Shown piece after piece: positions 1-64,000 of a stretch of DNA of 64,000 bases. The notes under the pieces are model-generated. The model was not told the origin of the DNA, did not search any database, and saw nothing but the letters and a program-made list of their open reading frames with translations. This DNA comes from Streptomyces sp. DG2A-72 (GTDB lineage Bacteria > Actinomycetota > Actinomycetes > Streptomycetales > Streptomycetaceae), in contig NZ_JASTLC010000001.1 of assembly GCF_030499575.1 (NCBI RefSeq), positions 8,704,001 through 8,768,000 of the forward strand, read 5' to 3'. Positions within the stretch are counted from its first letter, which is position 1; every line of letters begins with the position of its first letter. A program made the position numbers and the translations under genes.

Positions 1-440
1 GCGGTGAGGATGCCCGGCATCAGGCCGTACCGTCCCTCGGCGCGCTGATAGCAGTCGACGTTCGTGCCCATCGCGATGTGCTCGCCCTGCCAGCGGCGTG
101 AGCCGAGCTGACGGCGCAGCAGCTCAGGGGCGTTCACCTTGACCACGATCTGGGAGTCGAAGTCGATCCCGGTGTCGAGGTCGAGATAGGTGTGCGTCTT
201 GCGGGCGAAGCAGTACACGCACGCGTGCGTGCAGCCCCGATAGGGGTTGACCGTCCAGTCGAAGGACATGCGGGAGACCCCCGGCACCCGGTTGATGATC
301 GAGCGGGCCCGCACCTCGTGGAAGGTGATCCCGCGGAACTCGGGCGTGTCGAAGGTGCGGGTGACCACAGAGTCCGCGCCGAACAGCGCGGCGTCGGTCT
401 GGCTGCCGCCGGACTTCACTGTGAGGTTCTCCCAGCGCAT
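1..440 (-). CDS. Radical SAM protein, Rv2578c-like (3' part outside window)
   Basis: The N-terminal 146 residues of a radical SAM protein are visible; the gene runs off the left edge. Residues 70-77 read CTHACVYC, the CxxxCxxC ligand set for the 4Fe-4S cluster that cleaves S-adenosylmethionine, preceded by NPYRGC and followed by FAR, as in the Rv2578c/spore-photoproduct-lyase-like group. The ATG (complement of 438-440) sits behind GAGGAGG at about 6 bases. A LexA-type palindrome lies about 30 bases upstream, so induction by DNA damage is likely. The substrate is unknown; a repair role is inferred from the operator and from family resemblance only. Confidence 0.85.
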   Translation of the reverse strand, partial: MRWENLTVKSGGSQTDAALFGADSVVTRTFDTPEFRGITFHEVRARSIINRVPGVSRMSFDWTVNPYRGCTHACVYCFARKTHTYLDLDTGIDFDSQIVVKVNAPELLRRQLGSRRWQGEHIAMGTNVDCYQRAEGRYGLMPGILT

Positions 441-470
441 GACGCCTCCTCGGTAGCGGTGCGTCCCGAT

Positions 471-486
471 TGAAACACGTGTTCGA
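471..486. promoter_or_regulatory. Probable LexA/SOS box
   Basis: The 16 bases TGAAACACGTGTTCGA match the actinobacterial SOS-box pattern TCGAAC-N4-GTTCGA fully in the right half and at 4 of 6 positions in the left half, around a perfect AACACGTGTT palindrome. It lies 31 bases upstream of the minus-strand radical SAM start and 124 bases upstream of the plus-strand SRPBCC gene; the first is the likelier target. Confidence 0.6.
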
Positions 487-609
487 ATTATCGGGCAAGG
501 GCAGTTTCTGATCGCTTCGGACGCCCGGGGGCACCCCGATTTGGGCAGCCGGGGAGCGGGGTGGTTGGCTTGCCCCCGCCCCCGAAAAACCAGGTCCTGG
601 AGGAAGTCA

Positions 610-1053
610 ATGGCGCAGGTCGAGGCCACTACGGAGCGGATCGTCGCGGCGGACGCGGAGAAGGTGTTCGACGCCCTCGCCGACTACAGCGGCACCCGCG
701 CGAAGCTGCTGCCCGAGCACTTCAGCGAGTACGAGGTGCGCGAGGGCGGCGACGGCGAGGGCACCCTCGTGCACTGGAAGCTCCAGGCCACCAGCAAGCG
801 GGTGCGCGACTGCCTCCTGGAGGTCAGCGAGCCCACCGACGGCGAGCTCGTCGAGAAGGACCACAACTCCACGATGGTCACCACCTGGCGGGTCACCCCG
901 GCCGGCGAGGGCAACTCCCGGGTCGTCGTGCACACCACCTGGAAGGGTGCCGGCGGTATCGGCGGCTTCTTCGAGAAGACCTTCGCACCCAAGGGCCTCG
1001 GCCGGATCTACGACGCGGTGCTCGCCAAGCTCGCCACCGAGGTCGAGAAGTAG
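610..1053 (+). CDS. SRPBCC-fold protein (polyketide cyclase/dehydrase type)
   Basis: A 147-residue protein of the START-like SRPBCC family. It begins with the family's typical N-terminal strand (ATTERIVAADAEKVFDALADY) and ends with a long C-terminal helix (GLGRIYDAVLAKLATEVEK), framing a hydrophobic ligand pocket. There is no signal peptide or membrane segment, so it is cytoplasmic. The ATG at 610 follows GGAGG with 6 bases spacing; the upstream in-frame extension lacks a ribosome site. The ligand is unknown. The end of the gene is tandemly duplicated, giving a second in-frame TAG. Confidence 0.85.
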   Translation: MAQVEATTERIVAADAEKVFDALADYSGTRAKLLPEHFSEYEVREGGDGEGTLVHWKLQATSKRVRDCLLEVSEPTDGELVEKDHNSTMVTTWRVTPAGEGNSRVVVHTTWKGAGGIGGFFEKTFAPKGLGRIYDAVLAKLATEVEK

Positions 1054-1077
1054 CTGAAAGTCGAGAAGTAGTTCAAG
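1042..1077 (+). repeat. 18-bp tandem duplication across a stop codon
   Basis: GTCGAGAAGTAG followed by six bases is repeated at once (1042-1059 and 1060-1077, three mismatches). The first copy encodes the last residues and TAG stop of the SRPBCC gene; the second places another TAG in the same frame. Confidence 0.85.
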
Positions 1078-1178
1078 ACGCAGGCCTGTAAAGGCCGTTG
1101 GCGTCTCACCGGTTCGAGTGGAACTCCTGACCGGCCGGCATGATGCCGTAACTCGTCGCGCTTGCTCGTAGTTGTCGA

Positions 1179-1200
1179 TTTACGCAGGGATTTGCGTAAA
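1179..1200. promoter_or_regulatory. Inverted repeat, probable operator of the MFS gene
   Basis: TTTACGCA and TGCGTAAA form perfect 8-base arms around a 6-base spacer, 33 bases upstream of the GTG start of the MFS gene. Size and position fit a TetR- or MarR-type repressor operator. No such regulator gene is adjacent in the window, so the partner is unknown. Confidence 0.55.
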
Positions 1201-1232
1201 AGCGTGCAGCAGCGCGACGAGGGGAGCGGTAC

Positions 1233-3623
1233 GTGGGCGGGACGAGTCTGGTGCAGGACGAACCGGCCCTGGCACCCCCGCAGACGCCCGCGCCGCCACC
1301 GCCTCAGGCGGTCGAACTCAGCCCCCGCCGTGTGCGGTTGGTCTTCCTCGGGCTGCTGCTGGCCCTGCTGCTGGCCGCCCTGGAGCAGATGATCGTCGCC
1401 ACCGCGCTCCCGAAGATCGTCGGTGAGCTGCACGGCCTGGACAAGATGTCCTGGGCGATCACCGCCTATCTGCTCACCTCCACCGTCGGACTGCCGATCT
1501 ACGGCAAGCTGGGCGACCTCCTCGGCCGCAAGAGCGTCTTCCAGTTCGCGATCGTCGTCTTCGTCGTCGGCTCCGCACTCGCGGGCCGGGCCGGGACCAT
1601 GGATCAGCTGATCGCCTACCGCGCCGTCCAGGGCGTCGGCGCGGGCGGGCTCATGATCGGCGTCCAGGCGATCATCGCCGACATCGTGCCGCCCCGGCAG
1701 CGCGGCCGCTTCATGGGCCTGATCGGCGCCGCGTTCGGCCTCGCCTCCGTCGCCGGACCGCTGCTGGGCGGCTACTTCACCGACCATCTCTCCTGGCGCT
1801 GGTGCTTCTACATCAACGTGCCCTTCGGACTGGTCACGCTGGTCGTCGTCGCCGTCGTACTGAAACTGCCGAAGCCCCAGGCCAAGCCCCGGCTCGACAT
1901 CCTCGGCTCGCTGCTGCTCGCCACCGCCTCCACCTGCCTTGTGCTGCTGACCAGTTGGGGCGGCACCGAGTACGCCTGGGACTCCCGGGTCATCCTCGGC
2001 CTGGGCGCGGGCGCCGCGGTCGCCTCCCTGCTCTTCCTGGTCGCCGAGCACTTCGCGCCCGAACCCCTCATCCCGCTGCGGCTGTTCAAGGACTCCGTCT
2101 TCAACATCACCGGCCTGGTGGGCCTCGTGGTCGGAGTCGCGCTGTTCGGCGCCGCCAGCTATCTGCCTACCTTCCTGCAGATGGTGGACGGGGCGAGCGC
2201 CACCGAGTCCGGGCTGCTGATGCTGCCCATGATGGGCGGCATCGTCATCGCCTCGATCGTCTCCGGACAGCTCATCAGCCACACCGGCCGCTACAAGATC
2301 CACCCGATCCTCGGCGGTGCCCTCTCCGTCGTCGGCATGTGGCTGCTGTCCCGGCTCGACATCGACACACCCCGACTGCACTACAGCATCTGGATGGCCG
2401 TCCTCGGCGCCGGCATCGGCATGGTGATGCCCGTGCTGATCCTCGCCGTGCAGAACTCCGTGCGCCCCGCCGATCTCGGCACCGCCACCAGCGCCAACAA
2501 CTACTTCCGGCAGATCGGCGGCAGCGTCGGCGCCGCCGTCTTCGGCACGCTCTTCGCGGACCGCCTCACCGACTCCCTGACCGGCCGCCTCCCCGCACAC
2601 GCGGGCGCCGGACTGCCCGACCCCGAGTCGATCACCCCGCAGCTCGTCCACGCGCTGCCACCGGAGCTGCGCGACGCATACATCCGGGCCTACGCCGACG
2701 CCATGCCGCGGATCTTCCTCTATCTGGTGCCGGTGCTCGTTCTGGGCCTGTTCATCGCCCTTTTCCTCAAGGAGAAACCCCTGGTGTCCCACAACGCACC
2801 CGCCACCGAGACGGAGCCTCCGTACGTGCACGCCCCCGTCCCGCAGGCCCGTTCCCCGTACGCCGCCGGAATCCCCGTCTGCGGCACGGTGCAGCACCCC
2901 GACGGGACCGTCGTCCCGCGCGCGGCGCTCACGCTCATCGATGTCGCCGGACAGCAGATCGGGCGGGGCGCGAGCGGTGAGGACGGGCGGTACGCGCTGT
3001 CCACGCCCGGGTCGGGGTCGTACGTCCTGATCGCGGCAGCGGGCGGGCATCAGCCGCAGGCCGTCTCCGTGACCGTCGGCGAACGCCCCGTCGACCTGGA
3101 CGTCGTCCTCGGCGGCGCCGGACGGCTCGCCGGCAGCGTGCTCACCGCCGACGGCACGCCGGTGCGGGAGGCCACCGTCACGCTGACCAACGTGCACGGC
3201 GAGGTGGTGGCCAGCACCCGCAGCGGACGCGAGGGCGGGTACGTCATCGGCGAACTGGTCGCCGGTGAGTACACCCTCGCCGCCAGCGCACCCGCCTTCC
3301 GGCCCACCGCGCTGCCCGTCACCGTCCAGGCCGCCCGCGAGACCCGCCAGGACATCGAACTCGCCGGCGGTGCCGTGCTGCGCGGCACCGTGCGCGCGAG
3401 CGGCGGACGTCCCGTCGACGACGCGCGCGTGACGCTGCTCGACGCGGCGGGCAACGTCGTGGACACGCTGACGACCGGAACCGACGGAACGTTCCGGTTC
3501 GTGGACCTGTCGAGCGGCGAGTACACCGTCATCGCCGCCGGCTATCCGCCCGTGGCCACCGTGCTCCAAGTGGCGGGCGGGGGACGGACGGAGCGGGACC
3601 TTCAGGTGGGGCACGAGGACTGA
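1233..3623 (+). CDS. DHA2-type MFS exporter fused to three carboxypeptidase-regulatory-like domains
   Basis: 796 residues. Residues about 35-515 are a 14-helix drug:H+ antiporter (DHA2) module. The conserved loop [10 protein letters not shown] is at 91-100, the motif-C-like stretch [14 protein letters not shown] at 169-182, and the central [11 protein letters not shown] at 275-285. Residues about 549-792 hold three successive repeats of about 80 residues resembling CarboxypepD_reg Ig-like folds, each with a G-x-V...G-x-P start, a DG-x-Y/F core and a GEYT/GSYV turn. Family members usually stop near 500-530 residues, so the tail is an added module. The GTG start follows GAGGGGAG. The inverted repeat upstream suggests repressor control. 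The substrate is unknown, probably a drug or metabolite. Confidence 0.88.
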
Positions 3624-3704
3624 AACGTCCGACGGGCGCGGGCCCGTGCGCCGGGGCACTCCGGTTTCGTCAATTCGCGTATTGCCGCACATCGTGAGCG
3701 GTCA

Positions 3705-3727
3705 CCGCCGTACCGTGGTGACGGCGG
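3705..3727. promoter_or_regulatory. Inverted repeat upstream of the SpoIIE-type phosphatase gene
   Basis: CCGCCGT (3705-3711) and ACGGCGG (3721-3727) are perfect 7-base arms with a 9-base spacer, about 40 bases before the ATG. It could be an operator, or a weak terminator for the MFS gene ending at 3623. Confidence 0.3.
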
Positions 3728-3767
3728 CACAGATCTTGCGGAGCCGTGGGGAGAGAGGGCCGGGGAC

Positions 3768-6257
3768 ATGGACCGTGGCACCGAGAGGGATGTACCTCTC
3801 AGCCGCGGAGCTGAGGACGGCGCGGCGGAGCCCGCCGCTGCCGGACGTATCCCCCTGGCCGTGGTCGTCGTGGACCGTGACGGTCTGGTGTCGCACTGGA
3901 GCACGGGCGCACGGCGGCTGTTCGGCGCCGCCAAGGAGGACGCGATCGGCCGTCCCGCGCTCGACCTGCTCCCCGTCTCCGGCGCCCTCCCCGAGGAGGA
4001 CGACGTCACCCTGTACGGGGCCCGTGCGGCGGCGTACGACGGACTCGGACCCGATCTCGAATCCTCCCTCGACGGGCGGCTGTCCTACCCCGCCTCGGGC
4101 CGCGCCCGCCTCGCGGTGGCCACGGACGAGCGGGCGGACGTCCTGTGGTGGGCGTACCCCCTGGTGGGCCCGGGACGGGAGAAGCTGCTGGTGCTGGCGG
4201 CCGACGCGGCGGGCCTGCACCACGACGACGAGGACGCGGTCTTCGAGCGGATCGCCCCCGGCTTCGCCCTGCACACCGACTTCCCCGGCGCCGAGGATCT
4301 CGCCCGCCGGCTCCCGGAGATCCTGCCCAGCATGAGCGTCGGCGAGGGCGCCCGGATCGTCGCGCAGATCCTTGAACTGGGCTATCCCGTCCTGGAGTTC
4401 AGCCAGAACGACCGGGTGCCTGTCACGCCCGACTGGGGTGTGCCCCGGCGGGCCGAGCGCAAGGCGCGCCGCGAGCGGGCGGCACGGGCGCGGGCCGAAG
4501 GTCTGCCGGTGCCGAAGGAGTTCGCGGACGAGGTCGAGGACCTCGAGTACACCGCCGTACGCGAGCGCCTGGAGTTCCTCAACGAGGTCAGCGGTCGCAT
4601 CGGCACCTCGCTCGACCTGGCGAAGACCATCGTCGAGGTCAGCCGGGCCGTGGTGCCCCGCTTCACCGATGTCGCCGGCACCTATCTGCGGGAACAGGTC
4701 GTCGCAGGCGAGGGGTTCCCGGACGGTGTGCCGGACACGACGACCATGTGGCACCGGGTCGCCCTTGAGCACACCGACGAACCGGGCCGCTGGGACGACG
4801 TGGTACCCGTCGGCGAGGCCATGCCCTTCCCGGCGCACACCCCGTTCTTCCAGTGCATGACCAGCGGAGAGCCCGTCCTCGTGCCGCGCATCAGCGAGCA
4901 GATGGGGCACGCCATCGCCTCGCAGTTCGAGAAGCGCGACATCCGGCCGCTGATCACCGGCCGCTCCATGCTGGTCGTACCCCTGAAGGCCCGCAATGTG
5001 GTCCTCGGCTTCATGATCCTGCTGCGCCACCCCGAGCGTGTCGAGTTCAACGACATGGACCGGGTCACCGGCGCCGAACTCGCCGCCCGCGCGGGCCTCG
5101 TGCTCGACAACGCACGCATGTACACCTACCAGGAGAGCGTCGCCGAGACCCTCCAGGACAGCATGCTGCCGCACATCCCGCCGCGCATGGCGGGCTGCGA
5201 CATCGCCACCCGCTATCTGCCGGGCACCCTGCTCGGCCGGGTCGGCGGCGACTGGTTCGACTCGGTGAAGCTGCCCGGCGCCCGCACCGCCCTCGTCGTC
5301 GGCGACGTCATGGGCCACGGCCTCAACTCGGCCGCGATGATGGGCCAGTTGCGTACGGCCGTCCAGACCATGGCCGCCCTCGACCTGCCGCCCGCCCAGC
5401 TGCTGCGCAACCTCGACGACCTCGCCCAGCGCCTCGGCGACACCTACCTCGCGACCTGTCTGTACGCCGTCTACGACCCGATCGCGAGCGAACTGCACAT
5501 CGCCAACGCGGGCCACATCCCGCCCGTGCTGGTCCGTGCCGAGGACGGGCACAGCGAACTGCTCGACCTGCCGACCGGTGCGCCGATCGGCGTCGGCGGG
5601 GTGCCCTTCGAGGCGGTACGCGTGCGCGTGGAGCCCGGCGACCGGCTGGTGATGTGCACCGACGGCCTGGTCGAGGTGCGCGGCGAGGACATCGGCGTAG
5701 GACTCGCGACCCTGTGCGCGTCGGCCGCCCACCCGGCAGCCTCCATGGACGACGCCTGCGACACCATCATCCGCGCCCTCGCTGTGACATTTTCAGAAGC
5801 GGGCCGCGGTGGCCGCAAGGACGACGTGGCTCTGCTGATGGCCCGCCTGAACGGCATCGAGCCCGACGACGTGGCCGAATGGCGGCTCGCCCTCGACCCG
5901 CACGAAGTCGGCCGGGCGCGTGCCGCGGTCCGCGAACAGCTCCACGACTGGGGGCTCGCCAAGCTCGCAGACCCCACAGCGCTGATGGTCAGTGAGCTGG
6001 TCACCAATGCCGTACGGCACTCCCACAGCCGCCCGATCGAGCTGCGCCTCGTGCGCGGGGACACCCTGCTGTGCGAGGTGGACGACGACGACCACGAGCT
6101 GCCGACCCTGCTGAACACGGGCCCGGGCGACGAGTTCGGGCGCGGTCTGCGCGTGGTCAGCACGCTCGCCCGGGAGTGGGGCACCAGCCGGACCAAGGCC
6201 GGCAAGACCGTCTGGTTCGAACTGACGTTGCCACGTGCTCCGCTGGGGACGCGGTAA
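3768..6257 (+). CDS. PAS-GAF-SpoIIE phosphatase-HATPase signalling protein
   Basis: 829 residues, soluble. Domains in order: PAS-like segment (about 28-90), a linker, a GAF domain (about 265-450), a PP2C/SpoIIE Ser/Thr phosphatase (about 470-695) and a C-terminal GHKL anti-sigma-type ATPase (about 700-825). Metal-binding motifs are GGDWFD (493-498), GDVMGHG (512-518), CTDGL (630-634) and the RKDD end motif near 683-686; the ATPase N-box is SELVTNAVRHS (742-752). Family members dephosphorylate anti-sigma antagonists of the SpoIIAA/RsbV type, while the RsbW-like domain can phosphorylate them or bind sigma. It therefore probably feeds a partner-switching pathway; whether the SigB/F-type sigma factor at 39.7 kb is its target is unknown. 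Confidence 0.92.
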   Translation: MDRGTERDVPLSRGAEDGAAEPAAAGRIPLAVVVVDRDGLVSHWSTGARRLFGAAKEDAIGRPALDLLPVSGALPEEDDVTLYGARAAAYDGLGPDLESSLDGRLSYPASGRARLAVATDERADVLWWAYPLVGPGREKLLVLAADAAGLHHDDEDAVFERIAPGFALHTDFPGAEDLARRLPEILPSMSVGEGARIVAQILELGYPVLEFSQNDRVPVTPDWGVPRRAERKARRERAARARAEGLPVPKEFADEVEDLEYTAVRERLEFLNEVSGRIGTSLDLAKTIVEVSRAVVPRFTDVAGTYLREQVVAGEGFPDGVPDTTTMWHRVALEHTDEPGRWDDVVPVGEAMPFPAHTPFFQCMTSGEPVLVPRISEQMGHAIASQFEKRDIRPLITGRSMLVVPLKARNVVLGFMILLRHPERVEFNDMDRVTGAELAARAGLVLDNARMYTYQESVAETLQDSMLPHIPPRMAGCDIATRYLPGTLLGRVGGDWFDSVKLPGARTALVVGDVMGHGLNSAAMMGQLRTAVQTMAALDLPPAQLLRNLDDLAQRLGDTYLATCLYAVYDPIASELHIANAGHIPPVLVRAEDGHSELLDLPTGAPIGVGGVPFEAVRVRVEPGDRLVMCTDGLVEVRGEDIGVGLATLCASAAHPAASMDDACDTIIRALAVTFSEAGRGGRKDDVALLMARLNGIEPDDVAEWRLALDPHEVGRARAAVREQLHDWGLAKLADPTALMVSELVTNAVRHSHSRPIELRLVRGDTLLCEVDDDDHELPTLLNTGPGDEFGRGLRVVSTLAREWGTSRTKAGKTVWFELTLPRAPLGTR

Positions 6258-6262
6258 TTCAC

Positions 6263-6339
6263 CTGCGGGCCGGTGGGGGCTGGTCGCGCCCACGCGGCGG
6301 AGCCGCATATCGATACAGCCCCGCGCCCCTTCGGGGCGC
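6263..6339 (+). repeat. Dispersed intergenic repeat, long form (copy A1)
   Basis: About 77 bases just after the SpoIIE-type gene, with GGCTGGTCGCGC on the left, a GCGGCGGAGCCGC hairpin in the middle and GCGCCCCTTCGGGGCGC on the right. It nearly matches 37148-37226 (inverted) and 42607-42684. The right-hand hairpin may act as a transcription terminator. Confidence 0.85.
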
Positions 6340-6459
6340 ACGTCGTTCGAATGCGGCGTGAAGGAATGCGCCACGCGCTTGATGCCTTGACCAGGGCACG
6401 ATAGACCGTACTCGCCTGTCACTCGCGACGGGCGGCCGTCGCATCCTGGGGAGTTGGGC

Positions 6460-7185
6460 ATGAGCGTGACGAGTCGGTACCGGGAAGCCTGGGAGGGCTT
6501 CTGGCGCGAAGCTCCTGAGGAGCAGGGCGCCGTGTTCTGGGACGCGGAGCCCACGCTGACGGTGGGTGTCCATCTGGCGATCTTCGAGCCGCAGCTGCCC
6601 GACCCCAACCTGCCGATGGTGGACCTGGGCTGCGGCAACGGCAGCCAGACACGCTTCCTCGCCGACCGCTTCCCGCACGTCATCGGTGCCGACCTGTCCG
6701 AGGCGGCCCTCGACCACGCCCGACGCGCCGACCCCGCCGGGCAGGCGACCTACCGGCTGCTGGACGCCTGCGAGAAGACCGAGGCGGAGGCGCTGCACGC
6801 GGAACTCGGCGACACCAACGTCTATCTGCGAGGCGTGCTCCACCAGGCCGAACCCGAGGACCGGCAGACCCTCGTCGACGGTATCGCCGCGCTCGTCGGG
6901 GAACGCGGCCGGGCCTTCCTCGTGGAACTCTCCGAGGCCGCCCGGCCCGTCCTGATGAGCCTCGCCCAGAGCCCCGCGGGCCCGCCGCCCAAGCTGGCCC
7001 CGGTCTTCCGGCACGGCATCGCGCCCGGCGAGGTCGCCGACGACGCGGTCCCCGTGTATCTGCACGCGGCCGGGCTCACGGTCCTGGCCAGTGGTGAACT
7101 TCCGCTGATCACCACGGAGTTCGCCTCCGACGGCACCCGGATCGAACTGCCGTCGAGGTGGCTGTCGGCGGGGCGTACGGCCTGA
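6460..7185 (+). CDS. Class I SAM-dependent methyltransferase
   Basis: 241 residues. Motif I, MVDLGCGNGSQ, spans 53-63 and is followed by GADLSEAALDHARR, the acidic-loop region that binds the adenosine ribose. The chosen ATG at 6460 has GGGGAG 6 bases upstream; a TTG six bases earlier overlaps that site and is less likely. The C-terminal half (residues about 115-241) carries no recognisable substrate domain. It is monocistronic between an intergenic repeat and a hairpin. Substrate unknown. Confidence 0.85.
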   Translation: MSVTSRYREAWEGFWREAPEEQGAVFWDAEPTLTVGVHLAIFEPQLPDPNLPMVDLGCGNGSQTRFLADRFPHVIGADLSEAALDHARRADPAGQATYRLLDACEKTEAEALHAELGDTNVYLRGVLHQAEPEDRQTLVDGIAALVGERGRAFLVELSEAARPVLMSLAQSPAGPPPKLAPVFRHGIAPGEVADDAVPVYLHAAGLTVLASGELPLITTEFASDGTRIELPSRWLSAGRTA

Positions 7186-7213
7186 CGGGCGGTCAGCCGT
7201 CCCGCCCGGCATC

Positions 7214-7239
7214 CGGTCTGACCGCCAACTGTCAGACCG
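7214..7239. promoter_or_regulatory. Inverted repeat before the M1 peptidase gene
   Basis: CGGTCTGAC (7214-7222) and GTCAGACCG (7231-7239) are perfect 9-base arms with an 8-base spacer, 20 bases before the ATG at 7260 and 28 bases after the methyltransferase stop. It may be an operator or a terminator stem; no T-run follows it, which favours an operator. Confidence 0.45.
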
Positions 7240-7259
7240 ATGTGGCATGATCCGCTGCC

Positions 7260-8666
7260 ATGTCGTCGGTACGTGCACGCGCGTGGTGGTCAAGAGCCGG
7301 TCGCCGTCTGCTGGTTGCCCCGCTTGCCTTGGTCGTGGCAGCGGGCGCCACCGGTGCCGGTGCCGCCACGGCACCGGCACCGCCACCAGCACCCAAGGCC
7401 AAGGCCGCGACGCCCGATCGGCTTCGCTACGACGTGTCCCTGCGCGGCGACGCCGACGGCTCCCGCTGGACGGGCCGGCAGCGGGTGTCGTTCCGCAATG
7501 CCTCCGATCGACCCCTGCGTGAGGTGTACGTACGTCTGTGGGGCAACGGCGACGACAAGTGCGGAACGCCGGGCAAGCCGTCCCCCGTCAAGATGTCCAA
7601 GGTGCGCGGTGGCACTCCGGGCCGCCTCACCGTGAACTGCACCGCGCTGCGCATCACCCTGCCGAAGCCGCTCTCGCGCGGCGAGCGGACGGCCGTCTCC
7701 TTCGACGTGTCCATCACTGTGCCCCAGCGCAACAACCGCTTCGGCCGCGAGGGCGCGTTCCGCTTCCTGGGCAATGCGCTGCCGGTGCTCGCCGTGCACG
7801 ACGCGAAGGAATGGCACCTCGATCCGTATGTGTCGACCGGCGAGAGTTTCTACGCCCTGGCGAGTGACTTCCGGGTGCGCATCGACCACCCGTCGGCCCT
7901 CAAGGTCCCCGCGACCGGCCGCACTTGGACCCGCCACGGCATGTCCGGGCGCACGGTCACGCACAGCGTCGCGCACCGGGTGCGGGACTTCGCGTGGGCG
8001 GCGGGCCCGTTCCGCGTGGCGAGCGAGACCTCGCCCGGTGGTGTGCGCGTGAAGTCGTACTGGGCGCCGAACACGCCCGCGGCGGGTGTGCGCCTCAACC
8101 GCAAGGACGGCGTCGCCGCCGTCGACCGGTTCGGCAAGGAGTTCGGCCGTTATCCGTACGGCGAGATCGACTTGGTGATGACCAAGGAGTTCGGCGGCGG
8201 TATGGAGTACCCCGGCCTGGTCATCCTCGGCACCGCCGAGGACGGCAGCGCCGTCGTCCACGAGGTGGCCCACCAGTGGTGGTACGGCATCGTGGGCAAC
8301 GACGAATACGGCGCCCCCTGGCTCGACGAGAGCTTCGCCCAGTACGCCAACGCGCGCTTCTACGGCTGGGACACCCGCGACTGCTGGTCGGACGACGACT
8401 GGCCGAGCGACCGGACCGCGCTCACCAACTCGATGGCCTACTGGGCCGAGCACCGGGACGAGTACCACGTCGTCTACACGGCCGGCTCGTGCGCCCTGGC
8501 GAACCTGGAGCGCACCCTCGGCGCCGACACGATGGCGCGACTCCTCAAGGGATACGCCCGCGACCACTGGTACGGCGTCTCCACCACCGCGGACTTCAAG
8601 AAGGCCGCACAGTCCGTGACGGACACCGACCTGGACCCCTTCTGGAAGAAACACCGCATCCGGTGA
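7260..8666 (+). CDS. Secreted M1-family zinc metallopeptidase
   Basis: 468 residues. The N-terminus has RRLLVAPLALVVAAG followed by Ala-rich sites, an export signal with cleavage expected near residues 30-40. The gluzincin zinc site is HEVAH (334-338) with the third ligand in LDESFAQY (Glu357); GGGMEYPG (312-319) is the substrate-binding counterpart of the aminopeptidase GxMEN motif. It is much shorter than full M1 aminopeptidases (about 850), lacking the C-terminal helical domain, as is usual in Streptomyces secreted members. It probably trims peptides outside the cell. The ATG at 7260 has only a weak ribosome site. Confidence 0.9.
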   Translation: MSSVRARAWWSRAGRRLLVAPLALVVAAGATGAGAATAPAPPPAPKAKAATPDRLRYDVSLRGDADGSRWTGRQRVSFRNASDRPLREVYVRLWGNGDDKCGTPGKPSPVKMSKVRGGTPGRLTVNCTALRITLPKPLSRGERTAVSFDVSITVPQRNNRFGREGAFRFLGNALPVLAVHDAKEWHLDPYVSTGESFYALASDFRVRIDHPSALKVPATGRTWTRHGMSGRTVTHSVAHRVRDFAWAAGPFRVASETSPGGVRVKSYWAPNTPAAGVRLNRKDGVAAVDRFGKEFGRYPYGEIDLVMTKEFGGGMEYPGLVILGTAEDGSAVVHEVAHQWWYGIVGNDEYGAPWLDESFAQYANARFYGWDTRDCWSDDDWPSDRTALTNSMAYWAEHRDEYHVVYTAGSCALANLERTLGADTMARLLKGYARDHWYGVSTTADFKKAAQSVTDTDLDPFWKKHRIR

Positions 8667-8782
8667 AACCCCGGTTGTCGCCTCCGGTGCAAGGCCGGTG
8701 CCGGCTTCGCCGTGGCGGAGCCCGCTCGACCTCCTCTCCGCTTCGTAGGAAGTTGCCTCGCCGACGCGTAACGTGATGCGGT

Positions 8783-9616
8783 ATGAAGATCCTCATCAGC
8801 GCCGACATGGAGGGCGCGACGGGCGTCACCTGGCCGGCCGATGTGCTGCCGGGGACGCCGCAGTGGGAGCGGTGCCGGTCGATGTTCACCTCGGATGTGA
8901 ACGCCGCCGTGCTGGGCTTCTTCGACGGCGGCGCGGACGACGTGCTCATCAACGAAGCGCACTGGACGATGCGCAATCTGCTCCTCGAACGGCTCGACGA
9001 GCGGGCGGAGATGCTCACCGGGCGGCACAAGTCCCTCTCCATGGTGGAGGGCGTGCAGTACGGCGACGTGGACGGCATCGCGTTCGTCGGCTATCACGCG
9101 GGCGCCGGCATGGAGGGCGTCCTCGCCCACACCTACCTCGCCAACTCCATCACCGGGGTGTGGGTCAACGACGTACGGGCGAGCGAGGGGCTGCTCAACG
9201 CGCACGTGGTCGCCGAGTACGGGGTGCCCGTCGTCCTCGTCACCGGCGACGACGTGGCCTGCGAGGACGCGCTGGGATACGCCCCGCAGGCGCTGAAGGT
9301 CGCCGTCAAGGACCATGTGTCGCGGTACGCGGCCGTGTGCCGTACGCCGGCCAGGACGGCCTCCGAGATCCGGGCCGCGGCCAAGGAGGCGGCGGCGCTG
9401 GCGGTGCGTCACGAACCCGTCGTCGGGGGGCCGTTCACCGTGGCCCTGGAGTTCGATGCCGAGCACCTGGCGATGGCGGCCACCGTCGTGCCGGGTGTGG
9501 AGCGGATCGGGGAGCGGAAGGTGGCGTACACCAGCGACACCATGTATGAGGGGGTCCGTACCTTCAAGGCGGTCACCACGATCGTCTCGGCCGCGGTGGA
9601 GGAGCAGTATGGCTGA
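8783..9616 (+). CDS. M55-family D-aminopeptidase (DppA-like)
   Basis: 277 residues, cytoplasmic. It starts MKILISADMEG, the family N-terminus in which Asp8 and Glu10 bind the paired zinc ions. Further conserved stretches are NEAHWTMRN, GYHAGAG and NAHVVAEYGVPVVLVTGDD. DppA-type enzymes release N-terminal D-amino acids from small peptides such as D-Ala-D-Ala. The stop codon overlaps the next gene by 8 bases, so it is the first gene of a coupled peptidase operon; the partners suggest salvage of peptidoglycan-derived peptides. Confidence 0.92.
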   Translation: MKILISADMEGATGVTWPADVLPGTPQWERCRSMFTSDVNAAVLGFFDGGADDVLINEAHWTMRNLLLERLDERAEMLTGRHKSLSMVEGVQYGDVDGIAFVGYHAGAGMEGVLAHTYLANSITGVWVNDVRASEGLLNAHVVAEYGVPVVLVTGDDVACEDALGYAPQALKVAVKDHVSRYAAVCRTPARTASEIRAAAKEAAALAVRHEPVVGGPFTVALEFDAEHLAMAATVVPGVERIGERKVAYTSDTMYEGVRTFKAVTTIVSAAVEEQYG

Positions 9617-10913
9617 CCAGCAGGCGCTGGACGAGGTCGTCCGGTTCACGTCGGACCTCATCCGCATCGACACCACCAACCGCGGAGGTGGCGACTGCCA
9701 GGAGCGGCCCGCCGCCGAGTACGCGGCGGAGCGGCTGGCCGGGGCGGGCCTGGAGCCGACGCTGCTGGAGCGCACCCAGGGCCGTACGAACGTGGTCGCC
9801 CGGATCGAGGGCGCGGACCCGTCCGCGGACGCGCTCCTCGTCCACGGTCATCTGGACGTCGTACCCGCCGAAGCCGCCGACTGGAGCGTGCACCCGTTTT
9901 CCGGGGAGATCCGCGACGGCGTCGTCTGGGGACGCGGCGCGGTCGACATGAAGAACATGGACGCGATGATCCTCGCGGTCGTGCGCGCCTGGGCGCGCGA
10001 GGGCGTACGGCCCCGACGGGACCTCGTCATCGCGTTCACCGCCGACGAGGAGGCGAGTGCGGAGGACGGTTCCGGGTTTCTCGCCGATCGGCACCGGGGG
10101 CTCTTCGAGGGCTGCACCGAGGGCGTCAGTGAGTCGGGGGCGTTCACCTTCCACGACGGCGGCGGACGCCAGATCTACCCCATCGCCGCAGGTGAGCGCG
10201 GTACCGGCTGGCTGAAGCTCACCGCGCGCGGGCGGGCCGGACACGGCTCCAAGGTGAACCGGGAGAACGCGGTGACGAGCCTCGCCGCCGCCATCGCCCG
10301 GATCGGCGGCCACGAGTGGCCGCTCCGGCTGACCCCGACCGTCAGCGCGGCCCTCACCGAACTCGCCGCGCTCTACGGTATCGAGGCCGACCTCGACGAC
10401 GTGGACGGGCTGCTGACGAAGCTCGGCCCGGCGGCCGGGCTGGTCGAGGCCACCGTACGCAACAGCGCCAACCCGACGATGCTGGAGGCCGGTTACAAGG
10501 TCAATGTCATCCCCGGGGAGGCCGTCGCGTACGTCGACGGGCGCTATCTCTTCGGCGCCGAGGACGAGTTCCGCGCGACGCTGGACCGGCTCAGCGGACC
10601 GGACGTGGACTGGGAGTTCCACCATCGCGAGGTGGCCCTCCAGGCGCCGGTCGACTCGCCGACGTACGCGCGGATGCGTGCCGCGGTCGAGGAGTTCGCG
10701 CCCGAGGGGCACGTGGTGCCGTACTGCATGTCCGGCGGCACGGACGCCAAGCAGTTCTCCCGGCTCGGCATCACCGGCTACGGCTTCACTCCGCTGAAGC
10801 TCCCCGAGGGCTTCGACTACCAGGCCCTCTTCCACGGAGTCGACGAGCGGGTCCCGGTCGAGGCGCTGCACTTCGGCGTCCACGTCCTGGACCGCTTCCT
10901 GCGGACGGCCTAG
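9609..10913 (+). CDS. M20-family metallopeptidase
   Basis: 434 residues. Metal and catalytic motifs: LLVHGHLDVVPA with His81 and Asp83, WGRGAVDMKN with the bridging Asp113, and ADEEAS with the catalytic Glu pair; HGSKVNREN begins the lid/dimerisation segment, and a late CMSGGTDAKQ supplies the final metal region. M20 enzymes cleave dipeptides or acyl-amino acids. The ATG overlaps the M55 gene by 8 bases, so translation is coupled. Exact substrate unknown. Confidence 0.92.
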   Translation: MADQQALDEVVRFTSDLIRIDTTNRGGGDCQERPAAEYAAERLAGAGLEPTLLERTQGRTNVVARIEGADPSADALLVHGHLDVVPAEAADWSVHPFSGEIRDGVVWGRGAVDMKNMDAMILAVVRAWAREGVRPRRDLVIAFTADEEASAEDGSGFLADRHRGLFEGCTEGVSESGAFTFHDGGGRQIYPIAAGERGTGWLKLTARGRAGHGSKVNRENAVTSLAAAIARIGGHEWPLRLTPTVSAALTELAALYGIEADLDDVDGLLTKLGPAAGLVEATVRNSANPTMLEAGYKVNVIPGEAVAYVDGRYLFGAEDEFRATLDRLSGPDVDWEFHHREVALQAPVDSPTYARMRAAVEEFAPEGHVVPYCMSGGTDAKQFSRLGITGYGFTPLKLPEGFDYQALFHGVDERVPVEALHFGVHVLDRFLRTA

Positions 10914-10917
10914 CGGC

Positions 10918-12909
10918 ATGGAGCTGGCATTCGGCTCATGGCCGTCCCCGATCGACGCGGCTCTCGCCGCCGCGCACGACGGGCATCCCGAGTACGTCGG
11001 CTTCGTCGGCGACGAGGCCTGGTGGACCGAGCCACGGCCCACCGAGGGCGGCCGGCGCACGCTCGTCAGGCGCCGCGCCGACGGCACCGCGGAGTCCGGG
11101 CTGCCCGCGCCGTGGAATGTGCGCAGTCGCGTCATCGAGTACGGCGGACAGCCCTGGACCGGTGTCGCCGGACCGCTCGTCGTGTTCGTGAACTTCGCCG
11201 ACCAGCGGCTGTACCGGTACGAGCCCGGCACCGATCCGCGTCCGCTGACGCCGGCCGGACCACGCTGGGCCGAGCCGCAGTTGCGCCTGGACGTCGGTGA
11301 AGTGTGGTGCGTGATGGAGGAGTTCACCGGCGACGCGCCCACGGACGTACGCCGGGTGCTCGCCGCGGTGCCGCTGGACGGCTCGGCGGCCGGGGACCGG
11401 GACGCCGTACGCGAACTGACCGACGACCGGCACCGGTTCGTGACCGGACCGAGGATCTCGCCCGACGGGCGGCGTGCGGCCTGGCTCGCCTGGGACCATC
11501 CGCGGATGCCGTGGGACGGCACGGAACTCGTCGTCGCCGAGGTGGACGGTGTCTTCCGTGCGGCGCGCACGGTCGCCGGCGGCCCTGAGGAGTCCATCGC
11601 GCAGGTGGACTGGGCGCCCGACGGCTCCCTGCTGTACGCGAGCGATCGCTCCGGCTGGTGGAACCTCTACCGCGACGGCCGACCGCTCTGCCCGCGCGAG
11701 GAGGAGTTCGGCGGCCCGCTCTGGAAGCTCGGGCACCGCTGGTTCGCCCCGCTGGAGAGCGGACTGATCGCCGTCGTGCACGGACGCGGCGCCACCGCGC
11801 TCGGCATCCTCGACCCGGAGACCGGCGAGGTCGTCGACGCCGCCGGTCCCTGGACCGAGTTCGCGCCCACGCTCGCGGCGCACGGCGAGCGAAGCGAGAT
11901 GGGGGTCCCCCCGCCCGAAGGGTGGGGGAGGATTGTCGCCGTCGGAGCCAGCCCGCGCACCGCGTACGAGGTGGTGGAACTGGACGCCCGTACCGGACGG
12001 GCCCGGGTGATCGGCGCCGGGCACAAGGACTCGGTCGACCCCGCGTACTACCCCGAACCGCACATCCGCACCTTCACCGGCCCGGCCGGACGCGAGATCC
12101 ACGCGCACATCTACCCGCCCCACCACCCCGCCTGCGTCGCACCCGGCGACGAGCTGCCGCCGTATGTCGTCTGGGCGCACGGCGGGCCCACCAGCAGGGC
12201 ACCGCTCGTGCTCGACCTGGCGATCGCCTACTTCACCTCGCGCGGCATCGGGGTCGCCGAGGTCAACTACGGCGGCTCGACCGGATACGGGCGGGCCTAC
12301 CGGGACCGGCTGCGTGAGCAGTGGGGCGTGGTCGACGTCGAGGACTGCGCGGCCGTCGCGCTGGCCCTCGCCGACGAGGGCACCGCGGACCGTGACCGGC
12401 TCGCCGTCCGGGGCGGCAGCGCGGGCGGCTGGACGGCCGCCGCGTCGCTGGCCACGACGGATGTCTACGCCTGCGGCACGATCATCTACCCGATCCTCGA
12501 CCTGACCGGCTGGGGATCGGGGGAGACCCACGACTTCGAGTCCCAGTACCTGGAGTCGCTGGTCGGGCCGCTCGCCGAGGTGCCCGCGCGGTACGTGGTG
12601 GGGGCACCTCCCAGGCCCTTAAGGCACTGGGGGAGCTCGCCCGCCGAGCACGCCGAACGGATCACCGCGCCCTTCCTGCTGTTGCAGGGCCTGGACGACG
12701 TGATCTGCCCGCCCGCGCAATGCGAGCGCTTCCTGGCCCGCATGGAAGGCCGACGCGTGCCGCACGCCTACATCGCCTTCGAGGGGGAGGGACATGGATT
12801 CCGCCGGGCCGACACCATGATCCGCGCCCTGGAGGCCGAACTCTCCCTGTACGCACAGGCCTTCGGGCTGCACCCGCCCGACATTCCCACCCTGGAGCTC
12901 ACCCATTGA
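10918..12909 (+). CDS. S9-family prolyl oligopeptidase/acylaminoacyl peptidase with two repeat-derived insertions
   Basis: 663 residues: an N-terminal beta-propeller (about 1-385) and a C-terminal alpha/beta hydrolase. The triad is Ser501 in GGSAGG, Asp593 or 594 in QGLDDV and His626 in GEGHGF. The ATG lies 4 bases after the M20 stop. Two stretches look foreign: residues 323-340 (GERSEMGVPPPEGWG), encoded by a dispersed repeat, and residues 560-574, encoded by another GC-rich hairpin repeat that includes TTA at 12619-12621 (codon 568). The frame stays open through both. TTA is the only such in-frame codon I found in the window, so translation may depend on the bldA tRNA. Confidence 0.92.
   Translation: MELAFGSWPSPIDAALAAAHDGHPEYVGFVGDEAWWTEPRPTEGGRRTLVRRRADGTAESGLPAPWNVRSRVIEYGGQPWTGVAGPLVVFVNFADQRLYRYEPGTDPRPLTPAGPRWAEPQLRLDVGEVWCVMEEFTGDAPTDVRRVLAAVPLDGSAAGDRDAVRELTDDRHRFVTGPRISPDGRRAAWLAWDHPRMPWDGTELVVAEVDGVFRAARTVAGGPEESIAQVDWAPDGSLLYASDRSGWWNLYRDGRPLCPREEEFGGPLWKLGHRWFAPLESGLIAVVHGRGATALGILDPETGEVVDAAGPWTEFAPTLAAHGERSEMGVPPPEGWGRIVAVGASPRTAYEVVELDARTGRARVIGAGHKDSVDPAYYPEPHIRTFTGPAGREIHAHIYPPHHPACVAPGDELPPYVVWAHGGPTSRAPLVLDLAIAYFTSRGIGVAEVNYGGSTGYGRAYRDRLREQWGVVDVEDCAAVALALADEGTADRDRLAVRGGSAGGWTAAASLATTDVYACGTIIYPILDLTGWGSGETHDFESQYLESLVGPLAEVPARYVVGAPPRPLRHWGSSPAEHAERITAPFLLLQGLDDVICPPAQCERFLARMEGRRVPHAYIAFEGEGHGFRRADTMIRALEAELSLYAQAFGLHPPDIPTLELTH
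11886..11930 (+). repeat. Dispersed hairpin repeat inside the S9 peptidase gene (copy C1)
   Basis: A GC-rich repeat starting CGAGCGAAGCGAGATGG and ending with the stem CCCGCCC-GAA-GGGTGGG. A near-copy lies at 17196-17236. It is in frame here and encodes part of the propeller domain. Confidence 0.75.
12597..12637 (+). repeat. Second hairpin repeat inside the S9 peptidase gene, carrying a TTA codon
   Basis: A palindromic stretch with CACCTCCCAG on the left and CTGGGGGAG on the right around CCCTTAAGG. It encodes residues 560-574 and introduces TTA (Leu) at 12619. Similar palindromes are typically intergenic in Streptomyces, which suggests insertion into the gene. Confidence 0.6.
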
Positions 12910-12910
12910 G

Positions 12911-12940
12911 CCCTCCCCCAGCTGAGGCAGGGGGATTCCT
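12911..12940. terminator. Hairpin downstream of the S9 peptidase gene
   Basis: Directly after the stop codon, CCCTCCCCC and GGCAGGGGG can pair around AGCTGA. It may end or attenuate the M55-M20-S9 transcript before the LD-carboxypeptidase gene 134 bases on. Confidence 0.4.
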
Positions 12941-13043
12941 GGCTCACGTCGCCTGCGGACAGGCGGTCAACAGGTCTTACACGATCAACACCAGCCGGGT
13001 TGGAACCAGCCCGGTTCGGTACCGCAGAGCAAAGGAGTTGCTT

Positions 13044-13976
13044 GTGAACCCGGTGAAGCAACTGGATCGTCCGCCCCGGCTCGCCCCCGGCGCCCGCGTG
13101 GCCGTCGTCGCGCCCAGCGGACCGGTGGCCGAGGAACGACTGCAGGCCGGACTCGACGTGTTGCGCGGCTGGGACCTCGAACCGGTCGTCGCACCCCATG
13201 TCCTCGACCGGCACGGCGAGCTCGACTACCTCGCCGGCACCGACGCGCACCGGGCCGCCGATCTGCAGAACGCCTGGTGCGATCCGTCCGTCGACGCCGT
13301 GCTGTGCGCCCGCGGCGGCTACGGCGTGCTGCGGATGGTCGACCTGTTGGACTGGGACACGATGCGCACGGCCGGGCCGAAGGTGTTCGTGGGCTTCAGC
13401 GACATCACCGCGCTGCACGAGGCGTTCGCCACGCGGCTGGGGCTGGTCACGCTGTACGGGCCGACGGCCGCGGGCGTCGACTTCACCAAGAACACCCGGG
13501 CCCAGGAGCACTTGAGGGCGACCCTCTTCGCCCCCGAGACGGTCCGCACCATCGAGTCGCGGGGCAGCGCTCTGGTCCCCGGGCGGGCCCGGGGTGTCAC
13601 TTACGGAGGATGCCTCTGCCTCCTCGTGTCCGACCTCGGCTCACCCCACGCCCGCACCGATGCCCGTGGCGGACTGCTGATGATCGAGGACGTCGGCGAG
13701 CAGCCGTACCGGATCGACCGGATGCTGACCCAACTCCTGCGCGCGGAACGGCTCGACGGCGTCACCGGGATCGCGCTCGGCTCGTGGAACGAATGCGGTG
13801 CCTACGACGCACTGCGCGCCGTGTTCGCCGACCGGCTCGGCGGACTGGGCATCCCGGTGGTGGAGGAGTTCGGGTTCGGCCACTGTGACGGGGCGTTGAC
13901 CATCCCCTTCGGACTGGAGGCCGAACTCGACGCCGACAACGGCACGTTGACGCTCGACGAACCCGCTCTGCGCTGA
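13044..13976 (+). CDS. S66-family LD-carboxypeptidase
   Basis: 310 residues. The nucleophile is Ser119 in VGFSDITAL; ARGGYGVLR (89-97) precedes it as usual; IEDVGEQPYRIDRML (214-228) and FGHCDG (278-283) hold the catalytic Glu and His280. LD-carboxypeptidases remove the terminal D-Ala from murein tetrapeptides during recycling. The GTG at 13044 has GGAG 6 bases upstream. There is no signal peptide, consistent with a cytoplasmic recycling role. It lies 134 bases after the S9 gene, so it may be in the operon or have its own promoter. Confidence 0.93.
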   Translation: MNPVKQLDRPPRLAPGARVAVVAPSGPVAEERLQAGLDVLRGWDLEPVVAPHVLDRHGELDYLAGTDAHRAADLQNAWCDPSVDAVLCARGGYGVLRMVDLLDWDTMRTAGPKVFVGFSDITALHEAFATRLGLVTLYGPTAAGVDFTKNTRAQEHLRATLFAPETVRTIESRGSALVPGRARGVTYGGCLCLLVSDLGSPHARTDARGGLLMIEDVGEQPYRIDRMLTQLLRAERLDGVTGIALGSWNECGAYDALRAVFADRLGGLGIPVVEEFGFGHCDGALTIPFGLEAELDADNGTLTLDEPALR

Positions 13977-14030
13977 GCGAGACCTACTGAAACCGTCAAA
14001 ACCACTCGTCACAGCGATTGACCTGCGCCT

Positions 14031-14040
14031 GACACGTGTC
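14031..14040. promoter_or_regulatory. GACACGTGTC palindrome in the CocE-like promoter
   Basis: A perfect 10-base palindrome, a few bases downstream of a TTGACC hexamer (14018-14023) and 10 bases before a longer inverted repeat. It could be part of a regulator site. Confidence 0.25.
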
Positions 14041-14050
14041 ACACCATGAT

Positions 14051-14076
14051 TACCGGCCAGTACCTACTGGCCGGTA
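14051..14076. promoter_or_regulatory. Long perfect inverted repeat, probable operator
   Basis: TACCGGCCAGTA and TACTGGCCGGTA are perfect 12-base arms separated by CC, 31 bases before the GTG at 14107. This fits a TetR-type operator overlapping the promoter of the secreted hydrolase. Confidence 0.6.
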
Positions 14077-14106
14077 TCCCGGGTTGTCCTCAGTGTGGAG
14101 GTCTAC

Positions 14107-15882
14107 GTGTCCCGACGTGTGCCCAGATCCCGCGTCCCGCTCGTCCTCGCTCTCGGCGCCGCCCTCACCACACCCCTCGCACTCACCTCACCCGCCACCG
14201 CGACCGGCCAATACGCCGTCACCGCACTGAAGTTCACCGTCCAGGCCGGCGGCCGCACCTGCACCGTCGACGCCGACCTGTACCGGCCCGCCGACGTGGA
14301 CGCCGCCCACCCCGCACCCGCCGTGCTCGCCACGAACGGCTTCGGCGGCAGCAAGAACGACGGCTCGACCAACGCCATCGGCAAGGCCTTCGCCGAGCGC
14401 GGCTATGTCTCCCTGGTCTACTCGGGGCTCGGCTTCGGCCGGAGCGGCTGCCTCATCTCACTGGACGATCCGGCCATCGACGGCCAGGCGGCCTCGCAGC
14501 TCGTCGACTTCCTGGCCGGGAAGCGGGCCGCCGACGACGGTACGAACGCCGACTTCGTGACCCAGGACGGCCCCGGCGATCCCCGGGTCGGCATGATCGG
14601 CGGCTCCTACGGAGGCGCCATCCAACTGGCGACGGCCGCCGTGGACCACCGGGTCGACGCGCTCGTACCGATGATCACCTGGAACAACCTCGCCTACTCC
14701 CTCGACCCGAACAACGCCGTCGGCAGCGGCAGCGTCCCCGGTGTCTTCAAATGGCAGTGGACCAACGGCTTCTACCTCATAGGAGAGGGCCAGACCCTGC
14801 TGGAGCCCAGCCTCGACCCGTCCCGGATCAACTCCCTCGCCTGTCTGCACTTCGTCACCAAGGCCTGCGACACCGTCCGCACCCTCAACTCCGGCAGCTA
14901 CCCGGCCGACAAGACCGCCGAACTGCTCGACTACGCGCACAGCGTGTCCCCGGTGTCGTACCTCAGCCGCGTCGAGGCGCCCACGCTGCTGGTCCAGGGG
15001 CAGGCCGACAGCCTGTTCAACCTCAACGAGGCGACGGCGACGTATCGGACGCTCAAGGCGCAGGGCACGCCCACCAAGATGATCTGGCAGTCCTGGGGGC
15101 ACAGCGGCGGCCTCACCGACCCGGCGTCCGGCGAACTCAACCTGAGCCAGGGCAACCTGGACTCCTCCTACGTCGGCAAGCGGATCCTCGCCTGGTTCGA
15201 CCGCTACCTCCACAAGCAGCGCGACGTCGGCACGGGACCCGCCTTCGCCTACTACCGCGACTGGATCACCGACCCGAACGGCACCTACGCCACGGCTGCC
15301 CAAGTCCCCGCGCTCAGCCAGAAGATGTACCTCTCCGGCGACGGCAAGCTCGTCGACAACCGCAAGAAGGTGGCGCGCGGCAGCCGTACCTACACCAACT
15401 GGCTGATCCCCACGAGCCATTCGGAGAACTCGCTGACCGGGATCATCGGGCTGCCCGACCCGGCGCCGTACGACACCAGGGGCACCTACCTGGGGTGGAC
15501 CAGCGAGCCGCTGGCGCGCACGGTCGATGTCGTGGGCGCGCCGAGGGCCACGCTCAAGGTGGTCTCCCCGAAGGCCGAGCGGACGCAGGATTCGGGAAAC
15601 GCCGCCGACAAGCTCGTCCTCTTCGCCAAGCTGTACGACGTCGCGCCCGACGGCACCAAGACGCTGGTGCACCGGCTGGTCGCGCCGGTCCGTGTTCCCG
15701 ACGTCACCAGGAGTTTCACCGTGACGCTGCCGGGGATCGTGCACCGGTACGAGAAGGGGCACCGGCTGCGGTTCGTGATCGCGGCGAGCGACGACGCGTA
15801 CTTCGGGAACCGGGGGATCAAGCCGGTGACCGTGGTCAGCGCGCCTCAGGACACGGGGGTGCTGGAGCTGCCGGTCGCATGA
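14107..15882 (+). CDS. Secreted CocE/X-Pro dipeptidyl-peptidase (S15)-like hydrolase
   Basis: 591 residues. The start is taken as GTG 14107 because GGAGG lies 5 bases upstream; an in-frame GTG at 14095 has no such site. Residues 1-33 form a signal peptide (SRRVPRSR charge cluster, hydrophobic core, ATA cleavage region). The alpha/beta hydrolase core has Ser167 in GGSYGG, a likely Asp in QGQADSLF and a His in WGHSGG; the last 180 or so residues match the beta-rich X-Pro C-terminal domain. Likely roles are extracellular peptide or ester hydrolysis. Control through the 26-base inverted repeat is likely. Confidence 0.9.
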   Translation: MSRRVPRSRVPLVLALGAALTTPLALTSPATATGQYAVTALKFTVQAGGRTCTVDADLYRPADVDAAHPAPAVLATNGFGGSKNDGSTNAIGKAFAERGYVSLVYSGLGFGRSGCLISLDDPAIDGQAASQLVDFLAGKRAADDGTNADFVTQDGPGDPRVGMIGGSYGGAIQLATAAVDHRVDALVPMITWNNLAYSLDPNNAVGSGSVPGVFKWQWTNGFYLIGEGQTLLEPSLDPSRINSLACLHFVTKACDTVRTLNSGSYPADKTAELLDYAHSVSPVSYLSRVEAPTLLVQGQADSLFNLNEATATYRTLKAQGTPTKMIWQSWGHSGGLTDPASGELNLSQGNLDSSYVGKRILAWFDRYLHKQRDVGTGPAFAYYRDWITDPNGTYATAAQVPALSQKMYLSGDGKLVDNRKKVARGSRTYTNWLIPTSHSENSLTGIIGLPDPAPYDTRGTYLGWTSEPLARTVDVVGAPRATLKVVSPKAERTQDSGNAADKLVLFAKLYDVAPDGTKTLVHRLVAPVRVPDVTRSFTVTLPGIVHRYEKGHRLRFVIAASDDAYFGNRGIKPVTVVSAPQDTGVLELPVA

Positions 15883-16031
15883 AGGGCGGGTGCGGACCAT
15901 GCTGGTCGTATGAGTCCGACGACATCGGAGAGGGGCGGCAAGGCGCGCGGTCATCGGCGCGCTGTGTGGTGCCTGTTTCATGAAGCGGCGACAGTAGCCC
16001 GGCGACCGGAGGCCCGGCATAGGGTGGCGGG

Positions 16032-16595
16032 ATGCCGCACACCGCATCCCGCTATCTCGCCGAAGGCCCTCGTGTGGGCATACGCCACTTCACCTACGAC
16101 GACGCCGCCGAGTTCAGCGCGCGCGCCCGGGAGAGCAAGGACCTGCACCATCCGTGGCTCTTCCCGCCGGACAGCCCGCAGGCGTACACCACCTACGCGG
16201 GCCGGCTGATCGACGACCCCACCAAGGCGGGCTTCCTGGTCTGTGAGAAGGACGGCGGGGCCATCGCCGGGTTCATCAACATCAACAACATCGTCCAGGG
16301 CGCCTTCCTGAGCGGCGCCCTCGGCTATGGCGCCTTCGCGCACGCGGCCGGGCGCGGGCTCATGCGCGAAGGCCTCGACCTCGTCGTCGGCCACGCCTTC
16401 GGCCCGATGCGGCTGCACCGGCTCGAGATCAACGTCCAGCCCAGCAACACCGCGTCCATCGCCCTGGCCCGCGCCTGCGGATTCCGCCGGGAGGGCTTCT
16501 CGCCGGACTTCCTCTACATCGACGGCGCCTGGCGGGACCACGAGCGCTGGGCGATCACCGCGGAGATGAGGGCTTCCGGCTCTGCACAATCCTGA
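16032..16595 (+). CDS. GNAT-family N-acetyltransferase (RimJ/RimL type)
   Basis: 187 residues. It has the RimJ-like order: an N-terminal strand (GVGIRHFTYDDAAEF), a central GALGYGAFAHAAGRGLMREGL stretch corresponding to the acetyl-CoA pyrophosphate loop, and HRLEINVQPSNTASIALARACGFRREGF, the classic C-terminal motif. It transfers acetyl from acetyl-CoA to an amine, possibly a protein N-terminus or a small molecule. It stands alone; the 149 bases upstream hold nothing I recognise. Confidence 0.88.
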   Translation: MPHTASRYLAEGPRVGIRHFTYDDAAEFSARARESKDLHHPWLFPPDSPQAYTTYAGRLIDDPTKAGFLVCEKDGGAIAGFININNIVQGAFLSGALGYGAFAHAAGRGLMREGLDLVVGHAFGPMRLHRLEINVQPSNTASIALARACGFRREGFSPDFLYIDGAWRDHERWAITAEMRASGSAQS

Positions 16596-16739
16596 CCGGT
16601 AGCGCCCCTGGTCACCTCCGCGGTGTCCGCCTTCGCGAAGGGGATGAGGTGATCGGGCGGTTGTGGGATCGGATCAGCGATGAGCCGGTGCCGGAGCGCC
16701 ACGATTTCCGGATGTGGCCGCCCGCGACACCGTGAGGCG

Positions 16740-17087
16740 TCAGCCGCGGCGGTCCACGTACTCGTAGATCGCGCCGTCCGGATGCATCACGATCATGTTG
16801 CGGCCCACCGGCGTCGTCACCGGACCGGCGACGATGTGCGCGCCCAGCTCGGTGAGGACCTTGTGGGCCTCGTCGACGTCCGTGACGGCGATCGTCGCCG
16901 CGACCTTGCGCAGCACTTCCAGCTCCGCTTCCGGCCCGCTCATCAGCAGGAAGCAGCCGACGGCGGCCACCTGGACGCCGCCACGCTCGAAGCGGAGGGC
17001 TTTGCCGCCCGCGAGGCGTTCGTAGAAGGGGACCGCGGTCTCCAGGTCGTCGACGCAGACGCGCAGCGTGGCTCCCAGAATGTCCAT
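16740..17087 (-). CDS. VOC-superfamily (glyoxalase-like) protein
   Basis: 115 residues from the ATG; a GTG two codons earlier is an alternative. It has the paired beta-alpha-beta-beta-beta modules of the vicinal oxygen chelate fold: VCVDDLETAVPFYERL near the start and IAVTDVDEAHKVL plus HPDGAIYEYVD near the end. No strong ribosome site is seen, so the message may be leaderless. Substrate unknown; members include dioxygenases, glyoxalases and resistance proteins. Confidence 0.8.
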   Translation of the reverse strand: MDILGATLRVCVDDLETAVPFYERLAGGKALRFERGGVQVAAVGCFLLMSGPEAELEVLRKVAATIAVTDVDEAHKVLTELGAHIVAGPVTTPVGRNMIVMHPDGAIYEYVDRRG

Positions 17088-17159
17088 GCGCACGAGCCTA
17101 GTTGGGACGGCCGGGACGCGGAGATCGTTTCGCCCGATCTCCCCGTCCCGGCCACCAAG

Positions 17160-17414
17160 TCAGCCCATGGCCTTGCGTACGGCGTCCCTGGTGCGGGCGA
17201 AGCGAGATGGGGGTCCCTCCGCCCGAAGGGTGGGGAGTGTGGGAGCGAGGGCCTCGGCGCGGGCATAGGGGTGGACGACCTCTTCCTCGGCGGTCTCGTG
17301 CACCGCGAGGAGCCGGACGAGATCATGGAAGCTCTCTTGACTTCCTTTTGCCGGCTTGCGCCTGTGGAAGGTGCGGGCCGGGCGGGTACCCGGCTCCCTG
17401 GGCGTTAGGCGCAC
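17160..17414 (-). pseudogene. Decayed hemerythrin-like (HHE) gene fragment
   Basis: An 84-codon open frame in which only about 27 residues, ESFHDLVRLLAVHETAEEE and the following VVHPYAR, look conserved: they match the second helix of HHE cation-binding proteins, including the HExxEE-type metal ligands. Family members run to about 150-190 residues, so both ends are missing. The region downstream of the match contains a copy of the hairpin repeat also found in the S9 gene. The start (GTG) has no good ribosome site. Most likely a remnant. Confidence 0.6.
17196..17236 (+). repeat. Dispersed hairpin repeat in the hemerythrin remnant (copy C2)
   Basis: GCGAAGCGAGATGGGGGTCC followed by the CGCCC-GAA-GGGTG stem, nearly identical to 11886-11930 and in the same orientation. 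Confidence 0.75.
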
Positions 17415-17437
17415 GGGCCCGCGGGTACCCGGCGGCC

Positions 17438-17968
17438 ATGGACCGCTTGGATCATCTGGAGCACTTGGACAAGGAGCTGGTCGACGAGCTGGCGCAGGTG
17501 GCGCGCGAGACCGTACGCGACGAACTGCGTCAGCAGACCCGCAAGCAGCGCCGCACGGCCGTCCTGTACGCCGCGTCCGGCGCCGTCGCCCTGTACGCGG
17601 GCGCGTCCCTCGCGCTCGCTCTGGGCCTGGCCCTCGCCACCGGACTGCCCAACTGGGCCGCCGCGCTGATCACCGCGGTGATCCTGGGCATCGTGGCCTA
17701 TGTGCTGCGTGGTTCCGCCCGGCCGTCCGCGACCCGGCCGACGCCGGAGCGCGAGACCGAACTCGTCGCGGAACGTGAACGCGCCCTCGGCGGCATGCCG
17801 CAGGGCAGCGCGGGTGCGCCGCCCTATCCGCCGGTGCCGCCCGCCACGCCTGGCGCGCTCGGCGGGGCGGCCGGCGCACCGGCGACCGGCGTGCCGGGGG
17901 CCGGCATACCGCCCGCCGCGCCGCGCCCCGAGGACATCGACCCCGAGCAGCCGCACCACCGGGCGTGA
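17438..17968 (+). CDS. Phage-holin-superfamily membrane protein (actinobacterial holin-X type)
   Basis: 176 residues. An acidic, amphipathic N-terminus (residues 1-40) is followed by two membrane spans (about 42-65 and 70-93) and a long Pro/Ala/Gly-rich tail (about 125-176) that is probably disordered. This matches the phage holin family III-like proteins of actinobacteria, which are usually housekeeping membrane proteins of unknown function rather than phage genes. The SDR gene starts 6 bases after its stop, so they form a unit. Confidence 0.8.
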   Translation: MDRLDHLEHLDKELVDELAQVARETVRDELRQQTRKQRRTAVLYAASGAVALYAGASLALALGLALATGLPNWAAALITAVILGIVAYVLRGSARPSATRPTPERETELVAERERALGGMPQGSAGAPPYPPVPPATPGALGGAAGAPATGVPGAGIPPAAPRPEDIDPEQPHHRA

Positions 17969-17974
17969 TGCGCG

Positions 17975-19021
17975 GTGCGTACGCCGTCGCGGATTTCGCT
18001 GTCGAAGGGCGGCAGGGCCGTCGTGGTCACCGGGGCCAGCGGCGGCGTGGGCCGGGCCACGGCTCTGGCCTTCGCCGCGCGGGGCGACCGGGTCGCCCTG
18101 CTGGCCCGGGGACGCGAGGGCCTGGCCGCGGCGGCCGATGAGGTGCAGCGCGCCGGGGGCCAGGCCCTCGTCGTCACCGTCGACATGGCCGACCCCAAGG
18201 CCGTGGAGGACGCCGCGCAGCAGGTCGTCGACGCCTTCGGGCGCATCGACGTATGGGTCAACAACGCCTTCGCCGGGGTCTTCGCGCCGTTCACGGAGAT
18301 CACCGCGGACGAGTTCCGGCGGGTGACCGAAGTGACGTATCTGGGCTGTGTGTTCGGTACGCGGGCGGCGCTGCGGCACATGCTGCCACGGGACCGGGGG
18401 ACCATCGTGCAGGTCGGTTCCGCGCTCGCCTACCGGGGGATTCCGCTGCAGTCCGCGTACTGCGGTGCGAAGCATGCGATTCAGGGGTTCAACGAGTCGC
18501 TGCGGTGCGAGTTGCTGCACGAGGGGAGCCGGGTCCGCACCACGATGGTGCAGCTGCCTGCCGTCAACACCCCGCAGTTCGACTGGGTGTTGAGCCGGAT
18601 GCCGGGGCGGGCGCGGCCCATGCCGCCCGTTTATCAGCCGGAGGTGGCGGCGCGGGCGATCGTGCATGCGGCGGGGCACGGGCGGCGGCGGGAGTACTGG
18701 GTGGGGGGTTCTACGGTGGCCACGCTGGTCGCCAACGCGGTGGCGCCGGGGCTGCTGGACCGGTATCTGGCGCGGACCGGGTTCGAGGCACAGCGGGACG
18801 AGGGCGAGCACCGCGACCCCGGCAACCTGTGGACCCCGGCCGACGGGCCGCACGGGCGGGACTTCGGGGCGCATGGGCGGTTCGACGCGGAGTCCCATGG
18901 GGACAGCTCCCAGGAATGGCTCTCGGCGCATCGCGGCCGTATCGGTACGGCGCTCACCGCGGGCGCCGGGATCCTGGCCGCGCGCAAACTGGCCCGCCTT
19001 GTCGCCGTCAGGCGACCCTGA
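17975..19021 (+). CDS. SDR-family oxidoreductase
   Basis: 348 residues. The cofactor motif TGASGGVG is at 19-26, NNAF at 96-99, and the catalytic set is Ser149, Tyr162 and Lys166 (YCGAK). It is about 90 residues longer than a classical SDR (about 250); the extension (about 250-348) ends with a hydrophobic segment (GTALTAGAGILAARKLARLVAV) that may anchor it at the membrane. The GTG start lies 6 bases after the holin-like gene. Its 3' end overlaps the convergent enolase-superfamily gene by 14 bases. Substrate unknown. Confidence 0.88.
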   Translation: MRTPSRISLSKGGRAVVVTGASGGVGRATALAFAARGDRVALLARGREGLAAAADEVQRAGGQALVVTVDMADPKAVEDAAQQVVDAFGRIDVWVNNAFAGVFAPFTEITADEFRRVTEVTYLGCVFGTRAALRHMLPRDRGTIVQVGSALAYRGIPLQSAYCGAKHAIQGFNESLRCELLHEGSRVRTTMVQLPAVNTPQFDWVLSRMPGRARPMPPVYQPEVAARAIVHAAGHGRRREYWVGGSTVATLVANAVAPGLLDRYLARTGFEAQRDEGEHRDPGNLWTPADGPHGRDFGAHGRFDAESHGDSSQEWLSAHRGRIGTALTAGAGILAARKLARLVAVRRP

Positions 19022-20099
19022 ACTCCTCCACCTCATCCGTCCGCAGCGTCAAGCCGTGGCCCACCCCGCGGAGCGGTCGTACTGAGCCGCCCGTCGGGTC
19101 CAGCGCGCCGTCGAAGAACATGTCCTCGATGCGGACGTGGTCGTGGAACCACTCGATGTGGCGGAGGTTGGGGATCGCGGCGGCCGCGGCGGCGTGGGCG
19201 TGCGGGGCGCAGTGGGTGGAGACCTCCAGGCCGTGGGCATGGGCCAGGGCGGCGGCGCGAAGGAATTCCGTGAGGCCGCCGCAGCGGGTCGCGTCGACCT
19301 GGAGGCAGTCGACCGCGCCGGCCGCGATCATGCGGGCGAAGTACGGGAGGTCGTAACCGTATTCGCCTGCGGTCACGTCACTGACCAGCGCGTCGCGGAC
19401 CAGGCGCAGACCGGTCAGGTCGTCGGAGGAGACGGGTTCCTCGAACCAGCCGACGCCGTGCTCGGCGAGCGCGTGGCCGACCCGGATCGCCTGCTTGCGG
19501 GTGTAGGCACCGTTCGCGTCGACGTACAACTCGGCGTCGCCGCCGATCACTTGGCGGGCGGCGTGGACGCGGGCCAGGTCGCGGGTGACCGCCCGGCCCC
19601 AGCTCTCGCCGATCTTGATCTTGACCCGCGGGATGTGCTGCCCGTGCACCCAGCCGTTCAACTGGGCGGCCAGATGGGTGTCGTGGTACGTCGTGAAGCC
19701 GCCGCTGCCGTAGACCGGGACCCGCTCACGGGCGACGCCCAGCAGCCGGGCCAGCGGGAGTTCCAGGAGCCGGGCCTTGAGGTCCCACAGGGCGATGTCG
19801 ACCGCGGAGATCGCGCAGGCGGCGATGCCGGGTCGTCCGGCGTTGCGCACGGAGCGGCACATCGCGCAGTGCACGGCGGGGATGTCCAGGGCGCTGCGGC
19901 CCTCGACCAGCGGAGCGAGGTGCTTGCTCAGGAAGTCGCCTACCGCCGCCGGGCCGTAGGTCCAGCCCGTGCCGGTCGCGTCGTCGGTCGTCACCTCGGC
20001 GATCACCACGGTCGTCGTGTCCCACGCCAGCGTGCCGTCGGCCTCGGGTCCGTCCGTCGGCACCGTGTACACCGACACCACGGGCCGGTGGAGTTTCAT
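19008..20099 (-). CDS. Enolase-superfamily enzyme (mandelate racemase/muconate lactonising type)
   Basis: 363 residues. After the N-terminal capping domain, the barrel carries KIKIG (Lys160, Lys162), Asp194 in VDANGAYT, Glu220/221 in WFEEP, Glu246 in GEYGYD and His297 in STHCAPH, so base and metal ligands are all present. Such enzymes abstract the proton alpha to a carboxylate, usually in sugar-acid dehydration or racemisation. The ATG lies 22 bases after the LLM oxidoreductase stop, so the two form an operon. Substrate not identified. Confidence 0.87.
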   Translation of the reverse strand: MKLHRPVVSVYTVPTDGPEADGTLAWDTTTVVIAEVTTDDATGTGWTYGPAAVGDFLSKHLAPLVEGRSALDIPAVHCAMCRSVRNAGRPGIAACAISAVDIALWDLKARLLELPLARLLGVARERVPVYGSGGFTTYHDTHLAAQLNGWVHGQHIPRVKIKIGESWGRAVTRDLARVHAARQVIGGDAELYVDANGAYTRKQAIRVGHALAEHGVGWFEEPVSSDDLTGLRLVRDALVSDVTAGEYGYDLPYFARMIAAGAVDCLQVDATRCGGLTEFLRAAALAHAHGLEVSTHCAPHAHAAAAAAIPNLRHIEWFHDHVRIEDMFFDGALDPTGGSVRPLRGVGHGLTLRTDEVEEFRVA

Positions 20100-20121
20100 C
20101 GCTGACTCGCCCCCGTACGGA

Positions 20122-21087
20122 TCAGTGGCCGGCCCGCTGGAGCTGCGGCAGCACCTTGGTGCGGTAGAAGTCGAAGAAGCCGCGCTGGTCGGGCCCGATC
20201 TGGTTGACGTAGATCCGGTCGAAGCCGGCCTCGTCGAACGCGGCGAGCGCGGCGACATGTTCGTCGACGTCGTCCCCGCACACCGACTGCTCGCTCACCA
20301 TCTCCTCGGTGATCAGCGGCTCCAACTGCTCGAAGTGCTTGGGCGAAGGCAGGATCTGGCCCATCTCGCCGGGCAGCAGCTGGTTGGACCACAGCCGGCG
20401 GACGGTGCGTACGGCCTCGTCGCGGTCGATGCCGTAGCAGACCTTCGTGCCGCCGCTCACCGGCTTGGTGCCTCCGCCGCCCTTGCGGAAGTTCTCCACG
20501 AGTGCCTGGTCCGGCATCATCGTGATGTAGCCGTCGCCCACGCGGGCCGCGAGCGCGGTCGCCGCCGGTCCGAAGCCGGAGATGTCGATCGGCATGGGCT
20601 CGTCGGGGACGGTGTACAGGCGGGCGTTCTCGACCTTGTAGTGGGTGCCGTAGTGGCTGACCTCCTCGCCCGAGAACAGCCGGCGCATCACCTGGATCGC
20701 CTCCTCCAGCATCTCCATCCGGACACTGGCCGGCGGCCAGGTGTGGCCGACGACGTGCTCGTTCAGGGCCTCACCGGTGCCGACGCCGAGCCGGAAGCGG
20801 CCGTTCGTCATCACCGCGCTGGTCGCCGCGGCCTGGGCCACCACCGCCGGGTGGATCCGCACGGTCGGGCAGGTGACGGCCGTCTCGACCGGCAGCGACA
20901 CGGCCTCGGAGATCGCGCCGATCACCGACCAGACGAACGGGCTCTGGCCCTGGGCGTCGTTCCACGGGTGGTAGTGGTCCGAGATCCACAGCGACTGGAA
21001 TCCGGCCTGCTCCGCCATCCTCGCCTGCTCGACGAGGTCTGCGGGGCCGAACTCCTCGGATGCGAGGAAGTAGCCGTACTCGGGCAT
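20122..21087 (-). CDS. F420-dependent LLM-class oxidoreductase (G6PDH-like)
   Basis: 321 residues, the usual length. It begins MPEYGYFLASEEF and has the luciferase-like barrel pattern: WISDHYHPW, LGVGTGEALNEHV and DGYITMMPD are typical of the F420-dependent glucose-6-phosphate dehydrogenase-related group. It is expected to reduce or oxidise a substrate with coenzyme F420. A start upstream of the ATG at 21087 would remove the obvious N-terminus. First gene of a two-gene operon with the enolase-superfamily enzyme. Confidence 0.88.
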   Translation of the reverse strand: MPEYGYFLASEEFGPADLVEQARMAEQAGFQSLWISDHYHPWNDAQGQSPFVWSVIGAISEAVSLPVETAVTCPTVRIHPAVVAQAAATSAVMTNGRFRLGVGTGEALNEHVVGHTWPPASVRMEMLEEAIQVMRRLFSGEEVSHYGTHYKVENARLYTVPDEPMPIDISGFGPAATALAARVGDGYITMMPDQALVENFRKGGGGTKPVSGGTKVCYGIDRDEAVRTVRRLWSNQLLPGEMGQILPSPKHFEQLEPLITEEMVSEQSVCGDDVDEHVAALAAFDEAGFDRIYVNQIGPDQRGFFDFYRTKVLPQLQRAGH

Positions 21088-21237
21088 GTGAGGGGACACC
21101 TCCGGGCGGGGGCGGGGCTGGTCACTCGCCGGGTATCCCTGGCCATGGGGGCGAAACGCTCGTGCGGGCCGCGTTTGGGGCCACTGACCAGGGGGACGCG
21201 GAAAACCTCGTACGAGCGAAAGCGCCGGAGGCGAACC

Positions 21238-22683
21238 GTGAGTCGACCCCGCATCGTGATCGTCGGTGCCGGTTTCGCCGGGTATCAGGCGGCCCGCACG
21301 CTGTTCCGGCTGACCCGGCACCGCGCCGAGGTCACCCTGCTGAACCCGACCGACTACTTCCTGTATCTGCCCCTGCTGCCCCAGGTCGCCGCCGGCATCC
21401 TGGAACCGCGCCGGGTCACCGTCTCCCTGTCGGGCACCCTGCCCCGGGTGCGGCTGGTGCTCGGCGAGGCGGACGGCGTCGACCTGGACGCGCGCACCGT
21501 GCACTACTCCGACCCCGAGGGCGGAGCCGGCACGCTGCCGTACGACCGGCTGGTGCTGGCCGTCGGCAGCGTCAACAAGCTGCTGCCGATCCCCGGCGTC
21601 GCCGAGCACGCGCACGGCTTCCGCGGGCTGCCCGAGGCGCTGTATCTGCGCGACCACGTGACCCGGCAGGTGGAGCTCGCGGCCGGCGCGGACGACCCCA
21701 AGAGCTGCGCCGCCCGGTGCACCTTCGTCGTCGTGGGCGCCGGATACACCGGCACCGAGGTCGCCGCGCAGGGGCAGCGGTACACGGACGCCCAGGTGCG
21801 GGGGCATCCGCTGCGGGACGGAATGCGCCCGCGCTGGCTGCTGCTGGACATCGCGCCGCGCGTCCTGCCCGAACTGGACGAGCATCTCTCACGCACCGCC
21901 GACCGTGTCCTGCGGCGGCGGGGCGTCGAAGTCCGCATGGGGACCTCGGTGAAGGAGGCCACGCACGACGGAGTCCTGCTGACCGACGGGGAGTTCATCG
22001 AGACACGGACGCTGGTGTGGTGCGTGGGCGTGCGGCCCGATCCGCTCGTCGAGGGCATCGGGCAGCCCCTGGAGCGCGGGCGGCTGATCGTCGACCCGTA
22101 CCTCCAAGTGCCGGGCCGGCCCGAGGTGTTCGCCTGCGGTGACGCGGCCGCCGTGCCCGACCTGAACAAGCCCGGCTCCTTCACACCGATGACGGCGCAG
22201 CACGCCTGGCGGCACGGCAAGGCCGTCGGCCACAACGTCGCGGCCTCCCTCGGCATCGGCGAGCGGCGCGTCTACCGCCATCGCGACCTGGGGTTCGTCG
22301 TGGACCTGGGCGGCGCGCAGGCCGCCGCCAACCCGCTCGGTGTGCCGCTGGCCGGCCCGCTCGCCGGGGCGGTCACCCGCGGCTACCACCTCGCGGCGAT
22401 GCCCGGCAACCGCGTGCGGGTGGCCGCCGACTGGCTGCTCGACGCCGTACTGCCGCGCCAGGCCGTCCAGTTGGGGCTCGTACGGTCCTGGTCGGTGCCC
22501 CTGGACACGGCCTCACCGGAACTGGCGCGAGTGCCGGGCGGGGCGGAGCAGCGGGAGAAGCCGCAGACGCCGGAGAAGCCCGAGACGGCGACGGAGTCCA
22601 TCGAGGCACCGCACAGCTCCGGGCACCCCGAACCACCCGGCCCCGTCAAGCGTTCCGAAGACCCCGCGGAAGGAGCCTCATGA
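21238..22683 (+). CDS. FAD-dependent NAD(P)H dehydrogenase (NDH-2-like)
   Basis: 481 residues. FAD motif IVGAGFAG (8-15), NAD motif VVGAGYTG near 163-170, and CGDAAAVPD near the FAD ribityl site. The order matches type II NADH dehydrogenases and related quinone oxidoreductases; a hydrophobic/aromatic C-terminal part (LLDAVLPRQAVQLG) could touch the membrane, and a charged Pro/Glu-rich tail of about 50 residues follows. The GTG at 21238 follows GGAGGCGAAC. The stop overlaps the transketolase ATG by four bases. Confidence 0.88.
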   Translation: MSRPRIVIVGAGFAGYQAARTLFRLTRHRAEVTLLNPTDYFLYLPLLPQVAAGILEPRRVTVSLSGTLPRVRLVLGEADGVDLDARTVHYSDPEGGAGTLPYDRLVLAVGSVNKLLPIPGVAEHAHGFRGLPEALYLRDHVTRQVELAAGADDPKSCAARCTFVVVGAGYTGTEVAAQGQRYTDAQVRGHPLRDGMRPRWLLLDIAPRVLPELDEHLSRTADRVLRRRGVEVRMGTSVKEATHDGVLLTDGEFIETRTLVWCVGVRPDPLVEGIGQPLERGRLIVDPYLQVPGRPEVFACGDAAAVPDLNKPGSFTPMTAQHAWRHGKAVGHNVAASLGIGERRVYRHRDLGFVVDLGGAQAAANPLGVPLAGPLAGAVTRGYHLAAMPGNRVRVAADWLLDAVLPRQAVQLGLVRSWSVPLDTASPELARVPGGAEQREKPQTPEKPETATESIEAPHSSGHPEPPGPVKRSEDPAEGAS

Positions 22684-24527
22684 ACACCGGTGAACTCCAG
22701 GAACTCGCCCAGCAGCTGCGCGTGGACAGCGTCCGTGCCGCTGCCGCCGCGGGCTCCGGGCACCCCACGTCCTCGATGTCCGCGGCGGACCTGATGGCGG
22801 TCCTGCTCGCCCACCACTTCCGCTACGACTTCGACCGCCCCGCCCACCCCGCCGCCGACCGCTTCGTGCTCTCCAAGGGACACGCCTCGCCCCTGCTGTA
22901 CGCCATGTACAAGGCGGCCGGCGCCCTCGACGACGACGCACTGCTCACCTTCCGCAAGCTGGGCAGCAGGCTCGAAGGACATCCGACGCCCCGGCGGCTG
23001 CCGTGGGTAGAGACGGCCACCGGCTCGCTCGGTCAGGGACTGCCCGTCGGCGCCGGCATCGCGCTGGCCGGCAAGCGGCTGGACCGCACCGGATACCGGG
23101 TGTGGGTGCTGTGCGGCGACAGCGAGCTGGCCGAGGGTTCCGTGTGGGAGTCCGCCGAGCAGGCGGCGTACGAGCATCTGGACAACCTCACCGCGATCGT
23201 CGACGTCAACCGGCTGGGCCAGCGCGGCCCCACCCGGCACGGCCACGACCTCGACGCCTACGCCCGCCGCTTCCAGGCCTTCGGCTGGCACACCGTGGAG
23301 CTCGACGGACACGACGTCGACGCGATCGACCGCGCCTACGGCGAGGCACTGTCGACCACCGGCCAGCCGACCGTGATCCTCGCCCGCACCCTCAAGGGCA
23401 AGGGCGTCGAGGCCGTCCAGGACCGCGAAGGACTGCACGGCAAGCCGCTGCCGGAGGCCGACGAGGCCATCGCCGAACTCGGCGGACGACGCGACCTGCG
23501 CGTCCACGTCCAGGAGCCGCCCGCCGCCCGGATGCTGCACTCCGTGGGCACCGGGCAGCTCGAACTGCCGCGGTGGGACAAGGGTGATGAGGTCGCGACC
23601 CGGGACGCCTACGGTCAGGCGCTCTCCGCGCTCGGCACCGCGCGCGAGGACGTCGTCGCCCTCGACGGTGAGGTCAGCGACTCCACGCGGGCCGAGTTCT
23701 TCGCCAAGGAACACCCCGACCGGTTCTTCGAGTGCTACATCGCCGAGCAGCAGATGGTCGCCAACGCGGTCGCGTTCGCGGCGCGCGGCTGGGTGCCGTA
23801 CGCGTCCACGTTCGCCGCGTTCCTCACCCGCGCCCACGACTTCGTCCGCATGGCCTCCGTCAGCGGTGCCGGCATCAACCTCGTCGGCTCGCACGCCGGT
23901 GTCGCGATCGGGCAGGACGGGCCCTCGCAGATGGGCCTGGAGGACCTGGCGATGATGCGGGCGGTGCACGACTCGACCGTGCTGTACCCGTGCGACGCCA
24001 ACCAGGCCGCCCACCTCGTCGCCTCCATGGCGGGCTGCGACGGCATCCGCTACCTGCGTACCTCCCGCGGCAAGAGCCCGGTGATCTACGGCCCCGACGA
24101 GGAGTTCCCCGTCGGCGGCAGCAAGGTGCTGCGCTCCTCCGATGAGGACCGGATGACGCTCGTCGCGGCGGGCGTCACCGTGCACGAGGCGCTGGCCGCC
24201 GCCGACGCGCTGAAGGGGGAGGGCATCGCCGTACGGGTGATCGACCTCTACTCGGTCAAACCCGCCGACCTGCCCACTCTGCGCAAGGCGGCCGAGGACA
24301 CCGGCTGTCTGCTCACCGTGGAGGACCACCATGAGGAGGGCGGCATCGGCGACGCCGTCCTCGCCGCGTTCCTCGACGGCCGGCCCGTGCCGCGGCTGGT
24401 GCGGCTCGCCGTACGGTCGATGCCGGGCTCCGCGTCGCCGGAGGAGCAGCTGCACGCCGCGGGCATCGACGCCGAGTCGATCGCGGCGGCGGGGCGGCTG
24501 CTGGTGGAGGAGGCGGTCGTGCGATGA
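22680..24527 (+). CDS. Transketolase
   Basis: 615 residues, in the usual range. N-terminal TPP domain with GSGHPTSS (25-32), SKGHASP and the TPP-binding GDSELAEGSVWE (146-157) ending in VDVN; pyrimidine domain with FECYIAEQQMV containing the activating Glu; C-terminal transketolase domain from about 480. It moves two-carbon units between sugar phosphates in the pentose phosphate pathway. The start overlaps the FAD oxidoreductase and the stop overlaps the LigD-type gene, each by four bases. Confidence 0.93.
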   Translation: MNTGELQELAQQLRVDSVRAAAAAGSGHPTSSMSAADLMAVLLAHHFRYDFDRPAHPAADRFVLSKGHASPLLYAMYKAAGALDDDALLTFRKLGSRLEGHPTPRRLPWVETATGSLGQGLPVGAGIALAGKRLDRTGYRVWVLCGDSELAEGSVWESAEQAAYEHLDNLTAIVDVNRLGQRGPTRHGHDLDAYARRFQAFGWHTVELDGHDVDAIDRAYGEALSTTGQPTVILARTLKGKGVEAVQDREGLHGKPLPEADEAIAELGGRRDLRVHVQEPPAARMLHSVGTGQLELPRWDKGDEVATRDAYGQALSALGTAREDVVALDGEVSDSTRAEFFAKEHPDRFFECYIAEQQMVANAVAFAARGWVPYASTFAAFLTRAHDFVRMASVSGAGINLVGSHAGVAIGQDGPSQMGLEDLAMMRAVHDSTVLYPCDANQAAHLVASMAGCDGIRYLRTSRGKSPVIYGPDEEFPVGGSKVLRSSDEDRMTLVAAGVTVHEALAAADALKGEGIAVRVIDLYSVKPADLPTLRKAAEDTGCLLTVEDHHEEGGIGDAVLAAFLDGRPVPRLVRLAVRSMPGSASPEEQLHAAGIDAESIAAAGRLLVEEAVVR

Positions 24528-25450
24528 GCGGCGACGACGTACGGACGGTGCGCGCGGGGCGCCGTACGGTCGAGGTGCACCGCCCCGGCAAGGTGCTCTT
24601 CCCCGGCGACGGGGACGCGAAGGAGTACACCAAGGGCGACCTCGTCGACTACTACCGTGCCGTCGCCCCGTTCATGCTGCCCCATCTGCGCGGGCGCCCG
24701 CTGATGCTCCAGCGGCAGCCCGACGGGCTCGACGGTCCCCAGTTCATGCAGAAGAACACCCCGGACCACTACCCGGAGTGGATCACCCGGGTCGAGGTGT
24801 CCAAGGAAGGCGGCACCGTCTGCCACACCGTCTGCGACGACACCGCGACCCTGGTGTACCTCGCCGACCAGGCCTGTCTCACCCTGCACCGCTGGCTCTC
24901 GCGCACCGACAGCCTCGACCGGCCCGACCGGATGGTCTTCGACCTCGACCCGGCCGAGGACGACTTCGAGACGGTGCGGGAGGCCGCCCGGCTGCTCGGC
25001 GGACTGCTGGACGAACTGAAGCTGCCCTCGGCCCTGATGACCACCGGCTCCCGCGGACTCCATGTGATCGTGCCGCTGAACGGACATCACGACTTCGACG
25101 AGGTACGGGAGTTCGCCCGCGACCTCGCCGACACCCTCGCCGGCGCCCACCCCGACCGGCTCACCACCGCCGCCCGCAAGAAGGACCGCGGCGACCGGCT
25201 GTACCTGGACGTCCAGCGCAACGCCTACGCCCAGACCGCCGCCGCGCCCTACACGGTCCGCGCCAAGCCCGGCGCGCCCGTCGCGACGCCCCTCACCTGG
25301 ACCCAGCTGGACGACCCGGACCTCGACGCCCGCCACTGGACCATCGCCGACGCCGTCGAGCAGGCCCGCACCGACCCCTGGAGCGGAGCGATGAAGAAGG
25401 GCCGCGCCCTGGGACCGGCCCGGCGCAGGCTGGACGCGCTGCGGGACTGA
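24524..25450 (+). CDS. LigD-type polymerase/primase domain protein
   Basis: 308 residues, a stand-alone version of the polymerase domain of bacterial non-homologous end-joining LigD. The catalytic Asp pair is Asp140/Asp142 in MVFDLDP, followed by TGSRGLHV (174-181) and KKDRGDRLYLD. It has no ligase or nuclease domain. Such archaeo-eukaryotic primase-fold enzymes add ribonucleotides at breaks, usually with Ku. Its four-base overlap with transketolase is unusual. The gas vesicle cluster begins 60 bases later. Confidence 0.9.
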   Translation: MSGDDVRTVRAGRRTVEVHRPGKVLFPGDGDAKEYTKGDLVDYYRAVAPFMLPHLRGRPLMLQRQPDGLDGPQFMQKNTPDHYPEWITRVEVSKEGGTVCHTVCDDTATLVYLADQACLTLHRWLSRTDSLDRPDRMVFDLDPAEDDFETVREAARLLGGLLDELKLPSALMTTGSRGLHVIVPLNGHHDFDEVREFARDLADTLAGAHPDRLTTAARKKDRGDRLYLDVQRNAYAQTAAAPYTVRAKPGAPVATPLTWTQLDDPDLDARHWTIADAVEQARTDPWSGAMKKGRALGPARRRLDALRD

Positions 25451-25510
25451 AATACGCGGTGCCGTGGGTTTGGCGAACGCGTCTTTGGCCACTCGCCGTT
25501 CGAGGCGCCC

Positions 25511-25840
25511 ATGACTAATTCACAGAACGAACCCACATCATCCAGACGACAGGGCGGGGCGGACGACCGGCCGACCCCCATGGAAGTGCTGCGCCAAGGA
25601 AGCACCCAGCTCGCCGAACTCACCGGCATGACCGCGGAGACGGTGTCGTCCTTCGAACAGACCGAGGACGGCTGGACGTTGGAGATCGAGGTCCTGGAAC
25701 TGGCCCGCGTCCCCGACACGATGAGCCTGCTCGCGAGCTACCAGGTCGATCTCGACCCCCACGGACAGCTCACCGGCTACCGGCGCGTTCGCCGTTATGA
25801 ACGCGGGCGGTCCGACGCACACAGGCCCGCCGGCCGCTAG
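25511..25840 (+). CDS. gvpO: Gas vesicle protein GvpO
   Basis: 109 residues. A variable, polar N-terminus (about 1-25) is followed by the GvpO core: PMEVLRQGSTQLAELTGM, then ETVSSFEQTEDGWTLEIEVLELARVPDT and LASYQVDLDPHGQLTGYRRVRRYERG. GvpO is an accessory gas vesicle protein, needed in haloarchaea for vesicle formation. It leads the cluster, as in other Streptomyces gvp loci. I saw no clear promoter in the 60 bases before it. Confidence 0.93.
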   Translation: MTNSQNEPTSSRRQGGADDRPTPMEVLRQGSTQLAELTGMTAETVSSFEQTEDGWTLEIEVLELARVPDTMSLLASYQVDLDPHGQLTGYRRVRRYERGRSDAHRPAGR

Positions 25841-25883
25841 GCCGCCCGCCCACCACATCCCAAGACAAGGAGGAACGGTCGGC

Positions 25884-26309
25884 ATGACCGTTGTCCCGGC
25901 ACAGCAAGCCGGCGGAGGAGGCGGCACCAGCGGCCTCTACGACGTCCTGGAACTCGTCCTCGACAGGGGACTCGTCATCGACGCGTTCGTGCGGGTCTCC
26001 CTCGTCGGCATCGAGATCCTGAAGATCGACGTCCGCGTGGTCGTCGCCAGCGTCGACACCTATCTGCGCTTCGCCGAGGCGTGCAACCGGCTCGACCTGG
26101 AGGCGGGGCCGCGCAAGAGCCCCGGTCTGCCCGACATGGTCGGCGAGATCACCGAGTCCGGCGCGCAGGGCAAGTCCAAGGGGGCGCTGTCCGGCGCCGC
26201 CGAAACCATCTCCGACGCGTTCAAGCAGGCCCGCCAGGAAGGGGAGGCCGAGCCGAGGCCGCGCGCCCGCAAGTCGACCGCGGCACGCCGGAAGGGGGAA
26301 CAGGAGTGA
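25884..26309 (+). CDS. gvpA: Gas vesicle structural protein GvpA (extended)
   Basis: 141 residues. Residues about 16-75 are the GvpA core (SGLYDVLELVLDRGLVIDAF...VGIEILKIDVRVVVASVDTYLRFAE), the amphipathic alpha-beta-beta-alpha unit that polymerises into the vesicle wall. About 65 extra, increasingly basic residues follow, twice the length of a typical 70-residue GvpA. The ATG is preceded by AAGGAGG at about 10 bases. The last four bases overlap gvpF (GTGA). Confidence 0.92.
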   Translation: MTVVPAQQAGGGGGTSGLYDVLELVLDRGLVIDAFVRVSLVGIEILKIDVRVVVASVDTYLRFAEACNRLDLEAGPRKSPGLPDMVGEITESGAQGKSKGALSGAAETISDAFKQARQEGEAEPRPRARKSTAARRKGEQE

Positions 26310-27076
26310 GCACGTACGTGTACGGCATCGCCGCCGCCTCCCATCCGTCCCTGCCCAAGAAGCTGTCCGGCGTCGGCGACCCGCCGCGCCCCGTCCGTGT
26401 CCTGACCGCGGCCGACCTCGCGGCCCTTGTCAGTGACGCGCCCGAGGGGCTGCGCCCCAAGCGCCGGGATCTGCTGGCGCATCAGGCCGTGCTCGCCGAG
26501 ACCGGCGCCGCCGGGTGTGTGCTCCCCATGCGCTTCGGCAGCGTCGCGCCGGACGACGAGACCGTCACCGGTGTGCTCGCCGAGCGCGCCGACCACTACA
26601 AGGAGCGGCTGCGGGCGCTGGACGGCAAGGTCGAGTACAACGTCAAGGCGGTGCACGACGAGGAGGCCGTCCTGCACCGGCTGCTCTCCGAGAACCCGGA
26701 GATCCGGGCCATGACCGAGGCCAACCGGAAGGCAGGAGGCGGCAGTTACGAACAGCGGCTGCGGCTCGGCGAGACGGTGGTCGCCGCGGTCAAGGCCCGC
26801 GAGGCCGAGGACGCGACCGAGGTGCGCGCCGCCCTGGAACCGGCCGCGGCAGCCGTGAGCGTGGGCCCCGAGTCCACCGGCTGGCTGGCCAATCTGTCGT
26901 TCCTGGTGGAGCGGGAGACGGCCGAGACGTTCGTGACCGGCGTGGAGGAGATCCGCAAGGCCTTCCCCCACCTCGAACTCCGTCTCAACGGCCCGCTGCC
27001 GCCGTACAGCTTCGTCGAGCCCGGCCCGGCCCAGCCGGCGGGCAGCGTCCTCGGCGCCGACGCCGCCGAGGAGTGA
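26306..27076 (+). CDS. gvpF: Gas vesicle protein GvpF
   Basis: 256 residues of the GvpF/GvpL family: STYVYGIA start, LPMRFGSVAPDD, a helical middle (YEQRLRLGETVVAAVKAREAED) and the C-terminal NLSFLVERE...LELRLNGPLPPYSFV module. GvpF/L proteins are thought to bind GvpA before and during assembly. The GTG start overlaps gvpA by four bases. Confidence 0.93.
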   Translation: MSTYVYGIAAASHPSLPKKLSGVGDPPRPVRVLTAADLAALVSDAPEGLRPKRRDLLAHQAVLAETGAAGCVLPMRFGSVAPDDETVTGVLAERADHYKERLRALDGKVEYNVKAVHDEEAVLHRLLSENPEIRAMTEANRKAGGGSYEQRLRLGETVVAAVKAREAEDATEVRAALEPAAAAVSVGPESTGWLANLSFLVERETAETFVTGVEEIRKAFPHLELRLNGPLPPYSFVEPGPAQPAGSVLGADAAEE

Positions 27077-27079
27077 GGC

Positions 27080-27343
27080 ATGGGACTGATCGGAGAGATC
27101 CTGCTGCTGCCGTTCGCCCCGGTGCGCGGCAGCGCCTGGGTCATGAGACAGGTACTGAGCGAGGCGGAGCGGATCTACTACGATCCGGCCGCCGTCCGGG
27201 CCGAACTCGCCTTGCTCGAAGACCGGTTGGAGGCAGGTGAGATCGGCGAGGAGGAGTTCGACCGCCGGGAGGACGAGCTCCTCGACCGGCTGGAGACAGG
27301 CCTGCGCGGCAGCGCGGGCACTGGCAACGGGACGGCGCGATGA
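27080..27343 (+). CDS. gvpG: Gas vesicle protein GvpG
   Basis: 87 residues with the typical hydrophobic start MGLIGEILLLPFAPVRG followed by an acidic helix (LEDRLEAGEIGEEEFDRREDELLDRLE). An assembly accessory protein. It starts three bases after gvpF and its stop overlaps gvpY by four bases. Confidence 0.92.
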   Translation: MGLIGEILLLPFAPVRGSAWVMRQVLSEAERIYYDPAAVRAELALLEDRLEAGEIGEEEFDRREDELLDRLETGLRGSAGTGNGTAR

Positions 27344-28098
27344 ACCGAGCGGGACTGGGCCTCGCGATAGGGGCCGGATACGTCCTCGGACGTACGAAGA
27401 AGATGAAACTGGCGTTCGCCGTCGGCACGTTGGTGGCCGGCAGGCGGATGCAACTCGGCCCGCGGGCGCTCGCGGACCTGGTGACCCGGCAACTGGCGGA
27501 CAACCCGCAGTTCAAGGAGATCGGGGACCAGCTTCGCGAGGACCTGCGAGGCGTCGGCAAGGCGGCATCGGGCGCCATGGTCGAGCGACGGCTCGACGCC
27601 ATCGCGGACCGGCTGCACGGACGTACCGAACAGGTCCGTGACCAGCTCGCGGGCGTGGCGCCCGAAGCACCCGACCTCGGCTTCGAGAGGAATGGGGAGG
27701 ACGAGGAGCCCAGTGGGCCCGAGGAGGCCGAAGAGGCGGAGGGCTACGAGGAGTTCGAGGACGTGGAGGACGTAGCGGGCGCCGAGGATTCTGAGGGTGC
27801 CGAGGACTACGACGATGGAGAGCCGGAGCTGCGGCGGAGCGAAGCGGCGAGGAAGGCACCGGCCAAGAAGGCGGCCGAGAAGCCGCCCGCGAAGGCCGAG
27901 AAGCCGCCCGCGAAGAAGGCCACCACGAAGACCGCGCCGGCCAAGAAGACGACGGCGAAGAAGACGACGGCGAAGAAGACGACGGCGAAGAAGGCGGCAG
28001 CGAAGAAGACCGCTGCCGCCGCGCGGAAGAGCACCACCGGAGCCAGGAGCGCCACCCGCGGTGCCCGGTCCCGGCTGCCGAAGGGGGGCGGTGAGTGA
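27340..28098 (+). CDS. gvpY: GvpY-type gas vesicle cluster protein with Lys-rich tail
   Basis: 252 residues. Residues 1-100 are a conserved head (GLGLAIGAGYVLGRTKKMK, then PRALADLVTRQLADNPQF). Residues about 110-165 are strongly acidic (EDEEPSGPEEAEEAE and similar) and about 170-240 are Lys/Ala/Thr-rich with KKTTA repeats, like histone H1 tails. The strong charge split suggests a flexible, possibly surface-binding protein. By position it is GvpY, which is specific to actinobacterial clusters and of unknown role. Confidence 0.85.
   Translation: MNRAGLGLAIGAGYVLGRTKKMKLAFAVGTLVAGRRMQLGPRALADLVTRQLADNPQFKEIGDQLREDLRGVGKAASGAMVERRLDAIADRLHGRTEQVRDQLAGVAPEAPDLGFERNGEDEEPSGPEEAEEAEGYEEFEDVEDVAGAEDSEGAEDYDDGEPELRRSEAARKAPAKKAAEKPPAKAEKPPAKKATTKTAPAKKTTAKKTTAKKTTAKKAAAKKTAAAARKSTTGARSATRGARSRLPKGGGE
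27943..28017 (+). repeat. 15-bp tandem repeats in gvpY
   Basis: Five units of AAGAAGACGACGGCG (three identical at 27943-27987, two diverged to 28017) encode KKTTA and variants. Slippage could change tail length without loss of frame. Confidence 0.9.
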
Positions 28099-28787
28099 TG
28101 ACCGAGACCCTCGGATCCGCACGCTCCGCCACGCGCGGAGCGACCCCGAGCCCGCTCGGCGACCTCGCCCACAGCGAAGCCGCCGACCGGCTCCGGGCCG
28201 AACTGCAGGAGTACCTCGCTGCCCAGGCCCAGCGCCTGCTGGTCGGCGTCGGCCGCAAGCTCGGCGAGACCACGCTCAAGCTGAACGACATGGCCGAGGG
28301 CCGGAGCCCCGGCTTCGCCAAGCTCGCCCTGGACGGTGGCCGCAAGCTCGCCGAGGGCAAGGGGCCGCTGCGCAGCGCCCTGGAACTCGGCGCCGCCCGC
28401 GCCAAGGACAACGTCGTCGGCGCCGGCAAGAAGCCCACCGTCATCATCGAGTACGCCGACGTCGGCGTACCGCTGCGCACCGCCTACGATCAGTGGACCC
28501 GCTACCAGGAGACCGACGACACGCAGCTCTTCGACGACCGCATCGCGTGGACGTCGGAGGGCACCAAGGGCGCGATGAAGGGCGTCGTCTCCTTCCACCC
28601 CCTCGCCGACACCCTCACCCGTGTCCTGCTGGTGATCGAGTACTACCCCAAGGGCCTGTTCCAGAAGACCGGCAACCTCTGGCGTGCCCAGGGCCGCCGG
28701 GCCCGCCTCGACCTCAAGAACTACGTTCGCTACGTCACCCTCGAGGGAGAGGCGTACGAGTACGCCGACGGCGGGAGCCGCCGATGA
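28098..28787 (+). CDS. gvpZ: GvpZ-type gas vesicle cluster protein with SRPBCC domain
   Basis: 229 residues. The N-terminal half is helical; from about residue 105 it has a cyclase-like SRPBCC domain (PTVIIEYADVGVPLRTAYDQWTRYQ ... WTSEGTKGAMKGVVSFHPL ... TRVLLVIEYYPKG). The ATG at 28098 shares its A with the gvpY stop; a GTG one codon earlier is possible. By order it is GvpZ; function unknown. Confidence 0.85.
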   Translation: MTETLGSARSATRGATPSPLGDLAHSEAADRLRAELQEYLAAQAQRLLVGVGRKLGETTLKLNDMAEGRSPGFAKLALDGGRKLAEGKGPLRSALELGAARAKDNVVGAGKKPTVIIEYADVGVPLRTAYDQWTRYQETDDTQLFDDRIAWTSEGTKGAMKGVVSFHPLADTLTRVLLVIEYYPKGLFQKTGNLWRAQGRRARLDLKNYVRYVTLEGEAYEYADGGSRR

Positions 28788-29110
28788 CGACGCCCAGCCG
28801 GGTTCCCGAGCCCTACGGCCCGAACGGCGGCGCCAACCTCGCCGACATCCTGGAGCGCGTGCTCGACAAGGGTGTCGTCATCGCCGGCGACATCCGGATC
28901 AACCTGCTCGACATCGAGCTGCTCACCGTCAAGCTGCGGCTGATCGTCGCTTCCGTCGACAAGGCACGCGAGATGGGTATCGACTGGTGGGAGGACGACC
29001 CGTCGCTGTCCTCACGTGCCCGGCGCGACGAGCTCGCCCGTGAGAACGCCGAGCTGCGGGAGCGGCTGGCCGCTCTGGAGCCCGGCCGAGGGCAGGAGGA
29101 GATCCCATGA
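28784..29110 (+). CDS. gvpJ: Gas vesicle protein GvpJ
   Basis: 108 residues. It has a GvpA-like core (ANLADILERVLDKGVVIAGDIRINLLDIELLTVKLRLIVASVDKARE) and a charged C-terminal coiled coil (RRDELARENAELRERLAALE). GvpJ is a minor GvpA homologue thought to act at vesicle nucleation or tips. Both ends overlap neighbours by four bases. Confidence 0.93.
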   Translation: MTTPSRVPEPYGPNGGANLADILERVLDKGVVIAGDIRINLLDIELLTVKLRLIVASVDKAREMGIDWWEDDPSLSSRARRDELARENAELRERLAALEPGRGQEEIP

Positions 29111-29871
29111 CCGGCCTGCGTTACGTCTACGCCGTGTGCCGTCCCTTCCGGTCCGCGCTCCAGGCCCAGCTCAAGGGCGTCGCGGGCGAGCCGCCGAAAC
29201 AGCTGACGCACCACGGCCTGGTCGCCGTCCTCAGCACGGTGCCGGAGCGAGACTTCGCCGAAGAACCGCTCCGTGCCCATCTGGAGGACCTGGACTGGCT
29301 CACCGAGACCGCCCGCGCCCACCAGAGCGTGATCGACGCGCTCACCGCGGTCACCACGCCCCTGCCGCTCCGGCTCGCCACGGTCTTCCGGGACGACAGC
29401 GGCGTACGGATCATGATGGAGGCACGCGAGGCGGAGTTCCGCCGCACCCTGGACCGGCTGGAGGGGCGGGTGGAATGGGGCGTGAAGGTGTACGTCGACA
29501 CGGAGCCCGCGGAGACCGGCCCGCCTGCCGGGACGGGGACGGCCGCGTCGGGCCGGGACTATCTTCGGCAGCGGCGTTCGCGGGTCCGTGCGCACGAGGG
29601 CAGGTGGCAGCAGGCGGAGAGGTTCGCGAGCAGACTGCACGCGACGCTTTCCGCCCGTGCCGAGGATTCCCGGCTGCACGCCCCGCAGAGCACCTCCCTT
29701 TCCGGCGCCTCCGGACGGAATGTGCTCAACGCCGCCTATCTCGTGCCGCGCGCCGATTCGGAGGGCTTCGTCGAAATGGTGGACCGTACGAAGGACGAGG
29801 AAACGGGAATTCGCGTCGAACTCACCGGGCCCTGGGCGGCCTATTCCTTCGTCGGGGAGGAGGGCGCGTGA
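29107..29871 (+). CDS. gvpL: Gas vesicle protein GvpL
   Basis: 254 residues, a second GvpF/GvpL member: LRYVYAVCRP start, HQSVIDALTAVTTPLPLRLATVFRDD, and a C-terminal NAAYLVPRADSEGFVEMVD...RVELTGPWAAYSFV module matching that of gvpF. It lies between gvpJ and gvpS, with four-base overlaps at each side. Predicted to help deliver or cap GvpA during assembly. Confidence 0.93.
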   Translation: MTGLRYVYAVCRPFRSALQAQLKGVAGEPPKQLTHHGLVAVLSTVPERDFAEEPLRAHLEDLDWLTETARAHQSVIDALTAVTTPLPLRLATVFRDDSGVRIMMEAREAEFRRTLDRLEGRVEWGVKVYVDTEPAETGPPAGTGTAASGRDYLRQRRSRVRAHEGRWQQAERFASRLHATLSARAEDSRLHAPQSTSLSGASGRNVLNAAYLVPRADSEGFVEMVDRTKDEETGIRVELTGPWAAYSFVGEEGA

Positions 29872-30056
29872 CCGTCATCGAACGCCGTGAGGTCGCCCTC
29901 GTGGACCTGCTCGACCGGCTGCTGGCCGGCGGCGTCGTCATCACGGGAGACATCACTCTGCGCATCGCGGACGTCGACCTCGTCCGCATCGACCTGAACG
30001 CGCTGATCAGCTCCGTGAACGCACAGGTGCCCTCGCCCTTTCAGGAGCTGACATGA
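29868..30056 (+). CDS. gvpS: Gas vesicle protein GvpS
   Basis: 62 residues, GTG start. Almost entirely a GvpA/J-type core (ALVDLLDRLLAGGVVITGDITLRIADVDLVRIDLNALISS). Shorter than GvpA and GvpJ; its place after gvpL fits GvpS. Probably a minor structural or nucleating subunit. Confidence 0.92.
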   Translation: MTVIERREVALVDLLDRLLAGGVVITGDITLRIADVDLVRIDLNALISSVNAQVPSPFQELT

Positions 30057-30334
30057 CCCCGCGCAACCGGCTCGACCTGGAGCCCGACACGGTCGAACGC
30101 GACCTCGTCAAGCTCGTCCTGACCGTCGTGGAGCTGCTGCGCCAGCTCATGGAGCGACAGGCGCTGCGCCGCTTCGACGAGGGTGGTCTGACCGAGGAGC
30201 AGGAGGAGCGGATCGGGCTCACGCTGATGCTGCTCGACGACCGGATGACCGAACTCCGTGAGCGCTACGGACTGCGGCCCGAGGACCTCAATCTGGACCT
30301 CGGGCCGCTCGGACCGCTGCTCCCCAGGGACTGA
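30053..30334 (+). CDS. gvpK: Gas vesicle protein GvpK
   Basis: 93 residues. The GvpK signature is clear: LDLEPDTVERDLVKLVLTVVELLRQLMERQALRR, then LTEEQEERIGLTLMLLDDRM and the acidic end EDLNLDLGPLGPLL. It is the last gene of the cluster. The stop codon begins a set of 18-bp tandem repeats. Confidence 0.94.
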   Translation: MTPRNRLDLEPDTVERDLVKLVLTVVELLRQLMERQALRRFDEGGLTEEQEERIGLTLMLLDDRMTELRERYGLRPEDLNLDLGPLGPLLPRD

Positions 30335-30398
30335 CCAGCGGCCAGGGGATGACCGGGGCCAGGGATTGACCGGGGGCCAGGGATTTACCGGGGGAGCA
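30332..30398 (+). repeat. About 18-bp tandem repeat starting at the gvpK stop codon
   Basis: Units starting TGACC or TTACC and containing GGCCAGGG recur at 30332, 30350, 30367 and 30385 (17-18 bases each, the last partial). The first TGA is the gvpK stop. Confidence 0.8.
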
Positions 30399-30401
30399 GA
30401 T

Positions 30402-30572
30402 TCACCACCTGTACCAGCGGCCCCTGCCACCGGCTGCCGTCGTGCCTCGCATCAGGAATCCCAGCAGCCACAGCACCAGCACCGCCAGCGCGATCCACCA
30501 CAGCAGCTTTACGGCGAATCCGGCACCGAAAAGAACCAGCGCCAGAAGTAGTACCAGCAGAATGGGAACCAT
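30402..30572 (-). CDS. Small hydrophobic membrane protein
   Basis: 56 residues: MVPILLVLLLALVLFGAGF, a short polar break at Lys23, then LLWWIALAVLVLWLLGFL and a basic Arg/Gly tail, giving two membrane spans or one re-entrant hairpin. AGGAGG lies 7 bases before the ATG, which supports translation. Similar short hydrophobic proteins are widespread in Streptomyces, without known function. It is convergent with gvpK. Confidence 0.75.
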   Translation of the reverse strand: MVPILLVLLLALVLFGAGFAVKLLWWIALAVLVLWLLGFLMRGTTAAGGRGRWYRW

Positions 30573-30627
30573 AATTCGACCTCCTGCTGGCCGGGTTTCC
30601 AGGAATCCGGCTTTCAGGCTTTCTTTC

Positions 30628-31461
30628 TCAGGCTTTCTTCCGGCAGAGGATCTCCCCGTGCAGCACGCTGAACCAGCCGTCCTCCCGCGTCCCCCACTCC
30701 CGCCAGGCGGCCGACACGGCCCGTAGTTGCTCGGGGGTCGCGTGAGCGCCGGCCGTGGCGCGCTCGGCGTACGCCGACGCCAGGGTGCGGTCCGCCCACA
30801 GGCCGCTCCACCAGGCCCGCTCGTCCGGCGTCGAGAAGGTCCAGGTGCTGGAGGTGGCGGTGATGTCGGTGAGGCCCGCCGCCAGCGCCCAGGACTTCAG
30901 CCGGCGTCCCGCGTCCGGCTCGCCGCCGTTGGCGCGGGCCACCCGCCGGTACAGGTCCAGCCAGTCGTCCAGGCCCGAAGACGCGGGATACCAGGTCATC
31001 GCCGCGTAGTCCGAGTCGCGGACGGCGATGAACCCGCCCGGCTTCGTCACCCGGGCCATCTCACGCAGCGCCCGCACCGGATCGCCGACATGCTGGAGCA
31101 CCTGGTGGGCGTGGACCACGCAGAACGTGTCGTCCGGGAAGTCCAGCGCGTGGACGTCGGCCACCGCGAAGCCGGTGTTCGTCAGGCCCCGCTCGGCGGC
31201 GGTGTCCCGGGCCCGCTCCAGGATCTCCGGCGCCCGGTCGACGCCGGTGACGTGCCCCTCGGGGACCAGCGCCGCCAGGTCGGCCGTGATCGTGCCCGGG
31301 CCGCATCCGATGTCCAGGATCTTCATATGCGGCTTGAGTGAACCGAGCAGGTAGGCGGCGGAGTTGGCGGCGGTCCGCCAGGTGTGCGAGCGCAGCACGG
31401 ACTCGTGGTGGCCGTGGGTGTAGACGGCGGTTTCCCGGGTTTTCCCCTGCGGTTTCGACAT
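30628..31461 (-). CDS. SAM-dependent methyltransferase (UbiE-like)
   Basis: 277 residues. Motif I ILDIGCGPGT (48-57), GVDRAPEILERA for the ribose loop, FAVADVHALDFPDDTFCVV, and HQVLQHVGDPVRALREMARVTKPGG as post-motif III. It resembles UbiE/COQ5-type small-molecule methyltransferases. The ATG at 31461 lacks a clear ribosome site; an in-frame ATG at 31482 is possible, and either message may be nearly leaderless. Substrate unknown. Confidence 0.85.
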   Translation of the reverse strand: MSKPQGKTRETAVYTHGHHESVLRSHTWRTAANSAAYLLGSLKPHMKILDIGCGPGTITADLAALVPEGHVTGVDRAPEILERARDTAAERGLTNTGFAVADVHALDFPDDTFCVVHAHQVLQHVGDPVRALREMARVTKPGGFIAVRDSDYAAMTWYPASSGLDDWLDLYRRVARANGGEPDAGRRLKSWALAAGLTDITATSSTWTFSTPDERAWWSGLWADRTLASAYAERATAGAHATPEQLRAVSAAWREWGTREDGWFSVLHGEILCRKKA

Positions 31462-31531
31462 GCTGACACGGTACGTCGGCATGTCGAATGATGAGACTGG
31501 CGTTTTACTATGTGGACATGGCTGGGGCTGT

Positions 31532-33028
31532 CTATACGGACTTCCCGTTCAGCGGGCGGTACACCGTGAGCGCCTCCGGCAGCTTCTCCACCGTCACCTC
31601 GCCCGCCACCTCCGTGACTTCGCCGTCGTGGGCGAGCAGGGTCCCCGGCGCGACGCCGGCCACCCGCAGCCGGCCCACCTGGACCGCCGCGTGGGCCGGG
31701 GAGCGGGTGAGCGGGCCCGCGAAGGCCGCCGCGAGCAGCCGCAGCGCCGGTTTGCGGCCGCCGTGCACCACCCGTACGTCGAACCGTCCGTCCGCCAGAT
31801 CCGCACGCCGGCCCGGCACCAGGCCCATCCGGTGGTAGGTGCCGTTCCCGACGAACAGCAGCCACAACGGGCGTGCCCGGCCGCCGAGTTCGGCCTGCAG
31901 TGGATGGCGGTCGGCGTTCAGCACGCGCAGTGCCGCGAGGACGCCCGCCGGCCAGCCGCCGATCCGGTGCGACCAGCGGTCCCGTTCGCGCACCAGCTCC
32001 GGGTAGACGCCCAGGCTGCAGGTGTTGAGGAAGATGCCGTTCCGCTCGCCGCAGACGAACCGGCCCACGTCCACCCGCACGGCCTCGCCGCCGCGGACGG
32101 CCCGGCTCAGATCGCGGACGTCCTCCACGCCCAGGTCGCGGGCGAAGTGGTTCAGCGTGCCGCCGGGCAGCACCGCCAGCGGCAGGCCGTGGCGCATCGC
32201 GATCCCGGCGGCCGTGTTCACCGTGCCGTCGCCGCCGCACACGCCGAGCACCCGGGCGCGGGCCGCCGCCTTCACCAACTCGTCGTGGATCTCCGCCGAT
32301 TGGCACTGCACGATCTCCGCCCGCGGCAGCGACTGGGCCAGCGCGTTCACGCGCTCGGCGGTTCCCGCGGCCTTGTTGGCCACGACGACCAGGCCCGCGC
32401 CGTCCGGCAGGGCGGGGACGTCCGCACGGGGCCGGGCAGGCGTGCCCTGGGGGCGGGTCGGCACCAGGCCCTGTACGGCGTACGCGGCACCCGCGCCCAG
32501 GGCGGCGCCCGCGAGCACGTCGCTCGGGAAGTGGACGCCGGTGTAGACGCGGGACAGGACGACCGACCACGCGACCGGTGCCACCGCCGCGCCCCAGGCG
32601 GGGGACTCCAGGGCGACGCCGGTCGCGAAGGCCGCCGCGGACGCGGAGTGACCGGACGGGAACGATGTGGTGATCGGCTGCCGCTTCAGCTGCCGGACCA
32701 GCGGTACCGGGTCGAGGACGGGGCGCGGGCGGCGCACACTGCGTTTGCCGAGCGTGTTGATCGTGGCCGAGGCCAGGCTGAGGGAGGCGACGCCGCGGGC
32801 CGCGGCACGGCGGCCCCGGGGCGTCCGGCTCGCCGCGATGACGGCCGCCGTGGCGAACCACAGCACACCGTGGTTCGCGCTCCGGCTCAGCTTCGGCAGG
32901 ATGCGCTCGGCGCCGGGCCAGTGGCGCTCGGCGGCGAACTCGAAGAGCCGGTTGTCCAGCGCGAGCAGCCAGTCACGCAGCACATGGTGGCCGGGCTTCG
33001 GGACGGTGAGATCGACGTCTGGGCTCAT
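31532..33028 (-). CDS. Bifunctional PAP2 phosphatase-diacylglycerol kinase family protein
   Basis: 498 residues in two modules. Residues about 15-190 are a membrane PAP2 phosphatase with KRSVRRPRP (95-103), PSGHSAS (124-130) and SRVYTGVHFPSD (159-170). Residues about 210-498 are a lipid kinase (DAGK/sphingosine-kinase fold) with GGDGTVN (265-271) and PGGTLNHFARDLG (288-300). Together they could interconvert lipid phosphates at the membrane, but which lipid is unknown. It is divergent from the histidine phosphatase gene 72 bases away. Confidence 0.9.
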   Translation of the reverse strand: MSPDVDLTVPKPGHHVLRDWLLALDNRLFEFAAERHWPGAERILPKLSRSANHGVLWFATAAVIAASRTPRGRRAAARGVASLSLASATINTLGKRSVRRPRPVLDPVPLVRQLKRQPITTSFPSGHSASAAAFATGVALESPAWGAAVAPVAWSVVLSRVYTGVHFPSDVLAGAALGAGAAYAVQGLVPTRPQGTPARPRADVPALPDGAGLVVVANKAAGTAERVNALAQSLPRAEIVQCQSAEIHDELVKAAARARVLGVCGGDGTVNTAAGIAMRHGLPLAVLPGGTLNHFARDLGVEDVRDLSRAVRGGEAVRVDVGRFVCGERNGIFLNTCSLGVYPELVRERDRWSHRIGGWPAGVLAALRVLNADRHPLQAELGGRARPLWLLFVGNGTYHRMGLVPGRRADLADGRFDVRVVHGGRKPALRLLAAAFAGPLTRSPAHAAVQVGRLRVAGVAPGTLLAHDGEVTEVAGEVTVEKLPEALTVYRPLNGKSV

Positions 33029-33100
33029 GCGGAGCCGGGTACCCTGAAGCGCCCGTTTCTTGTGCGGCGGGACGCGAACCACACCCGGAGGACCCCGTAC

Positions 33101-33754
33101 ATGCGCCTGCTCCTCATACGCCACGGCCAGACTCCCTCGAACGTGGACCATCTGCTGGACACGGCGGTTCCCGGCCCGGGGCTGACCGCGCTCGGCGAGC
33201 GTCAGGCGGCCCTGCTGCCCGAGGCACTCGCCGACGAGGACATCGAGGCCCTGTACATCTCCACCCTGATCCGCACCCGGCTCACCGCCGCCCCGCTCGC
33301 CGCCGCCCGCGGCCTCGACATGATCGTCCGCGACGGCATCCGGGAGCTGACGGCCGGTGATCTGGAGATGCTGCCCGGTGACGGGGAGCACGGCCGGACC
33401 TACATGGAGACCGTGTTCGCCTGGGCGGCGGGCGACGTGGAGCTGCGGATGCCCGGCGGCGAGAGCGGCACCGAGGCGCTGGCCCGCTACGACGCCGTGG
33501 TCGCCGAAGCCGCAGGCAGCGGGGCCGGTACCGTCGCCATGGTCAGCCACGGCGCGGCGATCCGCATGTGGACGGCGGCCCGCGCGGACAACGTCGACAT
33601 CTCCTTCGCCGCCGCCCACCACCTCGACAACACCGGCGTGGTCGTCCTGGAGGGCTCCCCGGCCGACGGCTGGAAGGCACTGTCGTGGGCGGGCGCCGTC
33701 GTGGAGGCCACCGGACCCGGCACGGAGAGCGGCCCGACCGGTCAGCCCCTGTAG
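33101..33754 (+). CDS. Histidine phosphatase (phosphoglycerate mutase-like)
   Basis: 217 residues. The phosphohistidine motif LIRHGQT (5-11) opens the protein; Arg in LIRTRLTA, Glu in IRELTAGDLE and the second His in MVSHGAAIRMW complete the site. These enzymes hydrolyse phosphate esters through a phospho-His intermediate. ATG at 33101 with CGGAGGA upstream. Substrate unknown. Confidence 0.9.
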   Translation: MRLLLIRHGQTPSNVDHLLDTAVPGPGLTALGERQAALLPEALADEDIEALYISTLIRTRLTAAPLAAARGLDMIVRDGIRELTAGDLEMLPGDGEHGRTYMETVFAWAAGDVELRMPGGESGTEALARYDAVVAEAAGSGAGTVAMVSHGAAIRMWTAARADNVDISFAAAHHLDNTGVVVLEGSPADGWKALSWAGAVVEATGPGTESGPTGQPL

Positions 33755-33818
33755 GCGGCCGGGCAAGGCCCGATAAGCGTTTGCCCGGACTCCTCCGCGG
33801 CCCGCAGAATGCGTCCTC

Positions 33819-35438
33819 ATGGGACATCTGGAAGCCGCGCATCTCGAGTACTACCTCCCCGACGGGAGGGCGCTGCTCGGCGATGTGTCGTTCCGGGTCG
33901 GCGAAGGCGCCGTCGTGGCCCTGGTCGGCCCGAACGGCGCGGGCAAGACGACCCTGCTGCGGCTGATCTCCGGCGAGCTGAAGCCGCACGGCGGCACGGT
34001 CACCGTGAGCGGCGGCCTCGGCGTGATGCGCCAGTTCGTGGGCTCCGTACGGGACGAGACGACCGTACGGGATCTGCTGGTGTCGGTCGCGTCGCCCCGT
34101 GTCCAGGAGGCGGCGAAGGCCGTCGACAAGGCCGAGCACGCGATCATGACCGTCGACGACGAGGCCGCGCAGATGCAGTACGCGCAGGCCCTGTCCGACT
34201 GGGCCGAGGCCCACGGGTACGAGGCCGAGACCCTGTGGGACATGTGCACCACGGCCGCGCTGGGCGTGCCGTACGAGAAGGCGCAGTTCCGTGAGGTGCG
34301 CACACTGTCCGGCGGCGAGCAGAAGCGGCTGGTGCTGGAGGCGCTGCTGCGCGGCACGGACGAGGTGCTGCTGCTCGACGAGCCGGACAACTACCTCGAC
34401 GTGCCCGGCAAGCGCTGGCTGGAGGAGCGGCTGAAGGAGACCCGCAAGACGGTCCTCTTCGTCTCCCACGACCGGGAACTGCTCGCCCGTGCCGCCGAGA
34501 AGATCGTGTTGGTGGAGCCTTCGCCGGCGGGCGCCGACGCCTGGGTGCACGGCGGCGGGTTTGCCACCTACCACGACGCCCGGCGCGAACGCTTCGCCCG
34601 CTTCGAGGAGTTGCGCAGGCGCTGGGACGAGAAGCACGCCCAGCTGAAGAAGCTGGTGCTGAACCTGCGCCAGGCCGCCTCCATCAGCCATGAGCTGGCC
34701 TCCCGCTACCAGGCCGCCCAGACCAGGCTGCGCAAGTTCGAGGAGGCCGGTCCGCCGCCGGAGCCGCCGCGCGAGCAGGACATCAGGATGCGGCTCAAGG
34801 GCGGCCGTACCGGCGTAAGAGCCGTCACCTGCAAGCAACTTGAGCTGTCCGGCCTGATGAAACCCTTCGACCTGGAGGTCTTCTACGGCGAACGGGTCGC
34901 CGTCCTCGGCTCCAACGGCTCCGGCAAGTCGCACTTCCTGCGGCTGCTGGCAGGGGAGACCGTCGCGCACACGGGGGAGTGGAAGCTGGGTGCGAGGGTC
35001 GTCCCGGGCCACTTCGCCCAGACGCACGCGCACCCCGAGCTGACCGGGCGCAAGCTGCTCGACATCCTGTGGACCGAGCACTCCCAGGACCGCGGTGCCG
35101 CCATGTCCCGGCTGCGCCGCTACGAGCTGACGAACCAGGCCGAGCAGAGCTTCGACCGGCTCTCCGGCGGCCAGCAGGCCCGCTTCCAGATCCTCCTGCT
35201 GGAACTGGAAGGCGTGACGGCCCTGCTGCTCGACGAGCCGACCGACAACCTCGACCTGGAGTCCGCCGAGGCACTCCAGGAGGGCCTGGAGGCCTTCGAC
35301 GGCACGGTCCTCGCGGTCACCCACGACCGCTGGTTCGCCCGCTCCTTCGACCGCTACCTGGTCTTCGGCAGCGACGGCCGGGTCCGCGAGACGGCGGAGC
35401 CGGTGTGGGACGAACGGCGGGTGGAACGGGCGCGCTGA
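33819..35438 (+). CDS. ABC-F family ATPase
   Basis: 539 residues with two ABC domains and no membrane segment. First Walker A GPNGAGKT (37-44) with signature LSGGEQK near 163; second nucleotide site GSNGSGKS (364-371) with LSGGQQAR near 448. The charged helical linker between them (ARRERFARFEELRRRWDEKHAQLKK) matches the ribosome-binding linker of ABC-F proteins. Likely a translation factor; some members give antibiotic resistance by ribosome protection, but nothing nearby points to a drug cluster. Confidence 0.92.
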   Translation: MGHLEAAHLEYYLPDGRALLGDVSFRVGEGAVVALVGPNGAGKTTLLRLISGELKPHGGTVTVSGGLGVMRQFVGSVRDETTVRDLLVSVASPRVQEAAKAVDKAEHAIMTVDDEAAQMQYAQALSDWAEAHGYEAETLWDMCTTAALGVPYEKAQFREVRTLSGGEQKRLVLEALLRGTDEVLLLDEPDNYLDVPGKRWLEERLKETRKTVLFVSHDRELLARAAEKIVLVEPSPAGADAWVHGGGFATYHDARRERFARFEELRRRWDEKHAQLKKLVLNLRQAASISHELASRYQAAQTRLRKFEEAGPPPEPPREQDIRMRLKGGRTGVRAVTCKQLELSGLMKPFDLEVFYGERVAVLGSNGSGKSHFLRLLAGETVAHTGEWKLGARVVPGHFAQTHAHPELTGRKLLDILWTEHSQDRGAAMSRLRRYELTNQAEQSFDRLSGGQQARFQILLLELEGVTALLLDEPTDNLDLESAEALQEGLEAFDGTVLAVTHDRWFARSFDRYLVFGSDGRVRETAEPVWDERRVERAR

Positions 35439-35526
35439 CCCGTGGAGTGTTCGTACAGTGGATGCTGAAGCCAGATCCGGCGGGTACTCGAACCGTATGG
35501 ACGACCACGACGAGCGGGGCACCACC

Positions 35527-35760
35527 ATGACCGGAGTCGACCCGGGCCGGCTGGACGATCAGCAGCTCATGAAAGAGCTGGAGACCATCCACCGCACACG
35601 CCACGACACGCTGCTGTACGGCTCGAACGACGCGCTGCGCGCCCACAACGATCGGATGGCGCAGCTGGAGGGCGAGTATCTGCGCCGCAACCCGCGGCGT
35701 CCGGTGGCCGCGGGTCGCACACGCGAAGGGGCCCGGGAACGGGGCTGCGCGGATTCGTAG
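35527..35760 (+). CDS. DUF6158-like small protein
   Basis: 77 residues. It begins TGVDPGRLDDQQLMKELETIHRTRHDTLLYGS and continues HNDRMAQLEGEYLRRNPRR, the pattern of a helical Streptomyces protein of unknown function (DUF6158-like). The ATG at 35527 has GCGGGG about 8 bases upstream; an in-frame ATG at 35497 would add ten residues. Confidence 0.75.
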   Translation: MTGVDPGRLDDQQLMKELETIHRTRHDTLLYGSNDALRAHNDRMAQLEGEYLRRNPRRPVAAGRTREGARERGCADS

Positions 35761-35772
35761 GCCCGGCGCGGG

Positions 35773-35818
35773 TCAAACCGTCTGCCGGGCGCAGCTCACA
35801 CCGTCTGCCGGGCGAACA
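35773..35818. repeat. 23-bp tandem duplication of the DJ-1-like gene end
   Basis: The last 23 bases of the minus-strand DJ-1-like gene (35796-35818, including the stop) are repeated at 35773-35795 with few changes, so a second copy of the stop lies just beyond. Confidence 0.85.
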
Positions 35819-36338
35819 CCTCGAGGAAGGCCTCGTCGAACGCCTTCAGGTCGTCCGGCTTGCGGCTGGTGACCAGCGGGTTCGGGCCCTGGTCGTCGAT
35901 GTGCACCTGCTCGTCGACCCAGGTACCGCCCGCGTTGCGGATGTCGGTCCGCAGGCTGGGCCACGAGGTGAGCGTCCGGCCCCGTACGACATCCGCCTCG
36001 ACCAGCGTCCACGGGGCGTGGCAGATCGCGGCGACCGGCCTTCCCCGCTCGAAGAACGCCTGGACGAACGTGACCGCGAGCTCGTCCATCCGCAGGAAAT
36101 CCGGATTGGCCACGCCACCGGGCAGCACCAGCCCGCCGAACGACTCGGCCGGCACCTCGCCGACCACCTCGTCCACGGCGAAGGTGTCCGCCTTGTCGAG
36201 GTGGTCGAAGGCCTGCACCCGTCCGGGTTTCGTCGACACCAGCACCGGCTCGTGCCCCGCCTCGACAGCCGCCCGCCACGGGTCGGCCAGCTCGATCTGC
36301 TCCACGCCCTCGGGCGCCGTCAGAAACGCGATGCGCAT
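35796..36338 (-). CDS. DJ-1/PfpI-family protein (type 1 glutamine amidotransferase-like)
   Basis: 180 residues. Conserved signs: RIAFLTAPEGVEQIEL start, GLVLPGGVANPDFLR, and the nucleophile elbow AAICHAPW with the reactive Cys, followed by TSWPSLRTDIRNAGGTWVDE. Family members are general stress proteins, deglycases or hydratases. ATG at 36338, with AAGGA just upstream, right after the stop of a broken frame. Confidence 0.9.
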   Translation of the reverse strand: MRIAFLTAPEGVEQIELADPWRAAVEAGHEPVLVSTKPGRVQAFDHLDKADTFAVDEVVGEVPAESFGGLVLPGGVANPDFLRMDELAVTFVQAFFERGRPVAAICHAPWTLVEADVVRGRTLTSWPSLRTDIRNAGGTWVDEQVHIDDQGPNPLVTSRKPDDLKAFDEAFLEVFARQTV

Positions 36339-36344
36339 CGTCCT

Positions 36345-36533
36345 TCACCGTCCTTTCTCGGCACGCCAGTGGGCCTCGTCACCCCTGGCGCGCTTGGTGT
36401 TCCGTCGGGCCGCGCGTCGGCAGCGCAGCAGTGCCTTCACCTGTTCGGCGTGCAGACACATCAGCGAGGCCGGCGCACCGAACGGCAGCGACTCCAGGAA
36501 GCTGTGGATGTGCTGCTCCAGCGGGTGGTGACG
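36345..36533 (-). pseudogene. Possible frameshifted small gene before the DJ-1-like gene
   Basis: An open frame without a usable start encodes about 60 residues (HPLEQHIHSFLESLPF, then CLHAEQVKALLRCRRAARRN). A GTG about 20 bases upstream opens in another frame (VDVGDVTTRW), so a small indel near 36525 may have broken a gene that once began there. It ends 7 bases before the DJ-1-like ATG. I do not recognise the family. Confidence 0.35.
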
Positions 36534-36589
36534 TCACCGACGTCCACGGTGACGCCCGGTGGCGCTGATCTCGGCGGCCTGGTCCCGGC

Positions 36590-37024
36590 TCACCCGGGTC
36601 CCTCGCGGTCCGGTGCGGCCCGGCTGATGTCGGCCAGAGCCGAATCGGGGTCCTCCTCCTCGGCGAGGTCGCCGAGGGTGACGATGCCGACCGGCAGGCC
36701 GCTCTCCACGACCGGCAGCCGGCGTACCGCGTGCTCCCGCATCAGGGTGATCGCGTCGGACACCGGGTCGTCGGGCGCGACCATGACCGGATCGGGCGTG
36801 CACACGGTCTGGGCGCTCACCGTCAGCGGATCGGCGCCCTCCGCGACGGCGCGCACCGCGATGTCACGGTCGGTGAGCATCCCGACGACCCGTGAACCGT
36901 CGGCCACCAGCACATCGCCGATGTCCTGTGTGCGCATCAGCTGCGCCGCTTCGACGAGCGAGGCGTCCGGGCGGACCGCGACCACGCCCGGCGTCATGAC
37001 ATCCCTCACGAACTCAGCCATCAT
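36590..37024 (-). CDS. Tandem CBS-domain protein
   Basis: 144 residues, two CBS domains: residues about 6-60 (VRDVMTPGVVAVRPDASLVEAAQLMRTQDIGDVLVAD) and about 70-125 (TVCTPDPVMVAPDDPVSDAITLMREHAVRRLPVVE). CBS pairs bind adenosyl nucleotides and act as energy or redox sensors. It starts with two ATG codons behind GGAAAGG. Similar stand-alone CBS proteins often belong to stress regulons in actinobacteria. Confidence 0.92.
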   Translation of the reverse strand: MMAEFVRDVMTPGVVAVRPDASLVEAAQLMRTQDIGDVLVADGSRVVGMLTDRDIAVRAVAEGADPLTVSAQTVCTPDPVMVAPDDPVSDAITLMREHAVRRLPVVESGLPVGIVTLGDLAEEEDPDSALADISRAAPDREGPG

Positions 37025-37147
37025 GGTGGCCCTTTCCTCCGTTCCCCGGCCGGTGTGAGCACCACGGCGCCGGGCCGGTACGACGCCGTCCGCAGTACCC
37101 CGGGCCGGGTCGGCTATGCCTGCTTCTGAGGCCCTGACAGGCCTTGG

Positions 37148-37226
37148 CCCCTTCAGGGGCGCGGGGCTGTATCAATATGCGGCTCCGCCGCGTGGGCGCG
37201 ACCAGCCCCCACCGACCCGCGGATGA
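37148..37226 (-). repeat. Dispersed intergenic repeat, long form (copy A2, inverted)
   Basis: The same element as at 6263-6339, in the opposite orientation, between the CBS and DUF2795-like genes. The end CCCCTTCAGGGGCGC forms a hairpin. The rest of the 226-base gap shows nothing else I recognise. Confidence 0.85.
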
Positions 37227-37250
37227 ATCACCGCGCTCCCAGCGGAGCGC

Positions 37251-37625
37251 TCACGTCCGGGTCAGGGCCTCCGCCAGTTCCTGGACGTTGGCGTAGCGCG
37301 CCGAACGCGGCAGCCGTTCCACCGCCTCGGCGAGGGTGTCCGGCGCGTACCGCCGGCGCAGCTCGCGGGCAAGTTCGCGCGGGCCCGCCGGGAAGGCGCC
37401 ACGGCCGAGCAATTTGGCCAGCTCCAGCCGGACCGCGGCCAGGGAGGCCCGGGTGCGCCCCGGCGCCACCGGCCCGCCCGCGATCTCCGGGTCGTCCTCG
37501 GCAGTCGGCTCGGGGTCGTGCCACTCCTCGGTCCTCGTGGGGTGCCCCGACCTCAGCAGACCCTGCAGTTCATGCTTCATCTCGTCGTCACGATGGACGC
37601 TCAGCCGATCACTGCCTCGCTGCAT
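37251..37625 (-). CDS. DUF2795-like protein
   Basis: 124 residues. A polar head (residues 1-60, rich in Glu/Asp/Pro) is followed by a small helical domain (LAKLLGRGAFPAGPRELARELRRRYAPDTLAEAVERLPRSARYANVQELAEAL) resembling DUF2795. GGAGGG lies 4 bases before ATG 37625; an internal ATG at 37580 lacks such a site. Function unknown; often near stress genes in Streptomyces. Confidence 0.75.
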   Translation of the reverse strand: MQRGSDRLSVHRDDEMKHELQGLLRSGHPTRTEEWHDPEPTAEDDPEIAGGPVAPGRTRASLAAVRLELAKLLGRGAFPAGPRELARELRRRYAPDTLAEAVERLPRSARYANVQELAEALTRT

Positions 37626-37688
37626 GACTCCCTCCAGATCTTCGGGGGTGAGGCTCCGCGTACCCGAAGAGCGGCGGGCGACACTCGG

Positions 37689-39485
37689 CTACTTCTTCTC
37701 CCGCCCGGGCAGGAACTCCTGCACCTTCGCCTTGAAGCCCTGCTTGATCATCGAGCCCCGGTCCGCGTCGCCCTTCATGATCGATGCGGCCGTGGCCTCC
37801 ATCTGGTCCCAGGTGGCGTGCGGCGGGATCGGCGGCACGGCCGGGTCGGTCAGGAACTCGATCACCGCGGGCCCGTCCGCCTCCAGCCCGGCCCGCCAGC
37901 CCGCCTCGACGTCCTCCGGCTTCTCCACCCGGATGCCCGTCAGGCCCAGAGAACGGGCGAAGGCGGCGTACTGCACGTCGGGGATCTCCTGCGAGGGCAG
38001 GAAGGACGGGGCGCCCTCCATGGCCCGCATCTCCCAGGTGACCTGGTTGAGGTCATGGTTGTTCCAGACGCCGACGACCAGCCGCTTGTCCTCCCAGCGG
38101 TCGGCGTACTTCGCCGCCGTGATCAGCTCCGCCAGCCCGTTCATCTGCATCGCCCCGTCCCCGACCAGCGCGATCGCGGGCCGGTCCGGGTGGGCGAACT
38201 TCGCGCCGATCGCATACGGCACCCCGCAGCCCATCGTCGCGAGCGTGCCGGACAGCGAGGCGCGCATGCCGGGCCGCATCGTCAGGTGCCGCGCGTACCA
38301 GTTGGCCACCGAGCCCGAGTCGGAGCTGATGATCGCGTTGCCCGGCAGCAGCGGGTCCAGCGCCCGTGCCACGTACTCCGGGTTGATCGGGTCGGCCGAC
38401 AGCCCGGCCCGCCGCTCCATCACGTCACGCCAGCGCGTCACGTTCGCGCACACCGTGTCGTACCACTCCCGCCCGCGCTCCTCCGTCCCCAGCAGCGGGA
38501 TCAGCTGCTGAAGGGTCGCCTTCGCGTCGCCGACGAGATTCACCTCGTACGGATAACGCATCCCGACCATGTGCGGATCGATGTCGATCTGCACACCGCG
38601 CGCCTTGCCGAAGTCCGGCAGGAACTGGGTGTACGGGAAGGACGACCCGATGGTCAGCAAGGTGTCGCAGTCCCGCATCAGCTCGTACGACGGTCGGGTG
38701 CCCAGCAGCCCGATCGCGCCGGTGACATACGGGAGTTCATCGCTGAGCGCGTCCTTGCCGAGCAGCGCCTTGGCCACGCCGGCGCCGAGCAGTTCGGCGA
38801 TGCGCTCCACCTCGGGCTGGGCGCCGGACGCGCCCTGGCCGACCAGGATCGCCACCTTGTCACCGGAGTTGAGGATCTCGGCCGCCCGCCCGAGGGACTC
38901 CTCGGAGGGGATCGCCGTCCAGGAACTGCGGTCCAGGCTGGAGGGCACCATCTTGAACTCGTGTGTGGGCGGCGAGTAGTCGAGCTCCTGCACATCGCCG
39001 GGGATGATGATCGCCGTGGGGGAGCGGCGCGCGTACGCGGTGCGGATCGCCCGGTCCAGTACGTTCGGCAGCTGCTCGGGGACGGTGACCGTCTCCACGA
39101 AGTCCGAGGCGACGTCCTTGAACAGGGTGTGCAGGTCCACCTCCTGCTGATACGAGCCGCCCATCGCGGTGCGGTGCGTCTGGCCGACGATCGCCAGCAC
39201 CGGAACGTGGTCGAGCTTGGCGTCGTACAGGCCGTTGAGGAGATGGATCGCGCCGGGGCCCGAGGTGGCCGCGCACACGCCGACCCGGCCGCTGAACTTC
39301 GCGTAGCCGACCGCCTGGAACGCGGACATCTCCTCGTGCCGGGACTGGATGAAACGGGGCCGGTCCTCGGCGCGGCCCCAGGCGGCGAGCAGCCCGTTGA
39401 TGCCGTCGCCGGGATAGCCGAAGACGTGCTCCACACCCCATTCGCGCAGGCGGGCGAGGACGTGGTCGGAGACCTTGGTGCTCAT
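37689..39485 (-). CDS. Pyruvate oxidase/dehydrogenase-like TPP enzyme (PoxB type)
   Basis: 598 residues with three TPP-enzyme domains: the pyrimidine domain with catalytic Glu51 in RHEEMSAF; a central FAD-type domain (about 195-330); and the diphosphate domain with VGDGAMQMNG...WNNHDLNQV. It is closest to ubiquinone-dependent pyruvate dehydrogenase rather than acetolactate synthase. It would decarboxylate pyruvate to acetate with electrons passed to quinone. GGGAGGT precedes the ATG. It shares a 245-base promoter region with the sigma factor gene. Confidence 0.88.
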   Translation of the reverse strand: MSTKVSDHVLARLREWGVEHVFGYPGDGINGLLAAWGRAEDRPRFIQSRHEEMSAFQAVGYAKFSGRVGVCAATSGPGAIHLLNGLYDAKLDHVPVLAIVGQTHRTAMGGSYQQEVDLHTLFKDVASDFVETVTVPEQLPNVLDRAIRTAYARRSPTAIIIPGDVQELDYSPPTHEFKMVPSSLDRSSWTAIPSEESLGRAAEILNSGDKVAILVGQGASGAQPEVERIAELLGAGVAKALLGKDALSDELPYVTGAIGLLGTRPSYELMRDCDTLLTIGSSFPYTQFLPDFGKARGVQIDIDPHMVGMRYPYEVNLVGDAKATLQQLIPLLGTEERGREWYDTVCANVTRWRDVMERRAGLSADPINPEYVARALDPLLPGNAIISSDSGSVANWYARHLTMRPGMRASLSGTLATMGCGVPYAIGAKFAHPDRPAIALVGDGAMQMNGLAELITAAKYADRWEDKRLVVGVWNNHDLNQVTWEMRAMEGAPSFLPSQEIPDVQYAAFARSLGLTGIRVEKPEDVEAGWRAGLEADGPAVIEFLTDPAVPPIPPHATWDQMEATAASIMKGDADRGSMIKQGFKAKVQEFLPGREKK

Positions 39486-39730
39486 GACGGACCTCCCGGA
39501 CTCGGGATCGACAGCAGCAGCACCGCCCGAGTCACCCGCCGGGCCTGCGGAAAACCTGCCCGGTGTTTGCGGCCGGGGGAGGAGGGCAGGCGAAGAACCA
39601 GTGCTTCGGACAGGAGGCACGTCCGTGGGAGCAGCGCTCTCGCCGCCACGGCCGCGTCTGTCCGACGTGCGGCCGCGCTCCCACGGTGACCGTCCAACCC
39701 AGAGCACAACCAAGGGAGTTGTGGCGCATC

Positions 39731-40525
39731 ATGCCCACTCAAGTGAGCGCGAAGCACCACCCGCACGACGACGCACCCGACACGGCCGAGGCCTTCCGCA
39801 AGCTGGCCACGCTGCCGCCGGGGCCGCAGCGCGACACGCTCCGTGACGAGATCGTCGAGGCCTGGCTGCCCATGGCCGACCGGCTCGCCGGACGCTTCCG
39901 CAGCCGCGGCGAGAGTTTCGACGACCTGCGTCAGGTCGCGGCCCTCGGCCTGGTCAAGGCCGTCGACCGGTACGACCCCGCACGCGGCAACGCCTTCGAG
40001 AGCTATGCCGTACCGACCATCACCGGCGAGATCAAGCGGCACTTCCGCGACCACATGTGGACGCTGCACGTGCCGCGCCGGGTCCAGGATCTGCGCAACC
40101 GGGTCCGGTTCGCCTGCCAGGACCTGTCGCAGACCGTGTCCGGCCAGCGGCCCACCGTGGCCGCGATCGCCGAGCACGCGAACATGAGCGAAGAGGACGT
40201 GCTGGTGGGCCTGGAGGCCCTGGAGAGCTTCACGGCCCTGTCCCTGGACGCGGAGCTGCCCGGCAGCGAGGACGGCTACTCCCTGGGCGACGCCCTCGGC
40301 TCGTCCGACCCGGCACTGGACACGGTCGTGGACCGTGAGGCCGTACGGCATCGGCTGGCGGCGCTGCCGGAGCGGGAGCGGGCCATTCTGTACATGCGGT
40401 TCTTCGGGGACATGACGCAGAGCCGGATCGCCGAGCGGCTCGGTATCTCGCAGATGCATGTGTCCCGGCTGATCAGCCGGTGCTGCACGCGGGTGCGGGA
40501 TCAGGTGCTGCAGGATGTGGCCTAG
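39731..40525 (+). CDS. SigB/SigF-type RNA polymerase sigma factor
   Basis: 264 residues, group 3 sigma-70. Region 2 is DLRQVAALGLVKAVDRYDPARGNAFESYAVPTITGEIKRHFRD (65-107), region 3 about 118-170 and region 4, with its helix-turn-helix, RIAERLGISQMHVSRLISR (232-250). This is the SigB/F/G subfamily of Streptomyces that controls osmotic, stress and spore genes and is usually held by anti-sigma factors. No anti-sigma gene is adjacent. The ATG at 39731 has GGGAG rather far upstream (about 12 bases). Confidence 0.92.
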   Translation: MPTQVSAKHHPHDDAPDTAEAFRKLATLPPGPQRDTLRDEIVEAWLPMADRLAGRFRSRGESFDDLRQVAALGLVKAVDRYDPARGNAFESYAVPTITGEIKRHFRDHMWTLHVPRRVQDLRNRVRFACQDLSQTVSGQRPTVAAIAEHANMSEEDVLVGLEALESFTALSLDAELPGSEDGYSLGDALGSSDPALDTVVDREAVRHRLAALPERERAILYMRFFGDMTQSRIAERLGISQMHVSRLISRCCTRVRDQVLQDVA

Positions 40526-40576
40526 TTCCGGGTTTCGCCGTGGGGGTGCGGTGGTTCGCGGGCTGCAGCTTCGTTG

Positions 40577-40614
40577 TGGTTGCTCGCGCAGTTCCCCGCG
40601 CCCCTTAGGGCGTT
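40577..40614 (+). repeat. Dispersed intergenic repeat, short form (copy B1)
   Basis: CTCGCGCAGTTCCCCGCGCC followed by CCTTAGGGCG. It lies between the convergent sigma factor and PAS/GAF genes and supplies the TAA stop of the latter (40605-40607). Confidence 0.85.
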
Positions 40615-41723
40615 GTCGTGAGCCTCAGTGTTATGTGGCGGGACATCGTGTCCATCGCTTGCGCCTCGGCCATCGAGAAGGCCAGGCGGGCCCCGCAGCG
40701 CAGCAGAGTGAGGACGCCGTGCACGGTGCCGTCGGTGGTCAGGGGCACGCACAGCAGTGAGGTGACGTTCGCCTGTACGAGGACCGGGGCGCCGGACGCG
40801 TCCCGGCCCAGGGCGTCCGGATCCTCGGGGCGTACCTGGAGCGCCGGGGCGCCGCCCCGCGCCGCCTCGGCGACCAGGGGAGAATCGGCCGGATCCAATG
40901 CCATCAGCGCGGCCGCCTCCTTCTCCGACGGGGCGAACACCGCCGTGCGGGACAGTCGGGCGGCCCCCGCGTCGGCGACGACCCAGTCGGCGAACCGTCC
41001 ATGCAGTACCTGACCCGCCCGGTGAAGGACTTTGCCGGGCGGGGCCGTGAGCAACGCCGTGGTCATGGCGTCCACCAGGTCCATCAGTGACGCGTGCCGG
41101 GTGGTCTCGGTGAGGTCCGGGACATGGCCCGCGGCGCCGTGGTCCGGTCCCGGCGCGGCGGGCACGCCCAGTCCGCCGGGCTGTAGGAGGACGAGCACCG
41201 TGGGGCGTGGCTCGCCGGTCGGTCGTACGGCGGCCAGGGTCACGTGCACCGGCTCGGCCGGGCGTCGTTGGAGGTGGACGGTGAGGCTGCGGTCGCCTTC
41301 GCCGCGGGTCACGGCCGCGGCCTGGGAGCGGAACGCCGCCCGGTCGGCGTGGGCGAGGAAGCCCGTCAGGGGCCGGCCTGTCGCGTACCCGGCGCGGACG
41401 CCGGTGAAGGCGGTCGCCGCGAAGTTCAGCCGGCGCACCACGGTCTCCCGGTCCACCAGCGCGACCGGCAGCGGCAGGCGCTGGAACACCGTCCGCAACA
41501 GCTGCTGTTCCTGGCGGTCGGCGGGGGCCGGGCGGGAGCCGCCGACGGTGGACAGCCGCTCGTACCACGGCCACAACTGGTCGGCCACATGGTCGAGTTC
41601 GAAGATCGCCGCATCCAGTACGGTGGGCAGGTCGCCGCCCGAAGCGGACCGCGCCGCCTTCAGCTCTGCGATGCGGCGCACGAAATCCGCGAGCTCTTCA
41701 CCGAATTCCTCCGTCTGCGCCAT
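40605..41723 (-). CDS. PAS-GAF sensor protein
   Basis: 372 residues, soluble. A helical head (1-60), a PAS domain (about 75-185; LPLPVALVDRETVVRRLNFAATAFTGV) and a GAF domain (about 205-370; ending VPLTTDGTVHGVLTLLR). No kinase or phosphatase output domain, so it probably signals through protein contacts. It is divergent from the GAF-ANTAR gene (128 bases), suggesting they work together. Its stop codon lies in a dispersed repeat. Confidence 0.87.
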   Translation of the reverse strand: MAQTEEFGEELADFVRRIAELKAARSASGGDLPTVLDAAIFELDHVADQLWPWYERLSTVGGSRPAPADRQEQQLLRTVFQRLPLPVALVDRETVVRRLNFAATAFTGVRAGYATGRPLTGFLAHADRAAFRSQAAAVTRGEGDRSLTVHLQRRPAEPVHVTLAAVRPTGEPRPTVLVLLQPGGLGVPAAPGPDHGAAGHVPDLTETTRHASLMDLVDAMTTALLTAPPGKVLHRAGQVLHGRFADWVVADAGAARLSRTAVFAPSEKEAAALMALDPADSPLVAEAARGGAPALQVRPEDPDALGRDASGAPVLVQANVTSLLCVPLTTDGTVHGVLTLLRCGARLAFSMAEAQAMDTMSRHITLRLTTTP

Positions 41724-41851
41724 GCGACGAACCTAACGCGCGGTACGGCTTCCCGGGTCCGCCGGAGTCCGACGAGCGGCACGCTCCGGCTTCGCCCGCT
41801 GTTTCCCGGCCAACTCGACGGGGCAGCCGACGGGAAGAGGAGGACTGCACA

Positions 41852-42568
41852 ATGCCGGACACTCAGGACACCGGCCGCTGGGGCGCGGAGTCCGCCGAGT
41901 CCACGCTACCCGGCCGACGGCTGTCCGAACTGGTCGAGCAGGCCGCCCGCTGCACCGCCGACTGCTGCGGAGCGAGCGGCACCGTCAGCGAGGGCAGTCC
42001 CGAACGACCGGCGGCGGTCACCCATCCCGACCTGGCCGCGCTCGTCGCGGTGCAGATGCACTCCGGGGAGGGGCCCATCCCCGCCGCCCTCGAACGCGGG
42101 GAGCCCGTCGACTCGACGGATCTGCTGCACGATGAGCGATGGCCGCAGTACCGCGCCCTGGCGCTGGACTCGGGGGTGCGATCCTGCGTGACGTTCCCCT
42201 TCCGCCGGTCCGGGCTGACGGTGACCCTGAGCCTCTACAGCTTCCGCCCGGGCACCCTTGAGGACGCCTCGCACGGGCCCGCCCGGGCGCTCGGTGACTT
42301 CGCCGCGGCGTGCCTGGTCCGCGACCAGTCCTACCGGGCCGCGCTCACCGAACTCGACCAACTCGGCACGGCCCTGCGCTCCCGCCCTGTCGTCGACCAG
42401 GCGTGCGGCATCGTCATGCATGTCCTGGGCTGCGACGCGGACGCCGCGTTCGGCATCCTGCGGCGTATCTCCCAGACCACGAACCGCAAGCTGGCCGATG
42501 TCGCGTCGGCGGTCGTGGACCGGCGGGGCCGGGGGCTGGAGGGGGATCTGGCGGCGCTGCTGAACTAG
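41852..42568 (+). CDS. GAF-ANTAR transcription antitermination regulator
   Basis: 238 residues. The GAF domain is about 20-160 (LVEQAARCTADCCGASGTV ... VRSCVTFPFRRSG); the ANTAR RNA-binding three-helix domain is about 165-228 (LGTALRSRPVVDQACGIVMHVLGCDADAAFGILRRISQTTNRKLADVA). ANTAR proteins bind paired hexaloop hairpins and prevent termination. GAGGAGG stands just before the ATG. Input signal unknown. Confidence 0.93.
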   Translation: MPDTQDTGRWGAESAESTLPGRRLSELVEQAARCTADCCGASGTVSEGSPERPAAVTHPDLAALVAVQMHSGEGPIPAALERGEPVDSTDLLHDERWPQYRALALDSGVRSCVTFPFRRSGLTVTLSLYSFRPGTLEDASHGPARALGDFAAACLVRDQSYRAALTELDQLGTALRSRPVVDQACGIVMHVLGCDADAAFGILRRISQTTNRKLADVASAVVDRRGRGLEGDLAALLN

Positions 42569-42606
42569 GTGCTCCGCGGGAAGTGGGGTGATTGGCCGTC
42601 GATCAT

Positions 42607-42684
42607 CCGCGGGCCGGTGGGGGCTGGTCGCGCCCACGCGGCGGAGCCGCATAGTGATACAGCCCAGCGCCCCTTCGGGGCGCT
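42607..42684 (+). repeat. Dispersed intergenic repeat, long form (copy A3)
   Basis: Nearly identical to 6263-6339 and in the same orientation, 39 bases after the GAF-ANTAR stop. Confidence 0.85.
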
Positions 42685-42827
42685 GGCAAACCCTTCATCA
42701 CCCGGTCGGGCGAGTCCGTCCCGCGAATGGGGTCCTGCCGCGCGCGGTGTGTGGGTGGGCGGGCTGTGATGGCGGTGGGGGCACGATCATCGCGCCCCCG
42801 CAGCCGTCGGCCGAAGGAGTGCACCCC

Positions 42828-43694
42828 ATGCGCCGCACCGTCCGTGCCCTGTCCGTCGCCGCTCTGGCCGGGATTCTTCCGGTCGTCGCCGCCGCGGCCG
42901 CCTTCGCGGATCCGGCCGCGGAGGTCAGCCCGGGACAGGTGGCCCCGGGCCGCAGCATCACCGTGTCGGTCTCCTGCGACCCCCTTGAGGGTCCCGCACC
43001 AGCTGCCGTCGACGCCACATCGATGGCCTTCGAAGAGGGCACCGTCCAGTTGCGCAGGGTCGCCGGCAACGAGGACGAGGCATCCGGGCCCGCCTACTCC
43101 GGCACGGCCCGTATCGCTCCGGCCGAGGACCTGGAGGACGACGAGGGTGTCGGCCCCGACACCGCGTGGACGGTCGACGGCACCTGCCCGGCCGCTCCCG
43201 GTGGGGAGGGCACGCCGTGGAGCGCCACGTTCACGGTGGCCCGCGGTGGCAGCAACGGCCCGTGCGCCGACCCGCTCGACCCGGCCTGCGCCACCAGCGA
43301 GCCCTGCGTCGATCCGCTGGACACGTCGTGCGCCACCAGCAAGCCCTGCCCGGTGCCGACCGCCACCCCCTGCCACACGAGCAAGCCTTGCCCGGAGCCG
43401 ACTGCCACGTCCTGCCAGACCAGCAAGCCCTGCCCCGACCCGACTCCCACCGCCTGCCACACCGGTCAGCCGTGTCCCTCGCCGGACCCTTCGTGCCACA
43501 CGAGCAAGCCCTGTCCCGACCCGCACGACACGACCTGCGGCGGTGCGGTGATCGAGCACGGCGTGCATGCCGGTGACGGCGGCGCCTTCAACGACTCGGT
43601 GCCCGCCCTGGTGGCCGGGGGTGTGCTGATCGTGGGCGCGTTCGGCGGTGCCGTGTACCGGCTGTGGCGCAAGGCACCCGCCGAGGACGGCTGA
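42828..43694 (+). CDS. Exported, membrane-anchored protein with Cys-Pro repeats
   Basis: 288 residues. A signal peptide (1-28, ending AFADP) is followed by a globular part (about 30-140) with one early Cys pair (50, 120). Residues 146-237 hold 14 cysteines spaced alternately x7 and x5 in a 14-residue repeat of the form SKPCPxPTxTxCHT. A single C-terminal span (about 256-278) and an Arg/Lys stop follow, with no LPXTG sorting motif. The regular Cys/Pro array looks like an extracellular stalk stabilised by disulfides. I do not recognise the family. GAAGGAG precedes the ATG by 8 bases. Confidence 0.82.
   Translation: MRRTVRALSVAALAGILPVVAAAAAFADPAAEVSPGQVAPGRSITVSVSCDPLEGPAPAAVDATSMAFEEGTVQLRRVAGNEDEASGPAYSGTARIAPAEDLEDDEGVGPDTAWTVDGTCPAAPGGEGTPWSATFTVARGGSNGPCADPLDPACATSEPCVDPLDTSCATSKPCPVPTATPCHTSKPCPEPTATSCQTSKPCPDPTPTACHTGQPCPSPDPSCHTSKPCPDPHDTTCGGAVIEHGVHAGDGGAFNDSVPALVAGGVLIVGAFGGAVYRLWRKAPAEDG
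43263..43540 (+). repeat. About 42-bp coding repeats (Cys-Pro repeats)
   Basis: Six to seven diverged units, each with AGCAAGCCCTGCCC or a variant, encode the Cys-Pro repeats of the surface protein. Degeneracy at third positions suggests selection on the protein rather than recent copying. Confidence 0.8.
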
Positions 43695-43843
43695 CGCGCC
43701 TCACCATCCCCGTGTGACCGGCACAACCCGAGCGATCCTCCATGGCTCACCGGCACCCTGGGTACGTAGAGCCCAGGGACGACAACCGCACCCGCCCATG
43801 GACGACGGGCGACCCAGGGACAGCGAACCGGACGGGAGGGACC

Positions 43844-45091
43844 ATGTCGCGGACGGATCCGGAAGGTCACGGCCCCGTCCGCTACGGGCCGCCGATCCCG
43901 GACGACGGGCTACCCGTACTGCCCGAACTCTCCGACGTACTCGCCGAGGCCGCGACCCGCGCCGCCAGCGAGCCGATCGGCGGCGGCCCGGCGCTGCTGG
44001 ACGCCGCGTGCGGCTACTGGGAGCGGCGGGGCCTTGCCGCCGGTCCCGAGCGGGCCGTCGCCGCGCCGGGCGCACCCGCGCTGCTGCTCGCGCTGACCTT
44101 CGCCATCGGCGGCGACGTGCTGGTGCCCCGGCCGTGCGCGGCCTGGTGGGCGCCGTACGCACGGCTGTTGGGCAGACCCGTCTTCCATGTGGCGACATCG
44201 GCCGAGTCCGGCGGTGTCCCGGATCCGTACGCCCTCCTGGAGACCGTGCGCCGGGTCCGTGCCGAGGGCGGCGACCCGCGGCTGCTCGTACTGTCCGTCG
44301 CCGACGACCCCACCGCCACCGTCGCGCCTCCCGAGGCGCTGCACGAGACCGTCGAGGCCGCCCAGGGCGAGGGGCTGCACCTGGTCAGCGACGAGACCTG
44401 GCGCGACACCCTGCACGCCCCGCACGACACCGTGCTGCTCAGCCCCGCCGAGATGCTGCCCGACCGGGTCACCGTCGTCACCGACCTGGCCGGCGCGCTG
44501 CTGCCGCCCGGCTGGCCCGCGGCCGTCGCCCGCTTCCCGGCCGGCGAGACCGGCGACGGCCTCCACGCGCGCGTGCTCGACGTGCTCACCGCTCTCGGCG
44601 CCCGCGTCGCCGGACCGGTCGCCGCCGCGGCCACGTACGCGCTGACCGAACCCGAGCCGGTGTCCCTACGGATGTCCGCCGCCGTACGCCTGCACGCGCG
44701 CGTGGCCGCCGCCGCGCACGCCGTCGTCGTCGCCGCGGGCACCCTCGCCCGCCCACCGCAGGCAGGCCGCCATCTCTACGCCGACCTGGGCCCGTTGCGC
44801 CCCGCGCTCACCGCACACGGAGTCGGCGACGCCCAGGAACTGGAGGACTTCCTCGCCGCCCGGCTCGGCATGCCCGCACCCGGCGGCCACCGCTTCGGCG
44901 ACGAGCTGGGGGCGCTGCGCGTACGGCTGTCCACGGGGCCGTTGCTCGGCGGAACGGACACCGAGCGCGCGGAATGCCTCAGTTCACCCTCGCCGTTGGA
45001 ACTGCCACATGTGCACCGTGCGTTGATCCACTTGAAGTCGGTCTTCGACGATCTCCGCGACGACGCTCAGCGAGGGGAGCCTCCGCGATGA
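43844..45091 (+). CDS. Class I/II aminotransferase-fold protein lacking the catalytic lysine
   Basis: 415 residues with the order of a fold-type I PLP enzyme: GPALLDAACGYWERRG, then APGAPALLLALTFAIGGDVLVPRPCAAWW, VADDPTATV in place of NPTG, and SDETWRD (182-188) for the Asp that contacts PLP. The Schiff-base motif SxSK...PGxR is replaced by TDLAGALLPPGW (213-224). In the whole protein I find just one Lys, in the last 20 residues (HLKSVF). It cannot form the internal aldimine, so it is probably a binding or regulatory protein. GGGAGGG precedes the ATG; the stop overlaps the MBL gene by four bases. Confidence 0.82.
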   Translation: MSRTDPEGHGPVRYGPPIPDDGLPVLPELSDVLAEAATRAASEPIGGGPALLDAACGYWERRGLAAGPERAVAAPGAPALLLALTFAIGGDVLVPRPCAAWWAPYARLLGRPVFHVATSAESGGVPDPYALLETVRRVRAEGGDPRLLVLSVADDPTATVAPPEALHETVEAAQGEGLHLVSDETWRDTLHAPHDTVLLSPAEMLPDRVTVVTDLAGALLPPGWPAAVARFPAGETGDGLHARVLDVLTALGARVAGPVAAAATYALTEPEPVSLRMSAAVRLHARVAAAAHAVVVAAGTLARPPQAGRHLYADLGPLRPALTAHGVGDAQELEDFLAARLGMPAPGGHRFGDELGALRVRLSTGPLLGGTDTERAECLSSPSPLELPHVHRALIHLKSVFDDLRDDAQRGEPPR

Positions 45092-46158
45092 CGCAGCAGT
45101 CCGAGTCACCCACGTCGACCACCACGAGTCCGCCCACCCGGGAAGCCGACGTTCCGGCGACCCCGTCCCCCTTCGCGCCTCCGTTCCCGCCCCTCGCCGA
45201 ACCCCGCCCGCTGGGCGAACGCCGCGTCTGGCCGCGGACGTTCCACGACCGGCTGACCGCCCCCCTGCCCGGCCTCAAGTCCGTCGCCCGCTTCGCCCGG
45301 GAGGGCGCTGTCCGCCCGGACAAGGAAGGCCTCGCCGACATCCCGCGCCTGCCCTTCGAGCCCGCCCCGCTGCCCCGGGCCGACGCGCGCACGGTCGCCG
45401 TCTCCTGGGCGGGACACGCCAGTTGGGTCGTCCAGATCGGCGGACTCACCGTCCTCACCGACCCGGTCTGGTCCCGCCGTATCCTCGGTACCCCGGCCCG
45501 CGTCACCCCGGTAGGCATCGACTGGGACGCGCTGGGCCGGGTGGACGCGGTCGTCATCAGCCACAACCACTACGACCACCTGGACGCCCCCACCCTGAGC
45601 CGCCTCCCGCGCGACACCCCGGTGTTCGTACCCGCCGGCCTCGGCCGCTGGTTCCACCGCCGCCGCTTCACCTGCGTCACCGAGCTCGACTGGTGGGAGG
45701 CCGCCGAACTCCGGGGCACCCGCTTCGACTTCGTGCCCGCCCACCACTGGTCCAAGCGCACCCTCACCGACACCTGCCGCTCCCTGTGGGGCGGCTGGGT
45801 CCTCACCGCCCCCGACGGCCACCGCATCCACTTCGCCGGCGACACCGGCTACGGCCACTGGTTCACCCGCATCGGCCGCCGCTACCCCGGAATCGACCTG
45901 ACCCTCATGCCCATCGGCGCCTACAACCCCCGCTGGTGGCTCAGCGACGTCCACTGCAACCCGGAGGAGGCGGTCCGTGCAACCCAGGATCTGGGGGCGC
46001 GACGGATGGCCCCCATGCACTGGGGCACGTTCGTACTGTCGGCGGAGCCGGTACTGGAGCCGCTGACGCGGGTGCGGGTGGCGTGGGAGAAGGCGAACTT
46101 GCCCAGAGAGGACCTATGGGACATCCCGGTAGGAGGATCAAGGGTGCTGAGCAACTAG
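45088..46158 (+). CDS. MBL-fold metallohydrolase (NAPE-PLD-like)
   Basis: 356 residues. After a Pro/Ser/Thr-rich head (1-45) comes the metallo-beta-lactamase fold: WAGHASWVVQIGGLTVLTDPV, the metal motif HNHYDHLD, PAHHWSKR, FAGDTGYGHWF and the last His in APMHWGTF. This arrangement resembles UlaG/NAPE-PLD-type hydrolases that cleave phosphodiester or lactone bonds. There is no signal peptide. It is coupled to the lysine-less aminotransferase-fold gene. Confidence 0.9.
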   Translation: MTQQSESPTSTTTSPPTREADVPATPSPFAPPFPPLAEPRPLGERRVWPRTFHDRLTAPLPGLKSVARFAREGAVRPDKEGLADIPRLPFEPAPLPRADARTVAVSWAGHASWVVQIGGLTVLTDPVWSRRILGTPARVTPVGIDWDALGRVDAVVISHNHYDHLDAPTLSRLPRDTPVFVPAGLGRWFHRRRFTCVTELDWWEAAELRGTRFDFVPAHHWSKRTLTDTCRSLWGGWVLTAPDGHRIHFAGDTGYGHWFTRIGRRYPGIDLTLMPIGAYNPRWWLSDVHCNPEEAVRATQDLGARRMAPMHWGTFVLSAEPVLEPLTRVRVAWEKANLPREDLWDIPVGGSRVLSN

Positions 46159-46208
46159 GGGCGCGGGGATCTCCCCAGGGGCGCGGGGAACTGCGCGACA
46201 AGCCCCCA
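46156..46208 (-). repeat. Dispersed intergenic repeat, short form (copy B2, partly doubled)
   Basis: AGGGGCGCGGGG occurs twice, the second followed by AACTGCGCGACAAGCC, on the plus strand; it overlaps the MBL stop codon region. Inverted relative to copies B1 and B4. Confidence 0.85.
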
Positions 46209-46232
46209 CACACCCGCACTCCGCAACGCGCA

Positions 46233-46850
46233 TCACTTGGCAGCCCGAACCCGCTTCCACACCCCCGGAGCCGCACTGATCACCAAGGTCAGCACAACCG
46301 CCGCAACCACACCCTCCCAAGGCTCCTTGAACAGCGAACCTCCCAGAATCCCGATCAGCTGATACGTCACCGCCCAGGCAAGGCACGCCGGGAAATTCCC
46401 GCGGGCAAACCGCCGCACCGGCCACTTCGCCACCAGGCACGCCAGCATCACCGGAATGCGACCCGCCGGCATCAACCGGGACAGCACGAGCACCGCAAGC
46501 CCATGCTGGGCCAGCCGTTCCTGCGCCTGCGCAAGCCGCTCCTCCGGCGCGCGCGAGCGAATCGCCTCCAACCACCGCGACCCGTTCTTCGACCCCATCC
46601 CCCGCCGCCCCAGCCAGTACAGGGCGATATCCCCGAGAAACGCGGCCAGAGACGCCGTAACAAACACCAGCGCCAACGCGAACGGCGCCGTCTGATGAAA
46701 CGCCACCACCGCCGCCGAACTCACCAACGCCCCCGTCGGCACAACCGGCACCAACGCCCCGATCAGCACCAGCAGAAACAGCGACGGATACCCGATCGCC
46801 TGCTGCGTGGACTCGGCCGGCGGAGGCGTCGCCGCAGCGGCGAGCCACAT
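46233..46850 (-). CDS. DedA-family membrane protein
   Basis: 205 residues with about five hydrophobic segments. DedA signs: FLGDIALYWLGRRGG-like stretch (FLGDIALYWLGRRGMG), then LVLSRLMPAGRIPVMLACLVAKWPVRRFARGNFPACLAWA, the conserved Arg-containing re-entrant region. DedA proteins act as flippases or proton-linked transporters for lipid carriers. The ATG overlaps the upstream MBL stop (TGATG); a GTG one codon earlier is possible. Confidence 0.88.
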   Translation of the reverse strand: MWLAAAATPPPAESTQQAIGYPSLFLLVLIGALVPVVPTGALVSSAAVVAFHQTAPFALALVFVTASLAAFLGDIALYWLGRRGMGSKNGSRWLEAIRSRAPEERLAQAQERLAQHGLAVLVLSRLMPAGRIPVMLACLVAKWPVRRFARGNFPACLAWAVTYQLIGILGGSLFKEPWEGVVAAVVLTLVISAAPGVWKRVRAAK

Positions 46851-47623
46851 CACCGCGCCACCTCAAGCCGCACGCTCTCCCCGTGCCCGAGCAGATGCAC
46901 CGCCACCTCGGGCGCGACGCCGGCGGCCAACCGCACGAACTCCGAGCCCGGGGCGTGGAATTCGTGCGGGCGCACCGCGTCCATCCCGATCGGCCAGTAC
47001 GTTCCGTAGTGCACCGGCACCGCACTGCGCGGCGCCAGCCGGACCAGCGCCTCAGCCGCCCGCCCCGCGTCCAGATGCCCCTCACCGAGATACGGCCCCC
47101 AGCCACCCACCGGCAGCAGTGCCACGTCGACCGGCCCGACCTCCTCGGCCATCGAGTCGAACAGTCCCGTGTCCCCGGCGAAGTACGTACGCGCCTCGCC
47201 CTCGACGACATAGCCGAGCGCGGGAGAGCGGTGCGGCCCGACCGGCAGCCGCCGCCCGTCGTGCCACGCGGGCACGGTCCGTACGACCAGGCCGCCGATC
47301 ACCGTCTCGTCGCCGGGCGCCACTTCACGGATCTCCAGGTGCCCGAGCCGGCGCAGTCCCGGCACCGCCCTGGACGCGCCCCGGGGCACGAGCAGGCGGG
47401 TGCCCGGGGCGAGCGAGGCGAGCGAGGGAACGTGCAGGTGGTCGACGTGCAGATGGGAGACGAGCGCCACGTCCGCGTGCCGGGCCCGCGACGGGGGCAC
47501 CGCGCCCCGGCGACGGCGCAGATGCGCGAGCCGGCGCGCGAACAGGGGATCGGTGAGCACGCGTACGTCCGAGTCCGCGACCGTGCAGGTGGCGTGACCC
47601 CACCAGGTGATCTCCACCGGCAC
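46850..47623 (-). CDS. MBL-fold hydrolase (UPF0173/UlaG-like)
   Basis: 257 residues. It starts VEITWWGHATCTV and carries the metal site SHLHVDHLH, then VPAWHDGRR, FAGDTGLFDSM and PVHYGTYWP. It is the short UlaG-like type, so a second, distinct MBL protein next to that at 45088-46158. GTG start with GGAGG upstream. Coupled to the DedA gene, so it may act on membrane-related phosphates, but this is inference. Confidence 0.9.
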   Translation of the reverse strand: MPVEITWWGHATCTVADSDVRVLTDPLFARRLAHLRRRRGAVPPSRARHADVALVSHLHVDHLHVPSLASLAPGTRLLVPRGASRAVPGLRRLGHLEIREVAPGDETVIGGLVVRTVPAWHDGRRLPVGPHRSPALGYVVEGEARTYFAGDTGLFDSMAEEVGPVDVALLPVGGWGPYLGEGHLDAGRAAEALVRLAPRSAVPVHYGTYWPIGMDAVRPHEFHAPGSEFVRLAAGVAPEVAVHLLGHGESVRLEVAR

Positions 47624-47708
47624 CTCTTTGCCTCCTTCGCGCGACTCCCCCGAAGCCTACGACCAGGAGTAGTCTCGGCGCCTGAAACCCGGAGGTGAGG
47701 GGGACGCC

Positions 47709-48110
47709 ATGGGACCGGTACGGGTCACGACCATCGCGAGTCTGACGCCGCTGGAGGAGCTGGACGACGACCCCTTCCTGGTGGACTCCCGCGGCCAGCA
47801 CGCCATGTGCGCCCGCTGGGCCGCGGAGCAGGGCTACACCGTGAGCCGGGAACTGCTGGTCCGTGGACTGCGGCCCGACCACTGCGTGCTCTGGGACGGC
47901 GTCCGCCCCGGCGTCGACCTCTTCGTGGCCCCCAGCCGCCGGGTCCTGGAGAGCGCCCTGTCCTCCGCCGACGAGTTCACCGCCGAGTGCGCCCGACGCG
48001 GGGTACGGGTGGAGACGGTAGGGGTAGCGGAGCCCGCGTACGACTCCCAGATGAAGGCCCGAGTCCACCGCCGACTGTCGATGCCGACGGCAGGCTACGA
48101 CGGCCGTTGA
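47709..48110 (+). CDS. Conserved hypothetical protein, resolvase-like fold possible
   Basis: 133 residues, soluble. The middle (VDLFVAPSRRVLESALSSADEFTAECARRGVRVETV) loosely resembles the serine-recombinase core pattern, in which a short Asp-rich strand is followed by a helix and a GV-x-V strand, but the catalytic Ser is missing. This resemblance is weak. GAGGTGAGGGGG lies before the ATG. Function unknown. Confidence 0.6.
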   Translation: MGPVRVTTIASLTPLEELDDDPFLVDSRGQHAMCARWAAEQGYTVSRELLVRGLRPDHCVLWDGVRPGVDLFVAPSRRVLESALSSADEFTAECARRGVRVETVGVAEPAYDSQMKARVHRRLSMPTAGYDGR

Positions 48111-48151
48111 ACGCCCTTGGCCTACTCGGAGACGGTTCGAAAGCGCCGGTA

Positions 48152-48191
48152 AAGGGGCGCGGGGAACTGCGCGACCAGCCACGACGGCCCC
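48152..48191 (-). repeat. Dispersed intergenic repeat, short form (copy B3)
   Basis: AGGGGCGCGGGGAACTGCGC followed by GACCAGCC on the plus strand, between the hypothetical and the holin-phosphatase genes. Confidence 0.85.
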
Positions 48192-48285
48192 GCACCCGAC
48201 CAACGACCCCTCGCCCCGAAACCCGGTATGCCACGCTGGAAGCGCCCCGCATCGACGACGAGCCGAGACGTGAGGTGAGCGGAGC

Positions 48286-50361
48286 GTGCGCGGTGGGCGT
48301 TGGCGGCGGGTCGTCAGTCAGGGCGGCCGAAGCGTCGCCGTGTGGGCGGTCTCCACGGTCACCATGCTCGTGCTCGCCGGCCTCCTGCCCGACTTCCAGC
48401 TGCGGTCCGCGGACGGTGACAGTGCCACCGACATAGCGGTGACCGCGGCGTTCGGCGCGGGCGCCTTCGGCGTGCTGTCGGCCGTGGTGTGGCCGCTGCT
48501 CGTCCGGCTCCTGCTGCTGGTGCCCGCGCTGGTCCTGGGGCTGCTGGTGTTCTTTCTCAACGGCGGGCTGCTGCTGGTGGCACTGCGCCTCAACCCCACC
48601 GAGCGCGGCGCCGTCGCCTGGGAGACCGGCGTCGTGGTCGCCGCCGTGATGTCCGCCGTCGCGTCCGCCACCGGCGGTGCCCTGGCCGTGCGCGACGACG
48701 ACGCCTACCGCCGCCGCCTGTACCGTCTCGCCGACCGCCGCCGCGGCTCCGGCTCGCCCTGCCCCGCCACCCACGGCACCGTCTTCCTGCAACTCGACGG
48801 CGTCGGCCACGACGTCCTGCTGGCCGCGGTCGGCAAGGGCCTCATGCCGACCGTCGCCCGCTGGCTGGGCACCGGCGACCGGGCCAGGCCCACCCACCGG
48901 CTCACCCCGTGGCGCACCGACTGGTCCAGCCAGACCGGCGCCAGCCAGCTCGGCATCCTGCACGGCAGCAACCACGACATCCCCGCCTTCCGCTGGTACG
49001 AGAAGGACCGCCGGGAGGTGATGGTCAGCAACCGCCCGACCAGCGCCGCCGAACTCCAGCGCCGCGCCGTCGAGCGCACCGGCGACGCCGGACTGCTCTG
49101 CGCCGACGGCGCCAGCCGCGGCAACCTGTTCAGCGGAGGCGCCGACGAGCAGGCCCTCGTGCTGTCCATCGCCACCAAGCGGCGAGGCCGGGAGAACCGC
49201 TCCCGGGCGGGCTACTTCGCGTACTTCTCCGACCCGGCGAACGCCGTGCGCACCGCCCTGTCCTTTCTCGCCGAGGTCGGCCGCGAGATCGGCCAGTCCA
49301 CCCGGGCCCGCTTCTGCAAGGTCCGCCCGCGCGTCAAACGCGGTGGCCTCTACCCCTTGATCCGCGCCTTCGCGACCGTCGTGGAACGGGACGTGGTGGT
49401 CGCCGCGGTGATGGGCGACATGCTCGCCGGGCGCACCGCCGTCTACGCGGACCTGGTGGCGTACGACGAAGTGGCGCACCACTCCGGGCCGATGAGCCGT
49501 GACGCCGAGAAGGTCCTCGAACGTCTCGACCGCGCGCTCGCGCTGATCGAGAAGGTCGCCGAGCACGCCCCCCGGCCGTACAGGATCGTCGTGCTGTCGG
49601 ACCACGGGCAGAGCCCTGGCGAGACCTTCCGGGCCCGCTACGGCCTCTCCCTCGGCGACCTGGTGCGGGCCGGCTGCGGGCTGCCCGTGCCGCGCAAGGC
49701 GCAGCGCACCCACAGCGGCGCAGAGGCCCGCGCCGCGGTGCGTGCCGCGCTGCACAGGCCGGTCGAGGAGGGCGGCGAGCAGCACCGCCCGTCGCGCCGC
49801 TCGGAGCCGCTGGTGCTGGCATCCGGCAATCTCGGCCTCGTCTCCTTCCCGGACGTCCCGCACCGGATGAGCAAGGAGGAGATCGACGCCCGCCACCCCG
49901 CCCTGCTGACCACGCTCGCCAACCACCCCGGCATCGGCTTCGTCCTCGTCCGCAGCGAACAGCACGGCGGCGTCGTGCTCGGCCCGTACGGCACCGAGAT
50001 CCCGCTGGACCGACTCGACGAGGACCCGGGCCCCCTCAAGGACTTCGGCCCGGGTGCGGCGGACACGGTCCGCCGCACCCACTCCTTCCCGCACACCGCC
50101 GACATCATGGTCAACTCCTGGTACGACCCCGCCGACGGCGAAGTCCTCGCCTTCGAGGAGCAGATCGGCTCGCACGGCGGCCTCGGCGGCGCCCAGGCGA
50201 AACCCTTCCTGCTGTCGCCCGTCGCCCTGTCCGCCCCGGTCGACGACACCCAGGAACTCGCCGGCGCCGAGCACATCCACCACGTCCTGCGGCGCTGGCT
50301 GCGTGAGTCGGGCGGGCCGCAGGTACCGCTGGATGCTGAGCCGGAGGAGCGGGCCGCCTGA
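48286..50361 (+). CDS. Holin-like membrane domain fused to alkaline phosphatase-superfamily domain
   Basis: 691 residues. Residues about 15-135 contain four hydrophobic spans of the phage holin 4-type domain. From about 163 a phosphatase/phosphodiesterase-superfamily domain follows: LQLDGVGHDVL (Asp171), SSQTGASQLGILHG with a possible Thr/Ser nucleophile near 214-220, LVAYDEVAHHSG (Asp394, His398) and VVLSDHGQSPG (Asp439, His440), with a late EEQIGSHGG His. The metal ligands of a two-metal phosphatase seem present. The active domain probably faces the outside, where it could act on cell-wall or lipid phosphates. GTG start behind GAGGTGAGCGGA. Confidence 0.87.
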   Translation: MRGGRWRRVVSQGGRSVAVWAVSTVTMLVLAGLLPDFQLRSADGDSATDIAVTAAFGAGAFGVLSAVVWPLLVRLLLLVPALVLGLLVFFLNGGLLLVALRLNPTERGAVAWETGVVVAAVMSAVASATGGALAVRDDDAYRRRLYRLADRRRGSGSPCPATHGTVFLQLDGVGHDVLLAAVGKGLMPTVARWLGTGDRARPTHRLTPWRTDWSSQTGASQLGILHGSNHDIPAFRWYEKDRREVMVSNRPTSAAELQRRAVERTGDAGLLCADGASRGNLFSGGADEQALVLSIATKRRGRENRSRAGYFAYFSDPANAVRTALSFLAEVGREIGQSTRARFCKVRPRVKRGGLYPLIRAFATVVERDVVVAAVMGDMLAGRTAVYADLVAYDEVAHHSGPMSRDAEKVLERLDRALALIEKVAEHAPRPYRIVVLSDHGQSPGETFRARYGLSLGDLVRAGCGLPVPRKAQRTHSGAEARAAVRAALHRPVEEGGEQHRPSRRSEPLVLASGNLGLVSFPDVPHRMSKEEIDARHPALLTTLANHPGIGFVLVRSEQHGGVVLGPYGTEIPLDRLDEDPGPLKDFGPGAADTVRRTHSFPHTADIMVNSWYDPADGEVLAFEEQIGSHGGLGGAQAKPFLLSPVALSAPVDDTQELAGAEHIHHVLRRWLRESGGPQVPLDAEPEERAA

Positions 50362-50442
50362 AAACCGGGTGCGTCAAAACGGTCGTACACACACACTGTT
50401 CACAGTCGAACCTGCTCGAACAGACTTGAGGAGCCCCCTGCT

Positions 50443-51504
50443 TTGCAGGCTGCCGTAACCGTCACTCCCGCCCGTATACCCGAGCTGCTGCTCGGTCTCG
50501 CGACCGTCCGCCCGGTCTTCCTCTGGGGCGCCCCCGGCATCGGAAAGTCCTCCCTGGTAAGGGAGTTCGCCGAATCCCTGGGACTCGAATGCGTCAGCCT
50601 GCTGGGCACCCAGCTCGCCCCCGAGGACCTCATCGGCGTGCCGCAGATCCGTGACGGGCGGTCGGTGTTCTGCCCGCCGGAGGCGATCGCCCGCGACGAG
50701 CCGTACTGCCTGTTCCTGGACGAGCTGAACGCGGCGACGCCCGATGTGCAGAAGGCGTTCTACTCGCTGATCCTGGACCGCCGTATCGGCAACTACGAGC
50801 TGCCGAAGGGATCGATCGTCATCGGCGCCGGAAACCGCGCCACGGACAACGCGCTGGCCCGCCCGATCGCCTCCGCGCTGATCAACCGCCTCGCCCACGT
50901 CCATCTGGAGGCCTCCGCGAAGGACTGGCTCGCCTGGGCCGCGGGCAACGGCATCCACCCCTGGATCCTGGACCACCTCACCGACCGCCCCGACCACCTG
51001 TGGTCCAAGCCGCCCAAGACCGAGGAGCCCTTCTCCACGCCCCGTTCCTGGCACATGCTCTCCGACGCGATGCACTCCTTCGGCGCGGAGCTCGACGAGG
51101 CGACCCTGAAGATCGTCGCGCACGGCACGCTCACGCCCGCGCACGCCGTCGCCTTCTGCGGCTACGTCAAGATCGTGCGCAGCCAGTACGGCATCGAGGC
51201 GATCATCAAGGGCGACGCACGCTGGCCGCACCGGATGCAGGACCGCGACCTGCTCTACTACCTCGCCGAGTCGTTCCGCGGACGGCTGGTCAAGGAGCTG
51301 CCGGCGAGCAAGGAACACCTGTCGGCGAGCGGGCAGCAGATGGCGTACCGCGCCAAGTCGCTGCTCGTGCAGCTCGCCGAGATCTCGGTGGAGGTCGCGC
51401 AGAGCGTCATCGCCCCGGACACCGACGGCAACCCTCTGCTGCCGGCCTGGTTCCTCGTCGAGGCGGCCCGCGACATGCCCCGCCTGGTGGAGGCGCGGCA
51501 GTGA
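50443..51504 (+). CDS. MoxR-type AAA ATPase
   Basis: 353 residues, TTG start with GAGGAG 9 bases upstream. Walker A GAPGIGKS (29-36) and Walker B CLFLDEL (89-95), then NAATPDVQKAFYSLILDRRIGNYELPKGS and GAGNRATDNALARPIASALINR, the sensor and Arg-finger region. MoxR AAA proteins work with VWA-domain partners to remodel or activate other proteins. The next gene, 118 bases on, encodes such a partner. Confidence 0.9.
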   Translation: MQAAVTVTPARIPELLLGLATVRPVFLWGAPGIGKSSLVREFAESLGLECVSLLGTQLAPEDLIGVPQIRDGRSVFCPPEAIARDEPYCLFLDELNAATPDVQKAFYSLILDRRIGNYELPKGSIVIGAGNRATDNALARPIASALINRLAHVHLEASAKDWLAWAAGNGIHPWILDHLTDRPDHLWSKPPKTEEPFSTPRSWHMLSDAMHSFGAELDEATLKIVAHGTLTPAHAVAFCGYVKIVRSQYGIEAIIKGDARWPHRMQDRDLLYYLAESFRGRLVKELPASKEHLSASGQQMAYRAKSLLVQLAEISVEVAQSVIAPDTDGNPLLPAWFLVEAARDMPRLVEARQ

Positions 51505-51622
51505 GCGGAACGTGCGGTGCGAGGGGCCGAGAGACGGGTGGCCGCGGGGTGAGCCGGCCCTGTGCCGCGCCGCCGCGGAAGCAGCGGCTACGTGAGGAGT
51601 CGCCGCGGAAGGGGCCGCCGCG

Positions 51623-53425
51623 GTGAGCCGTAACCGCGCTTCCAAGCCGCCCAAGAAGGACCTCGCGGCCGAGGCGTTCGCGGAGGGCATGCGGCTGGTG
51701 CGGGCCAACCGGGCGCTTGCCGCCGTCGGGTTCAGCACCTGCCGCAAGGAGGACTGCCCGCTCGCGCCCACCTCCGGGCTCGTCCGCGTCGACTCCGACG
51801 GCATCCTGCATGTCCACCCCACCCGCCGAGCCGACCCCGCCGACTGGGCCTGGGCGATCGCCCACGGCATCATCCACCTCGGCTTCGGCCACGTCCCGGC
51901 GAAGGAGGGCCGCCGTACCCAGCCCGACCGGTACGAGCTCGCCGCCCGCTGCGCCGTCGTCAACCGCTTCCTGCTCGGTTTCTCCATCGGCCGCACCCCC
52001 GACGCCCTGCCGCCCGCCTACCCCGACGGCGACGAGGAGCAGCTCGCCGCCCGCTGGCGCCGCGACGGCATCCCGGGCCCGTACGAGCACTGCGGCACGG
52101 CCGGCGGCGACCCGGACCAGCTCCTGGTGCCGTGGGACACCTGGATGGGCGGCACCCCGACGAACTGGCAGCTGGACTTCGCGCACGCCCTCACCCGCAC
52201 CGTGGCCACCGCCATGGACGTGGCCGGTGGCCGCCGCGACTCGATGCGCGGCGGACCCACCCGGCTCCAGCCGTGGGAGCGGGCCCTGAGCTGGTTCGTC
52301 TCCTCCTACCCGCTGCTCGGCGGGATCGCGGCCGGCATCACCCTGGTCGCCGACGCCGAACTCGCCCGCGCCCACGGCATCTCCGTCGCCGCCGTCGACG
52401 CGGAGGCGGCCGAGATCTACCTCAATCCCCTGCGCGAACTCGACGACGAGGAATGGCGGTTCGTCCTCGCCCACGAGATGCTGCACGCCGCCCTGCGCCA
52501 CGGCGACCGCCGCGGCCCCCGCGACCCGTATCTGTTCAACGTCGCCTGTGACTACGTCATCAACGGCTGGCTGGCCGAGATGCAGATCGGCACCATGCCC
52601 GACGGACTGCTCCACGACCCCGGACTCACGGGCCTCTCCGCCGAGGAGGTCTACGACCGTATCGCCGGCGACGTGCGCCGGATGCGCCGTCTGTCGACCC
52701 TGCGCGGCAAAGGCGTGGGCGACATCCTCGGCGGACCGCTCGGCAGCCCGCGCGACTACGTCGACCTGGACGAGTTCTACCGCCGGGGCCTGTGCCAGGG
52801 CCTCGACCTGCACCAGCAGCAGGAGCGCGGCTTCCTGCCCGGCGGCCTGGTCGAGGAAATTCGCGCACTGAGCCATCCGCCGCTGCCGTGGGACGCACAA
52901 CTGGCCCGCTGGTTCGACGAGTTCGTCCCCCGACCGGAGCCGGTACGGTCGTACGCCCGGCCCTCGCGTCGGCAGTCCTCCACCCCCGACATCCCGCGCG
53001 CGGGCCGCTACTTCCCGCCCGAGGAGATCGCCCGCTGCACCTTCGGCGTCGTCCTCGACACCTCCGGCTCCATGGACCGCACACTGCTCGCCAAGGCGCT
53101 CGGTGCCATCGCCTCGTACGCCGAGGCCCGTGACGTACCGGCCGCACGCGTCGTCTTCTGCGACGCGGCCCCGCACGACGCCGGATTCCTGCCGGTCACC
53201 GAGATCGCCGGGCGGGTGCGGGTGCACGGCCGCGGCGGTACGGTCCTCCAGCCCGGCATCGACCTGCTGCACCGGGCGGACGACTTCCCGCCGGGCGCCC
53301 CCATGCTGGTGATCACGGACGGCGACTGCGACACGCTCCGGGTGCGGCGCGAGCACGCCTATCTGATTCCCCAGGGCGCCCGACTGCCGTTCACCGCACG
53401 TGGTCCGGTGTTCCGCGTGCGGTGA
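51623..53425 (+). CDS. DUF2201-type protein: metallopeptidase-like domain plus VWA domain
   Basis: 600 residues. A zinc site HEMLH (284-288), followed by HG, lies in a DUF2201 N-terminal-like region (about 30-330), and a VWA-like C-terminal domain (about 470-600) has the metal-dependent adhesion motif DTSGS (479-483) and VITDGDCD. An extra HGIIHLGFGH motif near residue 80 resembles a second metal site. Probably works with the upstream MoxR-type ATPase as a chaperone or processing pair. The GTG start has only AAGGGG upstream; the 118 bases before it hold no other gene I can see. Confidence 0.85.
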   Translation: MSRNRASKPPKKDLAAEAFAEGMRLVRANRALAAVGFSTCRKEDCPLAPTSGLVRVDSDGILHVHPTRRADPADWAWAIAHGIIHLGFGHVPAKEGRRTQPDRYELAARCAVVNRFLLGFSIGRTPDALPPAYPDGDEEQLAARWRRDGIPGPYEHCGTAGGDPDQLLVPWDTWMGGTPTNWQLDFAHALTRTVATAMDVAGGRRDSMRGGPTRLQPWERALSWFVSSYPLLGGIAAGITLVADAELARAHGISVAAVDAEAAEIYLNPLRELDDEEWRFVLAHEMLHAALRHGDRRGPRDPYLFNVACDYVINGWLAEMQIGTMPDGLLHDPGLTGLSAEEVYDRIAGDVRRMRRLSTLRGKGVGDILGGPLGSPRDYVDLDEFYRRGLCQGLDLHQQQERGFLPGGLVEEIRALSHPPLPWDAQLARWFDEFVPRPEPVRSYARPSRRQSSTPDIPRAGRYFPPEEIARCTFGVVLDTSGSMDRTLLAKALGAIASYAEARDVPAARVVFCDAAPHDAGFLPVTEIAGRVRVHGRGGTVLQPGIDLLHRADDFPPGAPMLVITDGDCDTLRVRREHAYLIPQGARLPFTARGPVFRVR

Positions 53426-53488
53426 GCCGGAATGTGATCGGATGGTCCACGGAACCCCGCAACGGGACCCCATGCGAAAGGAAGAACC

Positions 53489-53917
53489 GTGGCAACCACG
53501 CGCTCCGCACACACGGTCTGGGAAGGCAACCTTCTCGAGGGCAACGGCGTCGTCACCTTCGACTCCTCCGGAGCCATCGGCGAGCAGCCGGTCACGTGGG
53601 CTTCGCGCGCCCAGGACGCGAACGGCAAGACCAGCCCCGAGGAGCTGATCGCCGCCGCCCACTCCAGCTGCTTCTCCATGGCCTTCTCGAACATGCTCGC
53701 CAAGGCCGGTACGCCGCCCACCAAGCTCGTCACCTCGGCGGACGTGTCCTTCCAGCCGGGTGAGGGGATCACCGGGATCCACCTCACCGTCGAGGGCACG
53801 GTTCCGGGCATCGACAACGACACGTTCGTCGCCACGGCGGAGGAGGCGAAGGTGGGCTGCCCGGTCAGTCAGGCGCTCACGGGTACGACGATCACGCTGT
53901 CGGCGAAACTCACCTGA
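53489..53917 (+). CDS. OsmC-family peroxiredoxin
   Basis: 142 residues. The two reactive cysteines are Cys61 in AAHSSCFSM and Cys124 in VGCPVSQAL, with Glu51/52 in SPEELIAAAH. These proteins reduce organic hydroperoxides (OsmC/Ohr type). GTG start with GAAAGGAAG upstream. Often under stress sigma control in Streptomyces; no such promoter is obvious here. Confidence 0.93.
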   Translation: MATTRSAHTVWEGNLLEGNGVVTFDSSGAIGEQPVTWASRAQDANGKTSPEELIAAAHSSCFSMAFSNMLAKAGTPPTKLVTSADVSFQPGEGITGIHLTVEGTVPGIDNDTFVATAEEAKVGCPVSQALTGTTITLSAKLT

Positions 53918-53983
53918 CGCTTCGCTGAGGGGTGCGGGGAGGGCAGGTGCCGCCGCTGGGTCCGTTGTCGGCTGCGGCGCCGT

Positions 53984-54024
53984 CGTGGCTTGTCGCGCAG
54001 TTCCCCGCGCCCCTTAGGGCGTTG
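53984..54024 (+). repeat. Dispersed intergenic repeat, short form (copy B4)
   Basis: GTGGCTTGTCGCGCAGTTCC followed by CCGCGCCCCTTAGGGCG, between osmC-like and dnaK genes. The rest of this 243-base gap holds the dnaK promoter. Confidence 0.85.
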
Positions 54025-54094
54025 CCCTACCCCCTCCGAAGAGCTGAGCGGGTGCTCAGTCCGTGATCCGGATGCCTCTCTGGGTACCCGTCCC

Positions 54095-54115
54095 ATTGAC
54101 AACAGCGCGCTCAAG
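54095..54115. promoter_or_regulatory. HAIR-like HspR operator at the dnaK promoter
   Basis: ATTGACA-N7-GCTCAAG matches the HAIR consensus CTTGAGT-N7-ACTCAAG at 10 of 14 positions with the exact spacer. It overlaps a TTGACA -35 hexamer (54096-54101); a weak -10, TGTGCT, lies 17 bases on at 54119-54124. It is 46-66 bases before the dnaK ATG. Confidence 0.5.
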
Positions 54116-54160
54116 TTTTGTGCTGGAGTGCGGGAGCGGCCCTGGCGGAAGGGGACAGCG

Positions 54161-56023
54161 ATGGCACGTGCGGTCGGAATCGATCTCGGGACCACGAACT
54201 CGGTGGTCGCCGTCCTGGAGGGCGGCGAACCCACCGTCGTCGCCAATGCGGAGGGGGCCAGGACCACACCATCGGTCGTGGCCTTCGCGAAGAACGGCGA
54301 GGTGCTCGTCGGTGAGGTGGCCAAACGGCAGGCCGTGACGAACGTGGAGCGCACGGCTCGCTCCGTGAAACGGCACATGGGCGACGGGAACTGGCGGTTC
54401 CCGGACCAGGGCGACATCGACGGCACCCGCTACCGGGCCCAGGAGCTGTCCGCCCGCGTCCTGCAGAAGCTGAAGCGGGACGCGGAGTCCTACCTCGGCG
54501 AGGACGTCACCGACGCGGTGATCACCGTACCGGCGTACTTCGACGACGCCCAGCGGCAGGCGACCAAGGAGGCCGGGGAGGTCGCGGGCCTGAAGGTGCT
54601 GCGGATCATCAACGAGCCGACGGCCGCCGCGCTCGCCTATGGCCTCGACCGCGGTGAGGAGCAGACCGTGCTGGTCTTCGACCTCGGCGGCGGCACCTTC
54701 GACGTGTCGCTGCTGGAGATCGGCGACGGCGTCATCGAGGTCAAGGCCACCAACGGCGACACACACCTCGGCGGCGACGACTGGGACCAGCGGGTCGTGG
54801 AATACCTGGTCAAGCGGTTCAAGGGACAGAACGGCATCGACCTCGGCAACGACAAGATGGCGCTGCAACGGCTGCGCGAAGGCGCCGAGAAAGCCAAGAT
54901 CGAGCTGTCGTCGTCCACCGAGACCACGATCAACCTCCCCTACATCACCGCCTCCGCCGAGGGACCGCTCCACCTCGACGAGAAGCTGACCCGCGCCCAG
55001 TTCCAGGAGCTGACCGCCGACCTCCTCGACCGCTGCAAGAACCCCTTCCACCAGGCGGTCAAGGACGCCGGCATCAAGCTCTCCGCGGTCGACCATGTGA
55101 TCCTCGTCGGCGGCTCGACCCGGATGCCCGCCGTGACCGAACTGGTCAAGGAGCTGACCGGCAAGGACCCGCACAAGGGCGTCAACCCGGACGAGGTCGT
55201 GGCGGTCGGCGCCGCCCTCCAGGCCGGTGTCATCCGCGGCGACGTCAAGGACGTCCTGCTGCTCGACGTCACCCCGCTGTCCCTGGGCATCGAGACCAAG
55301 GGCGGCATCATGACCAAGCTCATCGAGCGCAACACCACGATCCCGACCCGGCGTTCGGAGATCTTCACCACCGCCACCGACAACCAGCCCTCGGTCGGCA
55401 TCCAGGTCTACCAGGGCGAACGCGAGATCGCCGCCTACAACAAGAAGCTCGGCGTCTTCGACCTCACCGGACTGCCGCCCGCCCCGCGCGGGGTCCCGCA
55501 GATCGAGGTCGCGTTCGACATCGACGCCAACGGGATCATGCACGTCTCCGCCAAGGACCTCGCCACCGGCCGCGAGCAGAAGATGACCGTCACCGGCGGC
55601 TCGGCCCTCCCCAAGGACGACATCGACCGCATGATGCGGGAGGCCGAGCAGTACGCGGAGGAGGACCGCAACCGCCGCGAGGCCGCGGAGACCCGCAACC
55701 AGGCCGAGCAACTCGTCTACCAGACCGAGAAGTTCCTGCGGGAGAACGAGGACAAGGTCGCCACCGACACCAAGTCGGAGGTCGAGTCCGCGATCACCGA
55801 ACTCAAGGAACTCCTGGAGCGCAACGCCGAGACCAACGAACTGCGCACCGGCGTCGAGAAACTCGCCTCCGTCAGCCAGAAGATGGGCCAGGCCATGTAC
55901 GCGCAGGCCCAGCAGACACCGTCGGAGGACGCCGGACAGCAGACCTCGTCGCCGGACGAGGAGGGCGTGGTGGACGCGGAGATCGTCGACGACGAACGGG
56001 ACCAGAAGGGCGGCGCTGCCTAG
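54161..56023 (+). CDS. dnaK: Hsp70 chaperone DnaK (stand-alone copy)
   Basis: 620 residues: nucleotide domain with [15 protein letters not shown] (4-18), [19 protein letters not shown] and [10 protein letters not shown]; substrate domain from about 390 with [17 protein letters not shown]; helical lid; and an acidic [13 protein letters not shown] tail. All standard motifs are intact. No grpE, dnaJ or hspR follows, so this is probably a second copy outside the main dnaK operon. The ATG has AAGGGGA upstream. Likely regulated by HspR through the HAIR-like site. Confidence 0.95.
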
Positions 56024-56037
56024 GAGCTGGCGAGCCC

Positions 56038-56760
56038 TCAGAACCCCGCCCGCTCCCAGCCCCGCTGCTCCGGACGGGGGCCCAGCTGCTTCGGGTCGCG
56101 GCTGCGGTAGACGATGTACGGCCGGAACAGGTACTGCACCGGCGCGCTGAACATATGCACCAGACGGCTGTACGGCACGAACGCGATCAGGGCCATGCCG
56201 ATCACCGCGTGGATCTCGTCCAGCACGGGCACGCCCGCCATGCGGGCGGTGTCGGGCTGGAGGGTGAACAGGCTGCGGGCCCAAGGGGCGATGGACGCAC
56301 GGTAGTTGTAGCCGTCGCCGGAGGCGTGGCTCAGCTTGGCGACCATGCCGAGCACGATCGCGGCGAGCAGGACGACGTACATGACCTTGTCGTTGGCCGT
56401 CGTCGCGCGGAACACCGGCGCGTTGGTGCGGCGGCGGTGGATCAGGAGCACGATTCCGGCGATCGTGAGGAGACCGGCCGCGGTGCCGCCGTACAGGGAG
56501 ACCAGGTGGTACGAGCGCTCGCTGACGCCGATCGCGTCGGTCCACGACATCGGGATGAACAGGCCCACGAGGTGGCCGACGAGGACGAACAGGATGCCGT
56601 AGTGGAAGGCGGGGGAGGCGATGTTGAGCAGCTTCGACTCGTAGATCTGCGAGGAGCGTGTGGTCCAGCCGAACTGGTCGTAGCGGTAGCGCCAGACCAG
56701 GCCGGCGACCAGGAGTGCGAAGGCGACGTACGGCAGGACGCCCCAGAGGAAGACGGTCAT
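56038..56760 (-). CDS. narI: Respiratory nitrate reductase gamma subunit NarI
   Basis: 240 residues, five membrane spans. It has the NarI pattern: FLWGVLPYVAFALLVAGLVWRYRYDQFGWTTRSSQ, FHYGILFVLVGHLVG, and VPVLDEIHAVIGMALIAFVPYSRLVHMFS; the His residues bind two hemes b that pass electrons from menaquinol to NarGH. The ATG overlaps narJ by four bases. Last gene of the operon. Confidence 0.94.
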   Translation of the reverse strand: MTVFLWGVLPYVAFALLVAGLVWRYRYDQFGWTTRSSQIYESKLLNIASPAFHYGILFVLVGHLVGLFIPMSWTDAIGVSERSYHLVSLYGGTAAGLLTIAGIVLLIHRRRTNAPVFRATTANDKVMYVVLLAAIVLGMVAKLSHASGDGYNYRASIAPWARSLFTLQPDTARMAGVPVLDEIHAVIGMALIAFVPYSRLVHMFSAPVQYLFRPYIVYRSRDPKQLGPRPEQRGWERAGF

Positions 56761-57251
56761 GAGCGGGCTCCGGTGCGGACGGGCGGCAGGGTCGCGCACA
56801 CGGCGTCCAGGACGCAGGCGTACGGGGTGCCGAAGTCGGTGAGACGGGAACGGAGTTGCTCCAGACCGGCGCGGTGGTCGGTGAGCAGGTCGGTGTTGCC
56901 GGTACGGGAGGCGAACTCCAGCACCGCGGGCAGGAAGTCCGGCAGCTCCTCGCCGGTGAACTCCAGGCCGTGGGCGCGGTAGACCTCCTTGAAGCGGACC
57001 AGGGACATGCCCCTGCGCCGGGTGTCCCCGTCGTGCCACCAGCTCAGGTACAGGCTGTGGCGGTTCTTGAAGTCGAAGACCTCGACGTAGTGCGCGGCCA
57101 GTTGCTGCGGGTCGGTCACCGCCGCGTGGTCGGTGAACTCCCGCAGCTGCGGGGCGGCTTCGCGCAGCAGCGGCAGCCGGGCGCGGAACTCGTCGTCGGG
57201 GTAGGTGAGACAGAGCGCCGCCGCCTGGTACAGCACCTCGAACGTGGGCAT
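56757..57251 (-). CDS. narJ: Nitrate reductase molybdenum cofactor assembly chaperone NarJ
   Basis: 164 residues. TorD/NarJ-type all-helical chaperone: YQAAALCLTYPDDEFRARLPLLREA, then LAAHYVEVFDFKNRHSLYLSWWHDGDTRRRGM and ELPDFLPAVLEF. It binds apo-NarG for cofactor insertion and is not part of the final complex. Shorter than E. coli NarJ (about 235), as usual in actinobacteria. Start TGATG-coupled to narH. Confidence 0.93.
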   Translation of the reverse strand: MPTFEVLYQAAALCLTYPDDEFRARLPLLREAAPQLREFTDHAAVTDPQQLAAHYVEVFDFKNRHSLYLSWWHDGDTRRRGMSLVRFKEVYRAHGLEFTGEELPDFLPAVLEFASRTGNTDLLTDHRAGLEQLRSRLTDFGTPYACVLDAVCATLPPVRTGARS

Positions 57252-58801
57252 CAGGTCTCCTCCTCCTTGTCCGCGGTCTGCCGGTGGCGCAGCGCGTGGA
57301 AGTTCTCCACGGACACGAGCGGCAGATGAGTACGGCCCCCGGAGTCCTGGCCGAACGGCCCGTCGCCGCCCATGCCCGGCCCGCCGTCGTAGTCGAGGCT
57401 GCACCCGCCCGGGAGCGCCGACTCCTCCAGCCGCCGCGCGTCCGAGACAGCCGCCGTCGGGATCACATACCGGTCCTCGTACTTGGCGATCGCCAGCAGC
57501 CGGTACATCTCCTCGATCTCGGCGGCCCGCATGCCGACGGCGCGCGCGACCGACGGATCGGGCTCCTCACCCAGGTTGATGGCACGCATATGGGAGCGCA
57601 TCGCGGCGAGCTTCTCCAACGACGCCCGGACCGGGGCGACATCGCCCGCGGTGAAGAGCTCCGCCAGATACTCCAGCGGAATGCGCAGGGTGTCGATCGC
57701 GCCGAACAGGTTCCGCGCGTCCTCTCCGTCGTGCCCGGTCTCCGTCAGCGCCTCGACCACCGGCGACAGCGGCGGGATGTACCAGACCATCGGCATGGTG
57801 CGGTACTCGGGATGCAGCGGCAACGCCACCCGGTACGTGCTGATCAGCGCGCGCACGGGCGAGTGCCGGGCCGCCTCCACCCAGTCGTACGGGATCCCCG
57901 CCTCCGCACAGGCCCGCCGCACCCCGGGATCCTCGGGGTCGAGAAAGACACCCAACTGCGCCGCGTACAGCGCCTGTTCGTCGACCACGGAAGCCGCGGC
58001 CGTCACCCTGTCCGCGTCGTACAGCACCACCCCGAGATAGCGCAGCCGCCCCACGCACGTCTCCGAGCAGACCGTCGGCAGCCCCACCTCAAGGCGCGGA
58101 TAGCACAGCGTGCACTTCTCGGCCTTGCCGGTGCGGTGGTTGAAGTAGACCTTCTTGTACGGGCATCCGGTCACGCACATCCGCCAGCCCCGGCAGCGGT
58201 CCTGGTCGACGAGGACGATGCCGTCCTCCGCCCGCTTGTACATCGCGCCGGAGGGACAGGAGGCCACGCAGGACGGGTTGAGGCAGTGTTCGCAGATGCG
58301 CGGCAAATAGAACATGAAGGTCTGCTCGAACTCGAACCGCACCTTGTCGGCGGCCTGTCGGCGGACCCGCTCGACCATCGGATCGAGGTCGCCGTGGGCG
58401 GGGGCGCTCGCGGAGAGGTGCTGTGCCACCGGGTGGTCGTCGCCGAGCGGGGCGTCAGTGACGTTCCTGTGGTCGTAGGTCCAGGGCTCGTAGTAGTCCT
58501 TGTAGTCCTTGATCTCCGGGAGTCTCGGATTGGAGAAGATGCCCGCGAGCCTCTTGAAACGGCCGCCGGCCTTCAGCTTCAGCGCGCCGCGCCGGTTCAG
58601 CTGCCAGCCGCCCTGCCACGTCTCCTGGTCCTCGTAGCGGCGCGGATAGCCCTGGCCGGGGCGGGTCTCGACGTTGTTGAACCAGACGTACTCCATGCCC
58701 TGGCGGTTGGTCCACGCCTGCTTGCAGGTCACCGAGCAGGTGTGGCAGCCGATGCACTTGTCGAGGTTCATCACCATCGCGATCTGGGCCATGGGGCGCA
58801 T
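57251..58801 (-). CDS. narH: Respiratory nitrate reductase beta subunit NarH
   Basis: 516 residues with four Fe-S clusters. First Cys set Cys16, 19, 22, 26 (DKCIGCHTCSVTC); then ICEHCLNPSCVASCPSG; RCRGWRMCVTGCPYKK, where Trp replaces a Cys as in the 3Fe-4S cluster of known NarH; and KCTLCYPRL...CSETCVG. It carries electrons from NarI to NarG. The start (58801) shares its last base with the narG stop (TGATG); a second ATG three codons in is possible. Confidence 0.95.
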   Translation of the reverse strand: MRPMAQIAMVMNLDKCIGCHTCSVTCKQAWTNRQGMEYVWFNNVETRPGQGYPRRYEDQETWQGGWQLNRRGALKLKAGGRFKRLAGIFSNPRLPEIKDYKDYYEPWTYDHRNVTDAPLGDDHPVAQHLSASAPAHGDLDPMVERVRRQAADKVRFEFEQTFMFYLPRICEHCLNPSCVASCPSGAMYKRAEDGIVLVDQDRCRGWRMCVTGCPYKKVYFNHRTGKAEKCTLCYPRLEVGLPTVCSETCVGRLRYLGVVLYDADRVTAAASVVDEQALYAAQLGVFLDPEDPGVRRACAEAGIPYDWVEAARHSPVRALISTYRVALPLHPEYRTMPMVWYIPPLSPVVEALTETGHDGEDARNLFGAIDTLRIPLEYLAELFTAGDVAPVRASLEKLAAMRSHMRAINLGEEPDPSVARAVGMRAAEIEEMYRLLAIAKYEDRYVIPTAAVSDARRLEESALPGGCSLDYDGGPGMGGDGPFGQDSGGRTHLPLVSVENFHALRHRQTADKEEET

Positions 58802-61800
58802 CAGTACTCGACCTCCTGGCTGCGGCGGCGGATCACCGTCACCTCGTCGCGCTGGTTGCCCGTGGGGCCCAGGTAGTTGAACGCCCAGGAGAGCTGGGCG
58901 TAGCCGCCGACCAGGTGGGACGGCTTGAGGAGCAGCCGGGTCAGGGAGTTGTGGATGCCGCCGCGCTGCCGGGTCGTCTCCGTCTTCGGCACGCCCACCG
59001 TGCGTTCCTGCGCGTGATGCGTGTAGACGGTGCCGTGCGGGATGCGGTGCGAGACGACGGCGCGGGCGACGACCACGCCGTTGCGGTTGACGGCCTCGAT
59101 CCAGTCGTCGTCCTTGACGCCGATCGCGTCCGCGTCCTGCGGGGACATCCAGATGTTCTGGCCGCCGCGGGACAGCGCCAGCATGAAGAGGTTGTCCTGG
59201 TACTCGGAGTGGATGGACCACTTGTTGTGCGGGGTGAGGTAACGGACCGTCACCTCGCTTTGGCCGTCGGGCCCGAGGCGGGGTTCGCCGAAGAGCCGGT
59301 TCATGTCCAGGGGCGGCCGGTACACCGGCAGAGCCTCGCCCAGCTCGTGGATCCAGTCGTGGTCCAGGAAGAAGTGCTGGCGGCCGGTGAGGGTGTGCCA
59401 GGGCTTGAGATGCTCGGTGTTGAGCGTGAACGCCGTGTAGCGGCGCCCGCCGGACTCGCTGCCCGACCACTCCGGCGAGGTGATCACCGGCACGGGAGCG
59501 GCCTGCGTGTCCGCGTACGTGACCCGCTTGCCCTCGTGCTCGGCGGCCAGGTGGGCCATCGCCTGCCCGGTGCGCGCCTGAAGGGTGCGGAAGCCCTGGG
59601 TGGCGAGGCGCCCGTTGGTGGTGCCGGACAGGGCGAGGATCGTGTTCGCGGCCTTCACCGCCGTGTCGAGACAGGGGCGGCCTTCGTACGCCGTGCCGTT
59701 CAACTGCCGTAGATCCTCCACCTCCTCGGTCGGCATCAGGGCGATTCCCTTGGCGGGCAGACCGAGTTGCTCCACGAGTGGGCCGAGGGCGGTGAACTTC
59801 TTGCCGATCGCCGTGTAGTCACGCTCCACCACGGTCAGGTGGGGCATCGTCCGCCCGGGCACGGGGTCGCACTCCCCGCGCTTCCAGTCCCTCACGACCC
59901 CGCCCGGCTGGGCGATCTCGCCCGGCGTGTCGTGCTGGAGGGGCGACGCGACCAGGTCCTTGCGCACCCCGAGATGGCCGACGGCCAACTCGCTCAGCCG
60001 CTCGGCCAGTGCCTTGAACGTGTCGAAGTCCGTGCGCGCCTGCCACGGCGGGTCCACGGCCGGGGTGAAGGAGTGCACGTAGGGGTGTATGTCCGTGCTG
60101 GACAGGTCGTGCTTCTCGTACCAGGTCGCGGCGGGCAGGACGACATCCGACAGCAGCGTCGACGAGGTCTGCCGGAAGTCCAGCGACAGCAGAAGGTCGA
60201 GCTTGCCCTCGGGCGCCTCGTCCCGCCAGGTCACGTCCCTCGGGCGCTCGCCGGGCTCGGCCTCCCGCGCGCTCAGCGACGACTGCGTGCCGAGGAGGTG
60301 CTTGGTGAAGTACTCGGCGCCCTTCGCCGACGAGCCCAGCAGATTGGCCCGCCACAGCGTCAGCACGCGTGGCCAGTTCTCCGGCGCGTCCGGGTTCTCG
60401 CACGCGAACTTCAGGGTCCCGGCGCGGAGTTCGGCCACCACCCGCGACACCGGATCGCCGAACGCCCCGCCCAGCTCCAGCGGATTGCGGTCGAAGGTCG
60501 GATACGACGGCATCCACCCCGAACGCGCCGACAGGGCAAGGCAGTCCGCGCCGGTCATCCCCGCGAACCGGCCCTCACCCAGCGGCGAGGCGAGCACGTC
60601 GGCCGTGAACCGGTCGTAGCGCCACTGGTCGGTGTTGAGGAACCAGTACGCGGTGCCGATCATCTGGCGCGGCGGACGCGACCAGTCGGAGGCGGCGGCC
60701 AGCGTCGCCCAGCCGGTCACCGGGCGGCACTTCTCCTGGCCCACGTAGTGCGCCCAGCCGCCGCCGTTGCGGCCCTGGCAGCCGGTGAGCTGGAGCAGGG
60801 CGAGGAAGGCGCGGTAGATCGTCTCGGAGTGGAACCAGTGGTTCGTCCCCGCGCCCATCAGGATCATGCAGCGGCCCTTCGACCGCTCGGCCGTCCGCGC
60901 GAACTCCCGGGCGATCTTCACGCACTTGGCCGCGGGGACGGACGTGTGCGCCTCCTGCCAGGCGGGCGTGCAGGGCGCGTCGGCGTCCTCGTAGGAGGCG
61001 GGCCAGCGGCCGGGCAGGCCATGGCGGAAGATGCCGTACTGGGCGAGGAGCAGGTCGAAGACCGTGGTGACCAGGGGGCCGTCGGCGCCGCCCAGCCGGG
61101 TCGCCGGGACTCCCCGGCGCACGACGTCCCCGCGCCCCTGTCCGTGCTCGCCGCCCTCGGTGTCGAAGCGCGGCAGCAGCACCGCCACCCCTCCGGCCGC
61201 CTGATGGCCGTACAGGCTCAACTGCGGCTCGATCGGCCCGAGTTCGAGGTTCCAGCGGCCCTTGCCGGAGTCGGTCCAGCGGAAGCCGAGCGAGCCGTTG
61301 GGGACGACCGCGCGTCCGCTCGCCGCGTCCAGCACGACCGTCTTCCACTGCGCACCCTCGCCCTCGTGCCCCAGGTCGGCGGCGCGCAGGAACTTCCCCG
61401 GGACGTAGGCGCCGTCCCGTTCGGTCAGGGTCACCAGGAAGGGCAGGTCGGTGAACTTCCTTACGTAGTCCGCGAAGAACGGCGTCTCGCGGTCGACGAA
61501 GAACTCCCTGAGGATGACGTGGCCCATCGCGAGCGCTAGGGCGCCGTCCGTGCCGGGGTGCGGATGCAGCCACTCGTCGGCGAACTTCGCGTTGTCCGCG
61601 TAGTCGGGGGCGACGGCCACGACCTTCTGGCCGCGGTAACGGGCCTCCGCCATCCAGTGCGCGTCGTGTGTGCGGGTCACCGGGACGTTGGAGCCCCACA
61701 TCATCAGATACGCGGCGTCCCACCAGTCGCCCGACTCCAGTACGTCGGTCTGGTCGCCGAAGACCTGCGGCGAGGCGACGGGCAGGTCCGCGTACCAGTC

Positions 61801-62412
61801 GTAGAACGACAGCATCGGGGCGCCGATCAGCGAGTGGAAACGGGCGCCCGCCGCGTGCGACACCATCGACATCGCCGGGATGGGGGAGAAGCCGGCGACG
61901 CGGTCGGGGCCGTACGCCTTGATGGTGTGGACATGCGCGGCGGCGACGATCTCGACCGCCTCGTCCCAGGTGGCGCGGACCAGGCCGCCCTTGCCGCGGG
62001 CCTGCTGGTAGCGGCGGCGGCGCGCAGGGTCCCGCTGGATGTCGGCCCAGGCGAGGACGGGGTCCCGCAGGCGTTCCTTCGCCTCCCGGTACATCTGCAG
62101 GAGCACACCGCGGACGTACGGATAGCGCACACGGGTGGGGGAGTAGGTGTACCAGGAGAAGGCGGCGCCCCGCGGGCAGCCGCGGGGCTCGTACTCGGGG
62201 CGGTCGGGGCCGACGCTCGGACAGTCGGTCTGCTGACTCTCCCAGGTGATGATGCCGTCCTTGACGTACACCTTCCAGCGGCACGAGCCGGTGCAGTGCA
62301 CGCCGTGCGTGGAGCTGTGCAGGTCGGGGGAGGGCGTGCCGGAGCGGAAAAACCGCCCGGTGCGCAGCAGGAACGCGGCCGGCTCGGCGGGCGGCATCTG
62401 CGTGTCGGTCAC
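58801..62412 (-). CDS. narG: Respiratory nitrate reductase alpha subunit NarG
   Basis: 1203 residues, close to the usual 1200-1250. FS0 cluster ligands: His36, Cys40, Cys44 and Cys79 (HGVHCTGSC and RGCPRGA), and the molybdenum ligand Asp205 in SFYDWYAD. The N-terminal RTGRFFRSG is the vestigial twin-arginine-like stretch. It reduces nitrate to nitrite with a bis-MGD cofactor, inside face of the membrane. The GTG start follows GGGAG with 5 bases spacing. First gene of narGHJI; the 77 bases upstream contain a CCCGTACGGG palindrome (62480-62489) but no Fnr, DosR or Rex site that I can see. Confidence 0.95.
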   Translation of the reverse strand: MTDTQMPPAEPAAFLLRTGRFFRSGTPSPDLHSSTHGVHCTGSCRWKVYVKDGIITWESQQTDCPSVGPDRPEYEPRGCPRGAAFSWYTYSPTRVRYPYVRGVLLQMYREAKERLRDPVLAWADIQRDPARRRRYQQARGKGGLVRATWDEAVEIVAAAHVHTIKAYGPDRVAGFSPIPAMSMVSHAAGARFHSLIGAPMLSFYDWYADLPVASPQVFGDQTDVLESGDWWDAAYLMMWGSNVPVTRTHDAHWMAEARYRGQKVVAVAPDYADNAKFADEWLHPHPGTDGALALAMGHVILREFFVDRETPFFADYVRKFTDLPFLVTLTERDGAYVPGKFLRAADLGHEGEGAQWKTVVLDAASGRAVVPNGSLGFRWTDSGKGRWNLELGPIEPQLSLYGHQAAGGVAVLLPRFDTEGGEHGQGRGDVVRRGVPATRLGGADGPLVTTVFDLLLAQYGIFRHGLPGRWPASYEDADAPCTPAWQEAHTSVPAAKCVKIAREFARTAERSKGRCMILMGAGTNHWFHSETIYRAFLALLQLTGCQGRNGGGWAHYVGQEKCRPVTGWATLAAASDWSRPPRQMIGTAYWFLNTDQWRYDRFTADVLASPLGEGRFAGMTGADCLALSARSGWMPSYPTFDRNPLELGGAFGDPVSRVVAELRAGTLKFACENPDAPENWPRVLTLWRANLLGSSAKGAEYFTKHLLGTQSSLSAREAEPGERPRDVTWRDEAPEGKLDLLLSLDFRQTSSTLLSDVVLPAATWYEKHDLSSTDIHPYVHSFTPAVDPPWQARTDFDTFKALAERLSELAVGHLGVRKDLVASPLQHDTPGEIAQPGGVVRDWKRGECDPVPGRTMPHLTVVERDYTAIGKKFTALGPLVEQLGLPAKGIALMPTEEVEDLRQLNGTAYEGRPCLDTAVKAANTILALSGTTNGRLATQGFRTLQARTGQAMAHLAAEHEGKRVTYADTQAAPVPVITSPEWSGSESGGRRYTAFTLNTEHLKPWHTLTGRQHFFLDHDWIHELGEALPVYRPPLDMNRLFGEPRLGPDGQSEVTVRYLTPHNKWSIHSEYQDNLFMLALSRGGQNIWMSPQDADAIGVKDDDWIEAVNRNGVVVARAVVSHRIPHGTVYTHHAQERTVGVPKTETTRQRGGIHNSLTRLLLKPSHLVGGYAQLSWAFNYLGPTGNQRDEVTVIRRRSQEVEY

Positions 62413-62489
62413 ATGCGCTCCCTTGCTTGCCCTGGCCTCAAACCTAGGGGCGAGCAGGGGAGCGCACCTGTTCACGGCGCCCGTACGGG

Positions 62490-63305
62490 TCAGGCCTTAC
62501 GGGCGACTCCCGCGTACAGGGGCACGATGCCCTCCGCCTGTGCCGCCACGTCCTCCGGCCCCGGCCGCCACCCGGTGGCCGGAATCACGCCGGGACCCAG
62601 CAGCTCCAGGCCGTCGAAGAAGCGGGAGATCTCGGCGAGCGACCGTGGATGGAACGGAGTGCCACTCTTGCGGAAGTGATCGGCGACCTTGGCGATCACT
62701 TCCGGGCTCAGGTCGGGGGTGACCTGGGAGAGGATCAGGTAGCTGCCCGGGGCGAGCTCGGCGACGTACCGCTTGAGCAGGCCGTAGACGTCGTCGCCGG
62801 CCGGCTCCTCGTCCAGGTAGTGGGTGAGCGCGACCAAGGACAGCGCGACGGGCTGCGAGAAGTCCAGGGACTCCGCGGCCAGCCGCAGGATGGTGTCCGG
62901 CTCGCGGAAGTCGGCGTGCACGTAGTTCGTGGCGCCCTCGGGCGTGCCGTGCAGCAGCGCCTCGGCGTGTCTGAGAACGATCGGGTCGTTGTCCGCGTAC
63001 ACGACCTTCGCCTCCGGGGCGACCTCCTGGGCCACCTGGTGGAGGTTGGGTTCGGTGGGGATGCCCGTGCCGACGTCCAGGAACTGCCGCATCCCGGCCT
63101 CGGTGACGGTGCGGACGGCCCGGTGCATGAACCGGCGGTTGGCGCGCGCCGAGCGCACCGCCGCCTCGTCCGTGGCGGCGATCCTGCGGGCCAGCTCCTC
63201 GTCCACCGGGTAGTTGTCCTTGCCGCCCAACCACCAGTCGTAGACCCGGGCGGGATGCGGACGGCTGGTGTCGATGCGGGCGAACTCGGCCTCGGATCCG
63301 GTCAT
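62490..63305 (-). CDS. SAM-dependent methyltransferase, DUF574 family
   Basis: 271 residues. It has the DUF574 pattern: IDTSRPHPARVYDWWLGGKDNYPVDEE, motif I QFLDVGTGIPT, VVYADNDPIVLRHA, and PVALSLVALTHYL. Many copies occur in Streptomyces genomes, often beside HTH/DUF397 genes as here. Substrate unknown. Stop 77 bases before narG; not obviously part of that operon. Confidence 0.9.
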   Translation of the reverse strand: MTGSEAEFARIDTSRPHPARVYDWWLGGKDNYPVDEELARRIAATDEAAVRSARANRRFMHRAVRTVTEAGMRQFLDVGTGIPTEPNLHQVAQEVAPEAKVVYADNDPIVLRHAEALLHGTPEGATNYVHADFREPDTILRLAAESLDFSQPVALSLVALTHYLDEEPAGDDVYGLLKRYVAELAPGSYLILSQVTPDLSPEVIAKVADHFRKSGTPFHPRSLAEISRFFDGLELLGPGVIPATGWRPGPEDVAAQAEGIVPLYAGVARKA

Positions 63306-63342
63306 GCGGTGTCTTCTCCTACGACTTCGGGTCGGGGGTGGC

Positions 63343-64000
63343 TCAGCAGTCCACGCGGTGGTCCCGCAGGATCTTCTTGGTCTGCTCGGCGGACGCGGCA
63401 CGCGCCGTCATGTGGTCCAGCACCTCCAGGTGCGTGGAGACCTCCGTGCGGGAGTCGAGATACAGCGCACCGGTCAGGTACTCGGTGAAGACCATGTTGG
63501 GCAGCTCGGGCTCGGCGAACCGGAACAGCGTGAACGGCGCGTACGTCCCCGGGTGCGGGCCCGCCCTGAACTCGGCGACCTGGAGGGTGACGCGGTCGCG
63601 CTCGGCGAACTCCAGCAGCTTGTCGATCTGGTCGCGCAGCACGGAGCCGTCGTCGCTCACGGGACGGAGCAGGACCGTCTCATCCATGATCACCCACAGG
63701 TGGGGGCGGTCGTCGCGCTCCAGGAGCTGCTGCCGGGCCATGCGCAGCGACACATGCCGCTCGATGGTCTCCGGACCGGCCTGCCCGATCGTCCCGGCCT
63801 CCAGCACGGCCCGCGCATACGCCTCCGTCTGCAGCAGACCGGGCACGAAGTGCGGCTCGTAGGAGCGGATGATCCGGGCGGCGCCCTCCAGGCTCACGTA
63901 CAGGCTGAACCAGTCCGGCAGCACATCGTGGAACCGTTGCCACCAGCCCGGCTGGTTGGCCTCCTCGGCGAGCGAGACGAACGCCGCCGCCTCCTCCTCG
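63343..64000 (-). CDS. DUF5753-domain HTH regulator (5' part outside window)
   Basis: The C-terminal 218 residues are visible; the gene continues past the right edge, where an XRE-type helix-turn-helix would be expected. The visible part is the DUF5753 domain: YVSLEGAARIIRSYEPHFVPGLLQTEAYARAVL, LWVIMDETVLLRPVSD, and YLDSRTEVSTHLEVLDHMTARAAS. Such proteins pair with small DUF397 proteins or methyltransferases in Streptomyces and influence development. It stops 37 bases before the DUF574 start. Confidence 0.88.
   Translation of the reverse strand, partial: EEEAAAFVSLAEEANQPGWWQRFHDVLPDWFSLYVSLEGAARIIRSYEPHFVPGLLQTEAYARAVLEAGTIGQAGPETIERHVSLRMARQQLLERDDRPHLWVIMDETVLLRPVSDDGSVLRDQIDKLLEFAERDRVTLQVAEFRAGPHPGTYAPFTLFRFAEPELPNMVFTEYLTGALYLDSRTEVSTHLEVLDHMTARAASAEQTKKILRDHRVDC

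Follow-up and report, generated by a model that had tools for sequence, protein, structure and literature searches.

Comparison of orthologous sequences gives good support to the view that a short palindromic repeat inserted in frame into an S9 peptidase gene of Streptomyces sp. DG2A-72 and brought this gene its only TTA codon. With a probability of roughly 0.72, we propose that this hairpin insertion gave the gene its TTA and made the enzyme dependent on the bldA tRNA, by which UUA is read in Streptomyces, the codon being a by-product of where the repeat landed. The gene lies in a stretch of 64,000 nt, the window, to which all coordinates refer:

10918..12909, + strand, S9 (prolyl oligopeptidase family) aminopeptidase gene, 663 aa (Pfam PF00326, E=8.1e-42)
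12599..12636, + strand, inserted palindromic (hairpin) repeat, core 12600-12635, net gain of 33 nt or 11 aa, residues 561-571
12619..12621, + strand, TTA leucine codon 568, inside the repeat loop CTTAAG

A palindromic repeat carries the TTA codon of an S9 peptidase gene

By its sequence, the 10918-12909 product is a member of the S9 family. The Peptidase_S9 domain covers residues 435-650, and S501, D594 and H626, which we take to be the catalytic Ser (in GxSxGG), Asp and His, were invariant across 34 aligned orthologues. A phmmer search matched residues 4-661, nearly the full protein, to PDB entry 3azo ('Aminopeptidase'; 968.7 bits); 3azp and 3azq are entries for the same aminopeptidase, presumably the puromycin hydrolase of Streptomyces morookaense. 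In the alignment, 3azo is gapped at this insertion and at a second one in the gene, and the location of the TTA-bearing insert on the structure is taken solely from that gap, as an AlphaFold model based on 34 orthologues was set aside for its mean pLDDT of 62.4 and its values of 24-43 in the ten-residue blocks starting at residue 501.

Three further peptidase genes surround the S9 gene in this genome and in nearly all of the 80 named loci compared:

8783..9616, + strand, Peptidase_M55 D-aminopeptidase, upstream (Pfam E=2.2e-90; beside S9 in 80/80 named loci)
9609..10913, + strand, Peptidase_M20, upstream (Pfam E=7.8e-33; beside S9 in 80/80 named loci)
13044..13976, + strand, Peptidase_S66 LD-carboxypeptidase, downstream (Pfam E=4.5e-40; beside S9 in 79/80 named loci; the start at 13044 is our choice)

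The stop codon of the M20 gene lies 4 nt ahead of the S9 start, and the set looks like a cluster for the breakdown of wall peptides or dipeptides.

The core of the S9 repeat is 36 nt long and in frame (GGGGGCACCTCCCAGGCCCTTAAGGCACTGGGGGAG), and is translated as GAPPRPLRHWG. Its palindromic unit, GGGGGCACCTCCCA...TGGGGGAG at 12600-12635, had one match in the window and none in 100 shuffles, and in the predicted RNA fold the five tip bases around UUAA were unpaired. The original prediction had assigned a palindromic repeat to residues 560-574; a palindromic insertion is indeed there, although the net insert comprises residues 561-571 and the wider interval corresponds to the whole element with its edges. 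The TTA at 12619 is codon 568 of the S9 reading frame, as had been stated, and lies within the repeat; it is the sole TTA among the 663 codons and lies late in the gene. The further claim that the window holds no other in-frame TTA also stands in a codon-usage scan of 51 coding-like ORFs (overlapping false ones included) of at least 60 codons that lie entirely within the window. The scan returned a second TTA-holding ORF, with the codon at 54014, but this position is 5' of the ATG of an apparent DnaK and is therefore probably not coding. The 54014 TTA belongs to a different dispersed repeat (53970-54024) with a CCCCTTAGGGCG tip, upstream of the gene read by eye as dnaK. At gathering scores, Rfam had no match in the window.

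The insert and its TTA are confined to two sister genomes

Among the matches listed, a first orthologue set of 30 loci comprised the gene of this genome (L001), that of a sister genome, G022 (L002), with the same insert and TTA and a protein 95% identical, one locus ending ahead of the site (L025), which was dropped, and 27 further orthologues covering the site, all 27 of which were free of insert and TTA. A second set was made up of 80 orthologues out of 572 named relatives, with identity reaching 85% in the best segment; here too the 33-nt insert was absent, as was any TTA within the matched stretch of the gene. As six sequences were common to both sets, the two carriers stand against 101 distinct further orthologues. 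No repeat-free TTA, which would have spoken against delivery of the codon by the repeat, turned up when the matched parts of all 101 were checked for one. In agreement, a pattern specific for the junctions of the S9 insert matched 2 of 295 genomes of the genus, this one and G022.

At the insertion site, relatives mostly read Arg-Tyr-x-(Glu/Asp)-Arg-(Ser/Ala)-Pro, to which the carriers add 33 bases. Because the element is longer than this net gain, about 4-6 target bases were replaced, as judged by eye. The element is identical in the two carriers (36/36 bases). Between them the S9 gene shows a dN of 0.028, a dS of 0.173 and a dN/dS of 0.160, the eighth lowest ratio among the 45 closest pairs (7 of 44 others are lower; the pairs share sequences). 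Judged by these rates, ordinary constraint has continued to act on the gene after the two carriers split.

The repeat belongs to a dispersed hairpin family

The repeat had also been suspected to be of a mobile type, and two lines of evidence agree with this: it belongs to a dispersed family of Streptomyces hairpins of about 37-39 nt, and members are present in one and absent from the other sister genome at two other genes. Arms enclosing a loop of 2-30 nt occurred in 12 of 37 genomes including this one, and the variant with TTA in its loop in 26 of 295 genomes of the genus (reversed-pattern control, 0). A wider pattern found 6 copies in this genome and 13, 41 and 30 in three others, with controls at 0. 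These search patterns fix both arms and so favour intact copies. In the 81 of 111 unique copies that fit the typed arm, the variable arm pair was C/G in 43, G/C in 38 and mixed in none; the remaining 30 were excluded from this count, and as the 81 copies represent 21 distinct sequences, the count is not one of independent events. At the sequence level, two matched arm states without mismatches mark a stem that has been kept.

Empty sites were found for the S9 gene and for aromatic amino acid lyase, acyl-CoA dehydrogenase and MocR-type genes. The sister genome carries a copy in its aromatic amino acid lyase gene, whose counterpart here is an empty site; conversely, an acyl-CoA dehydrogenase gene is filled in this genome and empty in the sister. 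About 6-7 bases were replaced at these two sites, with net gains of 30 and 36, both divisible by three. Three comparisons of filled with empty sites, done by eye and for S9 using the empty sites of more distant relatives, revealed replacement of about 4-7 nt and no target-site duplication, which argues against a MITE.

Coding signal on both flanks and on one strand was seen for 32 of the 111 copies: 24 were in frame, 6 changed the frame and 2 brought an in-frame stop. Of the rest, 53 were intergenic or of unclear status, and in 26 the coding signal was confined to one flank or lay on opposite strands. These in-gene counts are approximate, as the coding score was trained on S9 orthologues (377/378 training windows, which is not an independent test) and applied at a threshold of 0.15 on both flanks. 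The eight copies scored as stop or frame change (L065, L215, L067, L076, L177, L203, L213 and L038, with L177 from this genome) are possible gene disruptions. In frame in unrelated genes and absent from their orthologues, the family behaves, on sequence criteria, as a protein-coding palindromic element.

Reading frame decides whether the repeat delivers TTA

Read in its six frames, the element yields TTA in two, a stop codon in two others and neither in the last two. Thus two of the four stop-free frames hold TTA, and whether a tolerated insertion brings the codon would be an even lottery. Across genes, 19 of the 24 in-frame copies lacked TTA (two of the 24 being the same S9 insertion). Seven in-frame copies had a TTAA loop; with L050 and L053 counted once, as they represent a single insertion, these are six independent insertions. 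TTA was read in 4 of 6, or in 3 of 5 when L217 is left out. Compared with the expected half, 4 of 6 fits chance, and six insertions are too few to speak of enrichment or depletion of TTA frames among tolerated copies.

A second gene documents the same process. A MocR-type regulator with GntR and aminotransferase domains in genome G092 carries an 11-aa insert of the family just behind its DNA-binding domain, with TTA at codon 103 of the matched part. Twelve homologous loci were fetched and three partial ones left unaligned; all 8 aligned homologues lacked both insert and TTA. Delivery of TTA by the repeat is therefore recurrent. Another copy, L210, also has an in-frame TTA; besides itself, the 26 genomes searched held just distant homologues (35-38%) and no empty site. 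The TTA-bearing copy of L217 sits in an AraC-type gene just ahead of the DNA-binding domain, but a frame change upstream means that this gene may be a pseudogene or contain a sequence error. AdpA is similar in build to the product of this AraC-type gene. AdpA has a conserved TTA between its two domains (PMC4255298).

The UUA codon probably makes the full-length enzyme depend on bldA

A tRNA-Leu gene with the anticodon taa (UAA) was located in this genome with one search pattern (G000:C1:4124574). With an in-frame TTA in a constrained gene and a UUA-reading tRNA encoded in the same genome, the S9 gene is, on its sequence, a candidate member of the TTA/bldA genes. The UUA-reading tRNA is the product of bldA, and adpA contains TTA in all streptomycetes analysed in PMC4255298. 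According to PMC10327506, genomes have 51-505 TTA ORFs, of which 92% have one TTA, and most TTA codons are poorly conserved among orthologues. How strictly such codons depend on bldA appears to vary in one Streptomyces ghanaensis bldA mutant, as described in PMC3814723: MoeE5, with two UUA codons, was not detected, while an adpA-gusA fusion was still active, about 15-fold weaker. Weighing this block against this leak, we put the chance that the full-length S9 enzyme is dependent on bldA, a plausible consequence of the insertion, at about two in three, and that of adaptive control at below one in ten.

The proposed sequence of events is as follows. As the comparison of orthologues shows, a hairpin of about 37-39 nt inserted in frame between the codons of the putative catalytic Ser and those of the catalytic Asp and His, replacing about 4-6 nt; the simplest assumption places this event in the ancestor shared by this species and its sister. 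Its loop CTTAAG fell into the frame that reads TTA, giving the mRNA the gene's only UUA. Since UUA is read by the bldA tRNA, the full-length enzyme should now need that tRNA, and a ribosome stalled at codon 568 would leave a chain without the catalytic Asp and His. The frame statistics point to a codon that is a by-product of the landing place and not a selected switch.

The insertion may instead be a neutral addition without effect on expression, if misreading or basal amounts of bldA tRNA suffice for a UUA this late in the gene. Such a reading would account for the unchanged constraint on the S9 gene and for in-frame copies that are tolerated in the same way when they lack TTA, and leaky decoding of UUA is on record (PMC3814723). 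The absence of MoeE5 from the same bldA mutant, however, is evidence that UUA can block (PMC3814723), and we regard neutrality as possible, though less than an even bet by some distance. At the opposite extreme, the TTA may have been kept since late expression of the peptidase is useful. The perfect identity of the element in both species would be compatible with such adaptive developmental control, and the conserved cluster of D-aminopeptidase, M20, S9 and LD-carboxypeptidase might act in the turnover of wall peptides, a role in keeping with development. Yet half of the open frames give TTA anyway, retention is expected without selection at about 6% divergence and a dS of 0.17, the codon recurs in none of the other 101 orthologues (matched part), and its late position, 568 of 663, is at odds with the lean of streptomycete TTA codons to gene starts (PMC4255298). 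This analysis provides no support for adaptive control, which we consider very improbable.

It could also be that the hairpin in the mRNA matters and not the codon, whether through pausing, through stability or through a polar effect on the S66 gene downstream. The matched changes that kept the variable arm pair speak for a role of the stem, and the S9 repeat site folds at -35.3 kcal/mol. However, this energy corresponds to a z of just -1.45 and was equalled by 16 of 200 shuffles, and other in-gene copies are tolerated, so that an effect of the hairpin itself appears improbable. By-product TTA delivery followed by bldA dependence thus remains our preferred explanation.

Relation to known elements

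Short palindromes lying in frame in unrelated genes and adding a peptide to their products are known as Rickettsia palindromic elements (RPE; PMC10969869). By described size, the Streptomyces element is not an RPE proper: RPE measure about 150 bp (PMC10969869), compared with 37-39 nt here, and the Streptomyces loop can supply a regulatory rare codon. Like the TTA/bldA genes described in PMC10327506, the S9 gene has one, poorly conserved TTA; in contrast to them, its origin from a repeat is visible and its position is late, while horizontal transfer was suggested as the source there (PMC10327506).

Dispersed short palindromes are also a feature of REP elements with RAYT (Y1) transposases. The REP/RAYT class inserts without target duplication, as does the Streptomyces element. 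A Y1 transposase is nevertheless not supported as the mover, as carriers G009 and G018 gave no Y1_Tnp match, and four other carriers have ten Y1_Tnp loci, nine of them with no copy of the element within about 1.5 kb. At the tenth (G299:C33, L260 1572-1826), a copy lies within the remains of a Y1 gene, beside an ORF that we take to be TnpB-like; since this Y1 gene was already broken up, we read the copy as having hit a target and not as belonging to a mover.

In-frame palindromes (RPE) and TTA genes are thus already known, and it is their combination, a repeat loop supplying a developmental codon, that we did not find reported: the titles and abstract openings that searches of open-licence PMC text brought up contained no report of a repeat-borne TTA or of this repeat. 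Streptomyces TTA codons turn over fast between species and their sources are mostly guesswork; in the present case, one origin can be followed in two unrelated genes for which sequences with and without the insert are available. Should the codon act, one insertion of a dispersed repeat would suffice to bring a gene under a developmental tRNA. If it is inert, the same loci show that TTA can be carried freely without regulatory meaning, and caution is due in using TTA as a bldA marker. More speculatively, and we hold this only as a tentative idea, the hairpin family may be a portable UUA cassette, which in its CTTAAG-loop form offers an even chance of a bldA-read codon in each open frame and has repeatedly brought genes, including one for a transcription regulator, into the range of the developmental tRNA. 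If true, this would be a route into the bldA regulon that requires no point mutation.

Further palindromic inserts and repeats

The S9 gene collects palindromic inserts. Two more palindromes lie in or directly beside it in this genome:

11885..11931, + strand, second, related palindromic insertion in the S9 gene, core 11901-11930, in frame, net gain of 39 nt or 13 aa after residue 324
12911..12934, + strand, palindrome immediately 3' of the S9 stop codon, with an arm of the TGGGGGAG type (one match in the window, none in 100 shuffles)

The other palindromic repeat that had been noted in this gene, at 11885-11931, is thus confirmed; it too was inserted in frame, and adds 13 residues. This 39-nt insertion in the propeller part is found at the identical site in Streptomyces sp. 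LUP47B (L086) and is absent from its sister, L088; both group apart from the two carriers of the TTA-bearing insert. Repeated insertion at one site, loss and gene transfer are alternative explanations of the shared insert. The insertion site has GAGCG in common with the end of the element. In S. regalis (L100), a copy of the first-insertion type lies in reverse orientation in the S9 gene, at the position of L001 residue 551, and S. regalis and S. djakartensis (L132) have another in-frame, palindrome-like insert near S9 residue 51.

Elsewhere in the window, five 45-nt copies, mostly 42 nt apart, occupy 43287-43538; translated, they would give a peptide repeat rich in Cys, Pro and Thr. A repeat of 72-94 nt occurs in three copies (6237-6339, 37155-37248 and 42603-42683) that are 93-96% alike and lie in two orientations.
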